Source: Desulfobotulus pelophilus
GTDB lineage: Bacteria; Desulfobacterota; Desulfobacteria; Desulfobacterales; ASO4-4
DNA: 64,000 nucleotides
Assembly: GCF_026155325.1 (NCBI RefSeq)
Contig: NZ_JAPFPW010000005.1
Span: 124,001-188,000, forward strand
Reading direction: 5' to 3'
Positions 1 to 64,000 of the stretch are shown here, in pieces. Numbering within the stretch: position 1 is the first letter of the stretch; every line of letters begins with the position of its first letter. Position numbers and translations under genes: made by a program. The notes beneath the pieces are model-generated. The model had not been told where the DNA came from, did not search any database, and saw only the letters and a list, made by a program, of their open reading frames with translations.

Positions 1-467
1 AGCAGTGGTTTCTGTTTTTTTCCCGCTGGAGAAGGCTGTTGTCTCCGGGCATGGGAAGGCAGTTTGTGATTTGATTCGTCCCCATTTCCTCTGGGAGACA
101 GCATGGCCCTGAAAAGATCCTTTTCTCCGTCCAGCAGGGGAAGACCGGAGCGCGTGGTAGTGCGACGGGTTTTTTTAGGGGCTGGTGCGGATGTCTCCCT
201 TTTCGGAGATGGGGTCCGAGTGATTTTTTCGGGGGGAGAGGCGGGTTCATCGGTAAAAAAAGCTTCTGCGGCCTTATCCAGTCTGGGAATATTGTTTTTG
301 TGGCGGGTGAGCACGGATTGGGTAGCCGGAGGTTTTTCATGAAAAGCGGCTGCAGCAGAGGGGGGCTTTTCTCCGGAACAGTCCGGATTGGGAGATGGCG
401 TGGCAGGCACCTCTGGCTGTGGAGATTTTTTCCGAAATAATTGCTGAAGTCCTTCGAATACACTCAT
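1..467 (-). CDS. Partial ORF downstream of ftsK, possibly a Smr-family protein (N-terminus only)
   Basis: An open frame begins with ATG at 467 and runs off the left edge, giving about 155 residues. The start follows the ftsK stop by one base (TGATATG), so the two genes are almost certainly co-transcribed and translationally coupled. The visible part is mostly low-complexity and rich in Pro, Ser, Lys and Thr, starting MSVFEGLQQLFRKK. Further in, a segment around DGEKDLFRAML resembles the short stretch that precedes the Smr nuclease domain in Smr/YdaL-like proteins. That resemblance is weak and the Smr domain itself, if present, lies outside the window. The reading frame is firm; the family is a guess. 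Confidence 0.6.
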   Translation of the reverse strand, partial: MSVFEGLQQLFRKKSPQPEVPATPSPNPDCSGEKPPSAAAAFHEKPPATQSVLTRHKNNIPRLDKAAEAFFTDEPASPPEKITRTPSPKRETSAPAPKKTRRTTTRSGLPLLDGEKDLFRAMLSPRGNGDESNHKLPSHARRQQPSPAGKKQKPL

Positions 468-468
468 A

Positions 469-2463
469 TCAGGCAAAGTTTCCGTTGGTATCATCCGGTT
501 CGGGCAGAAGAATTTCTCTGGGCCTGGCCCCGTCTGCCGGACCGACAATGTTTTCTTTTTCCATGGTCTCAATGATCCGTGCGGCCCGGTTGTAGCCGAT
601 ACGAAGGTGCCTCTGCACGGATGATATGGAGGCCTGACGGGTGCGCAGTACCAGGTCGACGGCCTCGTCATAGCGGTCATCGTATTCCGTTTCGCCGTTT
701 TCGGTGGATTCCGCATGGGCGGTTTCCGTGACGTCCGGCAGATATTCGGGAGCTTTTTGAGATTTGATGAATTCTGTTATACGGAAAAGTTCTTCTTCGG
801 CCACAAAGGCTCCGTGGATGCGCTGGATGCGGGAGGTTCCAGGAGGAACAAAAAGCATGTCACCATTACCCAGCAGGCTTTCCGCACCCATACTGTCAAT
901 GATGGTTCGCGAATCAATTCTGGATGAAACCTGAAAGGATATGCGGGTGGGGAAGTTCGCCTTGATCACACCGGTGAGCACATCCACCGACGGCCGCTGT
1001 GTGGCAAGGATCAGGTGAATGCCTGCGGCTCTGGCCATCTGCGCAAGACGGGCAAGGGCTACTTCCACATCCCGGGATGCCACCATCATGAGGTCTGCCA
1101 GTTCATCAATAATGATTACGATAAAGGGCAGGGGGGCGTCCAGGCCCGTGGCTCTCATTTTTTTATTGAATCCGGTGATGTTGCGAGTCTGATGGTCTGC
1201 CAGCAGTCCGTATCGCCGCTCCATTTCCCTTACAGCCCAGTACAGGGCGTTGGTGGCCAGTTTCATGTCCGTTACCACCGGAGAAATGAGGTGAGGAATG
1301 TCGTTGTAAAAAGAAAGTTCAATTCGTTTGGGGTCAATCATCAGCAGCTTCACTTCGTCGGGTCTGGCCTTGTAGAGAAGGCTGGTGATCATGCTGTTGA
1401 GTCCAACGCTTTTGCCTGTTCCCGTGGCCCCGGCGATGAGGAGGTGGGGCATCTGATCCATGGGTGCCACCACAGGACGACCTTCGATATCTTTTCCCAG
1501 GCAGAGGGTCAGTTTGGAGGGATGCTGGAGGAAAGCGGGTGATTCAATGACTTCCCGAAGCCTTACCATCTCTCTGTCCTGGTTGGGGATTTCAATGCCG
1601 ATAACATCTTTTCCGGGGATGGGTGCCACTATACGGATGCTGAGAGCGGAGAGCGCAAGGGCGAGATCGTCGGAAAGATTGACAATTTTGCTGATTTTGA
1701 TGCCCGGTGCAGGTCTGTATTCAAAGGTGGTGATAACAGGGCCGGGCACAATGCGGACCACCTCCCCCCGTATGCCGAAATCTCCCAGTTTGCTTTCCAG
1801 AATTTCAGCCTTTGTCTGCAGGGAGGCGCTGTCCTGAGTGGGCGGAGCCGGGTCTTTCGGGGTAAGGAATCCCGGATCCGGCATCTGCCAGTCCGCCTGG
1901 GGCTCCGGCCGTGCTGTGGGAGTCGTTTTCTCCCACAGAGGTACTGGGACGGATGGAGTGGAAACGGAAGCTTTTTTCTGTTCAGGCGGCAAAGACGGAG
2001 GGGATACTGGAACGGCCGCGGCAGGCAAGGATGGCAGGGTTTCTGTCGGTTCTGAGGGATTTTTCCCTGAACTCAGCCCTGTGGATGCCGGTTCTGTTGG
2101 TTTTGTCTCCGTCTGCTTGCCTGTGGGTGCGGGGAAGACAATTTCGGCTTGTTGCCTGCCAGAGGCTCTGTCCAGCTGGGAGATCATTCCGTGGAAGCGG
2201 GTCTGCACCGCATGGGTCAGATTCCGGTCTTCCTTTTGCAGGGCAAGGAGCTTTCCCGTAAGATTGAGGGCTGCCGTGAGAAGTAGTTTTTCGTTTCCCA
2301 CGGAGCTTTTGCTTGGAGGGGTAGCCTTTTGTACATATTGCAGTTCCTCCTTCAGCAGGGCAAGTACGGACTCCGGATCCGAAACGCCGGAAGACGCCCG
2401 GATTTTGTGGGGGGTTCCGAAAAGATCAATGGTTACAATATCTCGGGGATCGGCCTGGGACAT
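469..2463 (-). CDS. ftsK: DNA translocase FtsK with an N-terminal ZapA-like domain
   Basis: 664 residues. The C-terminal two thirds is a complete FtsK/SpoIIIE motor: beta/alpha translocase domains from about 215, Walker A GATGTGKS at 345-352, Walker B IVIIIDE at 448-454, the [12 protein letters not shown] segment near 484-495, and a winged-helix gamma domain at about 595-655 that would read KOPS-like sites. The motor pumps DNA to clear the division septum. The N-terminus is unusual. There are no transmembrane helices; residues 9-78 instead match the ZapA fold, ending in the hallmark [21 protein letters not shown] helix. ZapA binds and crosslinks FtsZ. A Pro/Ser/Thr-rich linker spans about 105-215. 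I infer that the ZapA-like part tethers the motor to the Z-ring in place of a membrane anchor. The family call for the motor is secure. Confidence 0.93.
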
Positions 2464-2556
2464 GCGTGCTCCATATGGGTCAACAATGACAGTTACTCCT
2501 GTCTAATCTAGCATTGTAAAGAATCCGGATCAAGGAAGCATCCCTTTGATCGTACT

Positions 2557-4734
2557 TCAGGGGCGAACGGCCAGTACGTGGCCGCAGCTTTCGGTGGATC
2601 GGCTCTGTCTCTGGAAAACCCGTTCGTTTCGGGCCGTGACCACCCGTACCTCACTGCGATAGCCCCGGCTGAAAAGTTCACTGCTCCAGTACCATCTGTC
2701 CGGATGGGGCAGGGGATAGGAGGGTGCATTTTTGAAGATCTGGGCCAGTTCATTTTCCATGGGCAGGCGCCAGTCCGTGTTTCCGCCGAGGGTGAGATTC
2801 TGTACAAAAGTACGGGCTGAATCATAAGTCAGGCAGCTGCCTGTATGCGCTTCGGAATCGGTTAGCATCCATATTTTCCCTGTGTGGTTATCCCGTACGG
2901 TGCCGTTGTTCTGAAGGGAAAAACGATCCTGAACATGCATCAATAACTGCTGCATCTGACGGACAGCCAGTGCAAGACGTTCTCTGGCTTCTGTGGCCCG
3001 GGCCCTTTCTTCCGCCAGTTGCTGTTGCCGGGCAAGGGCCTGCTGTCTGGCTATTTCGTCCCGGCTTTGCTGTTCCCGAACCTGCTGCTCTTCCAGAATA
3101 CGGCTGCGAAGGCTCTGTGCCCGGTAACGGTAGTGGGGAGGCGGAGATTCTGTCAGATAGCGGTCCAGCAGAGCCATGCGGGCCGAATCTGTCAGGCCGG
3201 AACGGGCCAGCCCTGTTTCCAGTTCTTCCCACATTCTGTCTTCTCTGCTTTTTTGTTCAAGTTCTGTAATGCGTTCACGGATGAAAGCCAGAATGGCCGG
3301 ATTGGTTTCATTCCGGCGGGCCTGTTCATAGTAGCGTAGTTGTTCTTCATGGGTGGGTCGTTCACCCGCACCCGCAATGAGGTCGGCTATGCGCTGCTGA
3401 TGAAGAAGCTTGGAAAGGTGAGCCTGCAGGCTTTCTTTGTCCGGATGATGGGGGTAATTTCTGGAAAATGCATGGATAGCCTGTACGGCATGTGCCCGCT
3501 CTCTGTCGTCTGAGGCCGGAAGGGCCAGTATCTCTTTCAGTTGCCCATCGGCCATGTGCCGGATATGCTTTTCAAGGATCTCTCTTCCGGGGTTATCCGG
3601 AAAACGAGACTGGAAACGCCGCGCTTCTTCCAGCCAGCTTTCCCTGGAGATTTCCGCTGCTGTTCTGTCGGCCATAGACTGGGCCATGGTTTGTATGCGG
3701 TTTTCACGGAGCTCTATGACAAGTTCTCTTTTGGGGCCTTCCTGATGGCGGGCAAGGAATCTGTCATAGAGGCGCAGGGCCATTTCAAAGCCATGGGAAT
3801 CCATACCAAGGTTCTTTTTTTCCAATGCCAGTTCCCGGTAGTCCCGTTCCTGAATGATTTCCCGCAGTCGAGTTCTTGCACGAACAAGGTCTTCACTATG
3901 GGGGCTATGGGGAAAAGCCTCCAGAAAACGGGTGAGGATAACTTCCTGCTGCTCGGGCAGTTCCAGTCGGGTGAGAGATTGCTGAAGGCTCTGATAGGCA
4001 TCATGGTGCCGGTACCTTTCATGGGCAAAGCGGGCCGCCGCTGCACCCACGGTGATCAGGGCAAAAACGAGGATGAGGCTGGCCCATTTTGTTTTCCTGT
4101 CGGAAGAATGGTCTGGCTTCGGGGCTGCCTGTTCGGGTCCCGGAGGCTTTTTTCCGGCAAGCGGTTGAAGAGCTTCCGGTTCAGCATGGCCGTTGATTCC
4201 ACTGATGGGAAGGGGTTGCAGGTTTTCCAGCCCTTCTGGCTGAGTGAAATCCGGCTGGATGGCGTGGCGTACTTCTTCATCGGAAAAGACATAGGCACTC
4301 AGTGCGGCCAGGTCTGGATCCGTTCCGTCTGTATCCACAGCCTTTTTTCCCCCGCTGGATTTATGGGAGGGGGCAGGGGGAGCGACGGGAAGGGGTTGTT
4401 TTTCAGCAGGGCTTTGATTGCGACGTTCATCCCAACGCCTGGCACCTTCCATGAGAAGGTGCATCATGGGAACGCGGATCACCCTTTCTGAGGTGGTACA
4501 CTCCCGCTGCATCTGTATGACAGGGTCCGGAAGGCAGATAATTTCATAGGCCGCTTCCAGACCGGGAAAATCCCCATAGCGTGCGTCGATAACTTCCCCA
4601 TCCCGGATATAGAGCTGTCCGCTGGAATGGTTTCCCTGAATGGTCAGGGTACAGGTGCTTTTTTCCATTTGTACCATCTGGAGAAAAGCGGGAAGACTGA
4701 TTCCCTGAATTTTTCCGCCTGGAGATAAGGCCAT
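2557..4734 (-). CDS. DUF4388 (PATAN)-DUF1566 membrane protein
   Basis: 725 residues. Residues 1-90 form a DUF4388/PATAN-type domain (GKIQGISLPAFLQMVQMEK, then SGQLYIRDGEVIDA), common in deltaproteobacterial signalling proteins. A single membrane helix lies at about 216-234 (WASLILVFALITVGAAAARF). A long charged helical stretch rich in Arg, Glu and Gln follows, with TPR-like periodicity. The last 120 residues carry a DUF1566/Lcl C-terminal module with the typical GKIWMLTDS, DWRLPMENEL and YWSS motifs. DUF1566 modules are usually extracytoplasmic, which suggests a cytoplasmic N-terminus and a periplasmic C-terminus. Located between ftsK and parC in the same direction. The combination is domain-assigned only and no function is known to me. 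Confidence 0.85.
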   Translation of the reverse strand: MALSPGGKIQGISLPAFLQMVQMEKSTCTLTIQGNHSSGQLYIRDGEVIDARYGDFPGLEAAYEIICLPDPVIQMQRECTTSERVIRVPMMHLLMEGARRWDERRNQSPAEKQPLPVAPPAPSHKSSGGKKAVDTDGTDPDLAALSAYVFSDEEVRHAIQPDFTQPEGLENLQPLPISGINGHAEPEALQPLAGKKPPGPEQAAPKPDHSSDRKTKWASLILVFALITVGAAAARFAHERYRHHDAYQSLQQSLTRLELPEQQEVILTRFLEAFPHSPHSEDLVRARTRLREIIQERDYRELALEKKNLGMDSHGFEMALRLYDRFLARHQEGPKRELVIELRENRIQTMAQSMADRTAAEISRESWLEEARRFQSRFPDNPGREILEKHIRHMADGQLKEILALPASDDRERAHAVQAIHAFSRNYPHHPDKESLQAHLSKLLHQQRIADLIAGAGERPTHEEQLRYYEQARRNETNPAILAFIRERITELEQKSREDRMWEELETGLARSGLTDSARMALLDRYLTESPPPHYRYRAQSLRSRILEEQQVREQQSRDEIARQQALARQQQLAEERARATEARERLALAVRQMQQLLMHVQDRFSLQNNGTVRDNHTGKIWMLTDSEAHTGSCLTYDSARTFVQNLTLGGNTDWRLPMENELAQIFKNAPSYPLPHPDRWYWSSELFSRGYRSEVRVVTARNERVFQRQSRSTESCGHVLAVRP

Positions 4735-4748
4735 GAAAGTCCTTTGGA

Positions 4749-7073
4749 TTATTCAGATGCTGTTGGGTCGGGTTCCGGAATGCCTGCCGCTATGGTTCCC
4801 TTTTCTGTTTCGGGTTGCAGACATGTGAGACTGTGCACATTGCGGAAACCTCTGGGCAGAAGCTGGCCCCTGCGTCCCCGTATGCCTTTGAAGGCCTCCA
4901 GCTGGCCGGGTTTGAGGGACAGGCTTCTTTTCCCTGCCCAGATGGTCAGGGTTGCGTCCTGGGGCAGAAGAATCAGGTGTTTGAGAAACTCTTCTCCGCT
5001 GGCGGCACGGGCTGGCAGAATATGGATAATTTTATTGCCTTTTCCTCGTTGCAGAAAGGGCAGATCCTTCAGGGGAAAAATCAGCATGCGGCCTTCGTTG
5101 GTAAGGGAGACAAGGAGCATGTTTTTTTCTTCAGCAAGGTGAATGGGCTGCAGCGGTGTGGCACCCCGGGTCAGGGATATAAAGGCTTTCCCAGCTCGGT
5201 TCTTTGCCATCATGTCGCCCAACCGTGCGATGAAGCCATAACCGGCATCGCTGGCCACAAGGTAACGGTCTTCGGGCTGTCCCATGAGCAGATGCAGGGG
5301 CACGGCATCGGCGGGAAAGCTCAGGCGGCCGCTGAGTGGTTCCCCGTAACCCCTTGCTGAAGGCAGGCCATGGGCAGCAAGAGAATAGGAACGCCCTGTG
5401 GAGTCAATGAAAACGGCCTGCTGGTCACTTTTGCCCCGTACATTGACCAGCAAAGCATCGCCGGATTTATAGGGCAGACTGCTTCCATCGACTTCGTGTC
5501 CCTTGGCAGATCGAATCCAGCCTTTTTCCGAAAGAATAACCGTTACGGGTTCTGCCGGAAGAATTTCTTCCTGGCGCAGAGCTCTCGCTTCTTCCCTGGC
5601 AACAACAGGAGATCTCCGCTCATCTCCGTAGGCTGCTACATCCTGGATAATTTCTTTTTTTATCAGATTTTTCAGTTTTTTTTCGGAACTCAGAAGGGTC
5701 TCCAGCCGCTGAATTTCATTGCGGCAGCTATCCTGTTCCGCCTTGAGCCGGATTTCCTCCAGCCTTGCCAGCTGTCGGAGGCGGGTATCCAGAATGTAAT
5801 CCGCCTGAACTTCCGTAAGGGCAAAACGTTCTATCAAAACGGGCCTGGGTTTTTCTTCATTGCGGATAATGGCAATGATCTCATCAATGTGAAGGCAGGC
5901 CAGCAGAAACCCCTCCAGAAGATGGAGTCTTTCCGTGAGCTTTTCGAGGCGGTGGGTGAGTCGTTTCCGGACGGTTTCCGTGCGGAATATCAGCCACTGG
6001 GTTAGCAGGCTTTTCAAACCCAGTACGCCGGGTTTACGATCCAGATTGATGAGATTAAGATTGACCCTGCAGTTTTTTTCCAGATCCGTTGTGGCAAACA
6101 GATGGGCCATGACAGCACCGGCATCCACCCTGGTATTTTTCAGCACGATAACAAGCCGGACAGGTTCCTCATGATCCGATTCATCCCGCAGGTCTATCAC
6201 CATGGGAATTTTTTTGGTCTGCATCTGAGCGGCTATCTGTTCGAGAATCCGGGCTCCGGAAGCCTGATGGGGCAGGGCTGTAATGATGATTTCCCCGTTT
6301 TCTGTGGAATAAACGGCCCGCATTTTAATGGAACCATGGCCGGATTCATAGATGGCCCGGATGTCTTCTTTGGGAGTGATGATTTCTGCACCTGTGGGGA
6401 AATCCGGCCCCTGGATATGCTTACAGAGATCATCGGTGTCCGCTTCCGGATGATCCAGAAGATGAATACAGGCAGCCGCTACTTCCGAAAGGTTATGGGG
6501 CGGGATATCCGTTGCCATACCTACGGCAATGCCTGAAGCGCCGTTGATGAGAACATTGGGAAGGCGGGCCGGAAGCACTTTGGGTTCCGGAAGGGTGCCG
6601 TCAAAGTTGGGCATCCAGTCTGCGGTGCCCTGACCCAGTTCAGACAGGAGAAGATCCGCGTAGGCCGTGAGTTTGGCTTCCGTATATCGCATGGCCGCAA
6701 AGCTTTTGGGGTCATCCTGAGCCCCCCAGTTGCCCTGTCCGTCCACCAGAGGATAGCGGCAGGTGAAGGGCTGGGCCAGATGCACCATGGCTTCATAGCA
6801 GGAGGAATCACCGTGGGGATGGTACTTGCCCAGCACATCTCCCACCGTACGGGCGGATTTTTTGTATTTGGCTCCTGCCTTCAGTCCCAGCTCGCTCATG
6901 GCGTAAACAATACGGCGCTGTACTGGTTTCAGGCCATCTCCGATATGGGGCAGGGCGCGGTCCAGAATCACGTACATGGCATATTCAAGGTAGGCAGCTT
7001 CCGCGAAGGCGTCCAGACCGAGAGCTTCATCATTTTCCAGCCTGTCGGGGGCCGGGGTTTCATGGCCCATCAC
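4749..7073 (-). CDS. parC: DNA topoisomerase IV subunit A
   Basis: 774 residues, the breakage-reunion subunit of topoisomerase IV, which decatenates daughter chromosomes. The N-terminal segment [21 protein letters not shown] is ParC-like rather than GyrA-like. The catalytic tyrosine is Tyr130 in AAMRYTEA. The quinolone-resistance region reads [14 protein letters not shown] with Ser90 and Glu94, matching E. coli Ser80/Glu84, so the site looks wild type. The C-terminal beta-pinwheel lacks an obvious GyrA box. ATG overlaps the parE stop by 4 bases (ATGA), so the pair is translationally coupled. Assignment to ParC rather than GyrA rests on the N-terminus and the ParE partner. Confidence 0.95.
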
Positions 7074-9007
7074 TGTACCTCCCTTTCTTCTTCTGCTTCC
7101 ACAAGGGCTTCGTCGCCGTGGTTTTCCAGCCAGACCCTGCGGTCCTGAGAACGCTTTCTGGCCATGAGCATATCCAGCATATCAAAGGTTCGGATGTCAT
7201 TGTTCAGGGTGAGGCGGACCAGTCGACGGGTATCCGGTGCCATGGTGGTTTCCTTAAGCTGCAAAGGGTTCATTTCTCCGAGGCCTTTGAAGCGAACAAC
7301 CTGAATCGTGGCTTTTTTGCCTTTTTTCCGTGCAATCCTGTCCAGAATGGCCTTTTTTTCTGATTCATCCAGTGCATAATGGACCTCTTTACCCACATCA
7401 ATACGAAAAAGGGGCGGCATGGCCACATATACGTGGCCATGTGTCACCAGAGGCTGAAAATGCCGCATGAAAAGAGCGCAGAGCAGGGTGGCAATGTGAA
7501 GACCATCGGAATCGGCGTCCGCAAGAATGCAGACTTTGGCATAGCGAAGATCAGACAGATCTTCGGAGCCGGGGTCCACGCCTATGGCAACGGAGATATC
7601 ATGAATTTCCTTGGAACCAAGAATCTGGGCTGAATCGATTTCCCAGGTGTTGAGAATTTTCCCCCTCAGGGGCATAACAGCCTGAAACTGACGGTCTCTG
7701 GCCTGTTTGGCCGAGCCCCCGGCTGAATCACCTTCCACCAGAAAAAGTTCGGTTCGGGCGCTTTCCTGGGATACGCAGTCCGCCAGCTTGCCGGGAAGCG
7801 CGGGGCCGGAGGTTATTTTTTTTCTCGATACGGTTTTGGCTGCTCTGAGGCGTTTCTGGGCAGCCTGAATGATAATGGAGGCAACGGCTTCTCCCACCTC
7901 CGGGTGGCGGTTCAGCCAGAGACTGAAGGTGTCCTTGACCGCTGCGGAAACAAAACTGGCTGCCTGGCGGGAAGAAAGTCTTTCTTTGGTCTGGCCGGAG
8001 AACTGGGGCTCGGACATTTTGAGAGACAGAACAAAAGAACAGGACTCCCAGACATCTTCCGGTGCCAGCTTGACCCCCCTCGGGAGAAGATTTCTGAATT
8101 CACAGAATTCTTTAAGGGCTATGAGCAGGCCGGACCGGAACCCGTTGACATGGGTTCCGCCCAGAGGGGTGGGTATGAGATTGACATAATTTTCTGATAC
8201 CAGCCCCGGTCCTTCAGCCATCCATGTGGCAGCCCACTCCACGGTTTCGTTTTCTGTGTCATGGTTACCGGTAAAGGGTACTTCCGGTACCCGTTCCTGC
8301 ATACCCAAAGTGGTGTCGAGATAATCCCTGAGACCGTCTTCGTAGCACCAGCTTTCTTTTTCCCCTTTAATTTCATTGGAGAACAGTACCTCAAGACCGG
8401 GGCAGAGAACCGCTTTGGCACGGAGAATATGGCGGAGCTTGCTGACGGAAAAGTCCGGTGTGTCGAAGTAGCGGGGTTCGGGCCAGAAATGCACCCTGGT
8501 TCCGGTATTTCTGCGGCTGACCGTGTCCAGAACCTGGAGGTCGCTGACCTTGTATCCCTGTTCGAAGACAATACCGTAACAATGACCGTCCCTGCGGATT
8601 TCCACTTCAAGGCGCCGGGAAAGGGCGTTGACCACAGATACACCAACACCGTGGAGACCACCGGAGAAGCGGTAGGTTTTGCTGGAAAATTTGGCTCCTG
8701 CGTGCAGACGGGTCAGAATGAGCTCAACACCGGTAAGTCCTTCTTCCGGGTGGAGATCCACAGGCATGCCCCGACCATCATCCAGCACGGAAATGGATTG
8801 ATCTTTGTGGAGTATGACGCTGATTTTTTTGGCAAAACCGGCTATGGCTTCATCAACAGCGTTATCAATTACTTCCTGAGCCAGATGATTGGGCCGCTGG
8901 GTGTCGGTATACATCCCCGGTCGTTGTCGGACAGGGTCAAGTCCTTTCAGAACTTCAATGGATTCGGATGTATAGGCTGTGCCGGAAGGGGCAGATCTGT
9001 CAAACAT
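7070..9007 (-). CDS. parE: DNA topoisomerase IV subunit B
   Basis: 645 residues, the ATPase subunit of topoisomerase IV. GHKL ATP-site motifs are visible: [10 protein letters not shown] at 45-54, DDGRGMP at 76-82 and [15 protein letters not shown] at 116-130. The TOPRIM metal site is seen as EGDSAGG at 425-431 and DADSDG at 497-502. The length and the absence of the large TOPRIM insertion fit the E. coli-type ParE. It precedes parC with a 4-base overlap, so both subunits come from one message. The intergenic region upstream (9008-9239) is the likely promoter region. Confidence 0.95.
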
Positions 9008-9185
9008 AAAAATTCCGATACCGGTACATGGTTGTCAATGGGAGGCAGTTTCCGATAGCTGACGGCTGGCTGCCAAAGTTGAATCTTATATAGAAACCGG
9101 ATCCTGATGGCTATGGAAAATTTTGACCCGGTCAGGCACCTGTCTCTGAAAGCATGGTAATGCCACCCGGTGGGCAGTTCTTTCT

Positions 9186-9205
9186 GGTACCTGACTGCAG
9201 GTACC
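9186..9205. repeat. Perfect 8-bp inverted repeat (GGTACCTG / CAGGTACC)
   Basis: An 8-bp stem with a 4-base loop in the 232-bp gap between the IclR-family gene and parE, just downstream of the IclR stop. Neither strand has a clear T-run after it, so it is not a convincing Rho-independent terminator. It could be a weak terminator or a protein-binding site. The rest of the gap holds nothing else recognisable. Confidence 0.4.
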
Positions 9206-9239
9206 GGATAAAAAAGGGAAAAACCGGCCATGGTGGGGA

Positions 9240-9995
9240 TCAGGGAAGAAAGCCCATGGATCTGGAAATTTCCATGGCCGTTGCCAGCAGATCACGGGTA
9301 TGCATGTCTCTGTCCGGGCCGGACAGGAGACCTGGGCTGTCTGAAATACTGATGGCACCGGCGCATTCTCCGCTGCTGTCCCATACGGGAGCGGCAATGC
9401 AGCTAATGCCGTTCATATACTCTTCGGACTCCGTGGCAAATCCCGTAAAGCGTATCTGGCGGATTTCTTCCTGAAACAGTGCCTTATCCGTACGTGTCCG
9501 GGGTGTAAAAGGTGCAAATTCCGTTTCATCCACAAATTCCCTGCAGATATCTTCCGAAAGAGAGGCCAGCATGGCTTTTCCGAGGGCTGTGCAGTAGGCG
9601 GGCAGTCTCGGACCCAGATGGTGCTGAAATCCGGCATGGAAATGGGGAAACAGGTTCATGGTAACAAGGGCGGCGTTTCGGTCCCAGATGGCAAGGCGGG
9701 TCATCCGGTTGGTCGTTTCCGCCAGTCGGCGGGCCGGAGCCATTCCCACCTGATTAATTTTGAGAGTGGCGGAAAGATAGGTACCCAGCTCATAGATTTT
9801 AAGACCCAGAGCGTATTTTTTTGTCTCCGGATCCTGCTGTAGAAAACCTTCTTCATGGAGGGTCTGCATGAGTCCATGTACGGTGGGTTTAGGCAGCTCC
9901 ATTCGTTTACTGACATCGGTAATGCCAAGTCTTGGGTTTTTACTGGAAAAAAAGGAAAGAATGCGCAGGGCGCGTTGCACGGACTGTATGCTCAT
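9240..9995 (-). CDS. IclR-family transcriptional regulator
   Basis: 251 residues. The N-terminal winged HTH covers about residues 1-65 (SVQRALRILSFFSSKNPRLGITDVSKRM, then PKPTVHGLMQTL), and the rest is the IclR effector-binding domain with the SISDSPGLLSG region near the C-terminus. IclR proteins act as repressors or activators controlled by small carboxylates or aromatic compounds. It is the last gene of a likely minus-strand run after the binding protein and histidine kinase, with 33 bases between the kinase stop and this ATG. The regulated genes cannot be inferred from the sequence. Confidence 0.88.
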   Translation of the reverse strand: MSIQSVQRALRILSFFSSKNPRLGITDVSKRMELPKPTVHGLMQTLHEEGFLQQDPETKKYALGLKIYELGTYLSATLKINQVGMAPARRLAETTNRMTRLAIWDRNAALVTMNLFPHFHAGFQHHLGPRLPAYCTALGKAMLASLSEDICREFVDETEFAPFTPRTRTDKALFQEEIRQIRFTGFATESEEYMNGISCIAAPVWDSSGECAGAISISDSPGLLSGPDRDMHTRDLLATAMEISRSMGFLP

Positions 9996-10028
9996 GGAAA
10001 AAATGCTCCAGATTTTTCGGGTCGGTTG

Positions 10029-12008
10029 TCAGCGGACCGTAGCTGTGGCAGCAGCGGGTTGTTCCGGGATTCTGGGAAAAAGGAGGACAAAACGTATGCC
10101 GCCTTCTTCCGGGCTTTCACACAGGATGCTTCCCCTCAGGGTCTGGGAGACCAGGTTATAGACAATGTGCATGCCAAGACCTGTTCCTCCGCTGCCCCTT
10201 GCGGTGGTGTAGAAGGGATCGAAAATATGCTTCAGGGTCTGGGCGGAAACACCTTTCCCATTATCCCGGTAGATCATCTTTACCATATCACCGCTTTGTT
10301 GGATGTCAAAATGCATTTCACCCCTGTCTTCCGGATCGAAGGCATGGGTCAGGGAGTTCAGGATGAGATTGGTGGCAATCTGGGAAATGGCTCCGGGATT
10401 CTGGTAAAGTTCCAGTTTTTCCGGGCAATGGATAATGGTCTTGTGATGGGTATGGCGCAGTCGTGGTGTGAGGCTGAGTATGGTGTCTTCCAGATGGTTT
10501 CTGAGCAGAAAGCGTCGTTGCAGGTTGCTGGTCTGGTCCACGGCAACCTGCTTGAAACCCGTTATGAGGTCTGCTGCTCGCTTCAGATTGGTTTCAAGGA
10601 TATCCGTTGCCTCTACAGCCGTTGACATATAGGCAGTGAAATCGGATTGGCGAAGTTCCCCCGAAGAAAATGTTTTTTGGATTTGCCGGGTTTTTTCCCC
10701 AAGAAATGAGGCTGCTGTGATGCTGTTCCCCACGGGGGTATTGATTTCATGGGAAATACCTGCCACCAGTGAGCCCAGAGAGGCCATTTTTTCCGATTGG
10801 ACCAGCTGCTCCCGTGTATTCTGAAGAGCTTCTATGGATTCCTGCAATTCCCGGTTCATCCGTTCCAGCTCAAGGCTTCGTTCCCTCAGGGCGGTTTCCG
10901 TTTCCTTCTGTACCGTAATATCAAAGGCCATTTCGTATCGGACCATGCGCCCGTCGGGCCACCGTATGCCACGGCTCAGGCAGCGGAACCAGTTGAGTGT
11001 GCTTTCGTTGAAGAACTCATGGGTGTGGGGCTGGTCTCCATAGGTATGGAGGCCGTTGCAGTGAGAACAGGGAGTCTGTGTACCGTGAATTACCTCATGG
11101 CAGATTTTTCCCGTTGCATCTCCCCATAACTGCTTGAATGCCTGATTGACAAAGAGAATGCGATGGGTGGCAGGGTCTGTCACATAGATCACCTCATGGA
11201 TACTGTCAAAAATAGATAGCAGCTGTTCCCTTTCCTCATTGAGGGTGGCTGTCCGCTCTTCGACCCTTTTTTCCAGCTCCTGATTCAGGGCCTGCAGTCG
11301 GGTGAGGATCTCGTTAATGGTATGGACCAGCTGTCCCAGTTCATCCTCTTCATTGCCTGGCGGGATGGAGATGCGTTTTTCTTCTGGTCGGGAAGGATGG
11401 ATGGTGGCAATTTCCCGGGTCATGCGCAGAAGGGGACGGGCCAGGCTTCGGTAGAAAATATAGGAAAGAAGCGTGGCGATGACGAGATACTGGATAAGAT
11501 CCATGAGAAGGCCGGTTCCGGTCCGTCGGAGCAGTCCCGTAAAAATGGGGTAGCCGTCAATCTCTATTTCAATATAGCCTACGGTTTCATTATAGCTTCC
11601 ATCTGTTTCCGGTTGAAAAATCAAGGAGTGACGGAAGGGGGGAGGCTGAGGAATCACACTTCGTAATGGGCGGAAAAAAACTACCTCATGCAGATTATCT
11701 TTCTGAACAAAAACGGCGCCAAAATCATCCACAAGGCGAACACGGCCAATGATTGGAAGGCTGAGAAGGCCGTTGGCAATGCGTTCGCCGAGTTTCGCAT
11801 CCAGATGATACAGTGCCTGGGCGGCAGAGGCTTCACTGATGGCAAAAAGCTGATGCACATGATCTTCCAGAATGTCAATTTCGCTGAGGTAATCCAGACT
11901 GGCTCGGATTCCGCTGGTAATAAGACCCATGATCATGGTCAGGGCAAGAACCCATAGTACCTGACGAAGCGCTAGTTTGCGGCGGGTATGCCGGTATAGT
12001 CCGTTCAT
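10029..12008 (-). CDS. Membrane PAS sensor histidine kinase with HAMP domain
   Basis: 659 residues. TM1 is at about 17-35 and TM2 at about 166-187, enclosing a periplasmic region of some 130 residues. HAMP follows at about 188-240, then a PAS domain at 262-370 holding a cysteine motif (Cys303, Cys314, Cys317). The HisKA box has the phospho-acceptor His420 in AGISHEINTP, and the HATPase has N box NLILNSLTHA, G1 DNGKG (592-596) and G2 GTGLGM (608-613). The start overlaps the preceding periplasmic binding-protein gene by 4 bases, which strongly suggests that the binding protein is the ligand-sensing partner. No cognate response regulator is adjacent; the next gene is an IclR regulator. Confidence 0.92.
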   Translation of the reverse strand: MNGLYRHTRRKLALRQVLWVLALTMIMGLITSGIRASLDYLSEIDILEDHVHQLFAISEASAAQALYHLDAKLGERIANGLLSLPIIGRVRLVDDFGAVFVQKDNLHEVVFFRPLRSVIPQPPPFRHSLIFQPETDGSYNETVGYIEIEIDGYPIFTGLLRRTGTGLLMDLIQYLVIATLLSYIFYRSLARPLLRMTREIATIHPSRPEEKRISIPPGNEEDELGQLVHTINEILTRLQALNQELEKRVEERTATLNEEREQLLSIFDSIHEVIYVTDPATHRILFVNQAFKQLWGDATGKICHEVIHGTQTPCSHCNGLHTYGDQPHTHEFFNESTLNWFRCLSRGIRWPDGRMVRYEMAFDITVQKETETALRERSLELERMNRELQESIEALQNTREQLVQSEKMASLGSLVAGISHEINTPVGNSITAASFLGEKTRQIQKTFSSGELRQSDFTAYMSTAVEATDILETNLKRAADLITGFKQVAVDQTSNLQRRFLLRNHLEDTILSLTPRLRHTHHKTIIHCPEKLELYQNPGAISQIATNLILNSLTHAFDPEDRGEMHFDIQQSGDMVKMIYRDNGKGVSAQTLKHIFDPFYTTARGSGGTGLGMHIVYNLVSQTLRGSILCESPEEGGIRFVLLFPRIPEQPAAATATVR

Positions 12009-12790
12009 TGCGGTCCCCCATGGCTGGGCTCGATGATGGCATTCAGATAATCAATCAGTGTGCCGTCTTTTTTCATTTCTGCTATGGCCTCATTGATGGC
12101 CGGAAGCAGCATGGCTGCAGGACTGGTTCTGGCAATTCCGATATGGAGATCCCATGAATCCAGAGGCTGGGAATGGATGTCAAGAAATATGGCGTCGGGA
12201 GAAGCAGCAAGGTGAGCCTGAAGACTGCTTTCCTTGGCTATGAGCAGGTCGATGCGACCAGCAGCGAGAATTCGCAGGCCTGCCTCCACTCCCGGGAGAA
12301 GTTCAGTCCTGAATCCATGTTTTCTGGCAGCATCTTCGATATGGGGAGAATGGCCGGGAACCAGCCCGATGGTGTATTCCCTGAGGTCATATATGTCGTT
12401 AAATGGGATATGTGCATATTTTCGGGTATCGTAGCAAATGAGGGTTCGGCTGGTAAAAAGGGGATCGGAGTAGAGCAGAAGGGAGTTCAGTGATTCCTGT
12501 TTCTGGACCAGAAGAACACCATCCAGACGGCCGAATTCCAGCATGCGGACTACGCGCAGCCATGGGTGGATTACTACCTGTATGTGGCGGCCTGTATGGG
12601 AAAAAATCGTGGCAACCAGGTCGATGCCCGGCCCTTTGCTGGTAGGGCCGTAGCCTCCCTCTACCCAGGGGGGCATGGGATCCGTTCCGAGAAGGTAGGG
12701 TATGTCGGCTCGCAGATTTCCCTGCCCAAGGCAAATGCCCAGGTAAAAGAAAAGCAGTAAGGCGCTATTCCGCAGAGAAAAAAAGGTCAT
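12005..12790 (-). CDS. Periplasmic solute-binding protein (SBP_bac_3 type), partner of the downstream kinase
   Basis: 261 residues with an N-terminal signal peptide (hydrophobic LLLFFYLGICLG, cleavage around residue 28). The remainder follows the family 3 extracellular solute-binding fold: PPW near the start, the GPGIDLVATIF segment, ILAAGRIDLLIAKES and a C-terminal MKKDGTLIDYL helix. No ABC permease or ATPase genes are nearby. The 4-base overlap with the histidine kinase start suggests a sensory rather than transport role. Ligand unknown; amino acids are typical of the family. Confidence 0.85.
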   Translation of the reverse strand: MTFFSLRNSALLLFFYLGICLGQGNLRADIPYLLGTDPMPPWVEGGYGPTSKGPGIDLVATIFSHTGRHIQVVIHPWLRVVRMLEFGRLDGVLLVQKQESLNSLLLYSDPLFTSRTLICYDTRKYAHIPFNDIYDLREYTIGLVPGHSPHIEDAARKHGFRTELLPGVEAGLRILAAGRIDLLIAKESSLQAHLAASPDAIFLDIHSQPLDSWDLHIGIARTSPAAMLLPAINEAIAEMKKDGTLIDYLNAIIEPSHGGPQ

Positions 12791-13213
12791 GAAATTTCAA
12801 TCATGGGTTCAGGGTTCGCCTGTCCGGGTGGTTTTTTCCGTCACGGCAAAAAAACATGGCCACTGAGCAGCAACCTTTTCCTTGCTTTCTGTGTCCCTAT
12901 GTATGGTGAAGTCAATATGAGTCGCAAGGGATTTCGCATGCAGCCGGAACAGACGTTTTTTTCTGTCAGTTAAAACCGCAGGGCTATAGCTGGAAAGGGC
13001 GCACAGTCCGAAATGGTTAAGCGGTGTTTGTCTTGGATGCCAGTTTCCGTAGTTGGCGCCATATGACAGTAAACCGTCAGCTACGTATGCTGCATGGTGA
13101 CTTTTAGGCATGTTACTGTAAAAGAGAAATTGATTTTGTTTTCAATTTCCAAAAGCTGCCGACTTCCCATATTCAAAAAGGTATGGAAAGGCTCTGAAGG
13201 AATTTCCCGGAGT
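12791..13213. other. Intergenic region without a supported gene
   Basis: About 420 bases between the binding-protein gene and the large lipoprotein gene, both on the minus strand. A 100-codon minus-strand frame exists (12809-13111) but has no convincing ribosome site, signal or family resemblance. I see no tRNA or clear terminator here. The upstream part should contain the promoter of the binding-protein/kinase operon. Confidence 0.4.
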
Positions 13214-15406
13214 TTATCGGTCGGGAAACCACGGTCTGGTGTCGGATACATCAGGGATACCGTCTCCGTCTGAGTCAGGATCGAGCAGAAGACCCGTTGC
13301 ATCGATGACTTCCTGTGTTGCCAGTACAGAAAAAAAGTCCGGCCTGCCATCTCCGTCTGTGTCAAAGCGGGCAGCGGCCAGAGCAGGAAAAGCGTCATAA
13401 GTAAGAACTCCCTGCCGGATGCGAAGCAGGGCTTTTGGAAATTTTGCTTCGGTTATGGTTATGCCCTCTAAAGCTTGATAGGCTTCATGAAACCATCCCA
13501 TATAACCCCATGCCTCTGCTGTACGAAAGGCCATCTGTTCTGCGATGAGGGGGTCATGAAACTGGTCAGCAAGGACGGCACATTCCGCAAGAATCCCACG
13601 GGCACGATCATCTCGAATGCCAAAATGATAATATATACGGGAAATTTTAAAAAGAAACTGCAGTTTTTCTTCAATTAGCCGGTCTCCGTACAGGGTAGGA
13701 TCCGTATTATTCATAAGAAACCGGTGGACTCGTTCATGTTCTGTGAGAATCCGACGGTGCAGGGATCCGGCATTCAGACTGCGGCTGAGAATGGCGATTC
13801 TGTGGATGATGGTTGCACTGCGGTGGGAAGGAGTGATGTCTTCAAAGCTATCCATGGCCATGGAAAAAAGTGATTCGGCAAGCGATGGCAGGGATTCGCT
13901 AAAGGCCTGAGCAAGGCTTGCCAGGCACTCTGCCGCCTCATGGCCGGAAAGATGATGGTGAATGCGTGCGATTTCTTCTTCTGCAAAGGATCGGGCTTTT
14001 TCATACTGTCCAGACTGGATAAGGGCCGTTGCCAGGCGTCTGGTTTCAGGTAGCAGGATTTTTTTTCCCTGGGAAGACTGGCGCAGGCCAGCCAGATGCT
14101 GAGTTAGAAGAGGAGCCTGCAAGCCGGCTTCAAGGCGTGACGCAAGAGCCCGTGTGGCAAGTGTGCGATGGAGGGTGGGAGGGTCACAGCTTGCAATCCA
14201 TGCAACAATGGCCTCTTCGTTTTTAACAGGACCCATGGCCGAGGCAAGGCGGATGGCCAGATCCTTCTGAATGAGAGGAGGCGCGCGAAAATTGTGCCGT
14301 TGCAGATCCGCCTGCAGGATGGCAAGGGATTCCGGTTCCATGGAAGGATCAGGATGTATGATAAAGGGCAGTACCGTTGGGATCTGATGCCGGAGGTTCA
14401 TGGCTTCTTCGTGCAGTCCGGATGAGAAAAGACTTTCACCGACGGAAGGAAGCCATATCTCAAAGCTATTACCGGATTTTGATGCACGGAGGGCCTGTTG
14501 CCAGTCTGCCATTAGAACGGTATACAGCTGGCTGACTTTTTCCCGGTTCCCTATTTCTCCGTAAATACGAAGGAGATGCACTGTTGCAATGGAGCGGTGT
14601 GTTTCCGGCTGCCACCAGTCCTGACGGGTGATAAAATAAGTGTGGCCGAGATCTTCCTCTTCCTGAGAGCCGGACTGTCCTGTGGAGTTCCGGATCAGGG
14701 GAATGAGTTTTTCCATGATGATGGCAATGCGTTCTGCCGTCATCACATCCTGCCGGTCAATGGCCATACCTGCGGCAATTCGGAGGGTGTAAAATGTGCG
14801 GAGAGTTTCTTCGGGTAGCGGAGTTTTTTTTCTGAGGTAGTTTTCAATGGACTGAAAGGTTTTTTGCATTTCTTCATAATTTTTTTCAGAATGATGGAAC
14901 TCCAGCCATAGAAGCTGAACAGGAAGCGTTTTCCTTTCATTTTTCGGAAAGCTTGCATCCAGGCGTTGCAGCAGGATTGACGCTTCCTTTTCCAGGCCAA
15001 GCCCCATGAGGTGGCAGTAGGCCAGCCGGTAGACAAAGAAGCGGTTTTTTTTCTCAAGCCGGGTATCTGCCACATGAAGTGCTGCGTCCATTTCTTCCCG
15101 CATGAGAAGAATACGGGCCAGAATTTCATGATAATGGGGGTGCTGCTCCGGATTGGGGAAACGGTTCATTACCTGCCACACAAAGCTTGCGGGAGATGCC
15201 CCCGAAGTGTGGAAAAGTGCTGCCCTTGCCCGGTTGTTATTACCGGGAAGATCATCGGGGTGCATGGTGTAATCCGCAGGCAGCGGGTACAGATTGTCGA
15301 GGCTGAGCCGGTAGACCCTGGTTTCTTTTTCATAAAAGGAAGAATGGGTGCAGCCCCAGAGTAAAACAAGGGAGGAAAAGGAGAGCAGGAGTGTGCGCAG
15401 TCTCAT
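13214..15406 (-). CDS. Large outer lipoprotein with C-terminal calcium-binding-type repeats
   Basis: About 730 residues from the chosen ATG at 15406. That start gives a clean lipoprotein signal, MRLRTLLLSFSSLVLLWGC, and overlaps the upstream gene stop as ATGA. The body is helical and TPR-like, consistent with a repeat scaffold. The C-terminus carries two Asp-rich stretches, DTDGDGRPDF and DPDSDGDGIPD, of the thrombospondin type 3/EF-hand-like calcium-binding kind, ending DTRPWFPDR. A longer in-frame start at 15475 is possible but would bury the signal sequence. I do not recognise a named family; a periplasmic or surface scaffold is the most that can be said. Confidence 0.8.
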   Translation of the reverse strand: MRLRTLLLSFSSLVLLWGCTHSSFYEKETRVYRLSLDNLYPLPADYTMHPDDLPGNNNRARAALFHTSGASPASFVWQVMNRFPNPEQHPHYHEILARILLMREEMDAALHVADTRLEKKNRFFVYRLAYCHLMGLGLEKEASILLQRLDASFPKNERKTLPVQLLWLEFHHSEKNYEEMQKTFQSIENYLRKKTPLPEETLRTFYTLRIAAGMAIDRQDVMTAERIAIIMEKLIPLIRNSTGQSGSQEEEDLGHTYFITRQDWWQPETHRSIATVHLLRIYGEIGNREKVSQLYTVLMADWQQALRASKSGNSFEIWLPSVGESLFSSGLHEEAMNLRHQIPTVLPFIIHPDPSMEPESLAILQADLQRHNFRAPPLIQKDLAIRLASAMGPVKNEEAIVAWIASCDPPTLHRTLATRALASRLEAGLQAPLLTQHLAGLRQSSQGKKILLPETRRLATALIQSGQYEKARSFAEEEIARIHHHLSGHEAAECLASLAQAFSESLPSLAESLFSMAMDSFEDITPSHRSATIIHRIAILSRSLNAGSLHRRILTEHERVHRFLMNNTDPTLYGDRLIEEKLQFLFKISRIYYHFGIRDDRARGILAECAVLADQFHDPLIAEQMAFRTAEAWGYMGWFHEAYQALEGITITEAKFPKALLRIRQGVLTYDAFPALAAARFDTDGDGRPDFFSVLATQEVIDATGLLLDPDSDGDGIPDVSDTRPWFPDR

Positions 15407-15705
15407 GATCCGGACCGTGCGGAGGCGATATGAAAGGATGGTGGTTTCATGGCCGTATGGTGACATAGGGGGCATTTCCCCGGTTTTGTGAATCTCCTGC
15501 GGTCCGTGAACTCATACCCACAGGATGGGCATTCTGCCGGAATATGATGAATTCGTTGATTCAGCGACCGGAGGCTTTTTTCCACATGGGGAAGTGCGCG
15601 GAGGATTTCCTTTTCAGAAAGCCTCAGCGTGGTGGATAAATCCCTCAGACTATGGGGACCTTCCATGAGAAGTTGCCGGATTTTCTGCCTGTGGGTGTGC
15701 TCCAT
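15403..15705 (-). CDS. Small HTH-zinc ribbon putative transcriptional regulator
   Basis: About 100 residues from ATG 15705 (MEHTHRQKIRQLL), 14 bases after the dGTPase-like stop. An upstream in-frame ATG at 15762 would overlap that gene. An N-terminal winged-HTH (RDLSTTLRLSEKEILRALPHVEKSL) is followed by a zinc ribbon with two CxxC knuckles (CPSC and CPLC). This matches the small archaeal/bacterial regulators with an HTH fused to a Zn ribbon (COG3357-like). It sits between the HD-family hydrolase and the lipoprotein in one minus-strand run, overlapping the lipoprotein start by 4 bases. Targets unknown. Confidence 0.8.
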   Translation of the reverse strand: MEHTHRQKIRQLLMEGPHSLRDLSTTLRLSEKEILRALPHVEKSLRSLNQRIHHIPAECPSCGYEFTDRRRFTKPGKCPLCHHTAMKPPSFHIASARSGS

Positions 15706-15719
15706 TGGAAATCTTTCTG

Positions 15720-16862
15720 TCAGCCCATGCGTATGGTTCGGGGTCGGAGGGACTCCGGGCACTGTTCCAGAAAATAGCTGTCCGTCATGCCGGAAATAAA
15801 ATCCCGCACAATGGCTGCATCCCTGTGGCTGCGGATATAGTCTTTATCCATGTGATGAAGAAAGTGGGTGAAGACAGGGCTGTTTTCTCTTCTGAGAGCC
15901 AGATCGTCCATAAATCGGCTGAAAAGAAGATGGAAGAGATCCCGGATGCCATGAAGGTGTTGCTTGATGGCAGGGTTCAGATAAATGGCCTCCATATTAA
16001 ATTGCCTGAGGGTAAAAAGGGCATGGGAAATCTCAGGGCTGAAGCGGATGGCCTCACCGGCCTGGCTGCTAGCAATAATATCGGTGACCAGGCGGTAGAC
16101 GATGGTTCCGTTGGTCTCCCCCAGAATAGCTACGGATGCAGCAGGCAGATCTTCCCTGCGGATGATACCGATGCGGATGGCGTCTTCAATATCTCTGCCG
16201 ATATAGGCAATGGTATCTGCCATGCGCATGACACAGCCTTCATAGGTCATGGGGGTGAGCGGAGTTTCCGGATGGTGGATGAGCGTGTCTATTTCTGTTT
16301 CAAGAGTACGGAAATTTTTATTAATTTCCGGTTTCAGTGCAATGTCGTGAACTTCACCATCGTGGCAGAGAATGCCGTCCAGAGTCTGGATGCTTAAATT
16401 CCATCCCCTGCCCTTGCGCTCCACTTTGTCAAGAAACTGAACGCTCTGGGCATTGTGCTGGAAGGTCCCGATGCCGCAGGCAAGACATATGTCCGATAAA
16501 AAGCGTTCGCCATCGTGGCCAAAGGGAGAGTGGCCTATGTCATGCCCAAGGGCAATGGCTTCAATGAGATCTTCATTCAGCCCCAGAAAGCGGCCGATGG
16601 TACGTCCTATTTTCGACACAAGCTGCACATGCAGCACCCTGTGTGTGAGGTGATCGTTGCGGATGAGGCTGAATACCTGAGTTTTATCGATGTATCGGGT
16701 ATAGGCCATGGAGTGCAGAATGCGGTCGCTGTCCACGCTGAATGGGAAACGGTAATCTGTGGTAAGTTTTGCTTCGGAACAGCGGCGCACGGCTTCCTTG
16801 CCTGCGGCGGCATGGGAACAAAAGGGTCTGTTTTTTTGTACTTCATTGGAAAGGGAAGACAT
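15720..16862 (-). CDS. dGTPase-like HD-domain triphosphohydrolase
   Basis: About 380 residues from ATG 16862 (MSSLSNEVQKN), which has an AGG-containing ribosome site. The alternative ATG at 16889 lies inside the hairpin downstream of mrp and is less likely. The HD metal site is clear: His in THRVLHV, then ALGHDIGHSPFGHDGE, and a downstream MADTIAYIGRDIED aspartate motif. This is the dNTP triphosphohydrolase family (Dgt/SAMHD1-related), which cleaves dNTPs to nucleosides and triphosphate. The DKTQVF segment early in the protein is also typical. It heads the run with the HTH-Zn-ribbon protein and the lipoprotein. Substrate preference cannot be read from the sequence. Confidence 0.88.
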   Translation of the reverse strand: MSSLSNEVQKNRPFCSHAAAGKEAVRRCSEAKLTTDYRFPFSVDSDRILHSMAYTRYIDKTQVFSLIRNDHLTHRVLHVQLVSKIGRTIGRFLGLNEDLIEAIALGHDIGHSPFGHDGERFLSDICLACGIGTFQHNAQSVQFLDKVERKGRGWNLSIQTLDGILCHDGEVHDIALKPEINKNFRTLETEIDTLIHHPETPLTPMTYEGCVMRMADTIAYIGRDIEDAIRIGIIRREDLPAASVAILGETNGTIVYRLVTDIIASSQAGEAIRFSPEISHALFTLRQFNMEAIYLNPAIKQHLHGIRDLFHLLFSRFMDDLALRRENSPVFTHFLHHMDKDYIRSHRDAAIVRDFISGMTDSYFLEQCPESLRPRTIRMG

Positions 16863-16879
16863 GGCCCTCCAGGGGAAAG

Positions 16880-16902
16880 CGGGCCGCATGTCAGGCGGCC
16901 CG
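16880..16902 (-). terminator. GC-rich hairpin after mrp
   Basis: Perfect 8-bp stem CGGGCCGC / GCGGCCCG with a 7-base loop, starting 6 bases after the mrp stop at 16909. The T-tract on the minus strand is short (CTTTCCCC), so termination may be partial and allow readthrough into the dGTPase-like gene. Confidence 0.55.
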
Positions 16903-16908
16903 CATGTT

Positions 16909-17736
16909 TCAGAGACGATCCATGAGATTTTTGATAACGGTTTCCAGATCCCTTGTAAAGCCGGAATCTGTTCGGGCTATGGGTTCTCCTGCATCGCAGG
17001 CATCCACAACCTTGGCATCGTAGGGCAGGGTGCCGAGAAATGCAATCCCCGTTGCCAGGGCTGTGGCCTGTCCGCCTCCTGTTTTGAAAAGGGCAATGCG
17101 CTGGTTGCAGTGGGGGCAGTCAAAGGGACCCATGTTTTCAACAAGACCTGCAATTTCAAGGTGGACAGTTTTGCAGAAGTTGATGGATTTCCGTACATCG
17201 GCCAGGGCCACTTCCTGGGGTGTGGTTACCACAATGGCTTTAGCGTCGGGAACACTCTGCACCACGGTCAGGGGTTCATCTCCGGTGCCGGGAGGTGCGT
17301 CGATGATCAGAAAATCCAGGGTTCCCCATTCAACGGAAGTGATGAACTGCTGAATCATACCGGATTTGGCAGGGCCGCGCCAGATGACGGCCTGATCCTT
17401 GTCCTGCATCAGTGACTGCATGGAGATAACGCCCAGATTGTTTCCTCCATCAGCAGGAATCAGACGCTTTTCCTCGGAAACATCCAAAAGCCCTGAAAGT
17501 CCCATCATCTGGGCAATGCTGGGGCCATGGAGGTCTACATCCATCAGGCCGGTTTTGAAGCCTTTTTCGGCAAGGGCAACGGCGAGGTTGGTAGCAAGGG
17601 AGCTTTTGCCAACGCCACCCTTACCGCTCATTACCAGAAGCTTATGTCGGATTTTCCCAAGGGATTCCTTCATCATTGCTTCTTTTTCATCTACGGGTTT
17701 CTTTTTTTTCTGATCGGGCATTTTTTCGTGAATCAT
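16909..17736 (-). CDS. mrp: Mrp/NBP35-family iron-sulfur carrier ATPase
   Basis: 275 residues. The deviant Walker A is SGKGGVGKSS at 37-46, followed by the MDVDLHGPS switch and the DAPPGTGDE motif near 146-154. A C-terminal CPHC motif (Cys207, Cys210) is the bridging Fe-S cluster site of this family. Mrp/ApbC proteins assemble or carry [4Fe-4S] clusters to target apoproteins. The N-terminus is Lys-rich and has no added ferredoxin or DUF59 domain. An iron-sulfur carrier fits an organism with many Fe-S redox enzymes. It is flanked by an intergenic region of about 210 bases upstream. Confidence 0.92.
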   Translation of the reverse strand: MIHEKMPDQKKKKPVDEKEAMMKESLGKIRHKLLVMSGKGGVGKSSLATNLAVALAEKGFKTGLMDVDLHGPSIAQMMGLSGLLDVSEEKRLIPADGGNNLGVISMQSLMQDKDQAVIWRGPAKSGMIQQFITSVEWGTLDFLIIDAPPGTGDEPLTVVQSVPDAKAIVVTTPQEVALADVRKSINFCKTVHLEIAGLVENMGPFDCPHCNQRIALFKTGGGQATALATGIAFLGTLPYDAKVVDACDAGEPIARTDSGFTRDLETVIKNLMDRL

Positions 17737-17944
17737 TTTTCTCTCCTACCGGTTAGACAGGCTATGGGTTGGGAATGTTTCAGCTGAATCTGGAAAAAGA
17801 CAGCCCGCAGATGGGAACCGCCGCTTTTCCAAACTCTTCCGGAAGCAGTCCGGAGAAGCAGTAAAAGTTGACCGATAGGGTTGTATTGCCTTGGATGAAA
17901 GGCGTCAATAGAATTGTTTTGAGACATGGCTCATAAGTCCGTTC

Positions 17945-18676
17945 TCAGGCTTTTCTGGTGGGCAGGAGAGGCGGAGAAAGGGTCGTAAGCCGGAAAACCG
18001 AGGGGTCGATGGGGTCTGCAGGTGTTATCTGGCGGATACGCAGGCGCAGGATATATTCCCCGCTTTCAATTTCCCATACCCTTGGATTGTCGGAAAGGGT
18101 GGTCAGAGTATACAGAACGGCCCTTCGCCTGAGACGTTCCATTCGCAGGATTTCACCCGATTCATCCAGTGCTATGCGGGCTTGAACATGCCTGCCATCC
18201 ACAAGAAGGAAGGTGGACGGTCCGTCATAGACTACGGATGTCCAGCGGGGCAGGGGAATTTCACCTGCCAGTAATCTGGAGAGTTCATCCATATCGAGGG
18301 AAAGGCCCATAAGTCTGCGTGTGATGGCAGAAAGGGATGCTGCCCTATGGATTTTTCCCGTTTCAGAGTCCCGTATGGCAGCCTGATCTGGCCCTGCCGT
18401 CATCTCCATGACGGGTGTACCCATGGGGGAAAGGGCCGCTATGCGTATGCCTCTTGTATGGGATACGGCATAGGCGAGTTGCAGGGTTCCTCCCGGAGGC
18501 AGGTTTTCAGGAAGGGTCAGTACGGCTCGGCCTGTGAAATGCTGAGGTAAGGTCTGTCGGGCCTGGAGAACGGCGGGAATGGCACCCGAATCCATGGGCA
18601 TGGGAGTTGTACGGCTGCATGCAGCCGCAGCTGCCATAAAGGCCAGGCATAGAATAAAACGAAAAGCCGTGGTCAT
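17945..18676 (-). CDS. LolB-like lipoprotein (DUF4292 type)
   Basis: 243 residues with a lipoprotein signal: hydrophobic core LCLAFMAAAA and a cysteine at about residue 20 (AAAAAC). The rest is beta-rich, with LLVDGRHVQARIALDESGEILR and a C-terminal LRIRQITPADPIDPSVF, resembling the LolA/LolB-like DUF4292 fold. Such proteins are thought to bind lipid or help place lipoproteins in the outer membrane. The ATG overlaps the stop of the TPR lipoprotein gene by 4 bases, indicating coupled translation. The exact role is inferred only. Confidence 0.75.
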   Translation of the reverse strand: MTTAFRFILCLAFMAAAAACSRTTPMPMDSGAIPAVLQARQTLPQHFTGRAVLTLPENLPPGGTLQLAYAVSHTRGIRIAALSPMGTPVMEMTAGPDQAAIRDSETGKIHRAASLSAITRRLMGLSLDMDELSRLLAGEIPLPRWTSVVYDGPSTFLLVDGRHVQARIALDESGEILRMERLRRRAVLYTLTTLSDNPRVWEIESGEYILRLRIRQITPADPIDPSVFRLTTLSPPLLPTRKA

Positions 18677-20727
18677 GGGCGGATGTCTTTTCTTTCTTCG
18701 GCAGAAGGGGTGGAAAGGGATTGGATTTTTTCCCGTATCTGGGAGCTTTCCTGAATAAGAAGGGACTTTTCATAGGCCTTGCGAGCAGCATCGGTTTTGC
18801 CGAGGGCCTGGTACACATCACCGAGGTGCTCCAGAATGAGGGGATCCTCCGGGAGAAGACGGTTGGCTTTTTCCAGATAAGGAAGGGCTTTTGCCGGTTT
18901 TCCCTGTTTGAAATAGACCCAACCCATACTGTCTGTGATGTAGCCGTCTCCGGGTTTGATTTCCATGGCTTTGCGGATGAGAAACTCGGCCTCATCCAGG
19001 CGGATTTCCATTTCCGTAAGGGTATAGCCAAGGTAGTTGAGGGCATTGGCATGATCGGGATTCTGATGGATGAGGATTTCCATTTCTTTTATGGCCTCAT
19101 CTTTTTTCCCCATTTTGTCCATTACGACACCCAGTCTGTAGCGGATATGCTGGTTCTCCGGATCTGTGCGGAGGCTGTCCTGAAAGATGACCGCTGCTTT
19201 TTCAAAGTGTTCAGTTTCTTCGTAAAAGGCCCCGAGATAAAGACGAATGGTCATGTCTTCCGGATTACGAAAATGGGCTTTTTCCAGTATCTGAATACCC
19301 TGTTCCGTTTGCCCTGTCTGCTGGTCTATGTAGGCGAGATGAATGACCGCTTTGCGGTATACGGGATCATCGGGAGAGATGGATGCATAGAGCTTACGGG
19401 CCTTATCCCGCATACCCGCTTCCTCATGTATAAGCCCAAGAGCGTAGAGAATTTCCGGGTTTTCAGGTTCATGGCTTCGCAGTCCTTCAAGAAGGAAGAT
19501 GGCTTCACTGAAGCGTCTGTTTTCCACAAAAACGGAAAAGACGGTACGGATGACTTCCTCCCGGGTATCGTCATCATTGAGGGCAGCCATGGTTTCCATG
19601 GATTCATGATCTTCGCCGGTCTGCCGGAGGAAAACAGCAAAGTCCATGCGAATCTCCACGGGCATGGCGTCCATTTGCAGGAGGTGGGAATAGGCCTCAC
19701 GGATTTGGGCTACCAGGGGGTTGTTTTTCCGGGGAGGCATGAGGATTTTTTTGCCCGTTTCGAGATGATCCACGTTTTCCAGAAGGGGATTCAAGGCCAT
19801 TGCCTGCCTGCGCAAGGAGGGCGATGGCCTGCCCGAATGGCGGACCAGGAGGGCATCCAGGGTATCACCCTCTTGGATTTCAACGGAAATGGAACGGGTC
19901 AGTTTGTGGCTGAGAATTTTGATCCTCTCGAGATAGGGCTCCAGAAGGTTAGGTTCTATTTCTATGACAACATCAAAGGTATCCAAGGCCTCATCGTATC
20001 GCTGCTGTAGCACAAGAAGCTGGCCGAGGTAATAGTATCCGGGGTACTTGCCGGGGTGATGGGCAATCAGCTTTCTGTAGGTTTCTTCGGCCTTGGCGGG
20101 CTGCTTCTGGGCGATGTACAGGTTGCCGAGAATCAGGTAGATCCTTTCTCTGCCGGGATCCAGACGGATAACTTCCTCATAGATAGGAATCAGTTCCTGG
20201 ATATCCTGTTCGAGCATCTGGCGAATGCCGGCAAGCACGACGAGGGTGTCCGGGTCATGGGGATCCAGATCCCGGGATCGTTGAATTGCCTGAAGGGCGG
20301 CCTGAGGCTGTCCGGCACGCACCAGAAGGGCTGCCAGTTCTTTCTGGAGGAAAGCTGACTGGGGATCCAGAGCTACCGCTTGTCTCAGAAATCCGATGGC
20401 TTCAAGAACGCGATTCCGGTTCAGTCGTATCTGCGCTTCGGTAAAATAATAATAGGAGGATTCCGATGCCTGGCGAAGCGGTGGTGCGAAGCGGACCTCC
20501 GGCATTTCCTGTACCTGTATGGTCATGGCTTCGGGCTCAGCGTGGTGGGGATGTATCGCTTTGGGGCCGCACGCACCCAGCAGAAGGAGAAGGATGATGA
20601 AAAAACAGGAAAACCCTGGTTTTAGAGGGGAGGTATATGCATGAAAGATATGCCAAGGGGTGTGCATACAGCGCTCTGCTTTCATGGAATCAGGGTTGCT
20701 GGTAAACGTGAACCGGGTGCCCTTCAT
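18673..20727 (-). CDS. TPR-repeat lipoprotein with an internal LysM-like segment
   Basis: 684 residues. A hydrophobic stretch ending in a lipobox (FIILLLLLGAC) lies unusually far in, near residue 52. The true start may therefore be at 20685 or 20667, though neither has a clear ribosome site. The body is a chain of tetratricopeptide repeats (for example ALDPQSAFLQKELAALLVRAG and DALNYLGYTLTE-like units) of about 34 residues. Around the middle is a LysM-like module (VEIQEGDTLDALL, then ALNPLLENVDHLETGKKILMP), suggesting peptidoglycan contact. It leads the pair with the LolB-like lipoprotein. Probably an outer-membrane assembly or envelope scaffold protein. Confidence 0.82.
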   Translation of the reverse strand: MKGTRFTFTSNPDSMKAERCMHTPWHIFHAYTSPLKPGFSCFFIILLLLLGACGPKAIHPHHAEPEAMTIQVQEMPEVRFAPPLRQASESSYYYFTEAQIRLNRNRVLEAIGFLRQAVALDPQSAFLQKELAALLVRAGQPQAALQAIQRSRDLDPHDPDTLVVLAGIRQMLEQDIQELIPIYEEVIRLDPGRERIYLILGNLYIAQKQPAKAEETYRKLIAHHPGKYPGYYYLGQLLVLQQRYDEALDTFDVVIEIEPNLLEPYLERIKILSHKLTRSISVEIQEGDTLDALLVRHSGRPSPSLRRQAMALNPLLENVDHLETGKKILMPPRKNNPLVAQIREAYSHLLQMDAMPVEIRMDFAVFLRQTGEDHESMETMAALNDDDTREEVIRTVFSVFVENRRFSEAIFLLEGLRSHEPENPEILYALGLIHEEAGMRDKARKLYASISPDDPVYRKAVIHLAYIDQQTGQTEQGIQILEKAHFRNPEDMTIRLYLGAFYEETEHFEKAAVIFQDSLRTDPENQHIRYRLGVVMDKMGKKDEAIKEMEILIHQNPDHANALNYLGYTLTEMEIRLDEAEFLIRKAMEIKPGDGYITDSMGWVYFKQGKPAKALPYLEKANRLLPEDPLILEHLGDVYQALGKTDAARKAYEKSLLIQESSQIREKIQSLSTPSAEERKDIRP

Positions 20728-20783
20728 CGGAGGGCCTCTGTCAGCCGGAAACCGGGATGCCGGAGAAGAAAGAGACCTCTGTC

Positions 20784-21722
20784 TCAGGATATATCCGATG
20801 TATAAATGTCAAAGTCCGGGAGCTCCTTTTGAAAATAGATCTGCATTTTTTTAATGATGCCTTTTTCAACCTGGCGAACCCTTTCCCTTGAAATACCGTG
20901 AGCTTCCCCGATTTCCTGCAGAGTGACAGGCTCATCGGAGAAAATGCGTTTTTCAAAAATTTCCAGTTCCCGTTCATTCAGCTGGGACGTAAAGGATGCT
21001 ATCTTGTCATGGAGCATGTTTTCGATCTGTTTGCGGGCAACCTCATCTTCTGCGGATACAGAATCTGACCCCAGAAAGGACATACGATCGGTTTCTGAAT
21101 CTTCCCGAACAGGAGCATCGAGGGAAAGGTCCCATGAATCCAGACGCTGATCCATGTCAATGACCTCTTTCTGGGAAACTCCGAGCCGCTCTGCAAGGAG
21201 TTTTGGCTTTGGATCAAAGCCCTGATCAATCAGGCTCTGTTTTTCTTTTTTCAGTTTGAAAAAAAGCTTCCGCTGGCCCTGTGTTGTTCCTATTTTAACA
21301 AGACGCCAGTTGTCCATGATAAATTTAAGGATATATGCTTTAATCCAGAAGGAGGCATAGTAGGAAAATTTCACCCCTTTATACGGGTCGAATTTCCGTA
21401 CAGCCTGCATCAGACCTATGTTCCCTTCCTGTATCAGGTCAAGCAGGTTCTGCATCCACACGCGTTGGAATTCGAGGGCAATTTTTACCACAAGGCGAAG
21501 GTTGGCTGTGGTCAGTATATAGGCTGCTTCCGGGTCATTTTCTTCCTGTACCCGTCTGCCCAGATCAATTTCTTCTTCACGGGTCAGCAGTTTATATCGA
21601 CTGATCTCTGAAAGATAACTTTGAAGTGGATCAATTTTGGCCAGAGCCTGGGTGGTTTCCTGTTTACGCGCTGGCAGATGTTTTTTGACGGTATTTTCGG
21701 TTGTGGTCTTTTTTTTGGTCAT
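20784..21722 (-). CDS. rpoH: RNA polymerase sigma factor, RpoH-like
   Basis: 312 residues of the sigma-70 family. Region 1.2 is at about 30-60 (DPLQSYLSEISRYKLLTREEE). Region 2 contains LLDLIQEGNIGLMQAVRKFDP and the -10 reading FSYYASFWIKAYI. Region 4 has the HTH VTLQEIGEAHGISRERVRQVE. The length and the FIMDNWRLVKIGTTQGQRKLFFKLKK stretch match the sigma-32/heat-shock group; deltaproteobacterial RpoH-like factors have this form. It directs RNA polymerase to a special promoter set. Whether heat shock is its regulon here is inferred from the family. The N-terminus is Lys/Thr-rich. Confidence 0.87.
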   Translation of the reverse strand: MTKKKTTTENTVKKHLPARKQETTQALAKIDPLQSYLSEISRYKLLTREEEIDLGRRVQEENDPEAAYILTTANLRLVVKIALEFQRVWMQNLLDLIQEGNIGLMQAVRKFDPYKGVKFSYYASFWIKAYILKFIMDNWRLVKIGTTQGQRKLFFKLKKEKQSLIDQGFDPKPKLLAERLGVSQKEVIDMDQRLDSWDLSLDAPVREDSETDRMSFLGSDSVSAEDEVARKQIENMLHDKIASFTSQLNERELEIFEKRIFSDEPVTLQEIGEAHGISRERVRQVEKGIIKKMQIYFQKELPDFDIYTSDIS

Positions 21723-22089
21723 GGCGATATTTCCAGGATGAGCGGTTGCCCTGTTGCTGTGGCTTGAGGCGTCGGAGGCTGCGGATCAAGGAGCTGCAAC
21801 CTGCCATAAGTTTCTATCATCCCATGCCTGTGAAAGGATGTAAACCTCATAGCATTTTTTCCTCTGATGGGATCTATGGGAAAACGATGCTCCCTCGGTC
21901 AAAATGATTTCTGTTTTCGCCTGTTTGCTCTTTCATCACTGGCCCATTGGTGCAGGGTAGTGGTCAGGCAGAAAAACGGATTGGCCGCCTGGATTGTAAT
22001 GAATTATCCGCTGACCGGTGTAAAAAGCTGTTGGGAAGTTTTTTTTCTGGACAAGGAGGGTCCCCTCTGTTAGTAGATCTTTTCGTTAA
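21723..22089. other. Intergenic region between the sigma factor and the tRNA cluster
   Basis: About 370 bases between divergent transcription units: the sigma-factor gene leaves on the minus strand and the tRNAs on the plus strand. It must hold both promoters, but I cannot mark convincing -35/-10 elements for either. No reading frame here is credible. Confidence 0.4.
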
Positions 22090-22166
<77 letters not shown>

Positions 22167-22184
22167 CCTGTAAAGCCTGTATGG

Positions 22185-22259
<75 letters not shown>

Positions 22260-22288
22260 CATATAATTTTTTTCTTTCCTGTTTTGAT

Positions 22289-22363
<75 letters not shown>

Positions 22364-22373
22364 TATCAAGATA

Positions 22374-22406
22374 AAAAAGACCCTCTGATATTCAGAGGGT
22401 CTTTTT

Positions 22407-22408
<2 letters not shown>
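22374..22408. terminator. Bidirectional terminator between tRNA-Gly and glpK
   Basis: Perfect 10-bp stem GACCCTCTGA / TCAGAGGGTC with a 3-base loop, flanked by A5 and T7. It can end the plus-strand tRNA cluster and the minus-strand glpK gene, whose stop at 22407 overlaps it. Confidence 0.92.
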
Positions 22409-24011
<1,603 letters not shown>

Positions 24012-24021
24012 CTACAGATTG

Positions 24022-24097
24022 TGGCGCGCCCGGCACGACTCGAACGTGCGATCTTCGGCTCCGGAGGCCGACGCCTTATCCACTGGGCCACGGGCGC
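24022..24097 (-). tRNA. tRNA-Arg (anticodon CCG)
   Basis: 76 bases with encoded CCA. Acceptor stem GCGCCCG / CGGGCGC, anticodon loop CTCCGGA giving CCG (reads CGG), T loop GTTCGAGT. Followed by a strong terminator upstream of glpK. Confidence 0.96.
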
Positions 24098-24344
24098 AAC
24101 AAAAAGAATAATTAGAAGAAAGGCGTTGGCCTGTCAAGATCTTTTATGTAAACCTTGGAATGGAAAGGATTGTCTTTCCGGTCTTCTTCTGGGTTTCCCA
24201 TGGATTTGTACGGATGATGAAGTTCCTGCCGGAACAAAGGATGTGTTGTTTGTGTATTTTATTTTCGGTGATGGAGAGGATTCCCGGCCCGGAGTGGGGC
24301 CTTTTTATAAAGATGCCTTTCAGGCCCAATGAGAAAGCAGGCAG

Positions 24345-26195
24345 ATGAAGAAAACTCCCATAGAACTTCTGGCCCCGGCCAGGGATGCGGCAACGGGCAG
24401 GGCGGCCATTCTGCATGGCGCCGATGCCGTATATATCGGAGCAGACCGTTTCGGTGCGCGTGCTGCTGCCGGTAATTCCATGCAGGATATCGAAGAACTC
24501 TGTCGTTTTGCCCATCTTTACCATGCAAGGGTGTATCTGGCCCTGAATACGCTTTTGGGGGACCATGAGCTGGAGGCGGTTCGCAGCCTTGTGGAGGAGT
24601 CATGGAATGCGGGGGTGGATGCCATTATTTTTCAGGATATGGCATTGCTGCAAATGGATCTGCCCCCCATTGCCCTTCATGCCAGTACTCAGATGCACAA
24701 CGTGGAACCGGACCACATTGCTTTTCTGGAGTCTGCCGGTGTCTCACGGGTTGTCCTGGCCAGAGAACTGGATCTTAGGGATATTGGCCGCATAGGCAGG
24801 CAGACGGGTGTGGAGCTGGAGGTGTTTGTCCACGGAGCTTTATGCGTCAGTTACTCGGGCCGCTGCTGGATGAGCCTGGCTCTGGGGGGCAGGAGTGCCA
24901 ATCGCGGTGTCTGCGGTCAGCCCTGCAGGCTGCCATGGCGTCTTGTGGATGAAAGGGGAGGAGAGATCTGTCGGGACAGACATCTGCTTTCTCTCAAAGA
25001 TCTGGATCGCTCTGGAAGTCTGCCTGCACTTCTGGATGCGGGTGTTACTTCCTTCAAGATTGAAGGTCGGCTGAAGGATATGGCTTATGTGAAAAATATA
25101 ACGGCTTTTTACAGGCAGAAACTGGACAGGGCCCTGGAAGCCCGGGACGACCTTTGTCCGGCTTCCCATGGACGCTGTGCGTATACGTTTATGCCGGATC
25201 CGGCAAAAACCTTCCATCGGGGGGGCACGGAATATGGTCTGTCGGGAGATCGGCAACCCATTTGGAATATGGATACGCCCAAAGCTCTGGGGGAGAGGGT
25301 CGCCGTTCTCGAAGGCATGGAAGGGGGGCTGCTGATACTCCGGGAGAAGGCAGATGTTGCGCCCGGCGACGGGCTCTGTTTTCTGGATCGAAAGGGCCGG
25401 CTGCAGGGCTTGAAGGCTAATCGCTGTGAAGGAAAGAAGATCTGGCCTTCTCCCGGAGCCCTTACAGGGCTGGCCTCTGTGGATGTGGCGGGGAGTTCGC
25501 TTTACAGAAACCATGATGTTCGTTTTCGAAAGCTTTTGGATAAAGAGAAGAGCAGTACCCGGAAGCTGCCGGTTGCTGTGCGGTTCAAGGAAGATCGGGA
25601 TGGTTTTCTTCTTGAAATGAAAGATCTTGCCTCCGGGTGCACAGCCCGTGCATATGCTCTTCTGGAGCGGGTCTCTGCCAGTAATCCTGACGCCGCGGTT
25701 GCCGGTATCCGACGTCAGCTGGAAAAACTGGGAGATACACCTTTTGTGGCCGAGGATATCCGTGTGGATACGGATTCCTGGTTAATCAGGGCATCAGAAC
25801 TGAACGGTCTGCGGCGTAAGATCACGGCAGATTTGATGGCCCTTCGTGTAAAGGCCTTCCATCGGTCTTTTCGCAGGACTCCGTCTGATGGTTTTAAAGC
25901 CATGAAATACCCCCATGGGGAGTTGGATGCCTCCTTTAATGTCCTGAACCGTATGGCCGGAACTTTTTATGAGAAACATGGAGCAAAGGTTCTTTCCATG
26001 GGTTATGAGAATGGAGGCCTTCATGGGGGAGATTGTGTGATGATTACCCTCCATTGTCTGCGGTATGCTCTGGGGGCCTGCCCCCGCCATCATGGCTCCG
26101 GCAGCTATGAAAACTGGCGGATGGAAGGAAAGGAGCGGGTCTTTACTCTTGTATTTGATTGTGTCGCATGCCGCATGCGAATTCTTCTGGCCTGA
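24345..26195 (+). CDS. Peptidase U32 family protein (RlhA/TrhP-like)
   Basis: 616 residues. N-terminal U32 domain with ELLAPARDAATGRAAILHGADAVYIGA, the FVHGALCVSYSGRC region and the family signature ENRGVCGQPCR seen here as ANRGVCGQPCR, then TSFKIEGRLKDMAYV. A long C-terminal half corresponds to the additional domain of the E. coli YdcP/RlhA type. Members act in tRNA or rRNA hydroxylation with prephenate rather than as classical peptidases. The conserved cysteines of the GRC...GVCGQPCR cluster and others in the C-terminus suggest an Fe-S site. Monocistronic, with about 250 bases of untranslated DNA upstream. RNA target unknown. Confidence 0.88.
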   Translation: MKKTPIELLAPARDAATGRAAILHGADAVYIGADRFGARAAAGNSMQDIEELCRFAHLYHARVYLALNTLLGDHELEAVRSLVEESWNAGVDAIIFQDMALLQMDLPPIALHASTQMHNVEPDHIAFLESAGVSRVVLARELDLRDIGRIGRQTGVELEVFVHGALCVSYSGRCWMSLALGGRSANRGVCGQPCRLPWRLVDERGGEICRDRHLLSLKDLDRSGSLPALLDAGVTSFKIEGRLKDMAYVKNITAFYRQKLDRALEARDDLCPASHGRCAYTFMPDPAKTFHRGGTEYGLSGDRQPIWNMDTPKALGERVAVLEGMEGGLLILREKADVAPGDGLCFLDRKGRLQGLKANRCEGKKIWPSPGALTGLASVDVAGSSLYRNHDVRFRKLLDKEKSSTRKLPVAVRFKEDRDGFLLEMKDLASGCTARAYALLERVSASNPDAAVAGIRRQLEKLGDTPFVAEDIRVDTDSWLIRASELNGLRRKITADLMALRVKAFHRSFRRTPSDGFKAMKYPHGELDASFNVLNRMAGTFYEKHGAKVLSMGYENGGLHGGDCVMITLHCLRYALGACPRHHGSGSYENWRMEGKERVFTLVFDCVACRMRILLA

Positions 26196-26300
26196 TGCCA
26201 GCTTGAGAAAGTAAAAAGCAGATTGCTGCAGGTGGGTTTGTTTTGAGTGCAGCATGCCGGACAGCCTTATACAATGCAGGCTGTCATGTACGGCAGAAAG

Positions 26301-27134
26301 CTACCGGTTTCCTTTCTTTTTGGATCGGGTTGCATGGTTGGCAGAAGGTGGCTGCGGCAGAACCTTATATGTACGGGTATATAGAAAAAGGGCCAGGCCG
26401 CAGAGCAGAAAAGGAAGACTGAGGAGCTGGCCCATATGGACAGGAAGGGCAAAGGCTGTCTGTTGGGTTTTCAGAGTTTCAAGAAAAATTCGTGCGGAAG
26501 CCGCCATTATGAGGGACAGTGAGGTGAGCCTCCATGGGATGTTTCCGGCGCCTTTTTTCCATGCCCAAAAAAGAAAGAAGCTGCAAGCCGCATAGGCTAT
26601 GGATTCATACAGCTGAACAGGGTGGCGTGGAATGAGATCCACACGGGTGAAAATAACGCCCAGGCTCCCTGTCGTAGGAATGCCCACCAGTTCGGAGTTG
26701 AAAAAGTTACCCATGCGGATTAGGGAGGCTCCCAAGCATCCGGCTACCATGAGGTGATCAGCCAGCCATGGCAGGGGGGTTGCAGGATGTTTCCGGCTGT
26801 GGATGTACAGGGCGAGAAAGAGTCCGATTATGCCTCCGTGGCTGGCAAGTCCACCTTCCCAGACTTTAAGGATTTCCAATGGGTTGCTGAGGTAAAAGAC
26901 AGGGTCGTAAAAAAGACAGTGCCCAAGGCGGGCACCAATGATCACTCCTGCCATGATCCGGTACAGCAGCGGTTCCAGATGATCGGCATTTTTTGCCTCT
27001 TGTCTGAAAAGATACTGCATCCAGATCATGCCGCAGATAAAGGCGCAGGCGAAAAAAAAACCGTACCAGCGAACGGCAAGGGGGCCAATGCTGAAGAGAA
27101 TGGGGTCCGTATTCCAGATCAAAGGAGATGGCAA
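26301..27134 (-). CDS. lgt: Prolipoprotein diacylglyceryl transferase
   Basis: 277 residues, an inner-membrane enzyme that adds diacylglycerol from phosphatidylglycerol to the lipobox cysteine. The family core is present: VRWYGFFFACAFICG with the catalytic-region His/Arg, GGLASHGGIIGL, and IRMGNFFNSELVG, the Lgt signature. About seven membrane segments are visible, and a basic tail ends KKKGNR. Its start lies 4 bases after the stop of the nitroreductase gene on the same strand, so they probably form one operon. The window encodes several lipoproteins that need it. Confidence 0.95.
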   Translation of the reverse strand: MPSPLIWNTDPILFSIGPLAVRWYGFFFACAFICGMIWMQYLFRQEAKNADHLEPLLYRIMAGVIIGARLGHCLFYDPVFYLSNPLEILKVWEGGLASHGGIIGLFLALYIHSRKHPATPLPWLADHLMVAGCLGASLIRMGNFFNSELVGIPTTGSLGVIFTRVDLIPRHPVQLYESIAYAACSFFLFWAWKKGAGNIPWRLTSLSLIMAASARIFLETLKTQQTAFALPVHMGQLLSLPFLLCGLALFLYTRTYKVLPQPPSANHATRSKKKGNR

Positions 27135-27138
27135 GGGA

Positions 27139-27666
27139 TCAGCCTCCGTAGGTGTTGGTATGGATTTTTTTTCGCATCAGATCTGTCTCCGGATGTCCTT
27201 TCAGGGATTCGGCCCCGTAACCCACCGCCAGGATGGAAAGAACCTTCCTGTTTTCTGGTATGCCAAGAATTCGGCGGACCTCTTCTTCCGAACTGATGGC
27301 CTCATTGAACATTCGTTCTCGTATCTGGATCCAGCAGCTTTTCAGTCCCATGGATTCAGCTGCCAGCTGAAGGAATATGGTGGCAATGGAACTGTCTTCT
27401 ACCCACACATCACAGCGTTTGGGATCGGCGATGACGGCGATCCCAAGGGGAGCTCCCTTGAGGAAGGAGGCCCCATGGGGCTTGACACCGGAGAGCTCTG
27501 TCAGGAGCTGTGCATCCGTCACAAAGATAAACTCCCATGGGTTGAGGCTGCGGGATGAGGGGCTGCGCAGGGCTGCCTCCTGAAGAAGGGTTGTTTTTTC
27601 CTTTTCAACGGGTGTATCCAGAAATTTCCGGATGCTGCGACGCTGACGGATGAGATCCATAAACAT
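27139..27666 (-). CDS. Nitroreductase-family protein
   Basis: About 175 residues from ATG 27666 (MFMDLIRQRRSIRKF), chosen because GGGAGG sits 6 bases upstream; longer in-frame starts lack this. FMN-site features of the family are present: RQRRSIRKF at the N-terminus, RSPSSRSLNPWEF, and the later GAPLGIAV and IFLQLAAESMGLKSCWIQ segments. These flavoproteins reduce nitro groups, quinones or related substrates with NAD(P)H. Here the physiological substrate is unknown. Upstream of lgt in the same operon. Confidence 0.87.
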   Translation of the reverse strand: MFMDLIRQRRSIRKFLDTPVEKEKTTLLQEAALRSPSSRSLNPWEFIFVTDAQLLTELSGVKPHGASFLKGAPLGIAVIADPKRCDVWVEDSSIATIFLQLAAESMGLKSCWIQIRERMFNEAISSEEEVRRILGIPENRKVLSILAVGYGAESLKGHPETDLMRKKIHTNTYGG

Positions 27667-27935
27667 GATATGCCTCCCTGTCTGGCGGAAGAAATGAAGG
27701 GCTGTAAAAAAGGTGTCGTTCTCTACTTCGGGTATGCCCTTTTTAGTAGCCCGGAGAGTTGGCAGCATACCCCCTGCTGGTATGATGTTCAACTGGATTC
27801 TGGAAAAACAAAGGCTTAGATTATGAAAAAAATCATCCTGAATGGTACGTAAAATGTTCTTACTCTGTTATTTTCAATCTCTACTGTTTCGGGAAAGATT
27901 CTGATATTGTACACTCCATTGAAATAGATGGTTCT

Positions 27936-28733
27936 ATGCAGGTGAAAAAGATGGCGGGAAGAGATGAAGACCAGCAGTCTGTTTTATCCTTTTGTATTCG
28001 GCTTGAAGAGATTTCTGTAGATGTTATCGTTAAGCCAATCAGAAATATGTATCTGAAGGTGCATGCTCCGGAAGGAAGGGTCAGCCTTTCTGTTCCTGTT
28101 GGGATGGAAGATAATGAAGTCCGCAGTTTTGCCCTGTCACGGTTGGGATGGATCCGGAGAAGCAGGGAGAAGGTGCAGTCCCAGCCCAGAGACGTCGCCC
28201 TTTTTTACCGGAATGGAGAAGAGCAGTTTCTGTGGGGGAAGCCCTGTCTGCTGGAAGTCTGCGAATTTGCGGGAGCACCCGGTGTTTGCCTGAAGGGGCG
28301 CCGGATTTACCTGCAGGTACGACCCGGAACGGATGCCCGTGGTCGGGAAGCGGTTATGGCGGGTTGGATGCGGAAGCAACTGCTTACCAAGGCACTTTTT
28401 CTGGTCAGAAAGTGGGAAATTCGCATGGGCGTTCGTGTGGAGAAGGTTTATATTCGCCGCATGAAGACCCGTTGGGGCAGTTGCAACTGTCGCGCATTCA
28501 GGGTCAGGCTGAATACGGAGCTGGTTCGCAGACCTGTTTCGGTTCTTGAGTATGTCGTGGTTCATGAGCTCGCGCACTTGCTGGAGCCATCTCATAATGA
28601 CCGGTTCAGGCGTCTGATGGACACTTTTTTGCCGGAGTGGCGAAGTTTGAAAGAAAGCCTGAATCATCCTCCGTCCGGGGGTGGCTTGAACCCATTCGGC
28701 CCGAAAAAAGGGTCGCAAAAGGAGCAGGAATGA
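27936..28733 (+). CDS. YgjP-like zinc metalloprotein (DUF45/SprT-like)
   Basis: 265 residues; ATG 27951 is an alternative start with AGGTG just upstream. The metal site is HELAH at 210-214 followed by EPSHNDRF, and the upstream family signature RMKTRWGSCN is at about 175-184. This is the YgjP/DUF45 family, structurally related to SprT-type metalloproteases; E. coli YgjP has been reported to hydrolyse UTP, but the role is not settled. The stop overlaps the ATG of the next gene by 4 bases (ATGA), so the pair is coupled. The C-terminal tail is Pro/Gly/Lys-rich. Confidence 0.88.
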   Translation: MQVKKMAGRDEDQQSVLSFCIRLEEISVDVIVKPIRNMYLKVHAPEGRVSLSVPVGMEDNEVRSFALSRLGWIRRSREKVQSQPRDVALFYRNGEEQFLWGKPCLLEVCEFAGAPGVCLKGRRIYLQVRPGTDARGREAVMAGWMRKQLLTKALFLVRKWEIRMGVRVEKVYIRRMKTRWGSCNCRAFRVRLNTELVRRPVSVLEYVVVHELAHLLEPSHNDRFRRLMDTFLPEWRSLKESLNHPPSGGGLNPFGPKKGSQKEQE

Positions 28734-29701
28734 AAACACGTATTACGGAAAAACTGGGCATACGTCATCCCATTGTGCAGGGCGGGATGCAATGGGTGGG
28801 TACGGCTGATCTGGCAGCTGCTGTTTCCAACGCAGGTGGACTGGGCATTCTTACGGCACTGATTTTCCCGAATCCCGAAGCACTGGGGCGGGAAATTGAC
28901 AGACTCTTTTCCCTTACGGATAAACCCGTAGCTGTGAACCTGACCTTACTTCCTACCCTGCAGCCCGTTCCGTACATGGATTACGCAGAAATGATTGTGG
29001 ATAAGGGGGTTACCATTGTGGAAACAGCCGGAAGGAGTCCTGCGGAATTCATGCCTCTTTTCCGGAATGCCGGAATGACTGTGATTCATAAATGTACATC
29101 CGTACGACATGCTCTGAAAGCCCAGGAGATGGGTTGTGCCATTGTGAGTGTGGACGGGTTTGAATGCGCGGGGCATCCCGGTGAAGATGATATTCCCGGG
29201 CTGATCCTTCTCCCTCTGGCGGCGGACCAGCTGCATATTCCCATTCTTGCCTCGGGCGGTTTTGCTGATGGACGGGGTCTGGCAGCAGCCCTGGCTCTGG
29301 GTGCGGACGGGATCAATATGGGTACTCGCTTTGTGGCTACCCGGGAGGCACCGGTGCATGCCAATATCAAGAAGGCCCTGGTGGATGGCGATGAACATAG
29401 CACGGCCCTTGTTCTCAGGACTCTGCACAATACGGCTAGAATTTTCCGGAACCGCCTTGCCGAAGAAATCGTAGCACTGGAAAAAAGAGGAGGGGTGACC
29501 ATAGATGAACTGGCTCCCCTTGTGGCGGGCAGGAGGGGAGAGCAGGCACTGAAAGAAGGAGATGTGCACGGCGGGGTGTGGGGAGCAGGACCGGTTACCG
29601 GTCTGATCCGGGATATTCCTTCTGTGCAGGAGCTGCTGGACCGCATAGTGAGAGAGGCAGAGGCTGTCATCGGGAAACGGCTGGCCTCCATGACGGGATA
29701 A
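28730..29701 (+). CDS. Nitronate monooxygenase/enoyl-ACP reductase FabK-like flavoprotein
   Basis: 323 residues from ATG 28730, which has GGAGCAGG as ribosome site. A TIM-barrel FMN enzyme of the 2-nitropropane dioxygenase family: HPIVQGGMQWVG at the N-terminus, SNAGGLGILTA, the DGFECAGHPGE catalytic-His region, and the phosphate-binding ILASGGFADGRGLAAALALGADGINMGTRF. Members oxidise nitronates or, as FabK, reduce enoyl-ACP. There are no fatty-acid genes next to it, so nitronate monooxygenase-type chemistry is the cautious label. Translationally coupled to the YgjP-like gene. Confidence 0.9.
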   Translation: MKTRITEKLGIRHPIVQGGMQWVGTADLAAAVSNAGGLGILTALIFPNPEALGREIDRLFSLTDKPVAVNLTLLPTLQPVPYMDYAEMIVDKGVTIVETAGRSPAEFMPLFRNAGMTVIHKCTSVRHALKAQEMGCAIVSVDGFECAGHPGEDDIPGLILLPLAADQLHIPILASGGFADGRGLAAALALGADGINMGTRFVATREAPVHANIKKALVDGDEHSTALVLRTLHNTARIFRNRLAEEIVALEKRGGVTIDELAPLVAGRRGEQALKEGDVHGGVWGAGPVTGLIRDIPSVQELLDRIVREAEAVIGKRLASMTG

Positions 29702-29705
29702 GGCA

Positions 29706-30458
29706 ATGGATGGTTTTTCAGTGATTACCATGAATCTGCGTTTTGGTCTTGCCGATGACGGAGAAAATAGCTGGCGGCAGAGAAAAAAGATTTATCCTGA
29801 TTTTTTGCAGCGATTCAGAGCGGATATTTTCTGCTTTCAGGAGGCTAATGATTTTCAGGTGGATTTTCTTAAGGAATTGCTTCCTGATTATCAGGTACTG
29901 GGATGCAGAGAGGGTGCTCCGGAGCAGTGGCAGCATAATCCTGTTTTCGTCAGCTCTGCTTTTACTGTTGCAGGGAGCCGTCATTTTTTTTTGAGTGACA
30001 CACCGGATGTGGAGAGCCGCTTTGAGGGAAGCCGATGGCCCCGGCAGGGTGTGCTGGTTCAGCTGGATTCTTCTGCCGGCAGGTTTGCTGTGCTGAACAC
30101 ACATTTTGATTTTGCTGAGGATGTGCAGGTGAAGAGTGCGGCGCTGATGCTGTCTCTTCTCCGGATGAATCCGGAAAATCTTCCCGTATTGCTGGCAGGG
30201 GATCTCAATGCAGGCCCATGCAGTGCTGCCCTTGAGCTGTTGACGGGTGGTGGAGAACAGCGTTTCCGTAATCCCTTTGGCGCTGATTTTCCTCCTACTT
30301 TCCACGGATTTACGGGCAGAGGTCGTGGGGATCAGATTGACTGGATACTGGTCAGTGGTCCTCTGGAGGTGAAGGGGATGGACAGGCTGGATGTATCCCT
30401 TGGCGGTCTTTATCCTTCGGATCATTTCCCGGTTCGGCTTTTTTTCAGGCTGGAATGA
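29706..30458 (+). CDS. Endonuclease/exonuclease/phosphatase-family hydrolase
   Basis: 250 residues. The four metal/catalytic motifs of the EEP family are in order: NLRFG, CFQEA, LNTHFDF, LLAGDLNAGP, and DQIDWILV followed by SDHFPVRL at the C-terminus. Such enzymes cleave phosphodiester or phosphomonoester bonds in nucleic acids, inositol lipids or similar substrates; no signal peptide is visible, so a cytoplasmic role is likely. Starts 4 bases after the preceding stop, so the third gene of the YgjP-like/NMO-like operon. Confidence 0.9.
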   Translation: MDGFSVITMNLRFGLADDGENSWRQRKKIYPDFLQRFRADIFCFQEANDFQVDFLKELLPDYQVLGCREGAPEQWQHNPVFVSSAFTVAGSRHFFLSDTPDVESRFEGSRWPRQGVLVQLDSSAGRFAVLNTHFDFAEDVQVKSAALMLSLLRMNPENLPVLLAGDLNAGPCSAALELLTGGGEQRFRNPFGADFPPTFHGFTGRGRGDQIDWILVSGPLEVKGMDRLDVSLGGLYPSDHFPVRLFFRLE

Positions 30459-30564
30459 TCGTTGCTTTTTACAGTAAGGATTGTCCCTTGCTATTTTTGA
30501 AGTATCTGGGCTAGAAATCTTAGTGTGAAACACAAAGGCAGCCTGTTCTGAGCAGGGTGTCGAT

Positions 30565-30686
30565 CTGCTCCGAGCCCGGAGACCTAAAAGGTGTCGGCCT
30601 GCCTCATGGTACCGGGACGGGGTGCAGCTGGAAACGGCTGTGCCTCCCCAGTGGAAAGGAGTTTTCCCCCAAGGCCGGTCTTTCCT
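30565..30686 (+). promoter_or_regulatory. Moco/Tuco-type riboswitch in the aor leader
   Basis: The leader of the aldehyde ferredoxin oxidoreductase gene contains the conserved core of the Moco RNA motif: CTCCGAGCCCGGAG, then GCCTGCCTCATGGTACCGGG, an 8-bp stem GGTGCAGC / GCTGTGCC around a GGAAAC-containing loop, CCTCCCC and the terminal GTGGAAAGGAG. Known Moco RNAs control molybdenum or tungsten cofactor genes; the variant next to tungsten enzymes (Tuco) lacks one stem (P3). I cannot decide between them by eye. The element ends about 20 bases before the aor start, and the AAGGAGG ribosome site lies just downstream, which fits control of translation or termination. Confidence 0.85.
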
Positions 30687-30706
30687 TATAGAAAAGGAGG
30701 ATCGCC

Positions 30707-32443
30707 ATGTCCGATCGTGTCCTTCGTATTAACATGACTACCGGAACCTCTGTTTTTGAACCTGTGCCTGATGCCTGGGCCGGCCTTGGCGGCCGGGGTC
30801 TGACATCCACCATCATCGCCGGGGAAGTCCCCCCCACCTGTCATGCCCTTGGCAGTAACAACAAGCTTGTATTGGCGCCGGGCCTTCTTTCCGGTACCCG
30901 TGCCGCCAATTCTGGTCGTCTCTCCGCAGGTGCGAAAAGCCCCCTCACCGGTACCATCAAAGAGAGTAATGCCGGTGGTACGGCTGCCCGCATGCTTGCC
31001 CTCATGGGAATCAAGGCGATTATTATCGAAGGCAGGCCGGAAGAAAAAAAAATGTTCGGTATCCATATTGCCAGAGATAAGGTCCGCATTGTGGAAACGG
31101 ATCTCGGAGGTTCCGGTAATTTTGCTGTTGTGGAAAAAATTGTGGCGGAAGAAGGCGGTAAATCAGGAGTCTTGTCCATTGGTCCTGCGGGCGAAATGCT
31201 TATGCCTTCGGCCAATATTTCCGTTAAAGATCCTCAGGGTCGAGTGCGCAGTCTGGGCCGAGGTGGCCTGGGTGCGGTAATGGGTTCTAAAAAAATCAAG
31301 TATATTGCCATTGATCCTGCAGATGCCCCGGGCCTTACCTATGCGGATGAAGCCTCTTTTAAAGAAGCTGCCAGAGTCTTTGCCAAGGCGCTTACAGATC
31401 ATCCCGTGAGTGGAGAGGGCTTGCCAACCTACGGAACCAATGTGCTCCTGAATGTGCTTCACGAAGCAGGTGGTCTGCCTACCCGGAATTTCCGTACGGG
31501 CAGTTTTGACGGCCACGAAGGGATATCCGGTGAAACCATGCATGCCCGCATCGAAGAGAGGGGAGGGGAAGGCCGGGTGCGTCATGCCTGTCATCCCGGC
31601 TGTCTGATCCAGTGCTCTCAGGTGTACCCGGATAAGGACGGCAAGGTTATGGCCAGCGGTTTTGAGTATGAAAGTGTGTGGTCCATGGGGGCCAACTGCG
31701 GTATTGATGATCTGGACGCCCTTGCGGAAGCGGATCATATTCTGGACGATATCGGTGTGGATACGGTGGAGTTCGGTGTGTCCATCGGTGTGGCCATGGA
31801 GGCGGGAATTCTTGCCTTTGGTGATGCGGCGGGGATGCTGCGTATTCTGAAGGAAGATCTTTCCAGAGGAACCCCGCTGGGGCGACTTGTGGGTGCCGGG
31901 GCCGAATGCCTGGGTAAGGTGTATGGTGTGCGTCGGGTTCCCACGGTGAAAGGGCAGGCCATTCCAGCTTATGATCCCAGATCTGTCAAGGGAATGGGGA
32001 TTACTTACGCCACATCCACCATGGGTGCGGATCACACGGCTGGCTACACCGTTACCTCGAATATTCTGAATGTGGGCGGTACGGTGGATCCTCTCAAAAA
32101 AGAGGGACAGGTGGAACTCTCCCGTAACCTTCAGATCGCCACGGCAGCTATCGATTCCACAGGGCTTTGTCTTTTTGTGGCTTTTCCTGTACTGGATATT
32201 CCTGAAGCTTTCAACGCTGTTGTCGACATGCTTAATGCCCGTTTCGGGCTTTCTCTGACGGGTGATGATGTCTCTTCCCTTGGAGCATCCATCTTGAAAA
32301 CAGAGCGGGAATTTAACCGGAAGGCTGGATTCAATGAAGCTGCAGACCGGCTTCCTGAATTTTTCAGCGAAGAAATCCTGCCACCGCATAACACAATCTG
32401 GGACTTCACAGATGCGGAAATGGATGCCTTCTGGGATTTCTGA
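30707..32443 (+). CDS. aor: Aldehyde:ferredoxin oxidoreductase (tungsten)
   Basis: 578 residues. AOR family: N-terminal pterin-binding domain with GLGGRGLTSTI and SGRLSAGAKSPLTG, then the [4Fe-4S] ligands Cys295-x3-Cys299-x3-Cys303 (CHPGCLIQC) and the distal Cys488 (DSTGLC). The enzyme oxidises aldehydes to acids with ferredoxin, using a tungsto-bispterin cofactor. The start has AAGGAGG 6 bases upstream. A riboswitch of the Moco/Tuco class precedes it, and a MoaD-like and a ThiF-like gene follow, with a strong terminator between. Substrate range unknown. Confidence 0.94.
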   Translation: MSDRVLRINMTTGTSVFEPVPDAWAGLGGRGLTSTIIAGEVPPTCHALGSNNKLVLAPGLLSGTRAANSGRLSAGAKSPLTGTIKESNAGGTAARMLALMGIKAIIIEGRPEEKKMFGIHIARDKVRIVETDLGGSGNFAVVEKIVAEEGGKSGVLSIGPAGEMLMPSANISVKDPQGRVRSLGRGGLGAVMGSKKIKYIAIDPADAPGLTYADEASFKEAARVFAKALTDHPVSGEGLPTYGTNVLLNVLHEAGGLPTRNFRTGSFDGHEGISGETMHARIEERGGEGRVRHACHPGCLIQCSQVYPDKDGKVMASGFEYESVWSMGANCGIDDLDALAEADHILDDIGVDTVEFGVSIGVAMEAGILAFGDAAGMLRILKEDLSRGTPLGRLVGAGAECLGKVYGVRRVPTVKGQAIPAYDPRSVKGMGITYATSTMGADHTAGYTVTSNILNVGGTVDPLKKEGQVELSRNLQIATAAIDSTGLCLFVAFPVLDIPEAFNAVVDMLNARFGLSLTGDDVSSLGASILKTEREFNRKAGFNEAADRLPEFFSEEILPPHNTIWDFTDAEMDAFWDF

Positions 32444-32460
32444 TTGATTGGGCCTGAGTC

Positions 32461-32497
32461 CTAAAGAACCTGCCGTTCGGCAGGTTCTTTAGGTTTT
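32461..32497 (+). terminator. Strong hairpin between aor and the MoaD-like gene
   Basis: Perfect 14-bp stem CTAAAGAACCTGCC / GGCAGGTTCTTTAG with a GTTC loop, followed by GTTTTT. It lies just after the aor stop and 13 bases before the next start, so it probably reduces expression of the MoaD/ThiF genes relative to aor, or protects the aor mRNA 3' end. Confidence 0.88.
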
Positions 32498-32509
32498 TGG
32501 AGGAGGGGT

Positions 32510-32734
32510 ATGGAAATAGGTGTCCGGCTCTTTGCCGGTTTTCGCAAAGACCGTTTTCGGGAAAGCACCATGGCATGGGAGGCGGGAATGACACCCCGCA
32601 GTATTGCGAAGCACCTGTGGATTCCCGCGGAAGAGGTAGGTATCATTTTTGTGAATGGTCGTCATGCGGATCCCGATGTACCGCTCATGGCCGGGGATAT
32701 TCTCTCCCTTTTTCCCGTGGTGGGGGGAGGCTGA
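32510..32734 (+). CDS. MoaD/ThiS-family sulfur-carrier protein
   Basis: 74 residues, beta-grasp ubiquitin-like fold (EIGVRLFAGFRKD, then GIIFVNGRHADPDVPL and GDILSLFPVVGGG). The C-terminal Gly-Gly is the adenylation and thiocarboxylation site. MoaD-like proteins donate sulfur for the dithiolene of molybdopterin. Ribosome site GGAGGAGG. Immediately followed by a ThiF/MoeB-like activating enzyme with 4 bases between, and preceded by aor, so a dedicated role in tungsten-pterin cofactor synthesis is likely. Confidence 0.9.
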   Translation: MEIGVRLFAGFRKDRFRESTMAWEAGMTPRSIAKHLWIPAEEVGIIFVNGRHADPDVPLMAGDILSLFPVVGGG

Positions 32735-32738
32735 AGCC

Positions 32739-33572
32739 ATGAAAGACTGGATTCTGGGGCAGGCAGAGGAGGGTATTCTTTCCATGGCCAGTCAGCGGAC
32801 CCTTGAAAGGAATGGCGCATTGTCCTCTGCCCGGGCAGAGTCCCTTGTGCTGGAAGCCGGGGTCATGCCGGAGCGTTATGCGCGGAATCCATGGTCTGTA
32901 GAAGAGCAGAACAGAATCCGGAAAAGCTGCTGTGCGATAGTTGGGTGCGGAGCCCTCGGTTCGGCCCTTCTGGAGCAGTTACTTCGTATCGGGGTGGGAA
33001 CCGTGAAGATCATGGATCCGGATGTATTCGGACCTTCCAACCTGAACCGTCAGATTTTGCTGACGGAGGCCTGTCTGGGTGAGCCCAAGGTTGCTGTTGC
33101 AGCAGCAAGGGCCCGCTGTGTGAACCCTGCGGTCAGCCTGATTCCGGTGCAGGCTCGGTTTGCTAAGGAGACGGCAGCCGATTTTCTTGATGGGGTAGAT
33201 CTGGTTCTGGATGCTCTGGATACCGTAGAAGACCGGCTTGTTTTGGAAAAAGAGTGCTGTCGCAAGGGCCTGGTGCTGATTCACGGCGCTGTTTCCGGCT
33301 GGGCTGGACAGGTGGCTGTCTGCCATGCCGGGGAAGGACGACTAGAAAGAATATATGGAAATGTTCAAAAAGGTCATGGGGGCATACCTGCGGGGAATCC
33401 GGTTTTTGGAGTTTTTGCTACAGCAGCGCTTCAGATATCCCTTGCCTGCCGTATGCTTTTATATGGGTCTGAAGAAGTACGGGGGCATTGGTTTCTGGAT
33501 TGCATGGAGCCGGAGTGGGTGTGGATGGATGCAGAGAGCGGGAAGAAGGCGGGTGTTTGTCCTGCGAAATGA
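32739..33572 (+). CDS. ThiF/MoeB-like sulfur-carrier adenylyltransferase
   Basis: 277 residues from ATG 32739, preceded by GGGGGGAGG. The E1-like Rossmann ATP site is VGCGALGSALLEQLLRIGVG, followed by MDPDVFGPSNLNRQ with the conserved Asn/Arg, and VLDALDTVEDRLVL. It should adenylate the Gly-Gly end of the preceding MoaD-like protein. The two CxxC zinc knuckles of classical MoeB/ThiF are not visible; only one Cys (GVCPAK) is near the C-terminus. An N-terminal extension of about 60 residues precedes the fold. Ends just before a bidirectional terminator. Confidence 0.88.
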   Translation: MKDWILGQAEEGILSMASQRTLERNGALSSARAESLVLEAGVMPERYARNPWSVEEQNRIRKSCCAIVGCGALGSALLEQLLRIGVGTVKIMDPDVFGPSNLNRQILLTEACLGEPKVAVAAARARCVNPAVSLIPVQARFAKETAADFLDGVDLVLDALDTVEDRLVLEKECCRKGLVLIHGAVSGWAGQVAVCHAGEGRLERIYGNVQKGHGGIPAGNPVFGVFATAALQISLACRMLLYGSEEVRGHWFLDCMEPEWVWMDAESGKKAGVCPAK

Positions 33573-33590
33573 AACTGGTTGATAGCCAAT

Positions 33591-33630
33591 AAAAAAAGCC
33601 TGCGGTGATATCCGCAGGCTTGCTTTTTTT
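33591..33630. terminator. Bidirectional terminator between the ThiF-like gene and tRNA-fMet
   Basis: Perfect 10-bp stem AAGCCTGCGG / CCGCAGGCTT with a 6-base loop, A-run on the left and T-run on the right. It ends the plus-strand aor cluster and the minus-strand initiator tRNA. Confidence 0.92.
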
Positions 33631-33707
<77 letters not shown>

Positions 33708-33869
33708 GCAACGAAAGACAGAATACTTTGCTGGCACTGTTTAGTCAAGCTGTTTTTTGCCTGTTTATAAAAAAGTTTGCGTTCTGCTACCGCGGCACGG
33801 TGTGATGTGTTTTTTTTACGGGTAAAATCATTTGTGTATGCTGGTTTATGGAGTGTTTTTACGAGGCCA

Positions 33870-34190
33870 TCATTTTGGAATGTTCCGGAATAGTTCTTGT
33901 ATTTTTCGAAAAAAAGTTTCCGGGCTGCAGTCTGGGGGCCTTGTCACAAGAATTTTTTTCTGCCTGCCGCTATGACCGGAGAGGAGGGTCAGGGCTGAGG
34001 GGGGCATGCCCAGAAAAGTGGCCATGAATTTCAGGCAGGCCTCATTCGCGGCACCGTCCACGGGAGGGGCCTTGATACGGACCTTCAAGGCCCCTCCGTG
34101 AATGCCTGCCACTTCATTTCTGGAAGCCTTAGGCTGTACATGCAGAAGAAGGGAGATCCCTTCTCTGTGGGGTTTCATAAATTCGGCCAT
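33870..34190 (-). CDS. DUF167 (YggU-like) protein
   Basis: 106 residues. The family core is clear: LLLHVQPKASRNEVAG, LKVRIKAPPVDGAANEAC and LLSGHSGRQKKILV. YggU/DUF167 proteins are small conserved proteins of unknown function, often encoded near membrane or nucleotide genes. The start lies 18 bases after the thrH stop, so it is the third gene of the hom-thrH run. No function can be assigned. Confidence 0.9.
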   Translation of the reverse strand: MAEFMKPHREGISLLLHVQPKASRNEVAGIHGGALKVRIKAPPVDGAANEACLKFMATFLGMPPSALTLLSGHSGRQKKILVTRPPDCSPETFFRKIQELFRNIPK

Positions 34191-34208
34191 GATTTTTCCC
34201 TGGGACCT

Positions 34209-34817
34209 TTATGTCAGTTTCAGGGACTGCCGTATGAAATCTTTCAGGGTCTCATAGTCCCTTGTGACGGGGAACTGGGGAAAATCCTTTATGACATTGT
34301 CCGGCGGCTGGAAAAAGAACCCGAAGTCAGAGGCTTCGAGCATGCCTGTGTCATTGTAGGAGTCGCCAAAGGCCAGTACGGTGTAATCAAGGCTTTTCAA
34401 GGCATTGACCGTCTTTCTTTTGGCGTCCTTCTGGCGAAGTTTGTAGGCTGTAATCCGGCCGTCTGCAGCCACTTCCAGCTCATGGCAGAAAAGGGTGGGG
34501 CGGTTGAGTTTTTCCATGAGGGGGGCCGCGAACTGTAAAAAGGTGTCGGAAACTACAATGAGCTGGCTTTGTTCCCGAAGCCAGCGGACAAATTCAAACG
34601 CGCCGGGCAGGGGCTCCATGGTGGCGATTACGGCCTGTATGTCCTGCAGTTTTAACCCGTGGGCATCCAGCACCTTCAGCCTGTGGGTCATGAGTTCATC
34701 GTAGTCGGAAATATCTCTGGTTGTAAGGCGCAGTTCGCTGATTCCCGTGCGTTCGGCAACGTTGATCCAGATTTCCGGAATAAAAACACCTTCAAGATCA
34801 GAACAGATAATATGCAT
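34209..34817 (-). CDS. thrH: Phosphoserine phosphatase/homoserine phosphotransferase ThrH
   Basis: 202 residues of the HAD superfamily. Motif I is SDLEGVF, where the usual second Asp is replaced by Glu as in ThrH; motif II is VVSDT; motif III/IV covers KRKTVNALKSL and AFGDSYNDTGML. ThrH can use phosphoserine as donor to phosphorylate homoserine, bypassing a classical homoserine kinase. Its place directly after hom supports a role in threonine synthesis. A gap of 78 bases separates it from hom. Confidence 0.92.
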   Translation of the reverse strand: MHIICSDLEGVFIPEIWINVAERTGISELRLTTRDISDYDELMTHRLKVLDAHGLKLQDIQAVIATMEPLPGAFEFVRWLREQSQLIVVSDTFLQFAAPLMEKLNRPTLFCHELEVAADGRITAYKLRQKDAKRKTVNALKSLDYTVLAFGDSYNDTGMLEASDFGFFFQPPDNVIKDFPQFPVTRDYETLKDFIRQSLKLT

Positions 34818-34895
34818 GGTGAACCTTATGGTATGGGGTTGGGGAAAACAGGGCTGCTGTGTTGCATCAATCTTGCAGCACTTATGCTGTCAGTG

Positions 34896-36260
34896 TCAGA
34901 GGCAGCTTGCTGACGGCTGACCTGTCTTGTTTTGCGATTCATCCCGGCCGTTGGTTCCAGGGTCTTCAATACGGATCAGTACGGGATCACTGCCGATCTC
35001 GGGAAGAGCCCGGATTTCTGCAAGAGCCTGGCGCACATCGGCTTCCTTGGCTTTGTGGGTCATGAAGACCAAGGGTACGGCGTCGGAAGCGTGCCTTTCT
35101 TTCTGGTGCACGCTCATGATACTGATGTTGTATCTGGCAAGCACGCCGGAAACTTTTGAGAGCACACCTGGCTGATCGGCAGCGGAAATTCTGAAATAAT
35201 AATGGGTTCGGATTTCGGAAATGGGAAGCACGGGAATCCGTCGGATATTGCTGGCTGGGTACCCCAGGGCTGGAAGACGGCCTCCATCCTCCCTTTTTAT
35301 GTCCCGGGCAATGTCGGCAAGATCAGCCACAACGGCACTGGCCGTAGGCATCATGCCGGCGCCGTGCCCATACAGCATCATTTCTCCGGTGCAGTCTCCA
35401 AAAATGCTGAGGGCGTTGACGGACCCTCCCACCTGGGAAAGAAGGCTGTCTACGGGGATCATGGCCGGATGAACGCGGGCTTCAATGGCGTCTTCATGAT
35501 TTTTGGAAATGGCCAGAAGCTTGATCCGATAACCGAACTGATCGGCATAGAGAATATCAAGGGGCTCAATGCGGGAAATGCCTTCCACATAGACACCTTC
35601 AAAGTCGATTTCCATTCCATAGGCAATGGCGGAGATAATGGCAAGCTTATGGGCTGCATCAAAGCCTTCTATGTCCAGGGTGGGGTCTGCTTCGGCAAAG
35701 CCTTTTTGCTGCGCCTGGGAAAGGGCTTCGTCAAAGGAAAGGCCCAGCCGGGTGATTTCGGAGAGAATGTAATTGCAGGTTCCGTTGAGAATGCCGGTCA
35801 TGGCAGAAATATGGTTGGCAACAAGGTTTTCGCGTAGGGTTTTGATAACGGGCATGCAGCCGCCCACGCTGGCTTCATAGGCAATGGTAACGCTGTTTCG
35901 GGCAGCTTTGGCAAAAAGGGTGTTACCCTCCAGGGCCAGCAGTTTTTTATTGGCTGTAACCACATGCTTTCCGGAATCCAGCGCCTGAAGGATGGCTTTT
36001 CTGGCAAAACCGGTTCCGCCCACCATTTCCACTACCACATCAATATCGGGATCATTCAGAATCTCGGATGCATCCGTGGTGAAAACTCCTTTGTCAAAGG
36101 TGACAGACCGTTTTTTGGTGGTATCCGTATCCGCAACTTTTTTAAGGATAAGCTCCATGCCGAGGCGATTTTTGATCAGTTCTTTCTGTTCCATAAGAAT
36201 ACGGGCGACACCCTCGCCAACGGTACCGCATCCGATCAGACCGATTTGCATCCGTTTCAT
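34896..36260 (-). CDS. hom: Homoserine dehydrogenase
   Basis: 454 residues. NAD(P)-binding Rossmann motif GLIGCGTVGEGVARIL, the VTANKKLLA lysine region, the catalytic block GILNGTCNYIL and QKGFAEADPTLDIEGFDAAHKLAI, and a C-terminal ACT domain from about 365 (YYFRISAADQPGVLSKVSGVLARYNISI) suited to feedback by threonine. Converts aspartate semialdehyde to homoserine. First gene of a minus-strand operon with thrH and a DUF167 gene. The last 25 residues are a charged extension. Confidence 0.96.
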   Translation of the reverse strand: MKRMQIGLIGCGTVGEGVARILMEQKELIKNRLGMELILKKVADTDTTKKRSVTFDKGVFTTDASEILNDPDIDVVVEMVGGTGFARKAILQALDSGKHVVTANKKLLALEGNTLFAKAARNSVTIAYEASVGGCMPVIKTLRENLVANHISAMTGILNGTCNYILSEITRLGLSFDEALSQAQQKGFAEADPTLDIEGFDAAHKLAIISAIAYGMEIDFEGVYVEGISRIEPLDILYADQFGYRIKLLAISKNHEDAIEARVHPAMIPVDSLLSQVGGSVNALSIFGDCTGEMMLYGHGAGMMPTASAVVADLADIARDIKREDGGRLPALGYPASNIRRIPVLPISEIRTHYYFRISAADQPGVLSKVSGVLARYNISIMSVHQKERHASDAVPLVFMTHKAKEADVRQALAEIRALPEIGSDPVLIRIEDPGTNGRDESQNKTGQPSASCL

Positions 36261-36510
36261 TCAGACTCCGTGGGGTAATAAGGAAATCCGGGGTTTGTAA
36301 TTGATTTTCCGGGCACAGGCCGGGAATGGGGGAGGGGCGTCAGCGACCTCCCTGTCATGGGATAAAATAATTTTTCCGTTCTGAAACCTTATGAACAGGA
36401 AGTTGTGAACATAAAAAAAATCAGGTTCAAACTGTTTTCATGCAGCGGGTAAAAATAGGATAGAAGCCGGGTCTTCTTACCGGTTCTTCCTACAATAGCT
36501 CCTGCCTGAA
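36261..36510. other. Intergenic region between hom and purM
   Basis: Divergent spacer of about 360 bases in total, AT-rich towards purM. The part near hom (36261-36510) should hold the hom promoter, but I see no clear element or reading frame in it. The purM-proximal part carries the palindrome and promoter listed separately. Confidence 0.4.
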
Positions 36511-36552
36511 GTCAAAAATTGTTTTGACTTTCGGGGTTCGGAGGGGTAATTT
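36511..36552 (+). promoter_or_regulatory. Candidate purM promoter with overlapping palindrome
   Basis: A perfect 7-bp inverted repeat GTCAAAA-ATTG-TTTTGAC spans 36511-36528. Its right half overlaps a sigma-70-like -35 TTGACT (36524-36529), with a -10 TAATTT at 36547-36552 after a 17-base spacer. The purM start is 72 bases beyond. A repressor binding the palindrome would block the -35 element; this is inference. Confidence 0.45.
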
Positions 36553-36623
36553 TTAAAGGTTTTTGGGAATTTTTTTTAAGGTTTTTTTATATTCAATAGT
36601 AGCGTTAATAGAGGATCCTCCTG

Positions 36624-37670
36624 ATGACCAAGCCCCTGACCTATGCGGATGCCGGTGTGGATATAGATAAGGCCAACAACCTGGTTCAAACTATCAAACA
36701 GATTGCCAACAATACGCCCAGATCGGGTGTTATGGGAGAGATTGGGGGGTTTGGGGGGCTTTATTCCCTGAACCTGAGCAACGTTGAGAGGCCTGTGCTT
36801 GTCAGCTCCACCGATGGTGTGGGCACCAAGCTTAAGGTGGCTTTTATGATGAACCGTCACGATACCATTGGCATTGATCTTGTTGCCATGTGTGTAAATG
36901 ATATTCTGGTTCAGGGCGCTAAGCCTTTGTTTTTTCTTGATTATTTTTCAATCGGAAAGCTTGAGAATCATGTGGCTGCGGCCGTGATTCAGGGGGTTGC
37001 CGAAGGATGTCGTCAGGCTCAGTGTGCCTTGATCGGTGGTGAAACTGCCGAGATGCCGGGTCTGTATTCCGATGGAGAATATGATCTGGCTGGTTTTGCC
37101 GTTGGACTTGTGGATAATGAAAAAATCATTGATGGTTCCTTTATCCGGGGAGGCCATCAGCTGGTGGGCATTGCTTCCAGCGGCCTGCATTCCAACGGCT
37201 TTTCTCTGGTTCGCAAAATCTGTTTTGATACCCTTGGGCTCAGGGTGGACAGTTTTGTGGAAAGCCTTGGTGCTTCCATAGGCGAGGTATTGCTGACACC
37301 GACCCGCATCTATGTTGATTCCGTGCTGTCTCTGATCAAGGACCAGCCCGTTCATGGTCTGGCCCACATTACCGGTGGCGGTATCACGGAAAATATTGTC
37401 CGTATTCTGCCCCAGGCCTGCAAGGTGCGTATCCGCAGGGACAGCTGGGATGTGCCACCCGTATTTCCTTTTCTTCAGAAGGGAGGGGGCGTTGAGGAGC
37501 TGGAAATGTATCGCACCTTCAATATGGGCATCGGGATGGTGGCCGTTGTGCCGGAGAATGCCGTGTCCGATGTGATGGATCGTCTGCGTATCATGGGAGA
37601 AAAGGCATTTGTGATCGGGGATGTGGTACCCCGGGAAGGAGATGAGCCCCAGGTGTTGTGGCTCGATTGA
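36624..37670 (+). CDS. purM: Phosphoribosylformylglycinamidine cyclo-ligase
   Basis: 348 residues, AIR synthase of purine biosynthesis, cyclising FGAM to aminoimidazole ribotide with ATP. Signature regions: TYADAGVDIDKANNLV, SSTDGVGTKLKVAF, DLVAMCVNDILVQGAKPLFFLDYF, LIGGETAEMPG and IASSGLHSNGFSLVR, with HITGGGITENIVRILP near the C-terminus. Ribosome site AGGATCCTCC lies upstream. Followed by tsaD after a hairpin. Other purine genes in the window: purA at about 56 kb. Confidence 0.96.
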   Translation: MTKPLTYADAGVDIDKANNLVQTIKQIANNTPRSGVMGEIGGFGGLYSLNLSNVERPVLVSSTDGVGTKLKVAFMMNRHDTIGIDLVAMCVNDILVQGAKPLFFLDYFSIGKLENHVAAAVIQGVAEGCRQAQCALIGGETAEMPGLYSDGEYDLAGFAVGLVDNEKIIDGSFIRGGHQLVGIASSGLHSNGFSLVRKICFDTLGLRVDSFVESLGASIGEVLLTPTRIYVDSVLSLIKDQPVHGLAHITGGGITENIVRILPQACKVRIRRDSWDVPPVFPFLQKGGGVEELEMYRTFNMGIGMVAVVPENAVSDVMDRLRIMGEKAFVIGDVVPREGDEPQVLWLD

Positions 37671-37692
37671 ATGGAATTCGGATACGGTGAGT

Positions 37693-37731
37693 AATGACCG
37701 GAATCAGTCAGAAATGGCTTTTCCGGTCATT
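37693..37731 (+). repeat. 11-bp inverted repeat between purM and tsaD
   Basis: AATGACCGGAA / TTCCGGTCATT separated by 17 bases, 22 bases after the purM stop and 17 before the tsaD start. It lacks a T-tract, so it may act as a processing or partial termination structure rather than a full terminator. Confidence 0.5.
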
Positions 37732-37748
37732 GTTGTCTGAGGGGAAAA

Positions 37749-38774
37749 ATGCGTGTTCTTGGAATAGAATCTTCCTGTGATGAAACCGCCGCTGCCGTGG
37801 TTGAGGATGGTGTGCGGATTGTGTGTTCCGAGGTAGCCTCACAGGTGGATATTCACCACCGATATGGCGGGGTGGTGCCGGAACTGGCTTCCCGCCATCA
37901 TGTGGAAGCCATCTGCCCCGTTGTGGAAGCAGTTCTTGGTGGTTGCGGTATGGCACCGTCTGACGTGGATGCGGTAGCCGTTACGCAGGGCCCCGGACTG
38001 GTGGGAGCTCTTTTGGTGGGGTTTGGTTTTGCACGGGCATTTGCCTTTGGGCTTGGCATTCCCTGTGTGGGGGTGAATCATCTTCTGGGCCATGTCCACT
38101 CCGTATTTCTGGATCCAGAAAGGGATCCTCCTGCCTATCCCTTTGTGGCCCTTACGGTTTCCGGTGGTCACACGGCATTGTATCATGTGGTCGATTCTCT
38201 GACCATGATTCTTCTCGGGCAAACCCGTGATGATGCTGCCGGTGAAGCCTATGACAAGGTTGCCAAAATGATGGGGCTTGGATATCCCGGAGGTGCCGTT
38301 CTGGACGCCATGGCTGTACAGGGTAAGACCGGTGGGCTTGTTTTTCCCAGGGCTCTTCTGGATGGAGACAGTCTGGATTTCAGTTTCAGCGGTCTGAAGT
38401 CTGCGGTGGCCCGCTTTCTTTCGGAGGATGAAGGAGCCACATCTTGCATGGATATTGCCGCCTCTTTTCAGGAAGCTGTGGTAGATGTGCTGGTGGCCAA
38501 AGCCTTTCTTGCCGTGGAAATCGCTGGATGCAGCGACCTTGCCATTGTGGGCGGGGTTGCGGCTAACCGGGGACTGCAGCGAAGGGCGGCCCAGATGGCG
38601 TCTGACAGGGGCATCCGGCTTCACATTCCTCCGGTGTCACTTTGCGGTGACAATGCCGCCATGATAGCTGCTGCTGGATTTCATTATCTGAAAGCAGGGA
38701 AAACACTGGCTCTGGATGCCGATGTGTTTTCCAGAGCCACGGATCCCGGACGCAGGGTTATGGTGCATCGCTAG
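37749..38774 (+). CDS. tsaD: tRNA N6-threonylcarbamoyladenosine transferase
   Basis: 341 residues (Kae1/Gcp family). N-terminal LGIESSCDETAAAVV, the metal-binding HLLGHVHS histidines near 110-115, the SGGHTALYHV phosphate motif and the GVAANRGLQRR and DNAAMIAAAG C-terminal motifs are intact. With TsaB/C/E it makes the t6A37 modification on tRNAs reading ANN codons. The 3' end overlaps the convergent alpha/beta hydrolase gene by 17 bases. Confidence 0.96.
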   Translation: MRVLGIESSCDETAAAVVEDGVRIVCSEVASQVDIHHRYGGVVPELASRHHVEAICPVVEAVLGGCGMAPSDVDAVAVTQGPGLVGALLVGFGFARAFAFGLGIPCVGVNHLLGHVHSVFLDPERDPPAYPFVALTVSGGHTALYHVVDSLTMILLGQTRDDAAGEAYDKVAKMMGLGYPGGAVLDAMAVQGKTGGLVFPRALLDGDSLDFSFSGLKSAVARFLSEDEGATSCMDIAASFQEAVVDVLVAKAFLAVEIAGCSDLAIVGGVAANRGLQRRAAQMASDRGIRLHIPPVSLCGDNAAMIAAAGFHYLKAGKTLALDADVFSRATDPGRRVMVHR

Positions 38775-39735
38775 TAGAATGGTTTGTTTGTGTCCCCTCG
38801 CGGATGCGCCCCCGGAAGTCCAGGTAGGCACGGGCCGTTTCCAGGGGGGATTCCACCATGGGAAGATGTCCGACTCCCTCCATGAGAATGACCTCTGATG
38901 CTGGCAGCAGGCCTTTCAGTTTGTCTGCATTGGCCGGATGGAGAATTCTGTCTTCTTTGCCCCAGACAATAAGACTTGGAATAGCAAGACCCCGGATGGT
39001 CTCCGTAATGGGGTGGGCAAGGATATCTTCAAATATTTTTTTCTCCAGAGCGGCATTTTTGATACGCCTTGCAGCCATCACCTTTTGAAAAACTTTGGGT
39101 ATAAAAGGTGGTGTTTCCATGACCAGAGGCGTCAGGGCCATCAGGTCTTCTTCCTTTTCTATGATAAGCGGATTTTTGGCGTCCTCGCCGTTGATGAGAA
39201 GTTCTTTCCAGGTGTTGGCCAAGGGGCCGTCCCAGAGGCCTCCGGGATTCAAAAGCCACAGGCTGGCCACGGAGTCGGGGAAGAGACTGGCATACTCCAT
39301 GGCAATCTGACCGCCCATGGAGCTTCCCCCAAGATGAATTCCGGACAGGCCCATGCCCTTGATAAACGTATGCAGGCCTGAAGCCTGCCCAGCCGGAGTA
39401 TAGTCATAGTCGTCAGGTCGGGCGGACTCTCCGAATCCGGTAAGATCCGGAATGATTACATGGTAGTGAGGGGTGAGAGACTTGGCGATCCTTGTGAAGT
39501 TGTCCTTGTCCGCACCGAAGCCGTGCAGAAGGACAAGCGGTTCGCCCTGACCTCCTTCAAGATAAACAAAATAAAGATCTCTGCTAAAATGAATTTCCCT
39601 GCGTTCAAGACCGGATTGCTTCCGTTCAGCATCCAGCGCCAGCTCAAATGCCTTTTCAGGAAACAGTTGCAACAAGCCATAAGGAATGGCCACAAGAAGA
39701 ATGATGATGGCTATGAGAATCCGTGCTGTTTTCAA
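38758..39735 (-). CDS. Membrane-anchored alpha/beta hydrolase
   Basis: 325 residues. An N-terminal hydrophobic segment (ILIAIIILLVAIPYGLL) suggests a signal anchor, so the enzyme faces the periplasm. Hydrolase features: oxyanion region LVLLHGFGADKDNF, nucleophile elbow GGSSMGG, the IPSLIVWGKEDRILHP acid strand, and the catalytic-His segment LMEGVGHLPMVESP near the C-terminus. Likely an esterase or lipase-like enzyme; substrate unknown. Convergent with tsaD, and its last 17 bases overlap that gene. Confidence 0.88.
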   Translation of the reverse strand: MKTARILIAIIILLVAIPYGLLQLFPEKAFELALDAERKQSGLERREIHFSRDLYFVYLEGGQGEPLVLLHGFGADKDNFTRIAKSLTPHYHVIIPDLTGFGESARPDDYDYTPAGQASGLHTFIKGMGLSGIHLGGSSMGGQIAMEYASLFPDSVASLWLLNPGGLWDGPLANTWKELLINGEDAKNPLIIEKEEDLMALTPLVMETPPFIPKVFQKVMAARRIKNAALEKKIFEDILAHPITETIRGLAIPSLIVWGKEDRILHPANADKLKGLLPASEVILMEGVGHLPMVESPLETARAYLDFRGRIREGTQTNHSTSDAP

Positions 39736-39860
39736 AAGGTGTGCTCCTTGTTTGTAAAGATGAGAGCCGGTGGCCGGGTGTTGACCCTTGCTTTGGGAAT
39801 GCGTACTGTAATAAGCATATTGTTTGGTTTTCAGTCCGAGCAGCCCGAAAGGAGGACGCC

Positions 39861-40226
39861 ATGCTGAGATCTGTCGGAACCGGTGTAGTTGCCATGAAGG
39901 CCATCGCCGCGCGGTTTTCTGCGACAGCCCATAATGTTGCCAATGTGAACACGAACGGTTTTAAGTCTCAGGAGGCCGTGCTGGTAGAAGGGCAGAAAGA
40001 TGCTGGCCCAACGGTGCATTTTCCTCAAAGGGGCGCCGGTTCCGTACCTCCACAGCTTGCCGGTGAAAAAGGGCGTCAGCTGACAACTCAACCCTTGCCA
40101 TCCGAGACCGATCTGGCCGTGGAAACAGCCCGCTCGATCAAAGATAAAAATGGCTATGCAGCGAATGCGGGCCAGATCCGAACTGCTGACGAAATGCTGG
40201 GTTCTCTTCTTTCCATCAGGGAATAA
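39861..40226 (+). CDS. Orphan flagellar basal-body rod/hook-type protein
   Basis: 121 residues from ATG 39861, with GGAGG 5 bases upstream. The N-terminal rod signature AIAARFSATAHNVANVNTNGFKSQEA and the C-terminal rod/hook signature with ANAGQIRTADEMLGSLLSIRE are both present, separated by a short middle region. The size is close to FlgC or a minimal rod-type protein. No other flagellar gene is nearby, so it is an orphan copy; its role in motility is uncertain. A longer upstream frame exists but lacks family signal. Confidence 0.83.
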   Translation: MLRSVGTGVVAMKAIAARFSATAHNVANVNTNGFKSQEAVLVEGQKDAGPTVHFPQRGAGSVPPQLAGEKGRQLTTQPLPSETDLAVETARSIKDKNGYAANAGQIRTADEMLGSLLSIRE

Positions 40227-40572
40227 TTTTTTCAGCCCTGCGGTTTTCCATTTTTCCTGTCTGCTCTGAAATGGATCGGTAATCATAATAATTCGTTGTT
40301 CCGCCGCCTCGTGTGTTGCCACCGGGGCGGTTTGTGTTGCGTTGCCAGGTCGGATGATTTTGCTTTTTCTGCTCCCTCATTTCATAGCCGGGGTAATTGG
40401 CTCTGTTCCCCGGAGGCGTCCAGTCCGGGCTGGGATGGCGCGGGGGGGCCTGCGCTTTGAGATGAGGCGGAAATAGAAGAAGGCAGAAGGCCAGAGCCAT
40501 GAGTGTTTTTCTGGTAAAAATTGCTTCGAAAAGCTTATCGGGTATTTTTTTTTCTTTTCTGGTGAGTGCCAT
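40216..40572 (-). CDS. Small secreted protein of unknown function
   Basis: 118 residues, with a good ribosome site (AGGAG, 7 bases before ATG). A signal sequence with an unusually long basic leader precedes the hydrophobic core LMALAFCLLLFPP, with likely cleavage after KAQA near residue 42. The mature part is short, hydrophilic and rich in Pro, Asn, Gly and Arg (for example NRPGGNTRGGGTTNYYDYRS). No family is recognised. It converges on the flagellar-type gene, overlapping its 3' end by 11 bases. Confidence 0.6.
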   Translation of the reverse strand: MALTRKEKKIPDKLFEAIFTRKTLMALAFCLLLFPPHLKAQAPPRHPSPDWTPPGNRANYPGYEMREQKKQNHPTWQRNTNRPGGNTRGGGTTNYYDYRSISEQTGKMENRRAEKIIP

Positions 40573-40818
40573 TTCCTGTCTCCTGTGCTAGACTTTTTAC
40601 CATCTGTTTTTTTAGAGTCCTGCGTATGATTTCTTCGGGACAAACGGTCATTTTCTTTAGGGGCTGCCGTGTTCTATTGCTTTTTGTGAGTGGGGAGTTT
40701 TGCAGCCAGTAGTTTGTGGCTGATATTTTGCATGACGTAATGGACGGACAATCCGGGTTCAAGACAGCAGAAAACTGCTGAAAATGCAATTTATATTATA
40801 TTTTTATGGAATAGACAT

Positions 40819-42285
40819 ATGGTTCTGAGTATCATGTGGATACCCAAAGACAGCCAGAATACTTTTTTGCTTTCTCCCTTTCTGGATACGGATACGGTGC
40901 AGCTGCACATTTATCCTCCGGAAAGTGCGGAGCCTTTTGCCTGGGATGCTGATCTGGTAATTTGGCAGATGCCAGCGGACATCCAGCTGGCAAAGGTACT
41001 TGCGGACCGTGTGCGGAGCCTGGCGGGTCGTTGTGATCTTGTTATTCTGGGGGAAACTGCTCAGGAGGAAGACATGTTGCGATGCATGGACAGGGGAGCT
41101 GTGGATCTCCTGTTTCTTCCCCTGAGGGCTTCGGATATGACGGCTTTGCTCCGTCGGCACATACAGCGCAGGCAGAAAGAAGGGGAATTCCTCCGTCTGG
41201 AGCGGATTTTTCACAGTGCCCCCTGTTATATCACCATTCAGGGCAAAGAATGTAATATCAGGGCGGTAAACAGGAGGTTTGCCCAGGATTTCGGAGTGCG
41301 TGCGGGGCTGCCCTGTTATATGGTTTACAGGGATGATCCTCAGGTCCGGTCCGCACCCTGTCCCAATTGCCCCTTAAAAAAAACTATTCAGGACGGGACC
41401 ATGCATCAGTCAGAAATGCTGATGATCAACCGTAAGGGGGAGGAGGTCAGACTGTTGGTCTGGACAGCCCCCATTTATGATGAGAGCGGTGGTTTTCAGG
41501 AAATCATGATGGTGAGTACGGATGTTACCAATTTTCACAGAGAGCGTGAGCACCTTTCCCATCTCGGGTTGATGATCAGTACCCTTTCCCACAGTATCAA
41601 AGGACTGCTTACGGGTATGGATGGGGGTATTTATCTCATGAGCTCAGGTTTTTTGAAAAACAGAACCGAGGACATGGAGGAAGGCTTTGAGGCGGTCAAG
41701 CACATTACACAGCGTTTGCGAAGTCTTGTTCTGGATATCCTTTTCTATGCAAAGGACAGGCCGGTGGATTGGGAGCGCGTGGATGCCTTGAGTTTTTTTG
41801 AGGATGTTTTTCAGACCATGGCTCCGAGAATTCGGGTTCAAGGAATTCACTTCATTCCTTTTTTCGATTCCGGCCTGGATTTTTTCGAGGTGGATACCGG
41901 TATTTTCAGAACGGCCCTGATCAATCTTCTGGAGAACGCATTGGATGCCTGTGTAGCTGATGCTGAGAAAGATATGCACCGCATAGAAATGCATGCCCGG
42001 GAATCGGATGATGCCAATGATGTGCTCATTGAAATACGGGATAACGGCACCGGTATTGATGAGGAAACCCGCAAGCGTATGTTTACCATCTTTTTTTCCT
42101 CCAAAGGGAGGAGCGGTACGGGACTCGGGCTGTTTATCACAAGCAGAATTGTGCATCAGCATGGAGGCGATATCCGTGTTCAGTCCACACCAGGAGAAGG
42201 AACCGTTTTTACCCTTCGCATGCCGAAGATTCTGGGGGAAATGGTACGGGGAAAGCGGGAGATCCTTGAGCAGGAGAAGTCCTGA
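40819..42285 (+). CDS. Cytoplasmic PAS histidine kinase with a degenerate receiver-like N-terminus
   Basis: 488 residues, no membrane segments. Residues 1-115 look like a receiver domain without its phospho-acceptor: the strand normally ending in Asp reads DADLVIWQMP, and helix 5 reads AVDLLFLPLRASDMTALL. A PAS domain follows at about 125-240 with a cysteine set, Cys166, Cys181 and Cys184 (APCPNC). The HisKA box has His258 (STLSHSIKG), and the HATPase has ENALDAC, IRDNGTGID and GTGLGL. It lies about 490 bases upstream of tmcD on the same strand, with a single-domain response regulator at the other end of the tmc genes. A link to redox control of tmc is inferred. Confidence 0.88.
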   Translation: MVLSIMWIPKDSQNTFLLSPFLDTDTVQLHIYPPESAEPFAWDADLVIWQMPADIQLAKVLADRVRSLAGRCDLVILGETAQEEDMLRCMDRGAVDLLFLPLRASDMTALLRRHIQRRQKEGEFLRLERIFHSAPCYITIQGKECNIRAVNRRFAQDFGVRAGLPCYMVYRDDPQVRSAPCPNCPLKKTIQDGTMHQSEMLMINRKGEEVRLLVWTAPIYDESGGFQEIMMVSTDVTNFHREREHLSHLGLMISTLSHSIKGLLTGMDGGIYLMSSGFLKNRTEDMEEGFEAVKHITQRLRSLVLDILFYAKDRPVDWERVDALSFFEDVFQTMAPRIRVQGIHFIPFFDSGLDFFEVDTGIFRTALINLLENALDACVADAEKDMHRIEMHARESDDANDVLIEIRDNGTGIDEETRKRMFTIFFSSKGRSGTGLGLFITSRIVHQHGGDIRVQSTPGEGTVFTLRMPKILGEMVRGKREILEQEKS

Positions 42286-42335
42286 AAAACGTACTTTTTG
42301 GAAAAAGAGTCCGAAAATTAAGTCTTTTGGCAGGT

Positions 42336-42596
42336 ATGCATGGCCTGCAGAAAAAACAGAAACGTTTTGCTTTTGTATTTTGGTCCTGCCCTTTGTGTTT
42401 TTATGGTATGATGCCAGTTATCTTTTTCTGGAATAATCTTTCTGTTGTTTTCTGTCTCGTGTATCTGGCGGCATTGATGGATGCGGTGAGAAAGGAAAAA
42501 GGAAACGGCACCTTTATTTTATCTGTATCCTGCCTGCTGTCTATATTGCCCGGTCTGAGTTTTTTTCTGTTTTGTATCAATAAAACTAATGGCTGA
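42336..42596 (+). CDS. Possible small membrane protein
   Basis: An open frame of about 86 residues with two to three hydrophobic segments (FAFVFWSCPLCFYGMMPVIFFW, LSVVFCLVYLAALMDAV and a C-terminal FILSVSCLLSILPG) and a short charged link. No family is recognised and the ribosome site is poor. It could be a real small membrane protein next to the kinase or a chance frame. Low confidence. Confidence 0.3.
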   Translation: MHGLQKKQKRFAFVFWSCPLCFYGMMPVIFFWNNLSVVFCLVYLAALMDAVRKEKGNGTFILSVSCLLSILPGLSFFLFCINKTNG

Positions 42597-42772
42597 TTCT
42601 TTTTTGTAAAAGAAAGTTTGATTGGCAAAGGGGGTTTTCTGATCCTTTGGCCTGCAATTTGCTTTTTGATCTACCATCAAGAATGGCGTCTGCAGGCCTG
42701 CCAGGGTGGCAGGGCCAGCATTCCAATCCAGCCGGTGGTTAGTAACCACCGTATTTCTGAGGAGATGCGCCG

Positions 42773-44050
42773 ATGATGCAGAATGCAATATCGCAAGCAG
42801 CATGGGACTGGCAGACCGGTCGCCGCATAGTGGCGGATCTGGACCAGTGGAAAAAAGAGTATGGCTATGTGGAAGAACCCTTCATGCGTCCTGATGGAGA
42901 AGAGGCCGCTGCCATTGTACGAACGGATGAAGCGGAATATTCTGTTATCTGCGGAACGGAGTTGTGGGAAGGTCGTTGGGATAAAATCTGGAAACCTGGC
43001 TATGGTACGGACGGACGTTTTTCCTGCCTTGTTTCCGAGCTGGGAGCCTGGTCCGTTGCCGTGGATGACAGGGTGTGGGACGAAAGCTTTGATTTTTTAT
43101 GGACACCCCTGCAGAGCCGGGATGGCACCCGTATCGGTGCAGCTGTGCAACAGGGGCGGCAGTATGCTGCCGTTCTGGATGGTAACATGTGGGAAAAGAC
43201 TTTTTTTGCCATTAATGATCTTGCCATGGCATCTGCTGGTGACCAGTTGGCTGCTGTTGTGCAGACCGTGGCCCTGCAGGAGGGGGATATAGAAAAGTTT
43301 CAGAGCGGCTGTTTTACGGTTGCTGTGAACGGAGAAGCCTGGAACCAGAACTTTGTGAATCTCTGGGATGTGCGTTTTTCAGAAGATGGCAGGAGGGTTG
43401 CCGCTGCCGCCCGGTCAACCCTTTATGATTACACGGTTGTTGTGGATGGCAAAAGCTGGAAGCAGCGTTTTGATGGTGTTTGGGAGCCGCTGTTTCTGAA
43501 AGATGGCCGTATAGCTGTCCCCGCCCGTTCCGGAGGCAAATGGCGATTGTGTGTTGACGGAGAGCCTCTGTGGGCGGAAAGTTTTGTGCAGCTCTGGCAG
43601 CTGGTGGTCAGTGATGCAGGCGGAAAGATTGCCGGGGTTTGTGCTCCGGAGTTTGGTAAGTGGACTCTGGTGGAAGACGGGAAAGTCTGGAGCCAGCGTT
43701 TTGGCGAAATGGTTATGGATCCCGTATTCAGTCCGGATGGCAGGCGGCTGGCATGCACGGGTAAAAACGGTGATATGTGGACCATTGCCTGTGATGATAA
43801 GGTATGGGACCAGCGATTTGATCAGATATGGGCACCGGTGTTTTCACCCGACGGGAACCATGTTGGTTGCCGTGCTCGGGATAAGGGACGCTTTGGGGTA
43901 TATGTAAATGGAAAAACGATGGTGTCCGGACTTGCTTTCGCCTGGGATCCGGTTTTCAGCCCGGATGGTCAGCGTGTTCTGATTCGTGGTGTGGGTAGTG
44001 AGGGGGACCTTGCTGGTAAAATTTTCCGGGAAGTTCTTGAGATCGGATAA
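42773..44050 (+). CDS. tmcD: TmcD, Trp-rich WD40-like subunit of the Tmc complex
   Basis: 425 residues. A cytoplasmic repeat protein with about eight or nine units of roughly 45-50 residues, each with a pattern like V-D-G-x-x-W-x-x-x-F followed by W-x-P-x-F-S-x-D-G-R. Such PD40/WD40-like repeats form a beta propeller. This matches TmcD, the unique soluble subunit of the Tmc membrane complex known from Desulfovibrio. The start is MMQN, with GAGGAG upstream. It precedes tmcC by about 100 bases. Role in the complex not established; it may face the cytoplasm and sense or gate electron flow. Confidence 0.88.
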   Translation: MMQNAISQAAWDWQTGRRIVADLDQWKKEYGYVEEPFMRPDGEEAAAIVRTDEAEYSVICGTELWEGRWDKIWKPGYGTDGRFSCLVSELGAWSVAVDDRVWDESFDFLWTPLQSRDGTRIGAAVQQGRQYAAVLDGNMWEKTFFAINDLAMASAGDQLAAVVQTVALQEGDIEKFQSGCFTVAVNGEAWNQNFVNLWDVRFSEDGRRVAAAARSTLYDYTVVVDGKSWKQRFDGVWEPLFLKDGRIAVPARSGGKWRLCVDGEPLWAESFVQLWQLVVSDAGGKIAGVCAPEFGKWTLVEDGKVWSQRFGEMVMDPVFSPDGRRLACTGKNGDMWTIACDDKVWDQRFDQIWAPVFSPDGNHVGCRARDKGRFGVYVNGKTMVSGLAFAWDPVFSPDGQRVLIRGVGSEGDLAGKIFREVLEIG

Positions 44051-44152
44051 ATGCTGATGAAACGGACAGCCTTCGGGCTTTTTGTTTAAGCACTGTACAC
44101 AACGTTGGCAGGTGCTAAAAGCCCTTTTCCGGACGTTGATAAAGGAGGATCC

Positions 44153-44815
44153 ATGACCCTGCAAACCTTGTATGCCTTTATTGCCGGCCCTCTGGCTGTT
44201 GCGGCAATCATCGGCTTTGTCATTGGCTGCGTATACCGAATTACCATGGCGGTCCGACAGACGGCATCGGACCGGATGGTGATCGAGTATTTTCATCCCC
44301 GCTATGCCCTGCGATCCATTCTTCGCTGGCTGACCCCCTTTGCCACGGTGAACATGCGGCGCCATCCGATCATGACAGTGGTGACTTTTGTTTTTCACCT
44401 TGGAATGGTGGTGATGCCCTTTTTGATTTTTGCGCACATGATCATGGTGTATGAGGCCTTCGGGCTTTCATGGCCAACCCTTCCGGATGTTTTTGTGGAG
44501 TGGGTGAGCTGGGCTGTGCTGCTTGCCCTGCTTTTTTTTATGGGCAGGAGGCTGATTCTGCCGGAAGTGCGCTATCTGACAACGGTTTCGGATTATCTGA
44601 TTCTCATCCTGATTGCCCTGCCTTTTCTGACGGGTATCTGGGCGTTTAAAGGATGGTGGGCTGCTGAATGGATCACCCTTCTCCACATGCTGTCCGGGGA
44701 AATTCTTCTGGTGGCCATTCCCTTTACGCGTTTGGGGCATATGGTTTTATTTTTCATGACTCGTGGTTATATGGGCTCTGAATTCGGCGGTATCCGCCAT
44801 GCCCGCGACTGGTAA
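44153..44815 (+). CDS. tmcC: TmcC, cytochrome b-type membrane subunit
   Basis: About 220 residues from ATG 44153 (AAAGGAGG upstream). Five to six membrane helices and conserved histidines (HPIMTVVTFVFHLGMVVMP, then ITLLHMLSGEILLVAIPFTRLGHM) mark it as a NarI/HdrE/DsrM-like diheme cytochrome b. It should accept electrons from TmcA at the periplasmic side and pass them inwards to menaquinone or TmcB. Stop is 10 bases before the tmcB start. Confidence 0.9.
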   Translation: MTLQTLYAFIAGPLAVAAIIGFVIGCVYRITMAVRQTASDRMVIEYFHPRYALRSILRWLTPFATVNMRRHPIMTVVTFVFHLGMVVMPFLIFAHMIMVYEAFGLSWPTLPDVFVEWVSWAVLLALLFFMGRRLILPEVRYLTTVSDYLILILIALPFLTGIWAFKGWWAAEWITLLHMLSGEILLVAIPFTRLGHMVLFFMTRGYMGSEFGGIRHARDW

Positions 44816-44825
44816 GGGAGGCGTC

Positions 44826-46160
44826 ATGACACAGCAGGCAATACAGGCAACAAAAAATATTGTTGATGAAGGCATTGAGGCGGGCCTTGCCCGTCTGACG
44901 CCGGAGCGCATTGAATCCGTGATTATACGGGTACTGAACCGTGAGGCAGGAGCGCGTCTCAGAACCTATGCCCGGACCTGTGTTCATTGCGGTCTCTGCT
45001 CCGATGCCTGTCATCATTTTCTTTCCATGAACCGGGATCCTAAATTGTCCCCCGCCGGGAAGGTAAAGCGCACCATCGGTGTGATGATGCAGAAAAAGGG
45101 AAAGGTATCAGCGGATTTTATCCGAGAAGCAGCTATGGTTGCATACAGTGAATGCAATCTCTGCAAAAAATGTGTGCTGTACTGCCCCTTCGGTATTGAT
45201 GTGGGTTACCTTATGACCCTTGTGCGTCGTATCTGTCACCTTCTCGGGGTGGTGCCCAGGTATATGCAGGATACAGCCCATAGCCAGTCCGTGCACTTCA
45301 ACCAGATGTGGATTAACGGAGACGAATGGGTGGATACCCTTTTCTGGCAGGAAGAAGAGGCCAGGGATGAGGCACCCGATATCCGTATTCCAGTGGATAA
45401 GGAGGGGGCAGACATATTTTATTCCGTTATAGGACCGGAACCAAAGTTCCGTGCCCAGCTGATTTATCAGGCAGCCATGATTTTTGAGGCTGCGGGCTCT
45501 GACTGGACCATGCCGGGTTCTCCGGGCTGGGATAACTCGGATCTGTGCATGTTCAGCGGTGACAATGAAATGATGGGCCGAATCAAGCGGGCTCATTTTG
45601 AAGCAGCTGCCCGCCTGCGGGTAAAAAAGATTGTGATGGGAGAATGTGGCCATGCCTTCCGTTCTGTTTATGATGTGGGCAATCGATGGCTGGGCTTCAA
45701 GATGCCGCCAATCCCAGTTATTCATGCGGTTGAATTTTATCATGATCTTGTATGTAATGGAAAAATCCGCATTACCAAAAAATTCAGTCAGCCCGTTACC
45801 CTGCATGACCCCTGCAATATAGCAAGGGGAATGGGCCTTTATGAAAAGGCCCGAGAGCTGGCCCATGCTCTCTGTGATACGGTTGTGGAGATGACACCCA
45901 ACCGTGAACACAACATCTGCTGTAATGCAGGTGGAGGTATCATTAACTGCGGGCCTCCTTTCAAGGATAAACGTGTGGAATCCAACTCTGTGAAAGCCAG
46001 GCAGCTGTTTGATGCCAAAGCTCTGGGGGCAGAGGTGATCATTGCACCCTGTCACAACTGTCATGGAGGGCTGGAAGATATTATTCACCATTATGGTGTG
46101 GAGATGGATCTGAAGTTTTTCGGTGATATTATCTATGAAGTCATGGAGAAGCCAGAATGA
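44826..46160 (+). CDS. tmcB: TmcB, HdrD-like iron-sulfur subunit
   Basis: About 444 residues from ATG 44826 (GGGAGG upstream). Two N-terminal [4Fe-4S] motifs, CVHCGLCSDACH and CNLCKKCVLYCPFG, are followed by two CCG-type motifs: HDPCNIARG with HNICCNAGGG, and a final CHNCHGGLED. This matches heterodisulfide reductase HdrD and the Tmc, Hmc and Dsr relatives. TmcB would carry out thiol/disulfide-linked or quinone-linked electron transfer on the cytoplasmic side. Its stop overlaps the start region of tmcA. Confidence 0.93.
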   Translation: MTQQAIQATKNIVDEGIEAGLARLTPERIESVIIRVLNREAGARLRTYARTCVHCGLCSDACHHFLSMNRDPKLSPAGKVKRTIGVMMQKKGKVSADFIREAAMVAYSECNLCKKCVLYCPFGIDVGYLMTLVRRICHLLGVVPRYMQDTAHSQSVHFNQMWINGDEWVDTLFWQEEEARDEAPDIRIPVDKEGADIFYSVIGPEPKFRAQLIYQAAMIFEAAGSDWTMPGSPGWDNSDLCMFSGDNEMMGRIKRAHFEAAARLRVKKIVMGECGHAFRSVYDVGNRWLGFKMPPIPVIHAVEFYHDLVCNGKIRITKKFSQPVTLHDPCNIARGMGLYEKARELAHALCDTVVEMTPNREHNICCNAGGGIINCGPPFKDKRVESNSVKARQLFDAKALGAEVIIAPCHNCHGGLEDIIHHYGVEMDLKFFGDIIYEVMEKPE

Positions 46161-46177
46161 GCCGCAAAGGAGTGTTT

Positions 46178-46564
46178 ATGTTAAAAAAATCCGTCGCCTT
46201 TCTGTCTGTAGTCGGGGTCCTGGCCTGTATTGTCTTTTCCATGAATGCCTTTTCCGGTATAGATGAAGGTACTGTGACCGATCCCGCATTTGAGCGAAAA
46301 ACCCGTGGGGCTGTTTTCTTTGATCATGATATGCATATGGATGCGCCAGGTGTCATGGATTGTGCCACCTGCCATCATTACTATGAAGACGGTGAACTGG
46401 TGGAGTTTGAGTCGTCCGAAGGATTGAGCTGTTCTGAATGTCATATGGGCGATGGCGGTAATACTTTGCCTCTTATTGAAGCCTATCATCAGCAGTGCCG
46501 CAGCTGCCATATTGAGCAAAAAGCCGGCCCTGTAACCTGCGCGGGCTGCCATCAGGCTCCCTGA
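46178..46564 (+). CDS. tmcA: TmcA, type II tetraheme cytochrome c3
   Basis: About 128 residues from ATG 46178 (AAAGGAG upstream); an in-frame ATG at 46157 overlaps the tmcB stop but gives a less natural signal. A signal peptide (VAFLSVVGVLACIVFSMNAFS) directs export. Four CxxCH sites bind covalent hemes: CATCH, CSECH, CRSCH and CAGCH, with paired distal histidines. Type II cytochrome c3 takes electrons from periplasmic hydrogenases or type I c3 and feeds the TmcBCD complex in sulfate reducers. The gene order D-C-B-A is the reverse of Desulfovibrio vulgaris. Confidence 0.95.
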   Translation: MLKKSVAFLSVVGVLACIVFSMNAFSGIDEGTVTDPAFERKTRGAVFFDHDMHMDAPGVMDCATCHHYYEDGELVEFESSEGLSCSECHMGDGGNTLPLIEAYHQQCRSCHIEQKAGPVTCAGCHQAP

Positions 46565-46673
46565 TTCAGGCCGGATGTTGTGCTCATGGCACGGCATCCA
46601 GCCTGAGGTCGGCCTTTGTTCCGGAGCTGGCCGGAAATTATCCGGTGCAATCCCATCCCTGGAGGAGATAATT

Positions 46674-47027
46674 ATGCGCAAAAAAATCATGGTAGTGGAT
46701 GATGATCCTATTATTCGCAAGTACCTGATGAACGTATTTAATGATAATGGGTATGAGGCTTGTGGTGCCGCTTCGGGGCCAGAGGCCTCAGAGATTCTGG
46801 AAAGGGAAATGCCGGATCTTATCACTCTGGATCTTGAAATGCCTGATGAGTGGGGGCCACGTTTTTACCGGCGCATGACCAAAAATCCTGCCTTTGCCAA
46901 TATCCCTGTAATTGTGATTTCCGGTATGCAGAGCCGCCATCTTTCCATCAATAAGGCCATCGCTTATCTGGATAAGCCTTTTGATCCGGAAAAGCTGATT
47001 GGCATTATCAAAAATACCATAGGTTGA
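46674..47027 (+). CDS. Single-domain response regulator
   Basis: 117 residues from ATG 46674 (TGGAGGAG upstream). CheY-like receiver: acidic pocket VVDDDP near the N-terminus, phospho-acceptor Asp in ITLDLEMPD, Thr/Ser switch in VIVISGMQS and Lys in YLDKPFDPE. No output domain. It follows tmcA by about 110 bases and ends at a strong terminator, so it may be co-transcribed. A PAS kinase lies at the other end of the tmc genes and could be its partner, but this is inference. Confidence 0.9.
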   Translation: MRKKIMVVDDDPIIRKYLMNVFNDNGYEACGAASGPEASEILEREMPDLITLDLEMPDEWGPRFYRRMTKNPAFANIPVIVISGMQSRHLSINKAIAYLDKPFDPEKLIGIIKNTIG

Positions 47028-47060
47028 ACTTTCCCTTCGGGAATATTTGTCAGATTGCAT

Positions 47061-47107
47061 AAAAAAAACCAAGGACAGACCGTAAACGGGCTGCCCTTGG
47101 TTTTTTT
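47061..47107. terminator. Bidirectional terminator after the tmc/response-regulator unit
   Basis: Long imperfect stem whose outer 8 bp AACCAAGG / CCTTGGTT are perfect and whose inner arms are CAG.CCGT / ACGG.CTG. A-run before and T-run after. It ends the plus-strand unit and the minus-strand Bcr/CflA-like gene. Confidence 0.92.
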
Positions 47108-47125
47108 ATGAATGCATGAAAGGGG

Positions 47126-48322
47126 CTATACCCGTTGTGCGCCTGCTTCGATGACCGGCAGGCGTATGTGGGGTTTCAGAAGCTGCCAGCAGAGCAGGCA
47201 TGTACCGCCACTGAATGTGGCCATTAAACCTATAGTCCGGATTTTATCAGCCCAGTCCAGTGATATGAAGGCCATGGCAAGGGCTCCCATGACAAAGTAG
47301 ATGAAGATCAGAATGGAGGATGCGCTGCCCGCATCCACATCCACCTGCTCCAGGGCAATATTATTGGATGGAGGGCGGCTCAGTCCGATGCAGAAGGTTA
47401 TGAAAGCCATGGGCAGGGCCATTTTTGCAGGCCCGGACAAGGGCAGAAAGAGAATCCCCAGGCCGCCGAGCAGCATGCCGGAAAAACCTATGGTGATAAG
47501 GCGCATACCGCCCATACGAGGGGCGAGTTTGGAGCAGCAGAAGGACCCGATCATAAAGCAGAGGGCATTACCGCCAAAAAGGAAGCCAAAGGTGCTTTCT
47601 GAGAGGCCCATGGCCGTAATATAGATATAGGAAGAGCCGCCGATGAAACTGAAGAGCGGTAGTCCCACAAGGGAGATGACCAGAACAAGAGAGATGAATC
47701 GGCGGTTTTTGAGAACACCGATGTATCGTTGAAGGAAAGAGCTTGGTGTCTGATCGTTTCTTTTGAGCGATTCCTCCATCATGAGAACACCGCCAAGGGA
47801 GATGATGCCGAGGACTCCTTGCAGAATAAAAATCCATGGCCATGAAAACCGCATCATGAGCAGGCCTCCGATTACGGGAGCGATCATGGGAGCCATCGCG
47901 GTGATGATGGCAACGTGCGCCATAACCTGCTCTCTTTTCAGGCCCGGTATGCGGTCTTTGATAATGGCAAGGGCTATGGCGGACGCGGCTGCTGCACCGG
48001 ATGCCTGAAGTACGCGGTAAAGAATCAGGTGATAAATGGATGGGGCAGTGGCGCAGAGGAAGCAGGCAATTACATAAATGATAATGCCGACCATAAGGGG
48101 CGGTTTGCGGCCGAACCTGTCGGAAAGGGGGCCGTAAACCAGCAAAAAGAAACAGTATGTGACAAAAAAGCCCACAAGGGTGAGGTTGACTGTGCTGAGG
48201 GGCTGATTCCACTGGCGTTGCAGCGTGGGAAGAGCCGGAAGATACATGTCTGTGGCAAGGGGAGGAAACGCCGATAGAAGGGCAATGAGAGCGATCAGAT
48301 GGCCCATGGTGTTTTTTTTCAT
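47126..48322 (-). CDS. Bcr/CflA-family MFS drug-efflux transporter
   Basis: 398 residues with 12 predicted membrane helices. N-terminal LSAFPPLATDMYLPALP is characteristic of the Bcr/CflA (DHA1) group, and the loop motif GPLSDRFGRKPPL after TM2 is the MFS signature. Members export bicyclomycin, sulfonamides or other small compounds by proton antiport. The ATG overlaps the stop of the MarC-like gene by 4 bases, so both are coupled. The natural substrate is unknown. Confidence 0.92.
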   Translation of the reverse strand: MKKNTMGHLIALIALLSAFPPLATDMYLPALPTLQRQWNQPLSTVNLTLVGFFVTYCFFLLVYGPLSDRFGRKPPLMVGIIIYVIACFLCATAPSIYHLILYRVLQASGAAAASAIALAIIKDRIPGLKREQVMAHVAIITAMAPMIAPVIGGLLMMRFSWPWIFILQGVLGIISLGGVLMMEESLKRNDQTPSSFLQRYIGVLKNRRFISLVLVISLVGLPLFSFIGGSSYIYITAMGLSESTFGFLFGGNALCFMIGSFCCSKLAPRMGGMRLITIGFSGMLLGGLGILFLPLSGPAKMALPMAFITFCIGLSRPPSNNIALEQVDVDAGSASSILIFIYFVMGALAMAFISLDWADKIRTIGLMATFSGGTCLLCWQLLKPHIRLPVIEAGAQRV

Positions 48323-48924
48323 GGCAGTGGCCCCATGAAGTTTCGGATTCCGGTGAAAATTATCTGGGCAGCGATGGAAGCAACGAAGAGTCCGGTGAGC
48401 TTGGTGAGTATGGAGAGGCCAAGGCGGCCGATGATGCGCTCAACACCACCTGCACACCACAGAAGAGCGCCTACGGAAAGGGCAGCGGCGGTTAGGGAGA
48501 GGCAGGCCATAAGCTTGTCGCTAAGACTCTGATACCCCGTACCCATAACAAGGAGGGCGCCTATGGTGCCGGGCCCTACGGTAATGGGGATAGCAAGGGG
48601 AACAACGGAAAAGTCACCTTCCGTACCCGGGAGCGAGGGACCGGGAGCGGGTCCGCGAACCAGGCTGACGGCGGAAAGAAAAAGAATGGCCCCTGCACCG
48701 ATGCGGAAAGCATCGATAGTAATACCAAAGATCTGAAAGATGTAATGGCCGAAGAAAAAAAGAATAAAAGAGGCAATCAGCACGGCAATGGTGATTTTGC
48801 AAGCAATTTTACGGCGTTCTCCATTTGCCATGCCGGCGGTCATGGAAAGAAAAACGGATAAAACAAAAAAAGGGGTGAGAAGGAGAAATATTTTCAGGTA
48901 AAGGTTGATGAAATTTTGTAGCAT
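48319..48924 (-). CDS. MarC-family membrane protein
   Basis: About 201 residues from ATG 48924 with GGAG upstream; a longer in-frame start lacks this. Six hydrophobic helices with the family patterns NLYLKIFLLLTPFFVLSVFLSMT, FRIGAGAILFLSAV and the conserved VPLAIPITVGPGTIG. MarC/YhgN-type proteins are inner-membrane proteins of unknown transport function. First gene of a pair with the Bcr/CflA transporter. Confidence 0.9.
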   Translation of the reverse strand: MLQNFINLYLKIFLLLTPFFVLSVFLSMTAGMANGERRKIACKITIAVLIASFILFFFGHYIFQIFGITIDAFRIGAGAILFLSAVSLVRGPAPGPSLPGTEGDFSVVPLAIPITVGPGTIGALLVMGTGYQSLSDKLMACLSLTAAALSVGALLWCAGGVERIIGRLGLSILTKLTGLFVASIAAQIIFTGIRNFMGPLP

Positions 48925-49085
48925 GAAAACTCCAATGGCAGGTGCAGCCTTTGTATCCGGCTTCTTGCAGGTCCAACTTCTTGTATCCGGTAAGGATCTG
49001 AGTGGGAAGGGGATAGTTGTTTCGTGGCGATTATGCGGACGGTTTTTTGCTGTTTGGGCAGGATTGTCCACAAGGACGAGAATAA

Positions 49086-49142
49086 AAAAGACAGAAGGGC
49101 AGTCTTCCATTTTTATCCGTATGGAAAAGTCGCTGCCCTTCT
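49086..49142 (-). terminator. Terminator downstream of cheY
   Basis: On the minus strand, 10-bp outer arms AGAAGGGCAG / CTGCCCTTCT enclose a second small hairpin (TTCCAT / ATGGAA) and are followed by CTTTTTTATT. Lies about 10 bases after the cheY stop. Confidence 0.88.
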
Positions 49143-49151
49143 GCCGGATGA

Positions 49152-49526
49152 TCAGGCAATAATTTTTTCCAGTTTTTCTGCAATGGCTTCAGCGGTGAAG
49201 GGTTTCACAACATAGTTGGAAACTCCGGCTTGTACAGCTTCAATCACATTCTGTTTCTGGGCTTCTGCTGTTACCATCAGGAAGGGAATATTTTTATAGG
49301 CAGGGTCAGAACGAACCTTTTTGAGGAGTTCCAGGCCGGTCATTTTGGGCATGTTCCAGTCTGATATGATGAGATCAAAACTGTTTTTGGAAAGCGCCTC
49401 CAGGGCTGTCGTACCATCATCCGCTTCGGTGATGTTGGTAAACCCCAGTTGCTTGAGAATGTTTTTAAGGATGCGTCGCATGGTGGCAAAGTCGTCCACC
49501 ACAAGGATTTTAATTGAAACATCCAT
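49152..49526 (-). CDS. cheY: Chemotaxis response regulator CheY
   Basis: About 124 residues from ATG 49526 (AGGAGGG 10 bases upstream). Receiver motifs: [17 protein letters not shown] at the N-terminus, phospho-acceptor in [18 protein letters not shown], the MVTAE switch Thr and the VVKPFTAE Lys. The FATMRR and WNMPKMTG signatures are those of CheY proper, which binds the flagellar motor switch. No other chemotaxis gene is adjacent. Monocistronic with its own terminator. Confidence 0.94.
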
Positions 49527-49775
49527 TATTGGAGAGCCCTCCTGATTGGTGCGCATTTTTCATCAACAGAGAAAACGCCGCATGGGTGATTTTGATTTTA
49601 TGGGGCAGAAAGACCGGTACATGGGTTGTATGTCGATTCTGGATAACCTGCAATCTGCTTGTAAATAATTATAGTAAGTATCCTTTTTTGGCAAGCTTCT
49701 TTAGATGTCTGTGTATGGATTGGTGGTACAGCACCGGTCTGTCTGGTTTGGTAGCGGATTTGTTTTCTGTATTGC

Positions 49776-49820
49776 GGTAAAAAAAAAAGCAACGGAAGCC
49801 CGAAGGTTCTTCCGTTGCTT
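49776..49820 (-). terminator. Strong terminator without an annotated upstream gene
   Basis: On the minus strand, a 12-bp stem AAGCAACGGAAG / CTTCCGTTGCTT with a small CC-CGAA-GG top is followed by a run of ten T. No minus-strand gene lies upstream until past 50.4 kb, so it must serve an unannotated transcript, probably a small RNA. Confidence 0.9.
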
Positions 49821-50014
49821 TGTCAGTGGCTCAAAGTGGGCGAGCCATAAAGGCAGGTAAATAGTAATGACGGGCTCACTTTTTTTGTGAGGTGAAAGAT
49901 ATGGCAGTATGGCAGGTATTCGAGATCTGATAACATATCTGTATCATAGGCATTGCTGCTTCGATGATACTCTTTTAGTAAGGCTTTTGTATGCAAAGGT
50001 ACATCCAAAACAAA
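49779..50014 (-). ncRNA. Candidate small RNA
   Basis: A transcript of about 235 bases is implied by a sigma-70-like promoter on the minus strand (-35 TTGCAA at 50043-50048, -10 TATATT at 50022-50027, spacer 15) and the strong terminator at 49776-49820. The interior contains no convincing coding frame; a 66-codon TTG-started frame at 49823-50023 has no ribosome site. It does not match tmRNA, RNase P, SRP or 6S RNA by eye. Confidence 0.35.
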
Positions 50015-50048
50015 AAGAATCAATATAGTGTTTTTTAGGGTTTTGCAA

Positions 50049-50317
50049 TGTTTTTTTGCTTAAAGAGGGTTATTTTATTTTTCTATCTGTTGGAAAAAGT
50101 GTCGTACTGAATTAGGTCTCCTTGCATCACAAGATGGAGGTGTTTTTTTGTATCAGAAGGCCTGTTGATTTGAAAAAAAGTTCCATATCCCAGCCCTTAA
50201 CTGGGCGTGGAGGGTAAAGAGTACCCGGTTTTGCAGGAAAGCTCATGCTCCCCATGGCTGGCCTGTGAAGTCAGCGGTCACGGATTTTCTGATTGTGGAA
50301 AGGTCTGAAAAAAGCCA
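50049..50317. other. Intergenic region upstream of tRNA-Pro
   Basis: No credible gene. A small stem CCCAG-CCCTTAA-CTGGG (50189-50205) sits inside a flanking TCCA / TGGA pair, in a GC-richer island at 50180-50270 that contrasts with the AT-rich DNA to its left. Purpose unknown. Confidence 0.35.
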
Positions 50318-50346
50318 TTGACAGTTTTTGCCCCCTAATGTACAAG
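50318..50346 (+). promoter_or_regulatory. tRNA-Pro promoter
   Basis: Consensus -35 TTGACA (50318-50323), 17-base spacer and -10 TACAAG (50341-50346); the tRNA begins 14 bases downstream. Confidence 0.75.
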
Positions 50347-50360
50347 ACCTCCGGTAGTGT

Positions 50361-50437
50361 CGGGAAGTGGCTCAGTCTGGTAGAGCACAGCGTTCGGGAC
50401 GCTGGGGTCGCTGGTTCGAATCCAGTCTTCCCGACCA
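50361..50437 (+). tRNA. tRNA-Pro (anticodon CGG)
   Basis: 77 bases with encoded CCA. Acceptor stem CGGGAAG / CTTCCCG, anticodon arm CAGCG-TTCGGGA-CGCTG giving CGG (reads CCG), T loop GTTCGAAT. Confidence 0.96.
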
Positions 50438-50452
50438 TTCCAGTTATGAATG

Positions 50453-50485
50453 AAAGCCCTGCAGTTTTTGCAGGGCTTTTTTTTA
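50453..50485 (+). terminator. Terminator after tRNA-Pro
   Basis: 11-bp stem AAAGCCCTGCA / TGCAGGGCTTT with a 5-base loop, then more T. Sixteen bases after the tRNA. Confidence 0.92.
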
Positions 50486-50636
50486 TGTAAGAAAGTGAAT
50501 CGAAAAATTGGTATGGGCAGTTCGGCAGGTGGGTGTACTGGCAGTGCAGCCTTTGACCGGCCAGAGCCTGGTACGGGAAACAAGTTCCGGGTTTATTTTT
50601 CATAATGGTGGTTTTTTTGAAAAAAGGAATGGACCC

Positions 50637-50951
50637 ATGCAGCTAAATTTGAATCCTTGCCCGGTGGGAGTCACGTTAGCTCTGATTTCTGATAAATGGA
50701 AAATCTACATTATCCATGAACTGCAGGGTGGTCCCCGGCGACCGGGTGAAATGCGAAGGTTGCTGAAAGGAATATCTCAGAAGGTTTTAACGGAAAATCT
50801 GCGATCTATGGAAAAGGATGGGTTGCTGATAAGGGCGGTATGCGGGGAAGTACCTCCGAGGGTAGAGTACTCCTTGACGGAACTGGGAGGGAGTCTCTCC
50901 CCGGGTTTGGAAGCTATGTTTGACTGGGGAAGTGAGTATCTTCAGAGGTAG
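50637..50951 (+). CDS. HxlR-family transcriptional regulator
   Basis: About 104 residues from ATG 50637. The family winged helix is clear: CPVGVTLALISDKWKIYIIHEL, RPGEMRRLLKGISQKVLTENLRSMEKDGL and PPRVEYSLTELG. HxlR proteins are MarR-related regulators that sense reactive aldehydes, quinones or disulfide stress, often through the N-terminal Cys, here Cys8. The flavin-binding protein encoded convergently about 250 bases away is a possible target, by analogy with other HxlR-oxidoreductase neighbours. Confidence 0.92.
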   Translation: MQLNLNPCPVGVTLALISDKWKIYIIHELQGGPRRPGEMRRLLKGISQKVLTENLRSMEKDGLLIRAVCGEVPPRVEYSLTELGGSLSPGLEAMFDWGSEYLQR

Positions 50952-51206
50952 TTATTTATAAGATCGAAACGCACTCGACAAAGTATCTTCAGTTTCAGAT
51001 ATGATTATAACGATCAGGCATTTTTATCTACGTTGAGTGGGAAAGAACTTCTGAGTAACTTCAAAAGTTACTTTATGACAAAACGTCGTAAAACGGCATG
51101 GTTTGCTTTTTGGTGCATTGTTTGGTTTGGAAACCGCGTATCAGCAGGTGACGGCGCCTTGACATGGAAGCGGTCAGTATACTGTTCGCCAGCTCCCATG
51201 CCCAGT

Positions 51207-51611
51207 TTATTTCAATTTGTATTTTCTGGGGCCTTCCTCAAAGCTGTAAGTCTCAATTTCTTCCACATCCACATAGAAAATTTCGAAAACCGGATTGTCC
51301 GGACTCGTATACATTTTTTTAATAAACGGGTATTCCTCCATTGCACGGGCTTTCAGTGTAATATCATCAACGAAATAAGCTTTACCACTCACGGATAATA
51401 CAGGCGAAAAGTCTTTTGAATATGAGCAGAAGGATACAAAGGGATTGCGCTGTATCTGGGCGTATACCGGTTTGTCATTGGTTGTTCCAAAATAGACTTT
51501 GTTGTCATCAGAGAAAAGATATTGAAAAACCCTCGTTCTGGGTCTGTTGCCATCCAGAGTAGCGAGTACACCGTAGGTATTATCCTTCAGAATCTTATTG
51601 AAATCAATCAT
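51207..51611 (-). CDS. Pyridoxamine 5'-phosphate oxidase-like flavin-binding protein
   Basis: About 134 residues from ATG 51611, with GGAG 6 bases upstream; ATG 51623 is possible. Split-barrel flavoprotein: GVLATLDGNRPRTRVFQYLF, KVYFGTTNDKPVYAQIQRNPFVSFCSY and KMYTSPDNPVFEIFYVDVEEIETY are typical of the PPOX-like family that binds FMN or F420 and reduces small substrates. Short clostridial/deltaproteobacterial type without the PLP site. It faces the HxlR regulator gene. Substrate unknown. Confidence 0.88.
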   Translation of the reverse strand: MIDFNKILKDNTYGVLATLDGNRPRTRVFQYLFSDDNKVYFGTTNDKPVYAQIQRNPFVSFCSYSKDFSPVLSVSGKAYFVDDITLKARAMEEYPFIKKMYTSPDNPVFEIFYVDVEEIETYSFEEGPRKYKLK

Positions 51612-51918
51612 GCCAGTCTCCATGTTTTATTGGTGTCAATGGCCATTAACAATTGGGCTTCCGCTGGTTGTGAACTGTGAATTCCTGCTCATATTTGAGT
51701 TTATTGTTTTACGAAAGAGCTGTAAAGCAGGCACTTTTCTGTACTATAGTAACGCGCAGGTAATTATAACCGGAAGAAAATTCCACAGAATGATTCCATG
51801 ATGCTTCTTTGAAAGGGTTTTCGGGCTGATTTTTTGTGAGCTGATGCATACGGACGCGAAGCATACTTTTATCAAAGCTGCTGCTGGGAAAGGGCAATAA
51901 AGTTAGTGGGGAGACGTG
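51612..51918. other. Intergenic region upstream of the flavin-binding protein
   Basis: About 300 bases between two minus-strand genes. It contains no credible reading frame and no hairpin I would call a terminator. It should hold the promoter of the PPOX-like gene. Confidence 0.4.
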
Positions 51919-52659
51919 TTATTTCCATCGGCTCAGAATTTCTTCCATTTTCCCGTCCTGTTTCATTCTCCCCAGGGCATCAGCAATGTTTTTTGCTGTA
52001 TCGTAAGGGAAGTGAAGGCCAGCGGCTATGTAGACACGGGTAATGTCACCTATGGCTATCCCCTCCTGCAGATTTTGTGTGTTCTGACCAATTTGCCGCC
52101 AGTTATGCAGGGCAATAAAATCAGAATCCGCCATGGCATCAAGTCTTTTGTACAATAGTTTTTGCGCGTTGATTTCTGCATTGCGCGTTTCATCGAGTCG
52201 AACAATGCCCTGTTGCTGCAGAAGGGGAATAATGGCGTGGCCCCGGACAACCCCAATGTTGAGCTCTCTGGCTTCGTCAATGGAGTTTATGGGGTTTTTT
52301 CTTTCATAGGAGTAGAAGCGGAACTGAGTCTGGACCAGTTCGCCTACCCATTTGAAGGTATCTTCCCGTTGACGAGAGCGTGAAAATGGAATGATTGCAT
52401 TCACTTCACTGCCTGGCTGTTGCACGAGCATCTGAGCACGGACCCAGGGAACATCCATTCGAAAAATAAAATCCGGAGCACCATAAGCTGTTGCCTCTTT
52501 GAGGATTTCAACTGTAATACCAACAGGTTCTCCATCCACAACTCCGCATAAAGGCATAGCGTCCAGTCCATACACCACAACAGTCTGTGCGAAACTTCCC
52601 GATATGAGCATCCATTGGCTCAGTAAAAATACCATTACTACAGTGGTTTTCATTTTCAT
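51919..52659 (-). CDS. Periplasmic solute-binding protein (SBP_bac_3 type)
   Basis: 246 residues with a signal peptide (VVMVFLLSQWMLISGSFAQ). Family 3 binding fold: MPLCGVVDGEPVGITVEILKEA, the FKWVGELVQTQFRFYSYE segment, LNIGVVRGHAII, and a C-terminal ALGRMKQDGKMEEILSRWK helix. No transporter genes are adjacent. It lies downstream of a PAS histidine kinase on the same strand, the second such binding-protein/kinase pair in the window. A sensory role is inferred. Confidence 0.87.
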   Translation of the reverse strand: MKMKTTVVMVFLLSQWMLISGSFAQTVVVYGLDAMPLCGVVDGEPVGITVEILKEATAYGAPDFIFRMDVPWVRAQMLVQQPGSEVNAIIPFSRSRQREDTFKWVGELVQTQFRFYSYERKNPINSIDEARELNIGVVRGHAIIPLLQQQGIVRLDETRNAEINAQKLLYKRLDAMADSDFIALHNWRQIGQNTQNLQEGIAIGDITRVYIAAGLHFPYDTAKNIADALGRMKQDGKMEEILSRWK

Positions 52660-52749
52660 ACAAATCTCCTGATGGAAAGTTGTCAGGGCAGATGTGGAGG
52701 ATTAGAGAAGTTTTATCAGATTAATGGAGACAGCGGATTGTGTCAACCC

Positions 52750-52910
52750 GGACTAAGTGAGCTTTTCGATGGCATCGTTTGGGCGGGTTTTTGTTGCGAC
52801 CAGTCTGCCAGGATTCGAGGGTTTTAATGGCACTTTGGCCGTATTTCATCCGGTAGCCCAGGCGCAGCATCAGCTTTTGTCCGGCATGCATCATCATTCA
52901 CCAAGAGAAT
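52750..52910 (-). pseudogene. Remnant of a receiver domain, frameshifted after the histidine kinase
   Basis: Downstream of the kinase stop, and in a different frame over its last residues, the minus strand encodes GQKLMLRLGYRMKYGQSAIKTLESW, which matches helix 1 to helix 2 of a receiver domain. The in-frame kinase tail reads EGILLVNDD, the start of such a domain, before it drifts into unrelated residues. So an ancestral hybrid kinase lost its receiver by frameshift and truncation. Confidence 0.6.
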
Positions 52911-54509
52911 GCCTTCGTTGTCCGTGGGGAGCTGCCCTCTTTGTGCGGTAAGGGAGAGAGCCGATCCGGCATGAATGGCAGGGAGAAGGATATGAAATGT
53001 AGTGCCTTTCTCCATCTCGCTGTCAATCTTGATATCTCCACCGTGATCCATGACGATGTCTTGGACGGTGGATAGCCCAAGTCCGGAGCCTTCATCACTG
53101 TTTTTGGTGGTGAAATATGGGTCAAAAACTTTATCCAGTATATCAGGTGCAATTCCACAGCCCGAATCTGTAATGGAAATTTTGATGTAGCTGCCCGGAT
53201 TGATGCCATGGTAACTCCCTGAAGCCATATCCTCAATACGGATGTCCTGCAGGCTGACCATCAGCATCCCACCCTTGTCTTTCATGGAATGGCAGGCATT
53301 GGTACATAGGTTCATGAGAAGGCGGTGTATATGGATTTCATTGGCAAAAATGGGAAGGATGTCTGCTTGGATTGTTTTTCTGATTGCAATATTGGCGGGA
53401 AGGGTGGCTTGGATGAGTTGTAAGACCTCATCCACGGTTCTGGTGACATTTACCGGTCCTTTTTCCGGGTGGCACTGTTGACTGAACATCAGAATTTGAT
53501 GGATAAGATCCTTTGCGCGGAGGCTTGCTTGAGAAATTTGATATATGTATCTGTTAATGTTTGATTCCGGCGGAGCAGCACCTAGGGCCAGCTCGGAAAA
53601 TCCTAAAATGGCACTGAGGATATTATTGAAGTCGTGGGCGATGCCGCTAGCCAGTGTCCCCATAGATTCCAGTTGCTGAGACTTGTGCCTTTGTGCTTGC
53701 ATTTTACGGTACTGTTTTTCCGCTGCTTTGCGTTCGGAAATATCCTTAACAAAAGAAACGCTATAGAGCCTGTTGCTGAATTGAAATAAATTTCCGGTAA
53801 TTTCTACGGGGATTTCTGTCCCGTCTTTTTTGCGATGAACGCTTTCAAAATTGATTTGGCCCTCATGCTGGAGTCGGAGCCATAGCTCATAACTCTCTTG
53901 GTGGGATTTTTCATGGTCAATGTCCAGAATGTGCATCCGGCAGAGTTCTTCCTTTGTATAGCCGAGACACTGACAGGCATATTCGTTTACATTATCGATA
54001 TATCCCCCATCTTTATTCAGAAAGATACCTAAAGAAGCTTTCTCAAAAATAAAGCCGGTTAGGTCCAGCTGTTCTTCCTTGTGTGTTCGTTCCGAGATAT
54101 CTTTAGTAAATGCAAGTGCATATACATGGCCTTCAAAGTTGATCCGGTTGGCGGCCACTTCGACGGGGAGGCAATGGCCGTTTTTTTTGCGGTGCATGGT
54201 TTCCATGATGACGGCACCATCCTTGTATATTTTTTGCCAGATGTGAATCCATCGTTCCGGATTCATGTCCGGATCAATGTCAAAAATAGATATGCTCAGC
54301 AGTTCTTCTTCTGAATAGCCAAGCAAATCAGAGGTTTTTTGGTTTGCATAAAGAATGTGGCCGCTTTGATTGAATCGATAAACGCAGACCGGTGCATGAT
54401 GCAGACAGAGTTGGTCCAGACGACTGTCCTCATTGCAGGTGGCTGTGGCGTTGTCCCGTGAACTCACCATCTTATCCTCATATTTTACTGAGCCAGTGTC
54501 TTTATCCAT
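52824..54509 (-). CDS. PAS-PAS histidine kinase with a decayed C-terminal receiver
   Basis: 561 residues, no membrane helices. PAS 1 at about 35-145 and PAS 2 at about 150-265, each with a GHxLPVEV/GTEIPVEI core. The HisKA box is GTLASGIAHDFNNIL with His292. The HATPase has NLCTNACHSM, ITDSGCGIA and EGSGLGLSTVQ. After residue 530 the sequence begins a receiver (EGILLVNDD) and then is frameshifted and cut short. The kinase core is intact and probably active. Upstream of the periplasmic binding protein and next to a decayed group II intron. Confidence 0.9.
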   Translation of the reverse strand: MDKDTGSVKYEDKMVSSRDNATATCNEDSRLDQLCLHHAPVCVYRFNQSGHILYANQKTSDLLGYSEEELLSISIFDIDPDMNPERWIHIWQKIYKDGAVIMETMHRKKNGHCLPVEVAANRINFEGHVYALAFTKDISERTHKEEQLDLTGFIFEKASLGIFLNKDGGYIDNVNEYACQCLGYTKEELCRMHILDIDHEKSHQESYELWLRLQHEGQINFESVHRKKDGTEIPVEITGNLFQFSNRLYSVSFVKDISERKAAEKQYRKMQAQRHKSQQLESMGTLASGIAHDFNNILSAILGFSELALGAAPPESNINRYIYQISQASLRAKDLIHQILMFSQQCHPEKGPVNVTRTVDEVLQLIQATLPANIAIRKTIQADILPIFANEIHIHRLLMNLCTNACHSMKDKGGMLMVSLQDIRIEDMASGSYHGINPGSYIKISITDSGCGIAPDILDKVFDPYFTTKNSDEGSGLGLSTVQDIVMDHGGDIKIDSEMEKGTTFHILLPAIHAGSALSLTAQRGQLPTDNEGILLVNDDACRTKADAAPGLPDEIRPKCH

Positions 54510-54639
54510 AAGGGGGCAGCCTGCTTGCCTTCCTCCACATTTGTAGGGATTGAAAATACCATAGTCGTTTTTACTCCGATAGTCAAAAAGCCTCGAAAGA
54601 AGAGGCGAGAAATGGTTATCACCAGAAATTTTTTTTAGC

Positions 54640-55540
54640 CTGTAATCCCTGCCAGTGGAGCCTGGTAAGGGGGTGGGGGAGAAGACGGGAATAATCCGTA
54701 ACCATCATAAGGATGGCGGCTGCCGGAGAAGCCAAAAGCGTCGACAACTGCGAAGGGGTGAAGTTTAACCGAAAGTTTCGGAAGTCATGCAGGCTGCAGG
54801 TTCGGAGAACAAGTCGTCGGCAGACAGGCATGTGGTATCAGGTACCCATGGAAACAGGCTTTTGGTGCAAAAGGCTGTTAGCGGAGCAGGCGGGAAATAA
54901 ATGCGTAGATTGCTGGAAACGGATAGGGGCACATTCCCCTCCGTGGAAGAAACGGAGCGGACAGGCGAAGAGGCCTTGAAAGAAGAAGCGAAGCATAAGG
55001 AATGGCGGATGGGATGGTACAGCCTGTATGATCCTCTTCTGCATGAAAGGCGTTGAGGAAGGTGTTCATCAGTAAAATGAAGTCTGCCAATGGAGCTCCG
55101 GGAACAGACGGGCAGTTCTGCAAAGACTTTACCCTCGGGATGAAAGAGAATATTCACAGGATGCCGAAGGATCTGAAGGGGAAAAGCTATCAGCCCGAGC
55201 CGTGCGAAGCGGGTTGGCCTGATGGAGGTGCCCGGAGGGGGCTGAATCCGCTGCTGTGCGATTGCGCCACTGATTCAAGGTTGCAAATGGCAAAAACTGT
55301 GGGATCTATGATGGCATGGATACGAAGGCATCTGCCGGCTCACTCATTGGGCCATACCTAATAAATGGTATGAAAAAACAGGCTTATCCCTGATGAATCA
55401 GGCAGAAACAGTAAGGCTTTCTGTGTAAAAAGAAGATAAAGATGGACATGATCGAGGGTGCGAGGCCCGTACGCATGGTTCTGTGAGAGGGATAGTGCAG
55501 AAATGATCACTTTTACACTACCCCTACTCGATTAATGGCA
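54640..55540 (+). mobile_element. Degenerate group II intron with an internally deleted reverse transcriptase
   Basis: About 900 bases of plus-strand DNA with typical bacterial group II intron landmarks. The left part contains intron RNA segments (GAAGTCATGCAGGCTGCAGG, GGAAACGGATAGGGGCACA). The centre, at 55000-55280, encodes broken fragments of an intron reverse transcriptase: SLYDPLLHERR, SANGAPGTDGQ (RT-0) and SYQPEP, followed by PDGGARR. A maturase-like WIRRHL fragment follows at about 55305. The right end has a domain V-like stem near 55455-55490 (GGTTCTGTGAGAGGG) and the terminal CTACCCCTACTCGATT. The catalytic YxDD core is missing and frames are broken, so it is not mobile on its own. 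Exact ends are uncertain by tens of bases. Confidence 0.75.
55071..55361 (+). pseudogene. Group II intron reverse transcriptase/maturase remnant
   Basis: A fragment of about 90 codons within the intron. It includes the RT-0 block (SANGAPGTDGQ) and the RT-1 region (KGKSYQPEP, PDGGARR, frameshifted by neighbours), then jumps to a maturase-type WIRRHLP. The palm with the catalytic YADD is absent. Upstream, in another frame, are the residues SLYDPLLHERR of the N-terminus. Confidence 0.65.
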
Positions 55541-55555
55541 ATAAGACAGTTTAGG

Positions 55556-56857
<1,302 letters not shown>

Positions 56858-56951
56858 TTATCCGGAGAAAATCCAGAAAAAACCGGAACACCGGTGAAGC
56901 GGTTCCGGTCGAATAGGGTTTTTAACCTTTATGTTTCAATGAGAAACAGGT

Positions 56952-57434
56952 TTACGCCTGCTTTCTTTTGGCTTCTTTTGCAATTGATCTTTTGCTGCGG
57001 AAAAAATTCTGAATTTTTTCTCTGCATAGGGGTTCAAGAACACCGGACTGCACTCTGATCTGATGGTTCAACCGTCTGTCGGTGGCAAGGTCGTATAAAG
57101 ACCCGGCGGCACCCCATTTGATATCGGCAGCTCCGTAGATGAGGCGGTCTATGCGGGCATGAATAATAGCTCCCATGCACATGGGGCAGGGCTCTATGGT
57201 AACATAGATACTGCTACCCGACAGCCTGTAATTGCCCAGGTTTTCTGCTGCTTTCCGGAGGGCAAGGATTTCGGCATGGGCCGTAGGGTCACAGTTGCTG
57301 ATGGTCCGGTTCCAGGCTGTGGCAAGCACAGTTCCAGAATTATGAACAATCACTGCACCTATCGGAACTTCATTCATTTGTCCAGCCTTTTCCGCAGCCC
57401 CAAGGGCAAGCTTCATGTAGTCTTCATCTTTCAT
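56952..57434 (-). CDS. tadA: tRNA-specific adenosine deaminase
   Basis: 160 residues. CDA-fold zinc site: His53-Ala-Glu55 (THAEI) with catalytic Glu55, and the PCPMC cysteines Cys83 and Cys86. Other TadA features are [20 protein letters not shown] and [13 protein letters not shown]. It converts A34 to inosine in tRNA-Arg(ACG). That tRNA gene lies divergently 72 bases away. The basic C-terminus ([13 protein letters not shown]) suits tRNA binding. Confidence 0.95.
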
Positions 57435-57462
57435 AAAAAAAGTGTATACACAGATTTTCCAT

Positions 57463-57491
57463 TTGACAAGCTGTAAGGCTTACTCTATAAA
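57463..57491 (+). promoter_or_regulatory. tRNA-Arg(ACG) promoter
   Basis: TTGACA (57463-57468), 17-base spacer, TATAAA (57486-57491); the tRNA starts 15 bases further. A near-consensus sigma-70 promoter in the 72-base gap shared with the divergent tadA gene. Confidence 0.85.
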
Positions 57492-57506
57492 GCCTTTCAG
57501 TTTTGA

Positions 57507-57583
57507 GCGCCCGTAGCTCAGCTGGATAGAGTACCGGACTACGAATCCGTAGGTCGCACGTTCGAATCGTGCCGGGCGCGCCA
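57507..57583 (+). tRNA. tRNA-Arg (anticodon ACG)
   Basis: 77 bases with encoded CCA. Acceptor stem GCGCCCG / CGGGCGC, anticodon loop CTACGAA giving ACG, which becomes ICG after TadA action and reads CGU/CGC/CGA. T loop GTTCGAAT. Confidence 0.97.
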
Positions 57584-57591
57584 TAAAAAGT

Positions 57592-57627
57592 AAGGGTTTA
57601 CAGCATAGAGCTGTAAGCCTTTTTTTA
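57592..57627 (+). terminator. Terminator after tRNA-Arg(ACG)
   Basis: Stem GGGTTTACAGC / GCTGTAAGCC around ATAGA (one bulge) followed by seven T, about 9 bases after the tRNA. Confidence 0.88.
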
Positions 57628-57941
57628 TTTGTATTTAATTTATCCCAGTTTTTGAACTGATGCAGAGGGAAAAGAGGGGAATAATTTTTGAGCCGTAGTG
57701 CTACCATCTAGTCTTTTTCAGCATTCTCGAAAATACTTCTGTTCTTCTTGAAATCCTATTCCTCGTTCTCATTGCCTTCACCTTATAAAAAATGTATCTG
57801 AACACCATAAGAGCAGATACTACTTCCCATAACACATCTTTTTAAATGGGCACCTGTCTTATTGTCGGCGTATGCCGCTCACTGCCCTGATATGGTCATG
57901 GCCCTTTCAGTCCAGTACAGACGAAATCAGAGTTTAGAAAA
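57628..57941. other. Intergenic region upstream of umuD
   Basis: About 310 AT-rich bases between the tRNA terminator and umuD. The umuDC promoter and any SOS operator must be here, but I cannot find a convincing LexA-type palindrome. No coding frame is credible. Confidence 0.4.
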
Positions 57942-58382
57942 ATGAGAATAAAAAAAGAAAATATCTTTAGAGCCGCGGTAAGGGATGAGAAGGTTCATAT
58001 TCCCCTTTACACTGAATCTGTCAGTGCTGGCTTTCCCTCTCCAGCCCAGGATTATGTGGAACGCAGCCTGGATCTGAATGAGCTTTGCATCCGCAATGCG
58101 GTTGCTACATTTTTTGTCCGGGTGTCCGGGGATTCCATGGAAGATGGCGGTATCCGCTCCGGTGACATTCTGATCGTGGACAGATCCATAGAGCCAAAAC
58201 ACAAAGATATTGTCATAGCGATTGTGGATGGGGAGTTTACGGTAAAGTGCTTCCATTCAGAGCCTGATGTAAGTCTTGTTCCCCTGAACAGCAGCTATCC
58301 TGTCCTTTATTTTTCTGAAGAATCAGAGCTGGAACTTTTCGGAGTTGTGACCTTTGTTATTCATTCTGTCAGAAACAGATAA
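57942..58382 (+). CDS. umuD: UmuD-type SOS mutagenesis protein
   Basis: 146 residues, a LexA-fold S24 protease. The self-cleavage site is Ala29-Gly30 in ESVSAGFPSP; catalytic Ser65 lies in VSGDSMEDGGI and Lys102 in DGEFTVKCF. After RecA-stimulated cleavage UmuD' binds UmuC to form DNA polymerase V. The ribosome site is weak. The umuC ATG follows after 11 bases. Confidence 0.95.
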   Translation: MRIKKENIFRAAVRDEKVHIPLYTESVSAGFPSPAQDYVERSLDLNELCIRNAVATFFVRVSGDSMEDGGIRSGDILIVDRSIEPKHKDIVIAIVDGEFTVKCFHSEPDVSLVPLNSSYPVLYFSEESELELFGVVTFVIHSVRNR

Positions 58383-58393
58383 GGATACCCGGC

Positions 58394-59683
58394 ATGGCAG
58401 GAGATCAATATTTTGCACTGGTGGACTGCAATAATTTCTATGCCAGTTGTGAGAAACTTTTCAGACCGGATCTGAAAAATACTCCTGTTGTGGTTCTTTC
58501 CAACAACGATGGCTGTGTTGTGGCAAGAAGCCCGGAAGCCAAAGCCTTGGATATTCCCATGGGCGTTCCGGCATTCCAGATACAGCATCTTGTGAAAAAA
58601 CATGGCATAATCGTATTTTCGTCCAATTATGCCCTGTATGCGGATCTGTCACACAGGGTCATGCAGGCCATAGAATCCTGCTGGCCTGATATGGAAATCT
58701 ATTCCATAGACGAGGCCTTCCTTACCTTCAGCTCAAATCCTCTGCCGGGCCTCTCCATGGAGGGGCTGGCAGAGAAGGTTCAGAAACGGGTTTTGATGTG
58801 GACAGGCCTTCGGGTGAGTATCGGTGTGGCCCGCACCAAAACGCTGGCTAAGATTGCCAACTATGCGGCTAAAAAATATCCGGCAACCAAAGGGGTTGTG
58901 GTTCTCGAAGAGCAGGACCGAATAGACAGGCTCCTTGCTCTTGTGTCGGTGGGCGAGGTCTGGGGAGTTGGCCGTCGTACTCAGGAAAAACTGTGCAGAA
59001 TGAATGTCCGGACTGCTTTTGATCTTAAATGTGCCAACATTTTGAATATTAAGAGGTTTTTTAATATAAAAATTGGGCAAACCGTAGAGGAGCTGAATGG
59101 GTCACCCTGTTTCACTCTGGAGCAGACACCTGGCCTGAAAAAGCAGATGATCTGTTCAAGAAGTTTTGGAGAGCGCATTAAGCGGAAAGACGATATGGAA
59201 AAGGCAGTCAGCTCTTTTTGTGTCTATGTTGCAGAAAGACTGAGGTCTGAAAAACTTTTGGCCGGCCGTGTGGATCTTTTTATCCGTACCAGCTGTTTTA
59301 ATAAAGACAAGACCTCATATGCCAATTCCTGCGGTATCAACTTGGATTTTCCTTCAGACGATACTTTTTATCTGGTCGGTTTGACCTGTCGGCTGCTTGA
59401 CTGTATCTGGAAAGAGGGAAAGGCGTACAGTAAGGCAGGGGTTGTGCTGTCAGTATTGACACCCGGAGAAGGAGGCCGACAGATGCAGCTTTTTGAAAGT
59501 AGCCTGATCCGTCCTCAGCATGAGAAAGTCATAGAGATTATGGACAGGATTAACAGGGAAAAAAAAGGAAAGGTCCTGATCGCATCGCAAGGCCTGGGCC
59601 AGAACCCCTGGAAGATGAAGCAGTCCCATGTTTCTCCGAACTATACGTTGGACTGGCGTGCAATTCCCATCATTCGGTGCTGA
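58394..59683 (+). CDS. umuC: DNA polymerase V catalytic subunit UmuC
   Basis: 429 residues, Y-family polymerase. Catalytic motifs: FALVDCNNFYASCEKLF (first Asp), YSIDEAFL (Asp-Glu), a RVSIGVARTKTLAKIANYAAKK fingers segment, and helix-hairpin-helix GEVWGVGRRTQEKL. The C-terminal UmuC domain ends SPNYTLDW, so the protein looks complete. Translesion synthesis under DNA damage. An IS5-like remnant begins within a few bases of its 3' end. Confidence 0.96.
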   Translation: MAGDQYFALVDCNNFYASCEKLFRPDLKNTPVVVLSNNDGCVVARSPEAKALDIPMGVPAFQIQHLVKKHGIIVFSSNYALYADLSHRVMQAIESCWPDMEIYSIDEAFLTFSSNPLPGLSMEGLAEKVQKRVLMWTGLRVSIGVARTKTLAKIANYAAKKYPATKGVVVLEEQDRIDRLLALVSVGEVWGVGRRTQEKLCRMNVRTAFDLKCANILNIKRFFNIKIGQTVEELNGSPCFTLEQTPGLKKQMICSRSFGERIKRKDDMEKAVSSFCVYVAERLRSEKLLAGRVDLFIRTSCFNKDKTSYANSCGINLDFPSDDTFYLVGLTCRLLDCIWKEGKAYSKAGVVLSVLTPGEGGRQMQLFESSLIRPQHEKVIEIMDRINREKKGKVLIASQGLGQNPWKMKQSHVSPNYTLDWRAIPIIRC

Positions 59684-59684
59684 A

Positions 59685-60350
59685 CCTCCACCTCGTGTCT
59701 GATTTGAATGAATAGATATTTGTCGTAGCCACGAAGCTCCATCCGATTCTTTTTGGGTGGAATGACAGACTCCAACCCTGACTTTCCGCCTGGGCAACAA
59801 TGCCATTTGTGTTGTTATCCCCTCGGTCAGCCAAAAGGCACTGAGCGGCAAATCCTTTGATCGAAACAACTGCCTGCGTCTTATCAACTGTTGTACCTTT
59901 TGTAATAATAACCCTGAACGGCATGCCATGCCCATTCACGGCCAGATGCAATTTTGTGTTGAGCACCCTTTTGTGTGATTCCTGTCTTGATTCCCGCTTC
60001 TCGCTCCTGCTGCATGCTGGTGAATCTTGCAATGGCTGGCATAGATTATCAGCCATTCATAATTTGGCTCATCTGTCAAGGTCGCCAGCAGTCTTTCCCA
60101 TACGCCTTTGTCTCTTCAGGGAATAAACAACGGTGGGTATTGCTCCATCCGCCATAAGCGGGGATGAGATATCGCCATGGAACACCTGTGCGCGTAATTC
60201 AAAAACCGTATTGATGAACTGTCGACAGTCTCGCACAATGCCGTCCCAAGTCACTTTTTTACCTGGCAAACGAGGTTTCCAGACTTCCTCTCAAATGTCG
60301 TGGCGCCTTGTGTGCTGGTCTAGTCAAATCAGCCTCCTTTTGAGTCCTTG
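59685..60350 (-). pseudogene. Degenerate IS5-family transposase remnant
   Basis: On the minus strand a transposase is broken into several frames. The first part (60069-60269) has the IS5-type N-terminal region with RDCRQFINTVFELRAQVFHGD. The middle (59670-60056) holds the DDE core segment KRVLNTKLHLAVNGHGMPFRVI and FAAQCLLADRGDN. A shifted frame gives LRGYDKYLFIQIRHEVEV, equivalent to the Tyr-Arg-Glu block, after which the element is truncated at the umuC end. At least two frameshifts and a missing C-terminus make it inactive. Terminal repeats were not identified. Confidence 0.75.
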
Positions 60351-60488
60351 TCTTGACTGAGTATGGCACAAAAAAACAGTTTGGGTAATCTCGTGACTAC
60401 CTTATCTGGGGGAGGCAGGTTTTTTGTGTGCGGAGTCTGTAAAGTATTCTTTTATCATAGGTCATTGAGTGTTAAGTTGTACAGTTTT

Positions 60489-61022
60489 ATGACACATGAG
60501 GTGTCGTGGCTATTTTATACAGAACGGGCAGGTATTGTGATCATATTTTCGGATCAGTGGTGGTATCATTTTGAGGAGTCCTGGCATATCAAGGCTCCTC
60601 TCGCAAAGGTGTGGGAAGGGATGGTGCACGTGGAAGACTGGCCGCTTTGGTGGGATGGGCTGATTTCTTCCTCTTCTCCGGATACCTTACCTGTGAATGT
60701 GAACGGTAAGCGCTATGATACGCGGTGGAGAGGGTCTTTGCCTTACAGTCTTGATGTGGGGGCCATACTCCGTGAAGTCTGCCCGAATGTTTTGATTCGA
60801 GCAGATATCCATGGAGATATTCATGGTGTCTGTACCTGTCGCGTTCAGGAAAATGGACGAGGAACCCATGTTTTATTTTGTCTGCATGTTCGAACTGCCC
60901 GTCCATTGCTGACACTTCTGTCTCCTTTTTTAAAAAGGTATTTCAGTGATAACCATAAAGGCATCATGGTAAAAGGAAAGCTGGGGTTTACCCGTTATCT
61001 GGCAGAAAGGTCTGGTCGGTGA
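60489..61022 (+). CDS. SRPBCC-superfamily (polyketide cyclase-like) protein
   Basis: About 177 residues from ATG 60489; the true start is uncertain, and a later GTG near 60537 would leave the domain intact. START/SRPBCC features: HFEESWHIKAPLAKVWEGMVHVEDWPLWWDGL at the N-terminus, a central DTRWRGSLPYSLDV strand, and a basic helix FLKRYFSDNHKGIM. Such folds bind hydrophobic ligands. Its stop overlaps the GTG start of the LolA-like gene (GTGA), so the pair is translationally coupled. Confidence 0.7.
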   Translation: MTHEVSWLFYTERAGIVIIFSDQWWYHFEESWHIKAPLAKVWEGMVHVEDWPLWWDGLISSSSPDTLPVNVNGKRYDTRWRGSLPYSLDVGAILREVCPNVLIRADIHGDIHGVCTCRVQENGRGTHVLFCLHVRTARPLLTLLSPFLKRYFSDNHKGIMVKGKLGFTRYLAERSGR

Positions 61023-61645
61023 GGTCTTTTGTGCGGAATGTATATCTGCTTTTTTTCTTTATTTGGGGTGCAGCTGTTATCGGAACGGCAGTGGCTGATC
61101 CTGTAGGCAGAATGATGGAGTCTTTTGATGCCCTGACCACGTATACAGCCCTGCTGGAGTCGGAAGGTAAAGACGGGCGTAAGCGCATTTATTATGCCTA
61201 CCAGAAGCCTGGTTTTATCCGGATGGATTTTGTGGAGCCCCACAAAGGAGCTCGTTTGATTTATGTGCCGGATGAAAAGCGAGTTTATCTTCGTCCTTTT
61301 TCAAACCGGCTGATTCACTTACGGCTTTCTCCTGATAACAGGCTGATTACAGATCCCGAAGGTCATACGGTGGATCAGTCGGATATTGGTTCTTTGCTTC
61401 GGACTGTAAAAAAAGATGCCGACGAAGGCCTGGTAACGTCGTTGCCTCCGGAACTTGTGGAAGGGCTATTTTGTGCCGGGGTTGTCGTTGAAACGGAGGG
61501 AACTGTCTGGATTTTATGGGTGCATCCCGATCTGGGCCTGCCTGTCAAAGTGGAAAAGTACCTTGATAATGGAGAAGATGAAATTGTTTTTCTCCACAAT
61601 CTTGCTGTGGATGAACTGCTTGACAACTCAATTTTTATTCCCTGA
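61019..61645 (+). CDS. Outer-membrane lipoprotein-sorting (LolA-like) protein
   Basis: 208 residues with a GTG start overlapping the preceding stop. A signal peptide (YLLFFFIWGAAVIGTAVA) exports it. The LolA-like beta fold is seen in YTALLESEGKDGRKRIYYAYQKPGFIRMDF, RLIYVPDEKRVYLRPF and the C-terminal FLHNLAVDELLDNSIF. Family members bind lipids or lipoproteins in the periplasm. Partner to the SRPBCC protein; both could handle a lipid, but no transport genes are nearby. Confidence 0.82.
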   Translation: MRSFVRNVYLLFFFIWGAAVIGTAVADPVGRMMESFDALTTYTALLESEGKDGRKRIYYAYQKPGFIRMDFVEPHKGARLIYVPDEKRVYLRPFSNRLIHLRLSPDNRLITDPEGHTVDQSDIGSLLRTVKKDADEGLVTSLPPELVEGLFCAGVVVETEGTVWILWVHPDLGLPVKVEKYLDNGEDEIVFLHNLAVDELLDNSIFIP

Positions 61646-62085
61646 CACAAGGGGCTCATGCCAGACCTCGACCGCATCACCGTGTACTGATGGGTGCTTG
61701 CCTCATTGGAATAGGCAGGTTGCCTAATGGCATATGTGTTCTCTCTGGCTGCGTTTGTCCCCAGCCTCTGTTTCTGCTGTTTTTGTTGAGCGGATACATG
61801 AAAAATCATAGTTCCTGTTCTGTTTTTCCACCATCAGAAATAAACCACTGCCATTCCGGAGGGAGATTCGCTTGTCGTCGGGAACAGCGGCATCTGTCTT
61901 TGTATTATGTTAAACAGCTATAGTGCCAGCCCCTTTCATAAATTAGTGGCAGAGGCTCATTAGCGGACGGCTAAAGATTGTTATTTAACAAGGTTTTTTT
62001 CAGGGTTTTTTTCCTTTTCGCTTATCACTTAAAACAGGGCAAAAAACAGCCCAAAACCCGCATGAATATTGACTTTCAGGCAACA
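61646..62085. other. Intergenic, AT-rich region
   Basis: About 440 bases between the LolA-like gene and the terminator of the antirepressor transcript. No credible gene or tRNA, and I cannot find a clear attachment-site repeat. A boundary between core genome and the right-hand element probably lies here. Confidence 0.4.
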
Positions 62086-62115
62086 AAAAAGGCCTCCCTA
62101 AGGAGACCTTGAATG
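62085..62115 (-). terminator. Terminator for the antirepressor transcript
   Basis: On the minus strand, stem AAGGTCTCC / GGAGGCCTT (one mismatch) with a 4-base loop and six T. It lies about 205 bases beyond the antirepressor stop. Confidence 0.8.
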
Positions 62116-62321
62116 TTATGTGGCGGAAGTGCATGTCATTACAAGACGTTTTTATTTTCCTGTTTTTAATGAATAAAAAACATGGGGTCTGGTCTGACTA
62201 CATGCTGACCACATATTATGGGGTTTAATCTTTAGTCACTTGCGCATGTATAATCCCCGCTGTTTTCCGCTATGGCGTGCCGCTGTTCTTTGTTGCGCAT
62301 ACCGAAGCGTTTTATCTTGCT

Positions 62322-62900
62322 TTATGATTTCTGCTGCCTGAGGGACTGAACAAAGGCCTCATGGTGGACTTCCGGACTGAGTACGCTTACCGTCCGGAGG
62401 ATATTGTTCACGGAAACCACCATATTCTGATGGAGCTGGCTCAGGGTGTTTAAGCTTGCCAGCATATCATTCACTTCCCGCACAAGGTGCCTTGCCAGAA
62501 GAATCTGGTCTTCATGGCCATAGTTGATGGCCACGGGAGCGGCAGACCCATAGCGGCCCGTTTTGCGGATGGCGGGGAGAACTTCTGATGCCACCCAGTT
62601 GGTGAACTCTTCAGCGGTGGGTTTGTTGGAGCGGAAGGCCAGTTTGTACAGGGCGGGTTCATTAATAATGATAAGCTGCTGCTCACCGCCGCCCCGGTTG
62701 TCTTCGGAAGAAGGGGTCAGGAAATTCCTGAGTCCTTTCCATTCATCGGGTATAGAGGCAAGCGTTTGTTTCCCCGTCCATGAGATCCCTAGTGCTTCAC
62801 ATACATCTTTAGCGACAAACCAGATCTCTCCGTTTTCAGAAAGGGTTCTGATTGTACAGTTTTGAAAAATAAAATTGGTGGTGGGCAGGTTGTTTTCCAT
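62322..62900 (-). CDS. BRO-family phage antirepressor
   Basis: About 192 residues from ATG 62900 with AAGGAG upstream; ATG 62939 is possible. BRO-N domain: NCTIRTLSENGEIWFVAKDVCEALGIS, LIIINEPALYKLAFRSNKPTAEEF and NWVASEVLPAIRKTGRYG are hallmark. Antirepressors of this kind relieve phage or element repressors. Its C-terminal helical part (about 130-190) is not recognised. Divergent from the Ash-like frame and WYL-type gene, the layout of integrated phages and satellites. Confidence 0.92.
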   Translation of the reverse strand: MENNLPTTNFIFQNCTIRTLSENGEIWFVAKDVCEALGISWTGKQTLASIPDEWKGLRNFLTPSSEDNRGGGEQQLIIINEPALYKLAFRSNKPTAEEFTNWVASEVLPAIRKTGRYGSAAPVAINYGHEDQILLARHLVREVNDMLASLNTLSQLHQNMVVSVNNILRTVSVLSPEVHHEAFVQSLRQQKS

Positions 62901-62961
62901 GACAGGCTCCTTGGCTAAAAAAATGAAGGAATCCGCCATCTCTGAATGCTAAAACAGGGGT

Positions 62962-63036
62962 GGCGGAGCTATATGGGTTAGCATTACCGGGCCAAGGCAA
63001 CCGGTGCTTCCGAAGAAGCCCACATATAGCTCCGCC
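62962..63036 (+). repeat. Long inverted repeat/structured RNA between antirepressor and Ash-like frame
   Basis: Left arm GGCGGAGCTATATGGG (62962-62977) pairs with right arm CCCACATATAGCTCCGCC (63019-63036), about 16 bp with a 2-base difference. Inside is a smaller hairpin ACCGG / CCGGT. Such structures with nearby ash-type genes occur in P4-like satellites, where a CI-like RNA provides immunity. Role here inferred. Confidence 0.7.
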
Positions 63037-63375
63037 ATAAGGGTGTGCGAGGACACAAAAAATGCGCCTGCATCTTTTTATGGTGGCGCTACACGCCTTG
63101 ACTTTCGGGATGCTAAACCCGGCTACGGTTTTTTACCGCAGCATGGAAACCATACCATGCAGGAAGTGAAAGTCAAGGTTGAAAAAAGATTGCGCATGTG
63201 CTTGGATAAAGGCAAATATTTAAAGAAGGGGATTCATTGTGGGCAAAAAAGCAAACCCTGCAGCGGTTTTGATTGCTTTATTTTTTGCGTTTGTTATTTT
63301 TTCGGGAATCATAATGGAAGGGCTGCTCATCATTGTATTGATAGGCGGTGGCGTTGCGGCCTTCTTTTTTTATAA
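63004..63375 (+). CDS. Possible Ash-family phage protein (uncertain)
   Basis: An open frame of up to 123 codons begins inside the inverted repeat. Its residues CEDTKNAPASFYGG and HGNHTMQEVKVKVEK resemble the Ash protein family found next to immunity regions of phage-like elements. The frame runs into the next gene, so its end is probably not natural. A second short frame (63080-63169, MVALHALTFGMLNPATVF) in another phase is also Ash-like, which suggests overlap or frameshift. Low confidence. Confidence 0.35.
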   Translation: MLPKKPTYSSAIRVCEDTKNAPASFYGGATRLDFRDAKPGYGFLPQHGNHTMQEVKVKVEKRLRMCLDKGKYLKKGIHCGQKSKPCSGFDCFIFCVCYFFGNHNGRAAHHCIDRRWRCGLLFL

Positions 63376-64000
63376 CAAAAAAAAGGAGGTTACTCCCCAA
63401 GATGCAGATCCTTTTTCTGGATACACCCAAAGCGAACCCACAAGAAGCTATCAGCCTCCGAAAATAACCAGATACTGGGATGATGTGCACCACGACATCC
63501 CCGTGGACAGCCTCCTTAATATTGTGTACGTGAACGGGAAGGACGAGAAGACCAGTAGGGATGTGGAGATACGATATTACGATGGCGGCTGCTACCTCCA
63601 GGGACACTGCCACCTGAGGAGTGCCTACAGAACCTTTCGCATCGACAGAATACAGGAATGTTTTGATGTGGAAACCTTTGAAACCGTAACGGACATCCCC
63701 GGACACCTACGCAGCAAATACGAAAAGTCCCCCAAAAGGATACTGGAAAAGTTTTATGACGATGAAAAAAACACCCTCAAGATCCTATACTATGTGAGCA
63801 AGGCGGATGGACAAACAAGGAGGGAAGAGAGGATTATCTTAGCGTCAGCTATAGATGAGTTGCTGTGGCCCACGGCCTTGCCTCCGGACCTGATTGATAA
63901 GTTTATAAACAAAATAGAACTCGTTTCAGTGCATGGATTTAAGCTTGCTGTCGGCAAATTAAAAAACGAAAACCCTGACAGGCTGTCTATGGTTTTTGAT
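63239..64000 (+). CDS. Membrane-anchored WYL-like protein with TerB-like segment (partial)
   Basis: A frame open from GTG 63239 to the right edge, 254 codons so far; AAGGGG lies 7 bases upstream. Two N-terminal membrane helices (AVLIALFFAFVIFSGIIM and LLIIVLIGGGVAAFFFY) precede a KKKE stop-transfer. Next comes a WYL-like module, LLNIVYVNGKDEKTSRDVEIRYYDGGCYLQGHC with RTFRIDRIQEC. Then a TerB-like segment appears, LKILYYVSKADGQTRREERIILASAID. WYL domains sense nucleic-acid or nucleotide ligands and are common in defence and phage-related genes. Its complete form cannot be seen here. Confidence 0.75.
   Translation, partial: MGKKANPAAVLIALFFAFVIFSGIIMEGLLIIVLIGGGVAAFFFYNKKKEVTPQDADPFSGYTQSEPTRSYQPPKITRYWDDVHHDIPVDSLLNIVYVNGKDEKTSRDVEIRYYDGGCYLQGHCHLRSAYRTFRIDRIQECFDVETFETVTDIPGHLRSKYEKSPKRILEKFYDDEKNTLKILYYVSKADGQTRREERIILASAIDELLWPTALPPDLIDKFINKIELVSVHGFKLAVGKLKNENPDRLSMVFD

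Follow-up and report, generated by a model that had tools for sequence, protein, structure and literature searches.

A P3-less Moco/Tuco-class riboswitch in the leader of an aldehyde ferredoxin oxidoreductase gene of Desulfobotulus pelophilus

An RNA of the Moco/Tuco riboswitch class that precedes a gene for an aldehyde ferredoxin oxidoreductase (AOR) raises two questions: which of two nearly identical cofactors, that of tungsten or that of molybdenum, it senses, and what it does to the gene behind it. Discrimination between these cofactors by RNA was left open in 2008, with stem P3 as the proposed marker on the basis of 19 organisms (Regulski 2008, PMC2408646, in the part of the paper available to us). 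The locus described here lies in a window, the whole analysed stretch of 64,000 nucleotides from D. pelophilus, and offers a simple case, with one copy of the RNA and with the named species Desulfobotulus alkaliphilus in the genus. Our reading, which we hold at about even chances as a whole, is that a P3-less cis riboswitch of family RF01055 in the AOR leader senses the tungsten pyranopterin cofactor and shuts down translation of the AOR gene once free cofactor abounds; within this reading we infer both the OFF sign and the choice of tungsten over molybdenum in the ligand.

A covariance search of the whole window with cmscan places RF01055, the Moco/Tuco riboswitch, at 30556-30677 on the forward strand with 49.7 bits (E 6.8e-9; E 2.6e-11 for the local stretch alone), above the gathering score of 36 bits that decides membership of the family, and the alignment spans the full model (1-135) and is not truncated. 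The features of the locus, all on the forward strand, are as follows.

30556..30677, +, RF01055 aptamer, P3-less (cmscan, 49.7 bits, E 6.8e-9)
30568..30571, +, 5' strand of P1, CUCC, with its partner GGAG at 30658-30661 (cmscan alignment, pairing in alignment A2)
30575..30579, +, 5' strand of P2, CCCGG, with its partner CCGGG at 30612-30616 (alignment, folds)
30617..30619, +, P2-P4 linker ACG, the site of P3 in Moco RNAs (alignment, linker tally)
30620..30645, +, P4 hairpin of 11 pairs with a GAAA tetraloop at 30631-30634 (alignment, folds, covariation)
30653..30661, +, conserved GGAAAGGAG, core and 3' strand of P1 (sequence, folds)
30673..30706, +, predicted leader hairpin pairing the AOR Shine-Dalgarno sequence AAGGAGG at 30694-30700 (fold of -15.2 kcal/mol, z -1.8)
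30707..32443, +, AOR, 578 aa (PF02730, E 3.3e-59; PF01314, E 2.4e-74)
32460..32493, +, intrinsic-terminator-like hairpin 3' of the AOR gene (15 pairs, T tail)
32510..32734, +, ThiS/MoaD-like small protein, 74 aa (PF02597, 29.7 bits, cut-off 22.5)
32655..33572, +, ThiF/MoeB/HesA-like adenylyltransferase, as the listed ORF (PF00899, 150 bits)

The conserved core of the family is present in the alignments (CUCCGA, P2 with CCUAA/AUGG, P4 with a GNRA loop, CCUCCC and GGAAAGG(A)G); CTCCGAGCC starts at 30568, the CATGGTACCGGG arm ends at 30616 and the P4 arm is located around GGTGCAGC. The model positions of stem P3 are deleted in the alignment, and P3 is thus absent. In alignment A2, which comprises 57 P3-less RNAs with the window RNA included, one sequence or more has both partners changed at 16 of the 24 predicted pairs, and columns 14-17 (P1) are paired in at least 55 of the 57 rows. 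As the aptamer folds just mildly better than its shuffles (z -2.0, with 8/200 equally good), support comes from the covariance-model score and from conservation and not from folding energy. The window RNA is a genuine member of an already known riboswitch class in its P3-less form. An earlier note, made from the sequence alone, had named the Moco/Tuco class here and proposed a covariance search and a check for P3; the significant RF01055 match and the presence of the motifs that it quoted bear out the class, and the second check gave the absence of P3 described above. Its span of 30565-30706 opens about 9 nt late and extends right up to the AOR start codon.

The aptamer lies 5' of a gene of molybdenum or tungsten cofactor synthesis, transport or use, the context set for RF01055, since the ATG of the AOR gene at 30707 follows its end by 29 nt and the product carries the domains AFOR_N (PF02730, 200 bits) and AFOR_C (PF01314, 251 bits). 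The placement directly before an AOR gene was likewise correctly called in the earlier note. The AOR family is known as one of tungsten enzymes. Upstream of the aptamer are genes of the Exo_endo_phos and nitronate-monooxygenase families. Downstream, the strong terminator-like hairpin at 32460-32493 (+) splits the AOR gene from the ThiS/MoaD-like gene in what otherwise looks like an operon, and the true start of the ThiF/MoeB/HesA-like frame is probably further in than listed.

The RNA is the single RF01055 match in its own 3.66-Mb assembly (97.7% complete). Across 58 genomes (its own, two others of the genus and 55 more) the family was found in five at E<=0.001 and in four above the cut-off, namely all three members of the genus and G048. 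The aptamer precedes an AOR gene in both other genus genomes; the AOR of D. alkaliphilus, with the RNA upstream there too, is 88% identical to that of the window in a protein search. The G048 RNA is long, with a P3-like hairpin apparent by eye, and lies upstream of an aldehyde dehydrogenase gene. Fourteen AOR relatives were found, 13 of them with at least 300 nt upstream (L153, with 14 nt, was excluded), and four of the 13 have the RNA (L148, L149, L150 and L154).

Because it belongs to RF01055, lacks P3 and has an AOR gene downstream, the window RNA is Tuco-type by the published rule (PMC2408646). In the part of that paper available to us, 58 of 176 RNAs lack P3, tungsten-metabolism genes occur in 17 of the 19 organisms that have such RNAs, and AOR is named solely in the reference list. 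We asked how far the rule holds in the phylum by searching 395 genomes of Desulfobacterota, of which 79 match RF01055 and 76 do so above the cut-off. Among the matches listed, 142 over-cut-off RNAs were read, a lower bound given that 7-8 candidates were scored per genome. P3, assigned by script in 128 RNAs and by eye in 14, was seen in 0/142, those before modA and molybdenum-hydroxylase genes included; flags for P3 that a later parser set on L030, L058 and L136 were rejected as misplaced P2 arms. The downstream genes of these RNAs were assigned by longest ORF and sequence clustering; for most clusters the label comes from a family search with a single representative, and for the porin cluster from five (Porin_O_P, PF07396). 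They are listed here with the number of RNAs that have an A as the last base before P4; tandem aptamers share genes, hence the fewer porin, ModA and XDH genes than RNAs.

MoaA: 25 RNAs, A before P4 in 24/25
Porin_O_P porins: 24 RNAs, 17 genes, A in 9/24
TupA: 15 RNAs, A in 7/15
MoeA: 11 RNAs, A in 11/11
AOR: 11 RNAs, A in 0/11
ModA: 10 RNAs, 9 genes, A in 9/10
ABC transporter parts: 8 RNAs, A in 2/8
CoxM: 6 RNAs, and XDH: 3 RNAs, 2 genes; A in 9/9 for CoxM/XDH together
NiFe hydrogenase small subunit: 5 RNAs, A in 5/5
TupA-like (unchecked label): 4 RNAs, A in 1/4
Aldehyde dehydrogenase: 3 RNAs, A in 3/3
Formate-dehydrogenase-like: 3 RNAs, A in 2/3
Other or none: 14 RNAs, A in 6/14

Since P3-less RNAs of the Desulfobacterota precede molybdenum genes as well, P3 is uninformative for tungsten versus molybdenum in this phylum, and we rejected it as a specificity test there, absent as it is from 142/142 listed RNAs. 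In the Chloroflexota, seven of the 44 RNAs read have a P3 hairpin with 5-6 base pairs; all seven (L309, L311, L312, L317, L323, L324 and L327; 132-142 nt) precede TupA-like genes, contrary to a rule by which P3 means molybdenum. On the sequences compared, metal specificity cannot be read from P3 alone. A literature search of open-licence PMC papers found no paper on the linker or on a later test of P3.

Porins stand behind a good number of the RNAs tabulated above (among them L121:489-1895, L061:629-2077, L065:1049-2302, L113:1183-2430 and L139:1197-2438), and some of these genes have tandem aptamers. The linkage suggests that these porins may serve the uptake of molybdate or tungstate; the available parts of PMC2700814 and PMC2996986 make no mention of an association of RF01055 with porins.

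The metal is better approached through the genome, which carries four AOR genes. Its TupA-type gene matches NF041772 with 246 bits, below the family's own cut-off of 400 and as the sole family match for that gene, and its TupB-type gene matches NF041773 with 206 bits (cut-off 320) as the second-best family; the two adjoin an ABC ATPase at G000:C4 (L303). The tungstate-transport genes by which the Tuco subtype is recognised are therefore represented by TupA/TupB-type genes with sub-cut-off scores. ModA had no match in the genome in a search that matches 11 of 14 control genomes, nine of them above the cut-off. Against tungsten, or neutral, are a single enzyme of xanthine-dehydrogenase type, and so of molybdenum-hydroxylase type, and two PF00384 oxidoreductases; with one RF01055 match in the whole assembly, no such RNA stands at the genome's own tupA. 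The proposal in the earlier note of a tungsten-cofactor variant thus stands as to the P3-less form and the link to AOR, but not as to P3 as evidence for tungsten, and its stronger support is the genome with TupA/TupB-type genes and no ModA, in which an XDH-type enzyme is encoded too. On balance, we consider that this gene content makes tungsten the likely, though not proven, metal sensed in preference to molybdenum.

An RNA of the same class whose ligand is Moco, or which takes both cofactors without discrimination, seems to us possible but doubtful. In its favour are the genome's own XDH-type enzyme and the P3-less RNAs found elsewhere in the Desulfobacterota in front of ModA genes (10 RNAs at 9 genes) and of genes of CoxM/XDH type (9 RNAs at 8 genes). 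Direct binding, moreover, is not shown in the available part of PMC2408646, whose authors state that Moco was too unstable for it to be tested. Against it weigh the lack of a ModA match, the Tup-type tungstate transport genes, the AOR gene directly downstream and the lack of an A before P4, which the window RNA has in common with 10/10 other AOR-linked RNAs of the Desulfobacterota.

This last point leads to the segment between P2 and P4, where the window RNA is unusual. The base of its P2 is G.A (G30574, A30617) where relatives have a pair, and its linker reads ACG, or just CG when the G.A is taken as a pair, an unusually short 2-3 nt against 4 or 5 nt in 131 of the 142 listed phylum RNAs. The 11 AOR-linked RNAs of the Desulfobacterota fall into six families, and 10 of them have a 4-nt linker, the window RNA being the exception. 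The base immediately 5' of P4 is scored independently of where P2 is placed. In three genomes, G160, G325 and G383, the AOR-linked RNA is the sole one without A (1/4, 1/6 and 1/5, respectively), while the other AOR-bearing genomes of the set provide no test, as every RNA read there is without A. The probability of the pattern by chance is 0.008 when stratified by genome and 0.0016 by family; an unstratified Fisher test, which ignores relatedness, gives p 1.2e-5.

The rule, derived in the Desulfobacterota, was set as a prediction ahead of the searches in the Bacillota and Chloroflexota. In the Bacillota, four of six AOR-linked RNAs are without A: both AOR-labelled RNAs in the phylum set (L204 and L219, the label of L204 being weak, with E 1e-19 and an ORF that starts 556 nt after the GGAAAGG motif) and two of four from the AOR search (L280 and L286 conform; L271 and L273 do not). 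In the Chloroflexota the count is 0/3 (L336, a distant AOR relative, L346 and L347). With 4/6 and 0/3 the rule is not general; we rejected it as a general mark of tungsten and keep it only as a lineage-limited correlation. Four of the failures (L271, L273, L346 and L347, but not L336) combine a short P2 with a loop of the GNAA type.

These four RNAs and L137 make up a compact RF01055 subtype of about 110 nt, with GCAAAGG in place of GGAAAGG and CCUGCC or CCCGCC in place of CCUCCC (L271 at 3357-3466 on the reverse strand, L273 at 1203-1313 on the forward strand); four of its five members precede AOR genes, in the Bacillota and Chloroflexota.

That P3-less RNAs are divided into tungsten and molybdenum forms by the P2-P4 linker, with loss of the A before P4 marking tungsten and the Desulfobotulus RNA as an extreme, strikes us as improbable from these comparisons; such a rule would at best be lineage-limited, TupA-linked RNAs being mixed. 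For the question of metal specificity, G160, G325, G383 and other genomes in which AOR-linked RNAs occur beside molybdo-gene-linked ones offer themselves as test cases.

How the RNA might act on the AOR gene is suggested by the leader. No terminator-like site was found on the forward strand between the aptamer and the AOR start codon in the list of such sites, which points to translational control. In the predicted fold a leader hairpin pairs the Shine-Dalgarno sequence AAGGAGG with UCUUUCCUU (-15.2 kcal/mol, z -1.8), on an anti-Shine-Dalgarno strand that includes CUUUCC at 30680-30685; in D. alkaliphilus, whose leader has an indel and substitutions relative to this one, the Shine-Dalgarno sequence is predicted to be paired in the same way (-15.6 kcal/mol, z -2.1). 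The conserved GGAAAGGAG itself resembles a Shine-Dalgarno sequence and can pair with the same strand. We propose that, with ligand bound, P1 and the GGAAAGGAG core would be locked in the aptamer, leaving the anti-Shine-Dalgarno strand to pair the real Shine-Dalgarno sequence and turn AOR translation off. In the ligand-free RNA, GGAAAGGAG may act as a decoy for that strand, GGAAAG pairing with CUUUCC and loosening the hairpin. The Shine-Dalgarno sequence has a computed accessibility of 0.04 in the free RNA; forcing the aptamer gives 0.02, and forcing the decoy pairing raises it only to 0.27. Low with or without the aptamer, these values do not prove the switch. An anti-P1 hairpin, GAGCAG/CUGCUC, seen in free folds at 30550-30570, was set aside; in the leader of D. 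alkaliphilus no counterpart is apparent by eye.

The opposite sign, with cofactor binding exposing the AOR Shine-Dalgarno sequence so that enzyme is made only when cofactor is available, we judge unlikely. It would suit AOR as a user of the cofactor, and the 5' CUCC of P1 could otherwise pair with GGAG of the real Shine-Dalgarno sequence; when the aptamer is forced, however, the best fold retains the leader hairpin (Shine-Dalgarno sequence 0.02 unpaired), and the E. coli relative, the Moco RNA, is an OFF switch in the available part of PMC2408646. Decay to a non-functional aptamer is very improbable, for despite a low score (49.7 bits, 131st among the 142 listed over-cut-off RNAs of the phylum), the G.A at the base of P2 and the linker shortened to 2-3 nt, the core motifs, P1, P4 and the tetraloop are intact and the aptamer is kept with a similar leader in 3/3 genus genomes.

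The proposed tungsten-responsive OFF switch can be set beside the RNAs described in the available part of PMC2408646. With the E. coli moaA element it has in common the covariance family, P1, P2, P4 with its GAAA loop and GGAAAGGAG, and in both cases control is proposed to work through ribosome access. In contrast to that element it is without P3, precedes an AOR gene and not moaABCDE, and has its Shine-Dalgarno sequence about 35 nt beyond P1 in a hairpin of its own and not inside P1. It resembles the P3-less Tuco RNAs in the absence of P3, in a gene of a tungsten-enzyme family and in tungstate-transport-type genes in the genome, and differs from them in the 2-3-nt linker and the G.A at the base of P2, where 131 of the 142 listed P3-less RNAs have 4 or 5 nt.

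Several other elements were seen in the window. Two tRNA genes on the forward strand (22185-22256 and 22289-22360) have equal scores and the same displayed sequence and lie about 100 nt apart. A pair encoding a UmuD-like peptidase S24 and a UmuC-type polymerase (57942-59683, +) follows a tRNA gene at 57507 by 0.4 kb. On the reverse strand, a C4 antisense RNA (RF01695, 71 bits, 62956-63042) adjoins a BRO-N anti-repressor gene (62322-62939), and the two probably form a phage-type immunity locus at the edge of a prophage.
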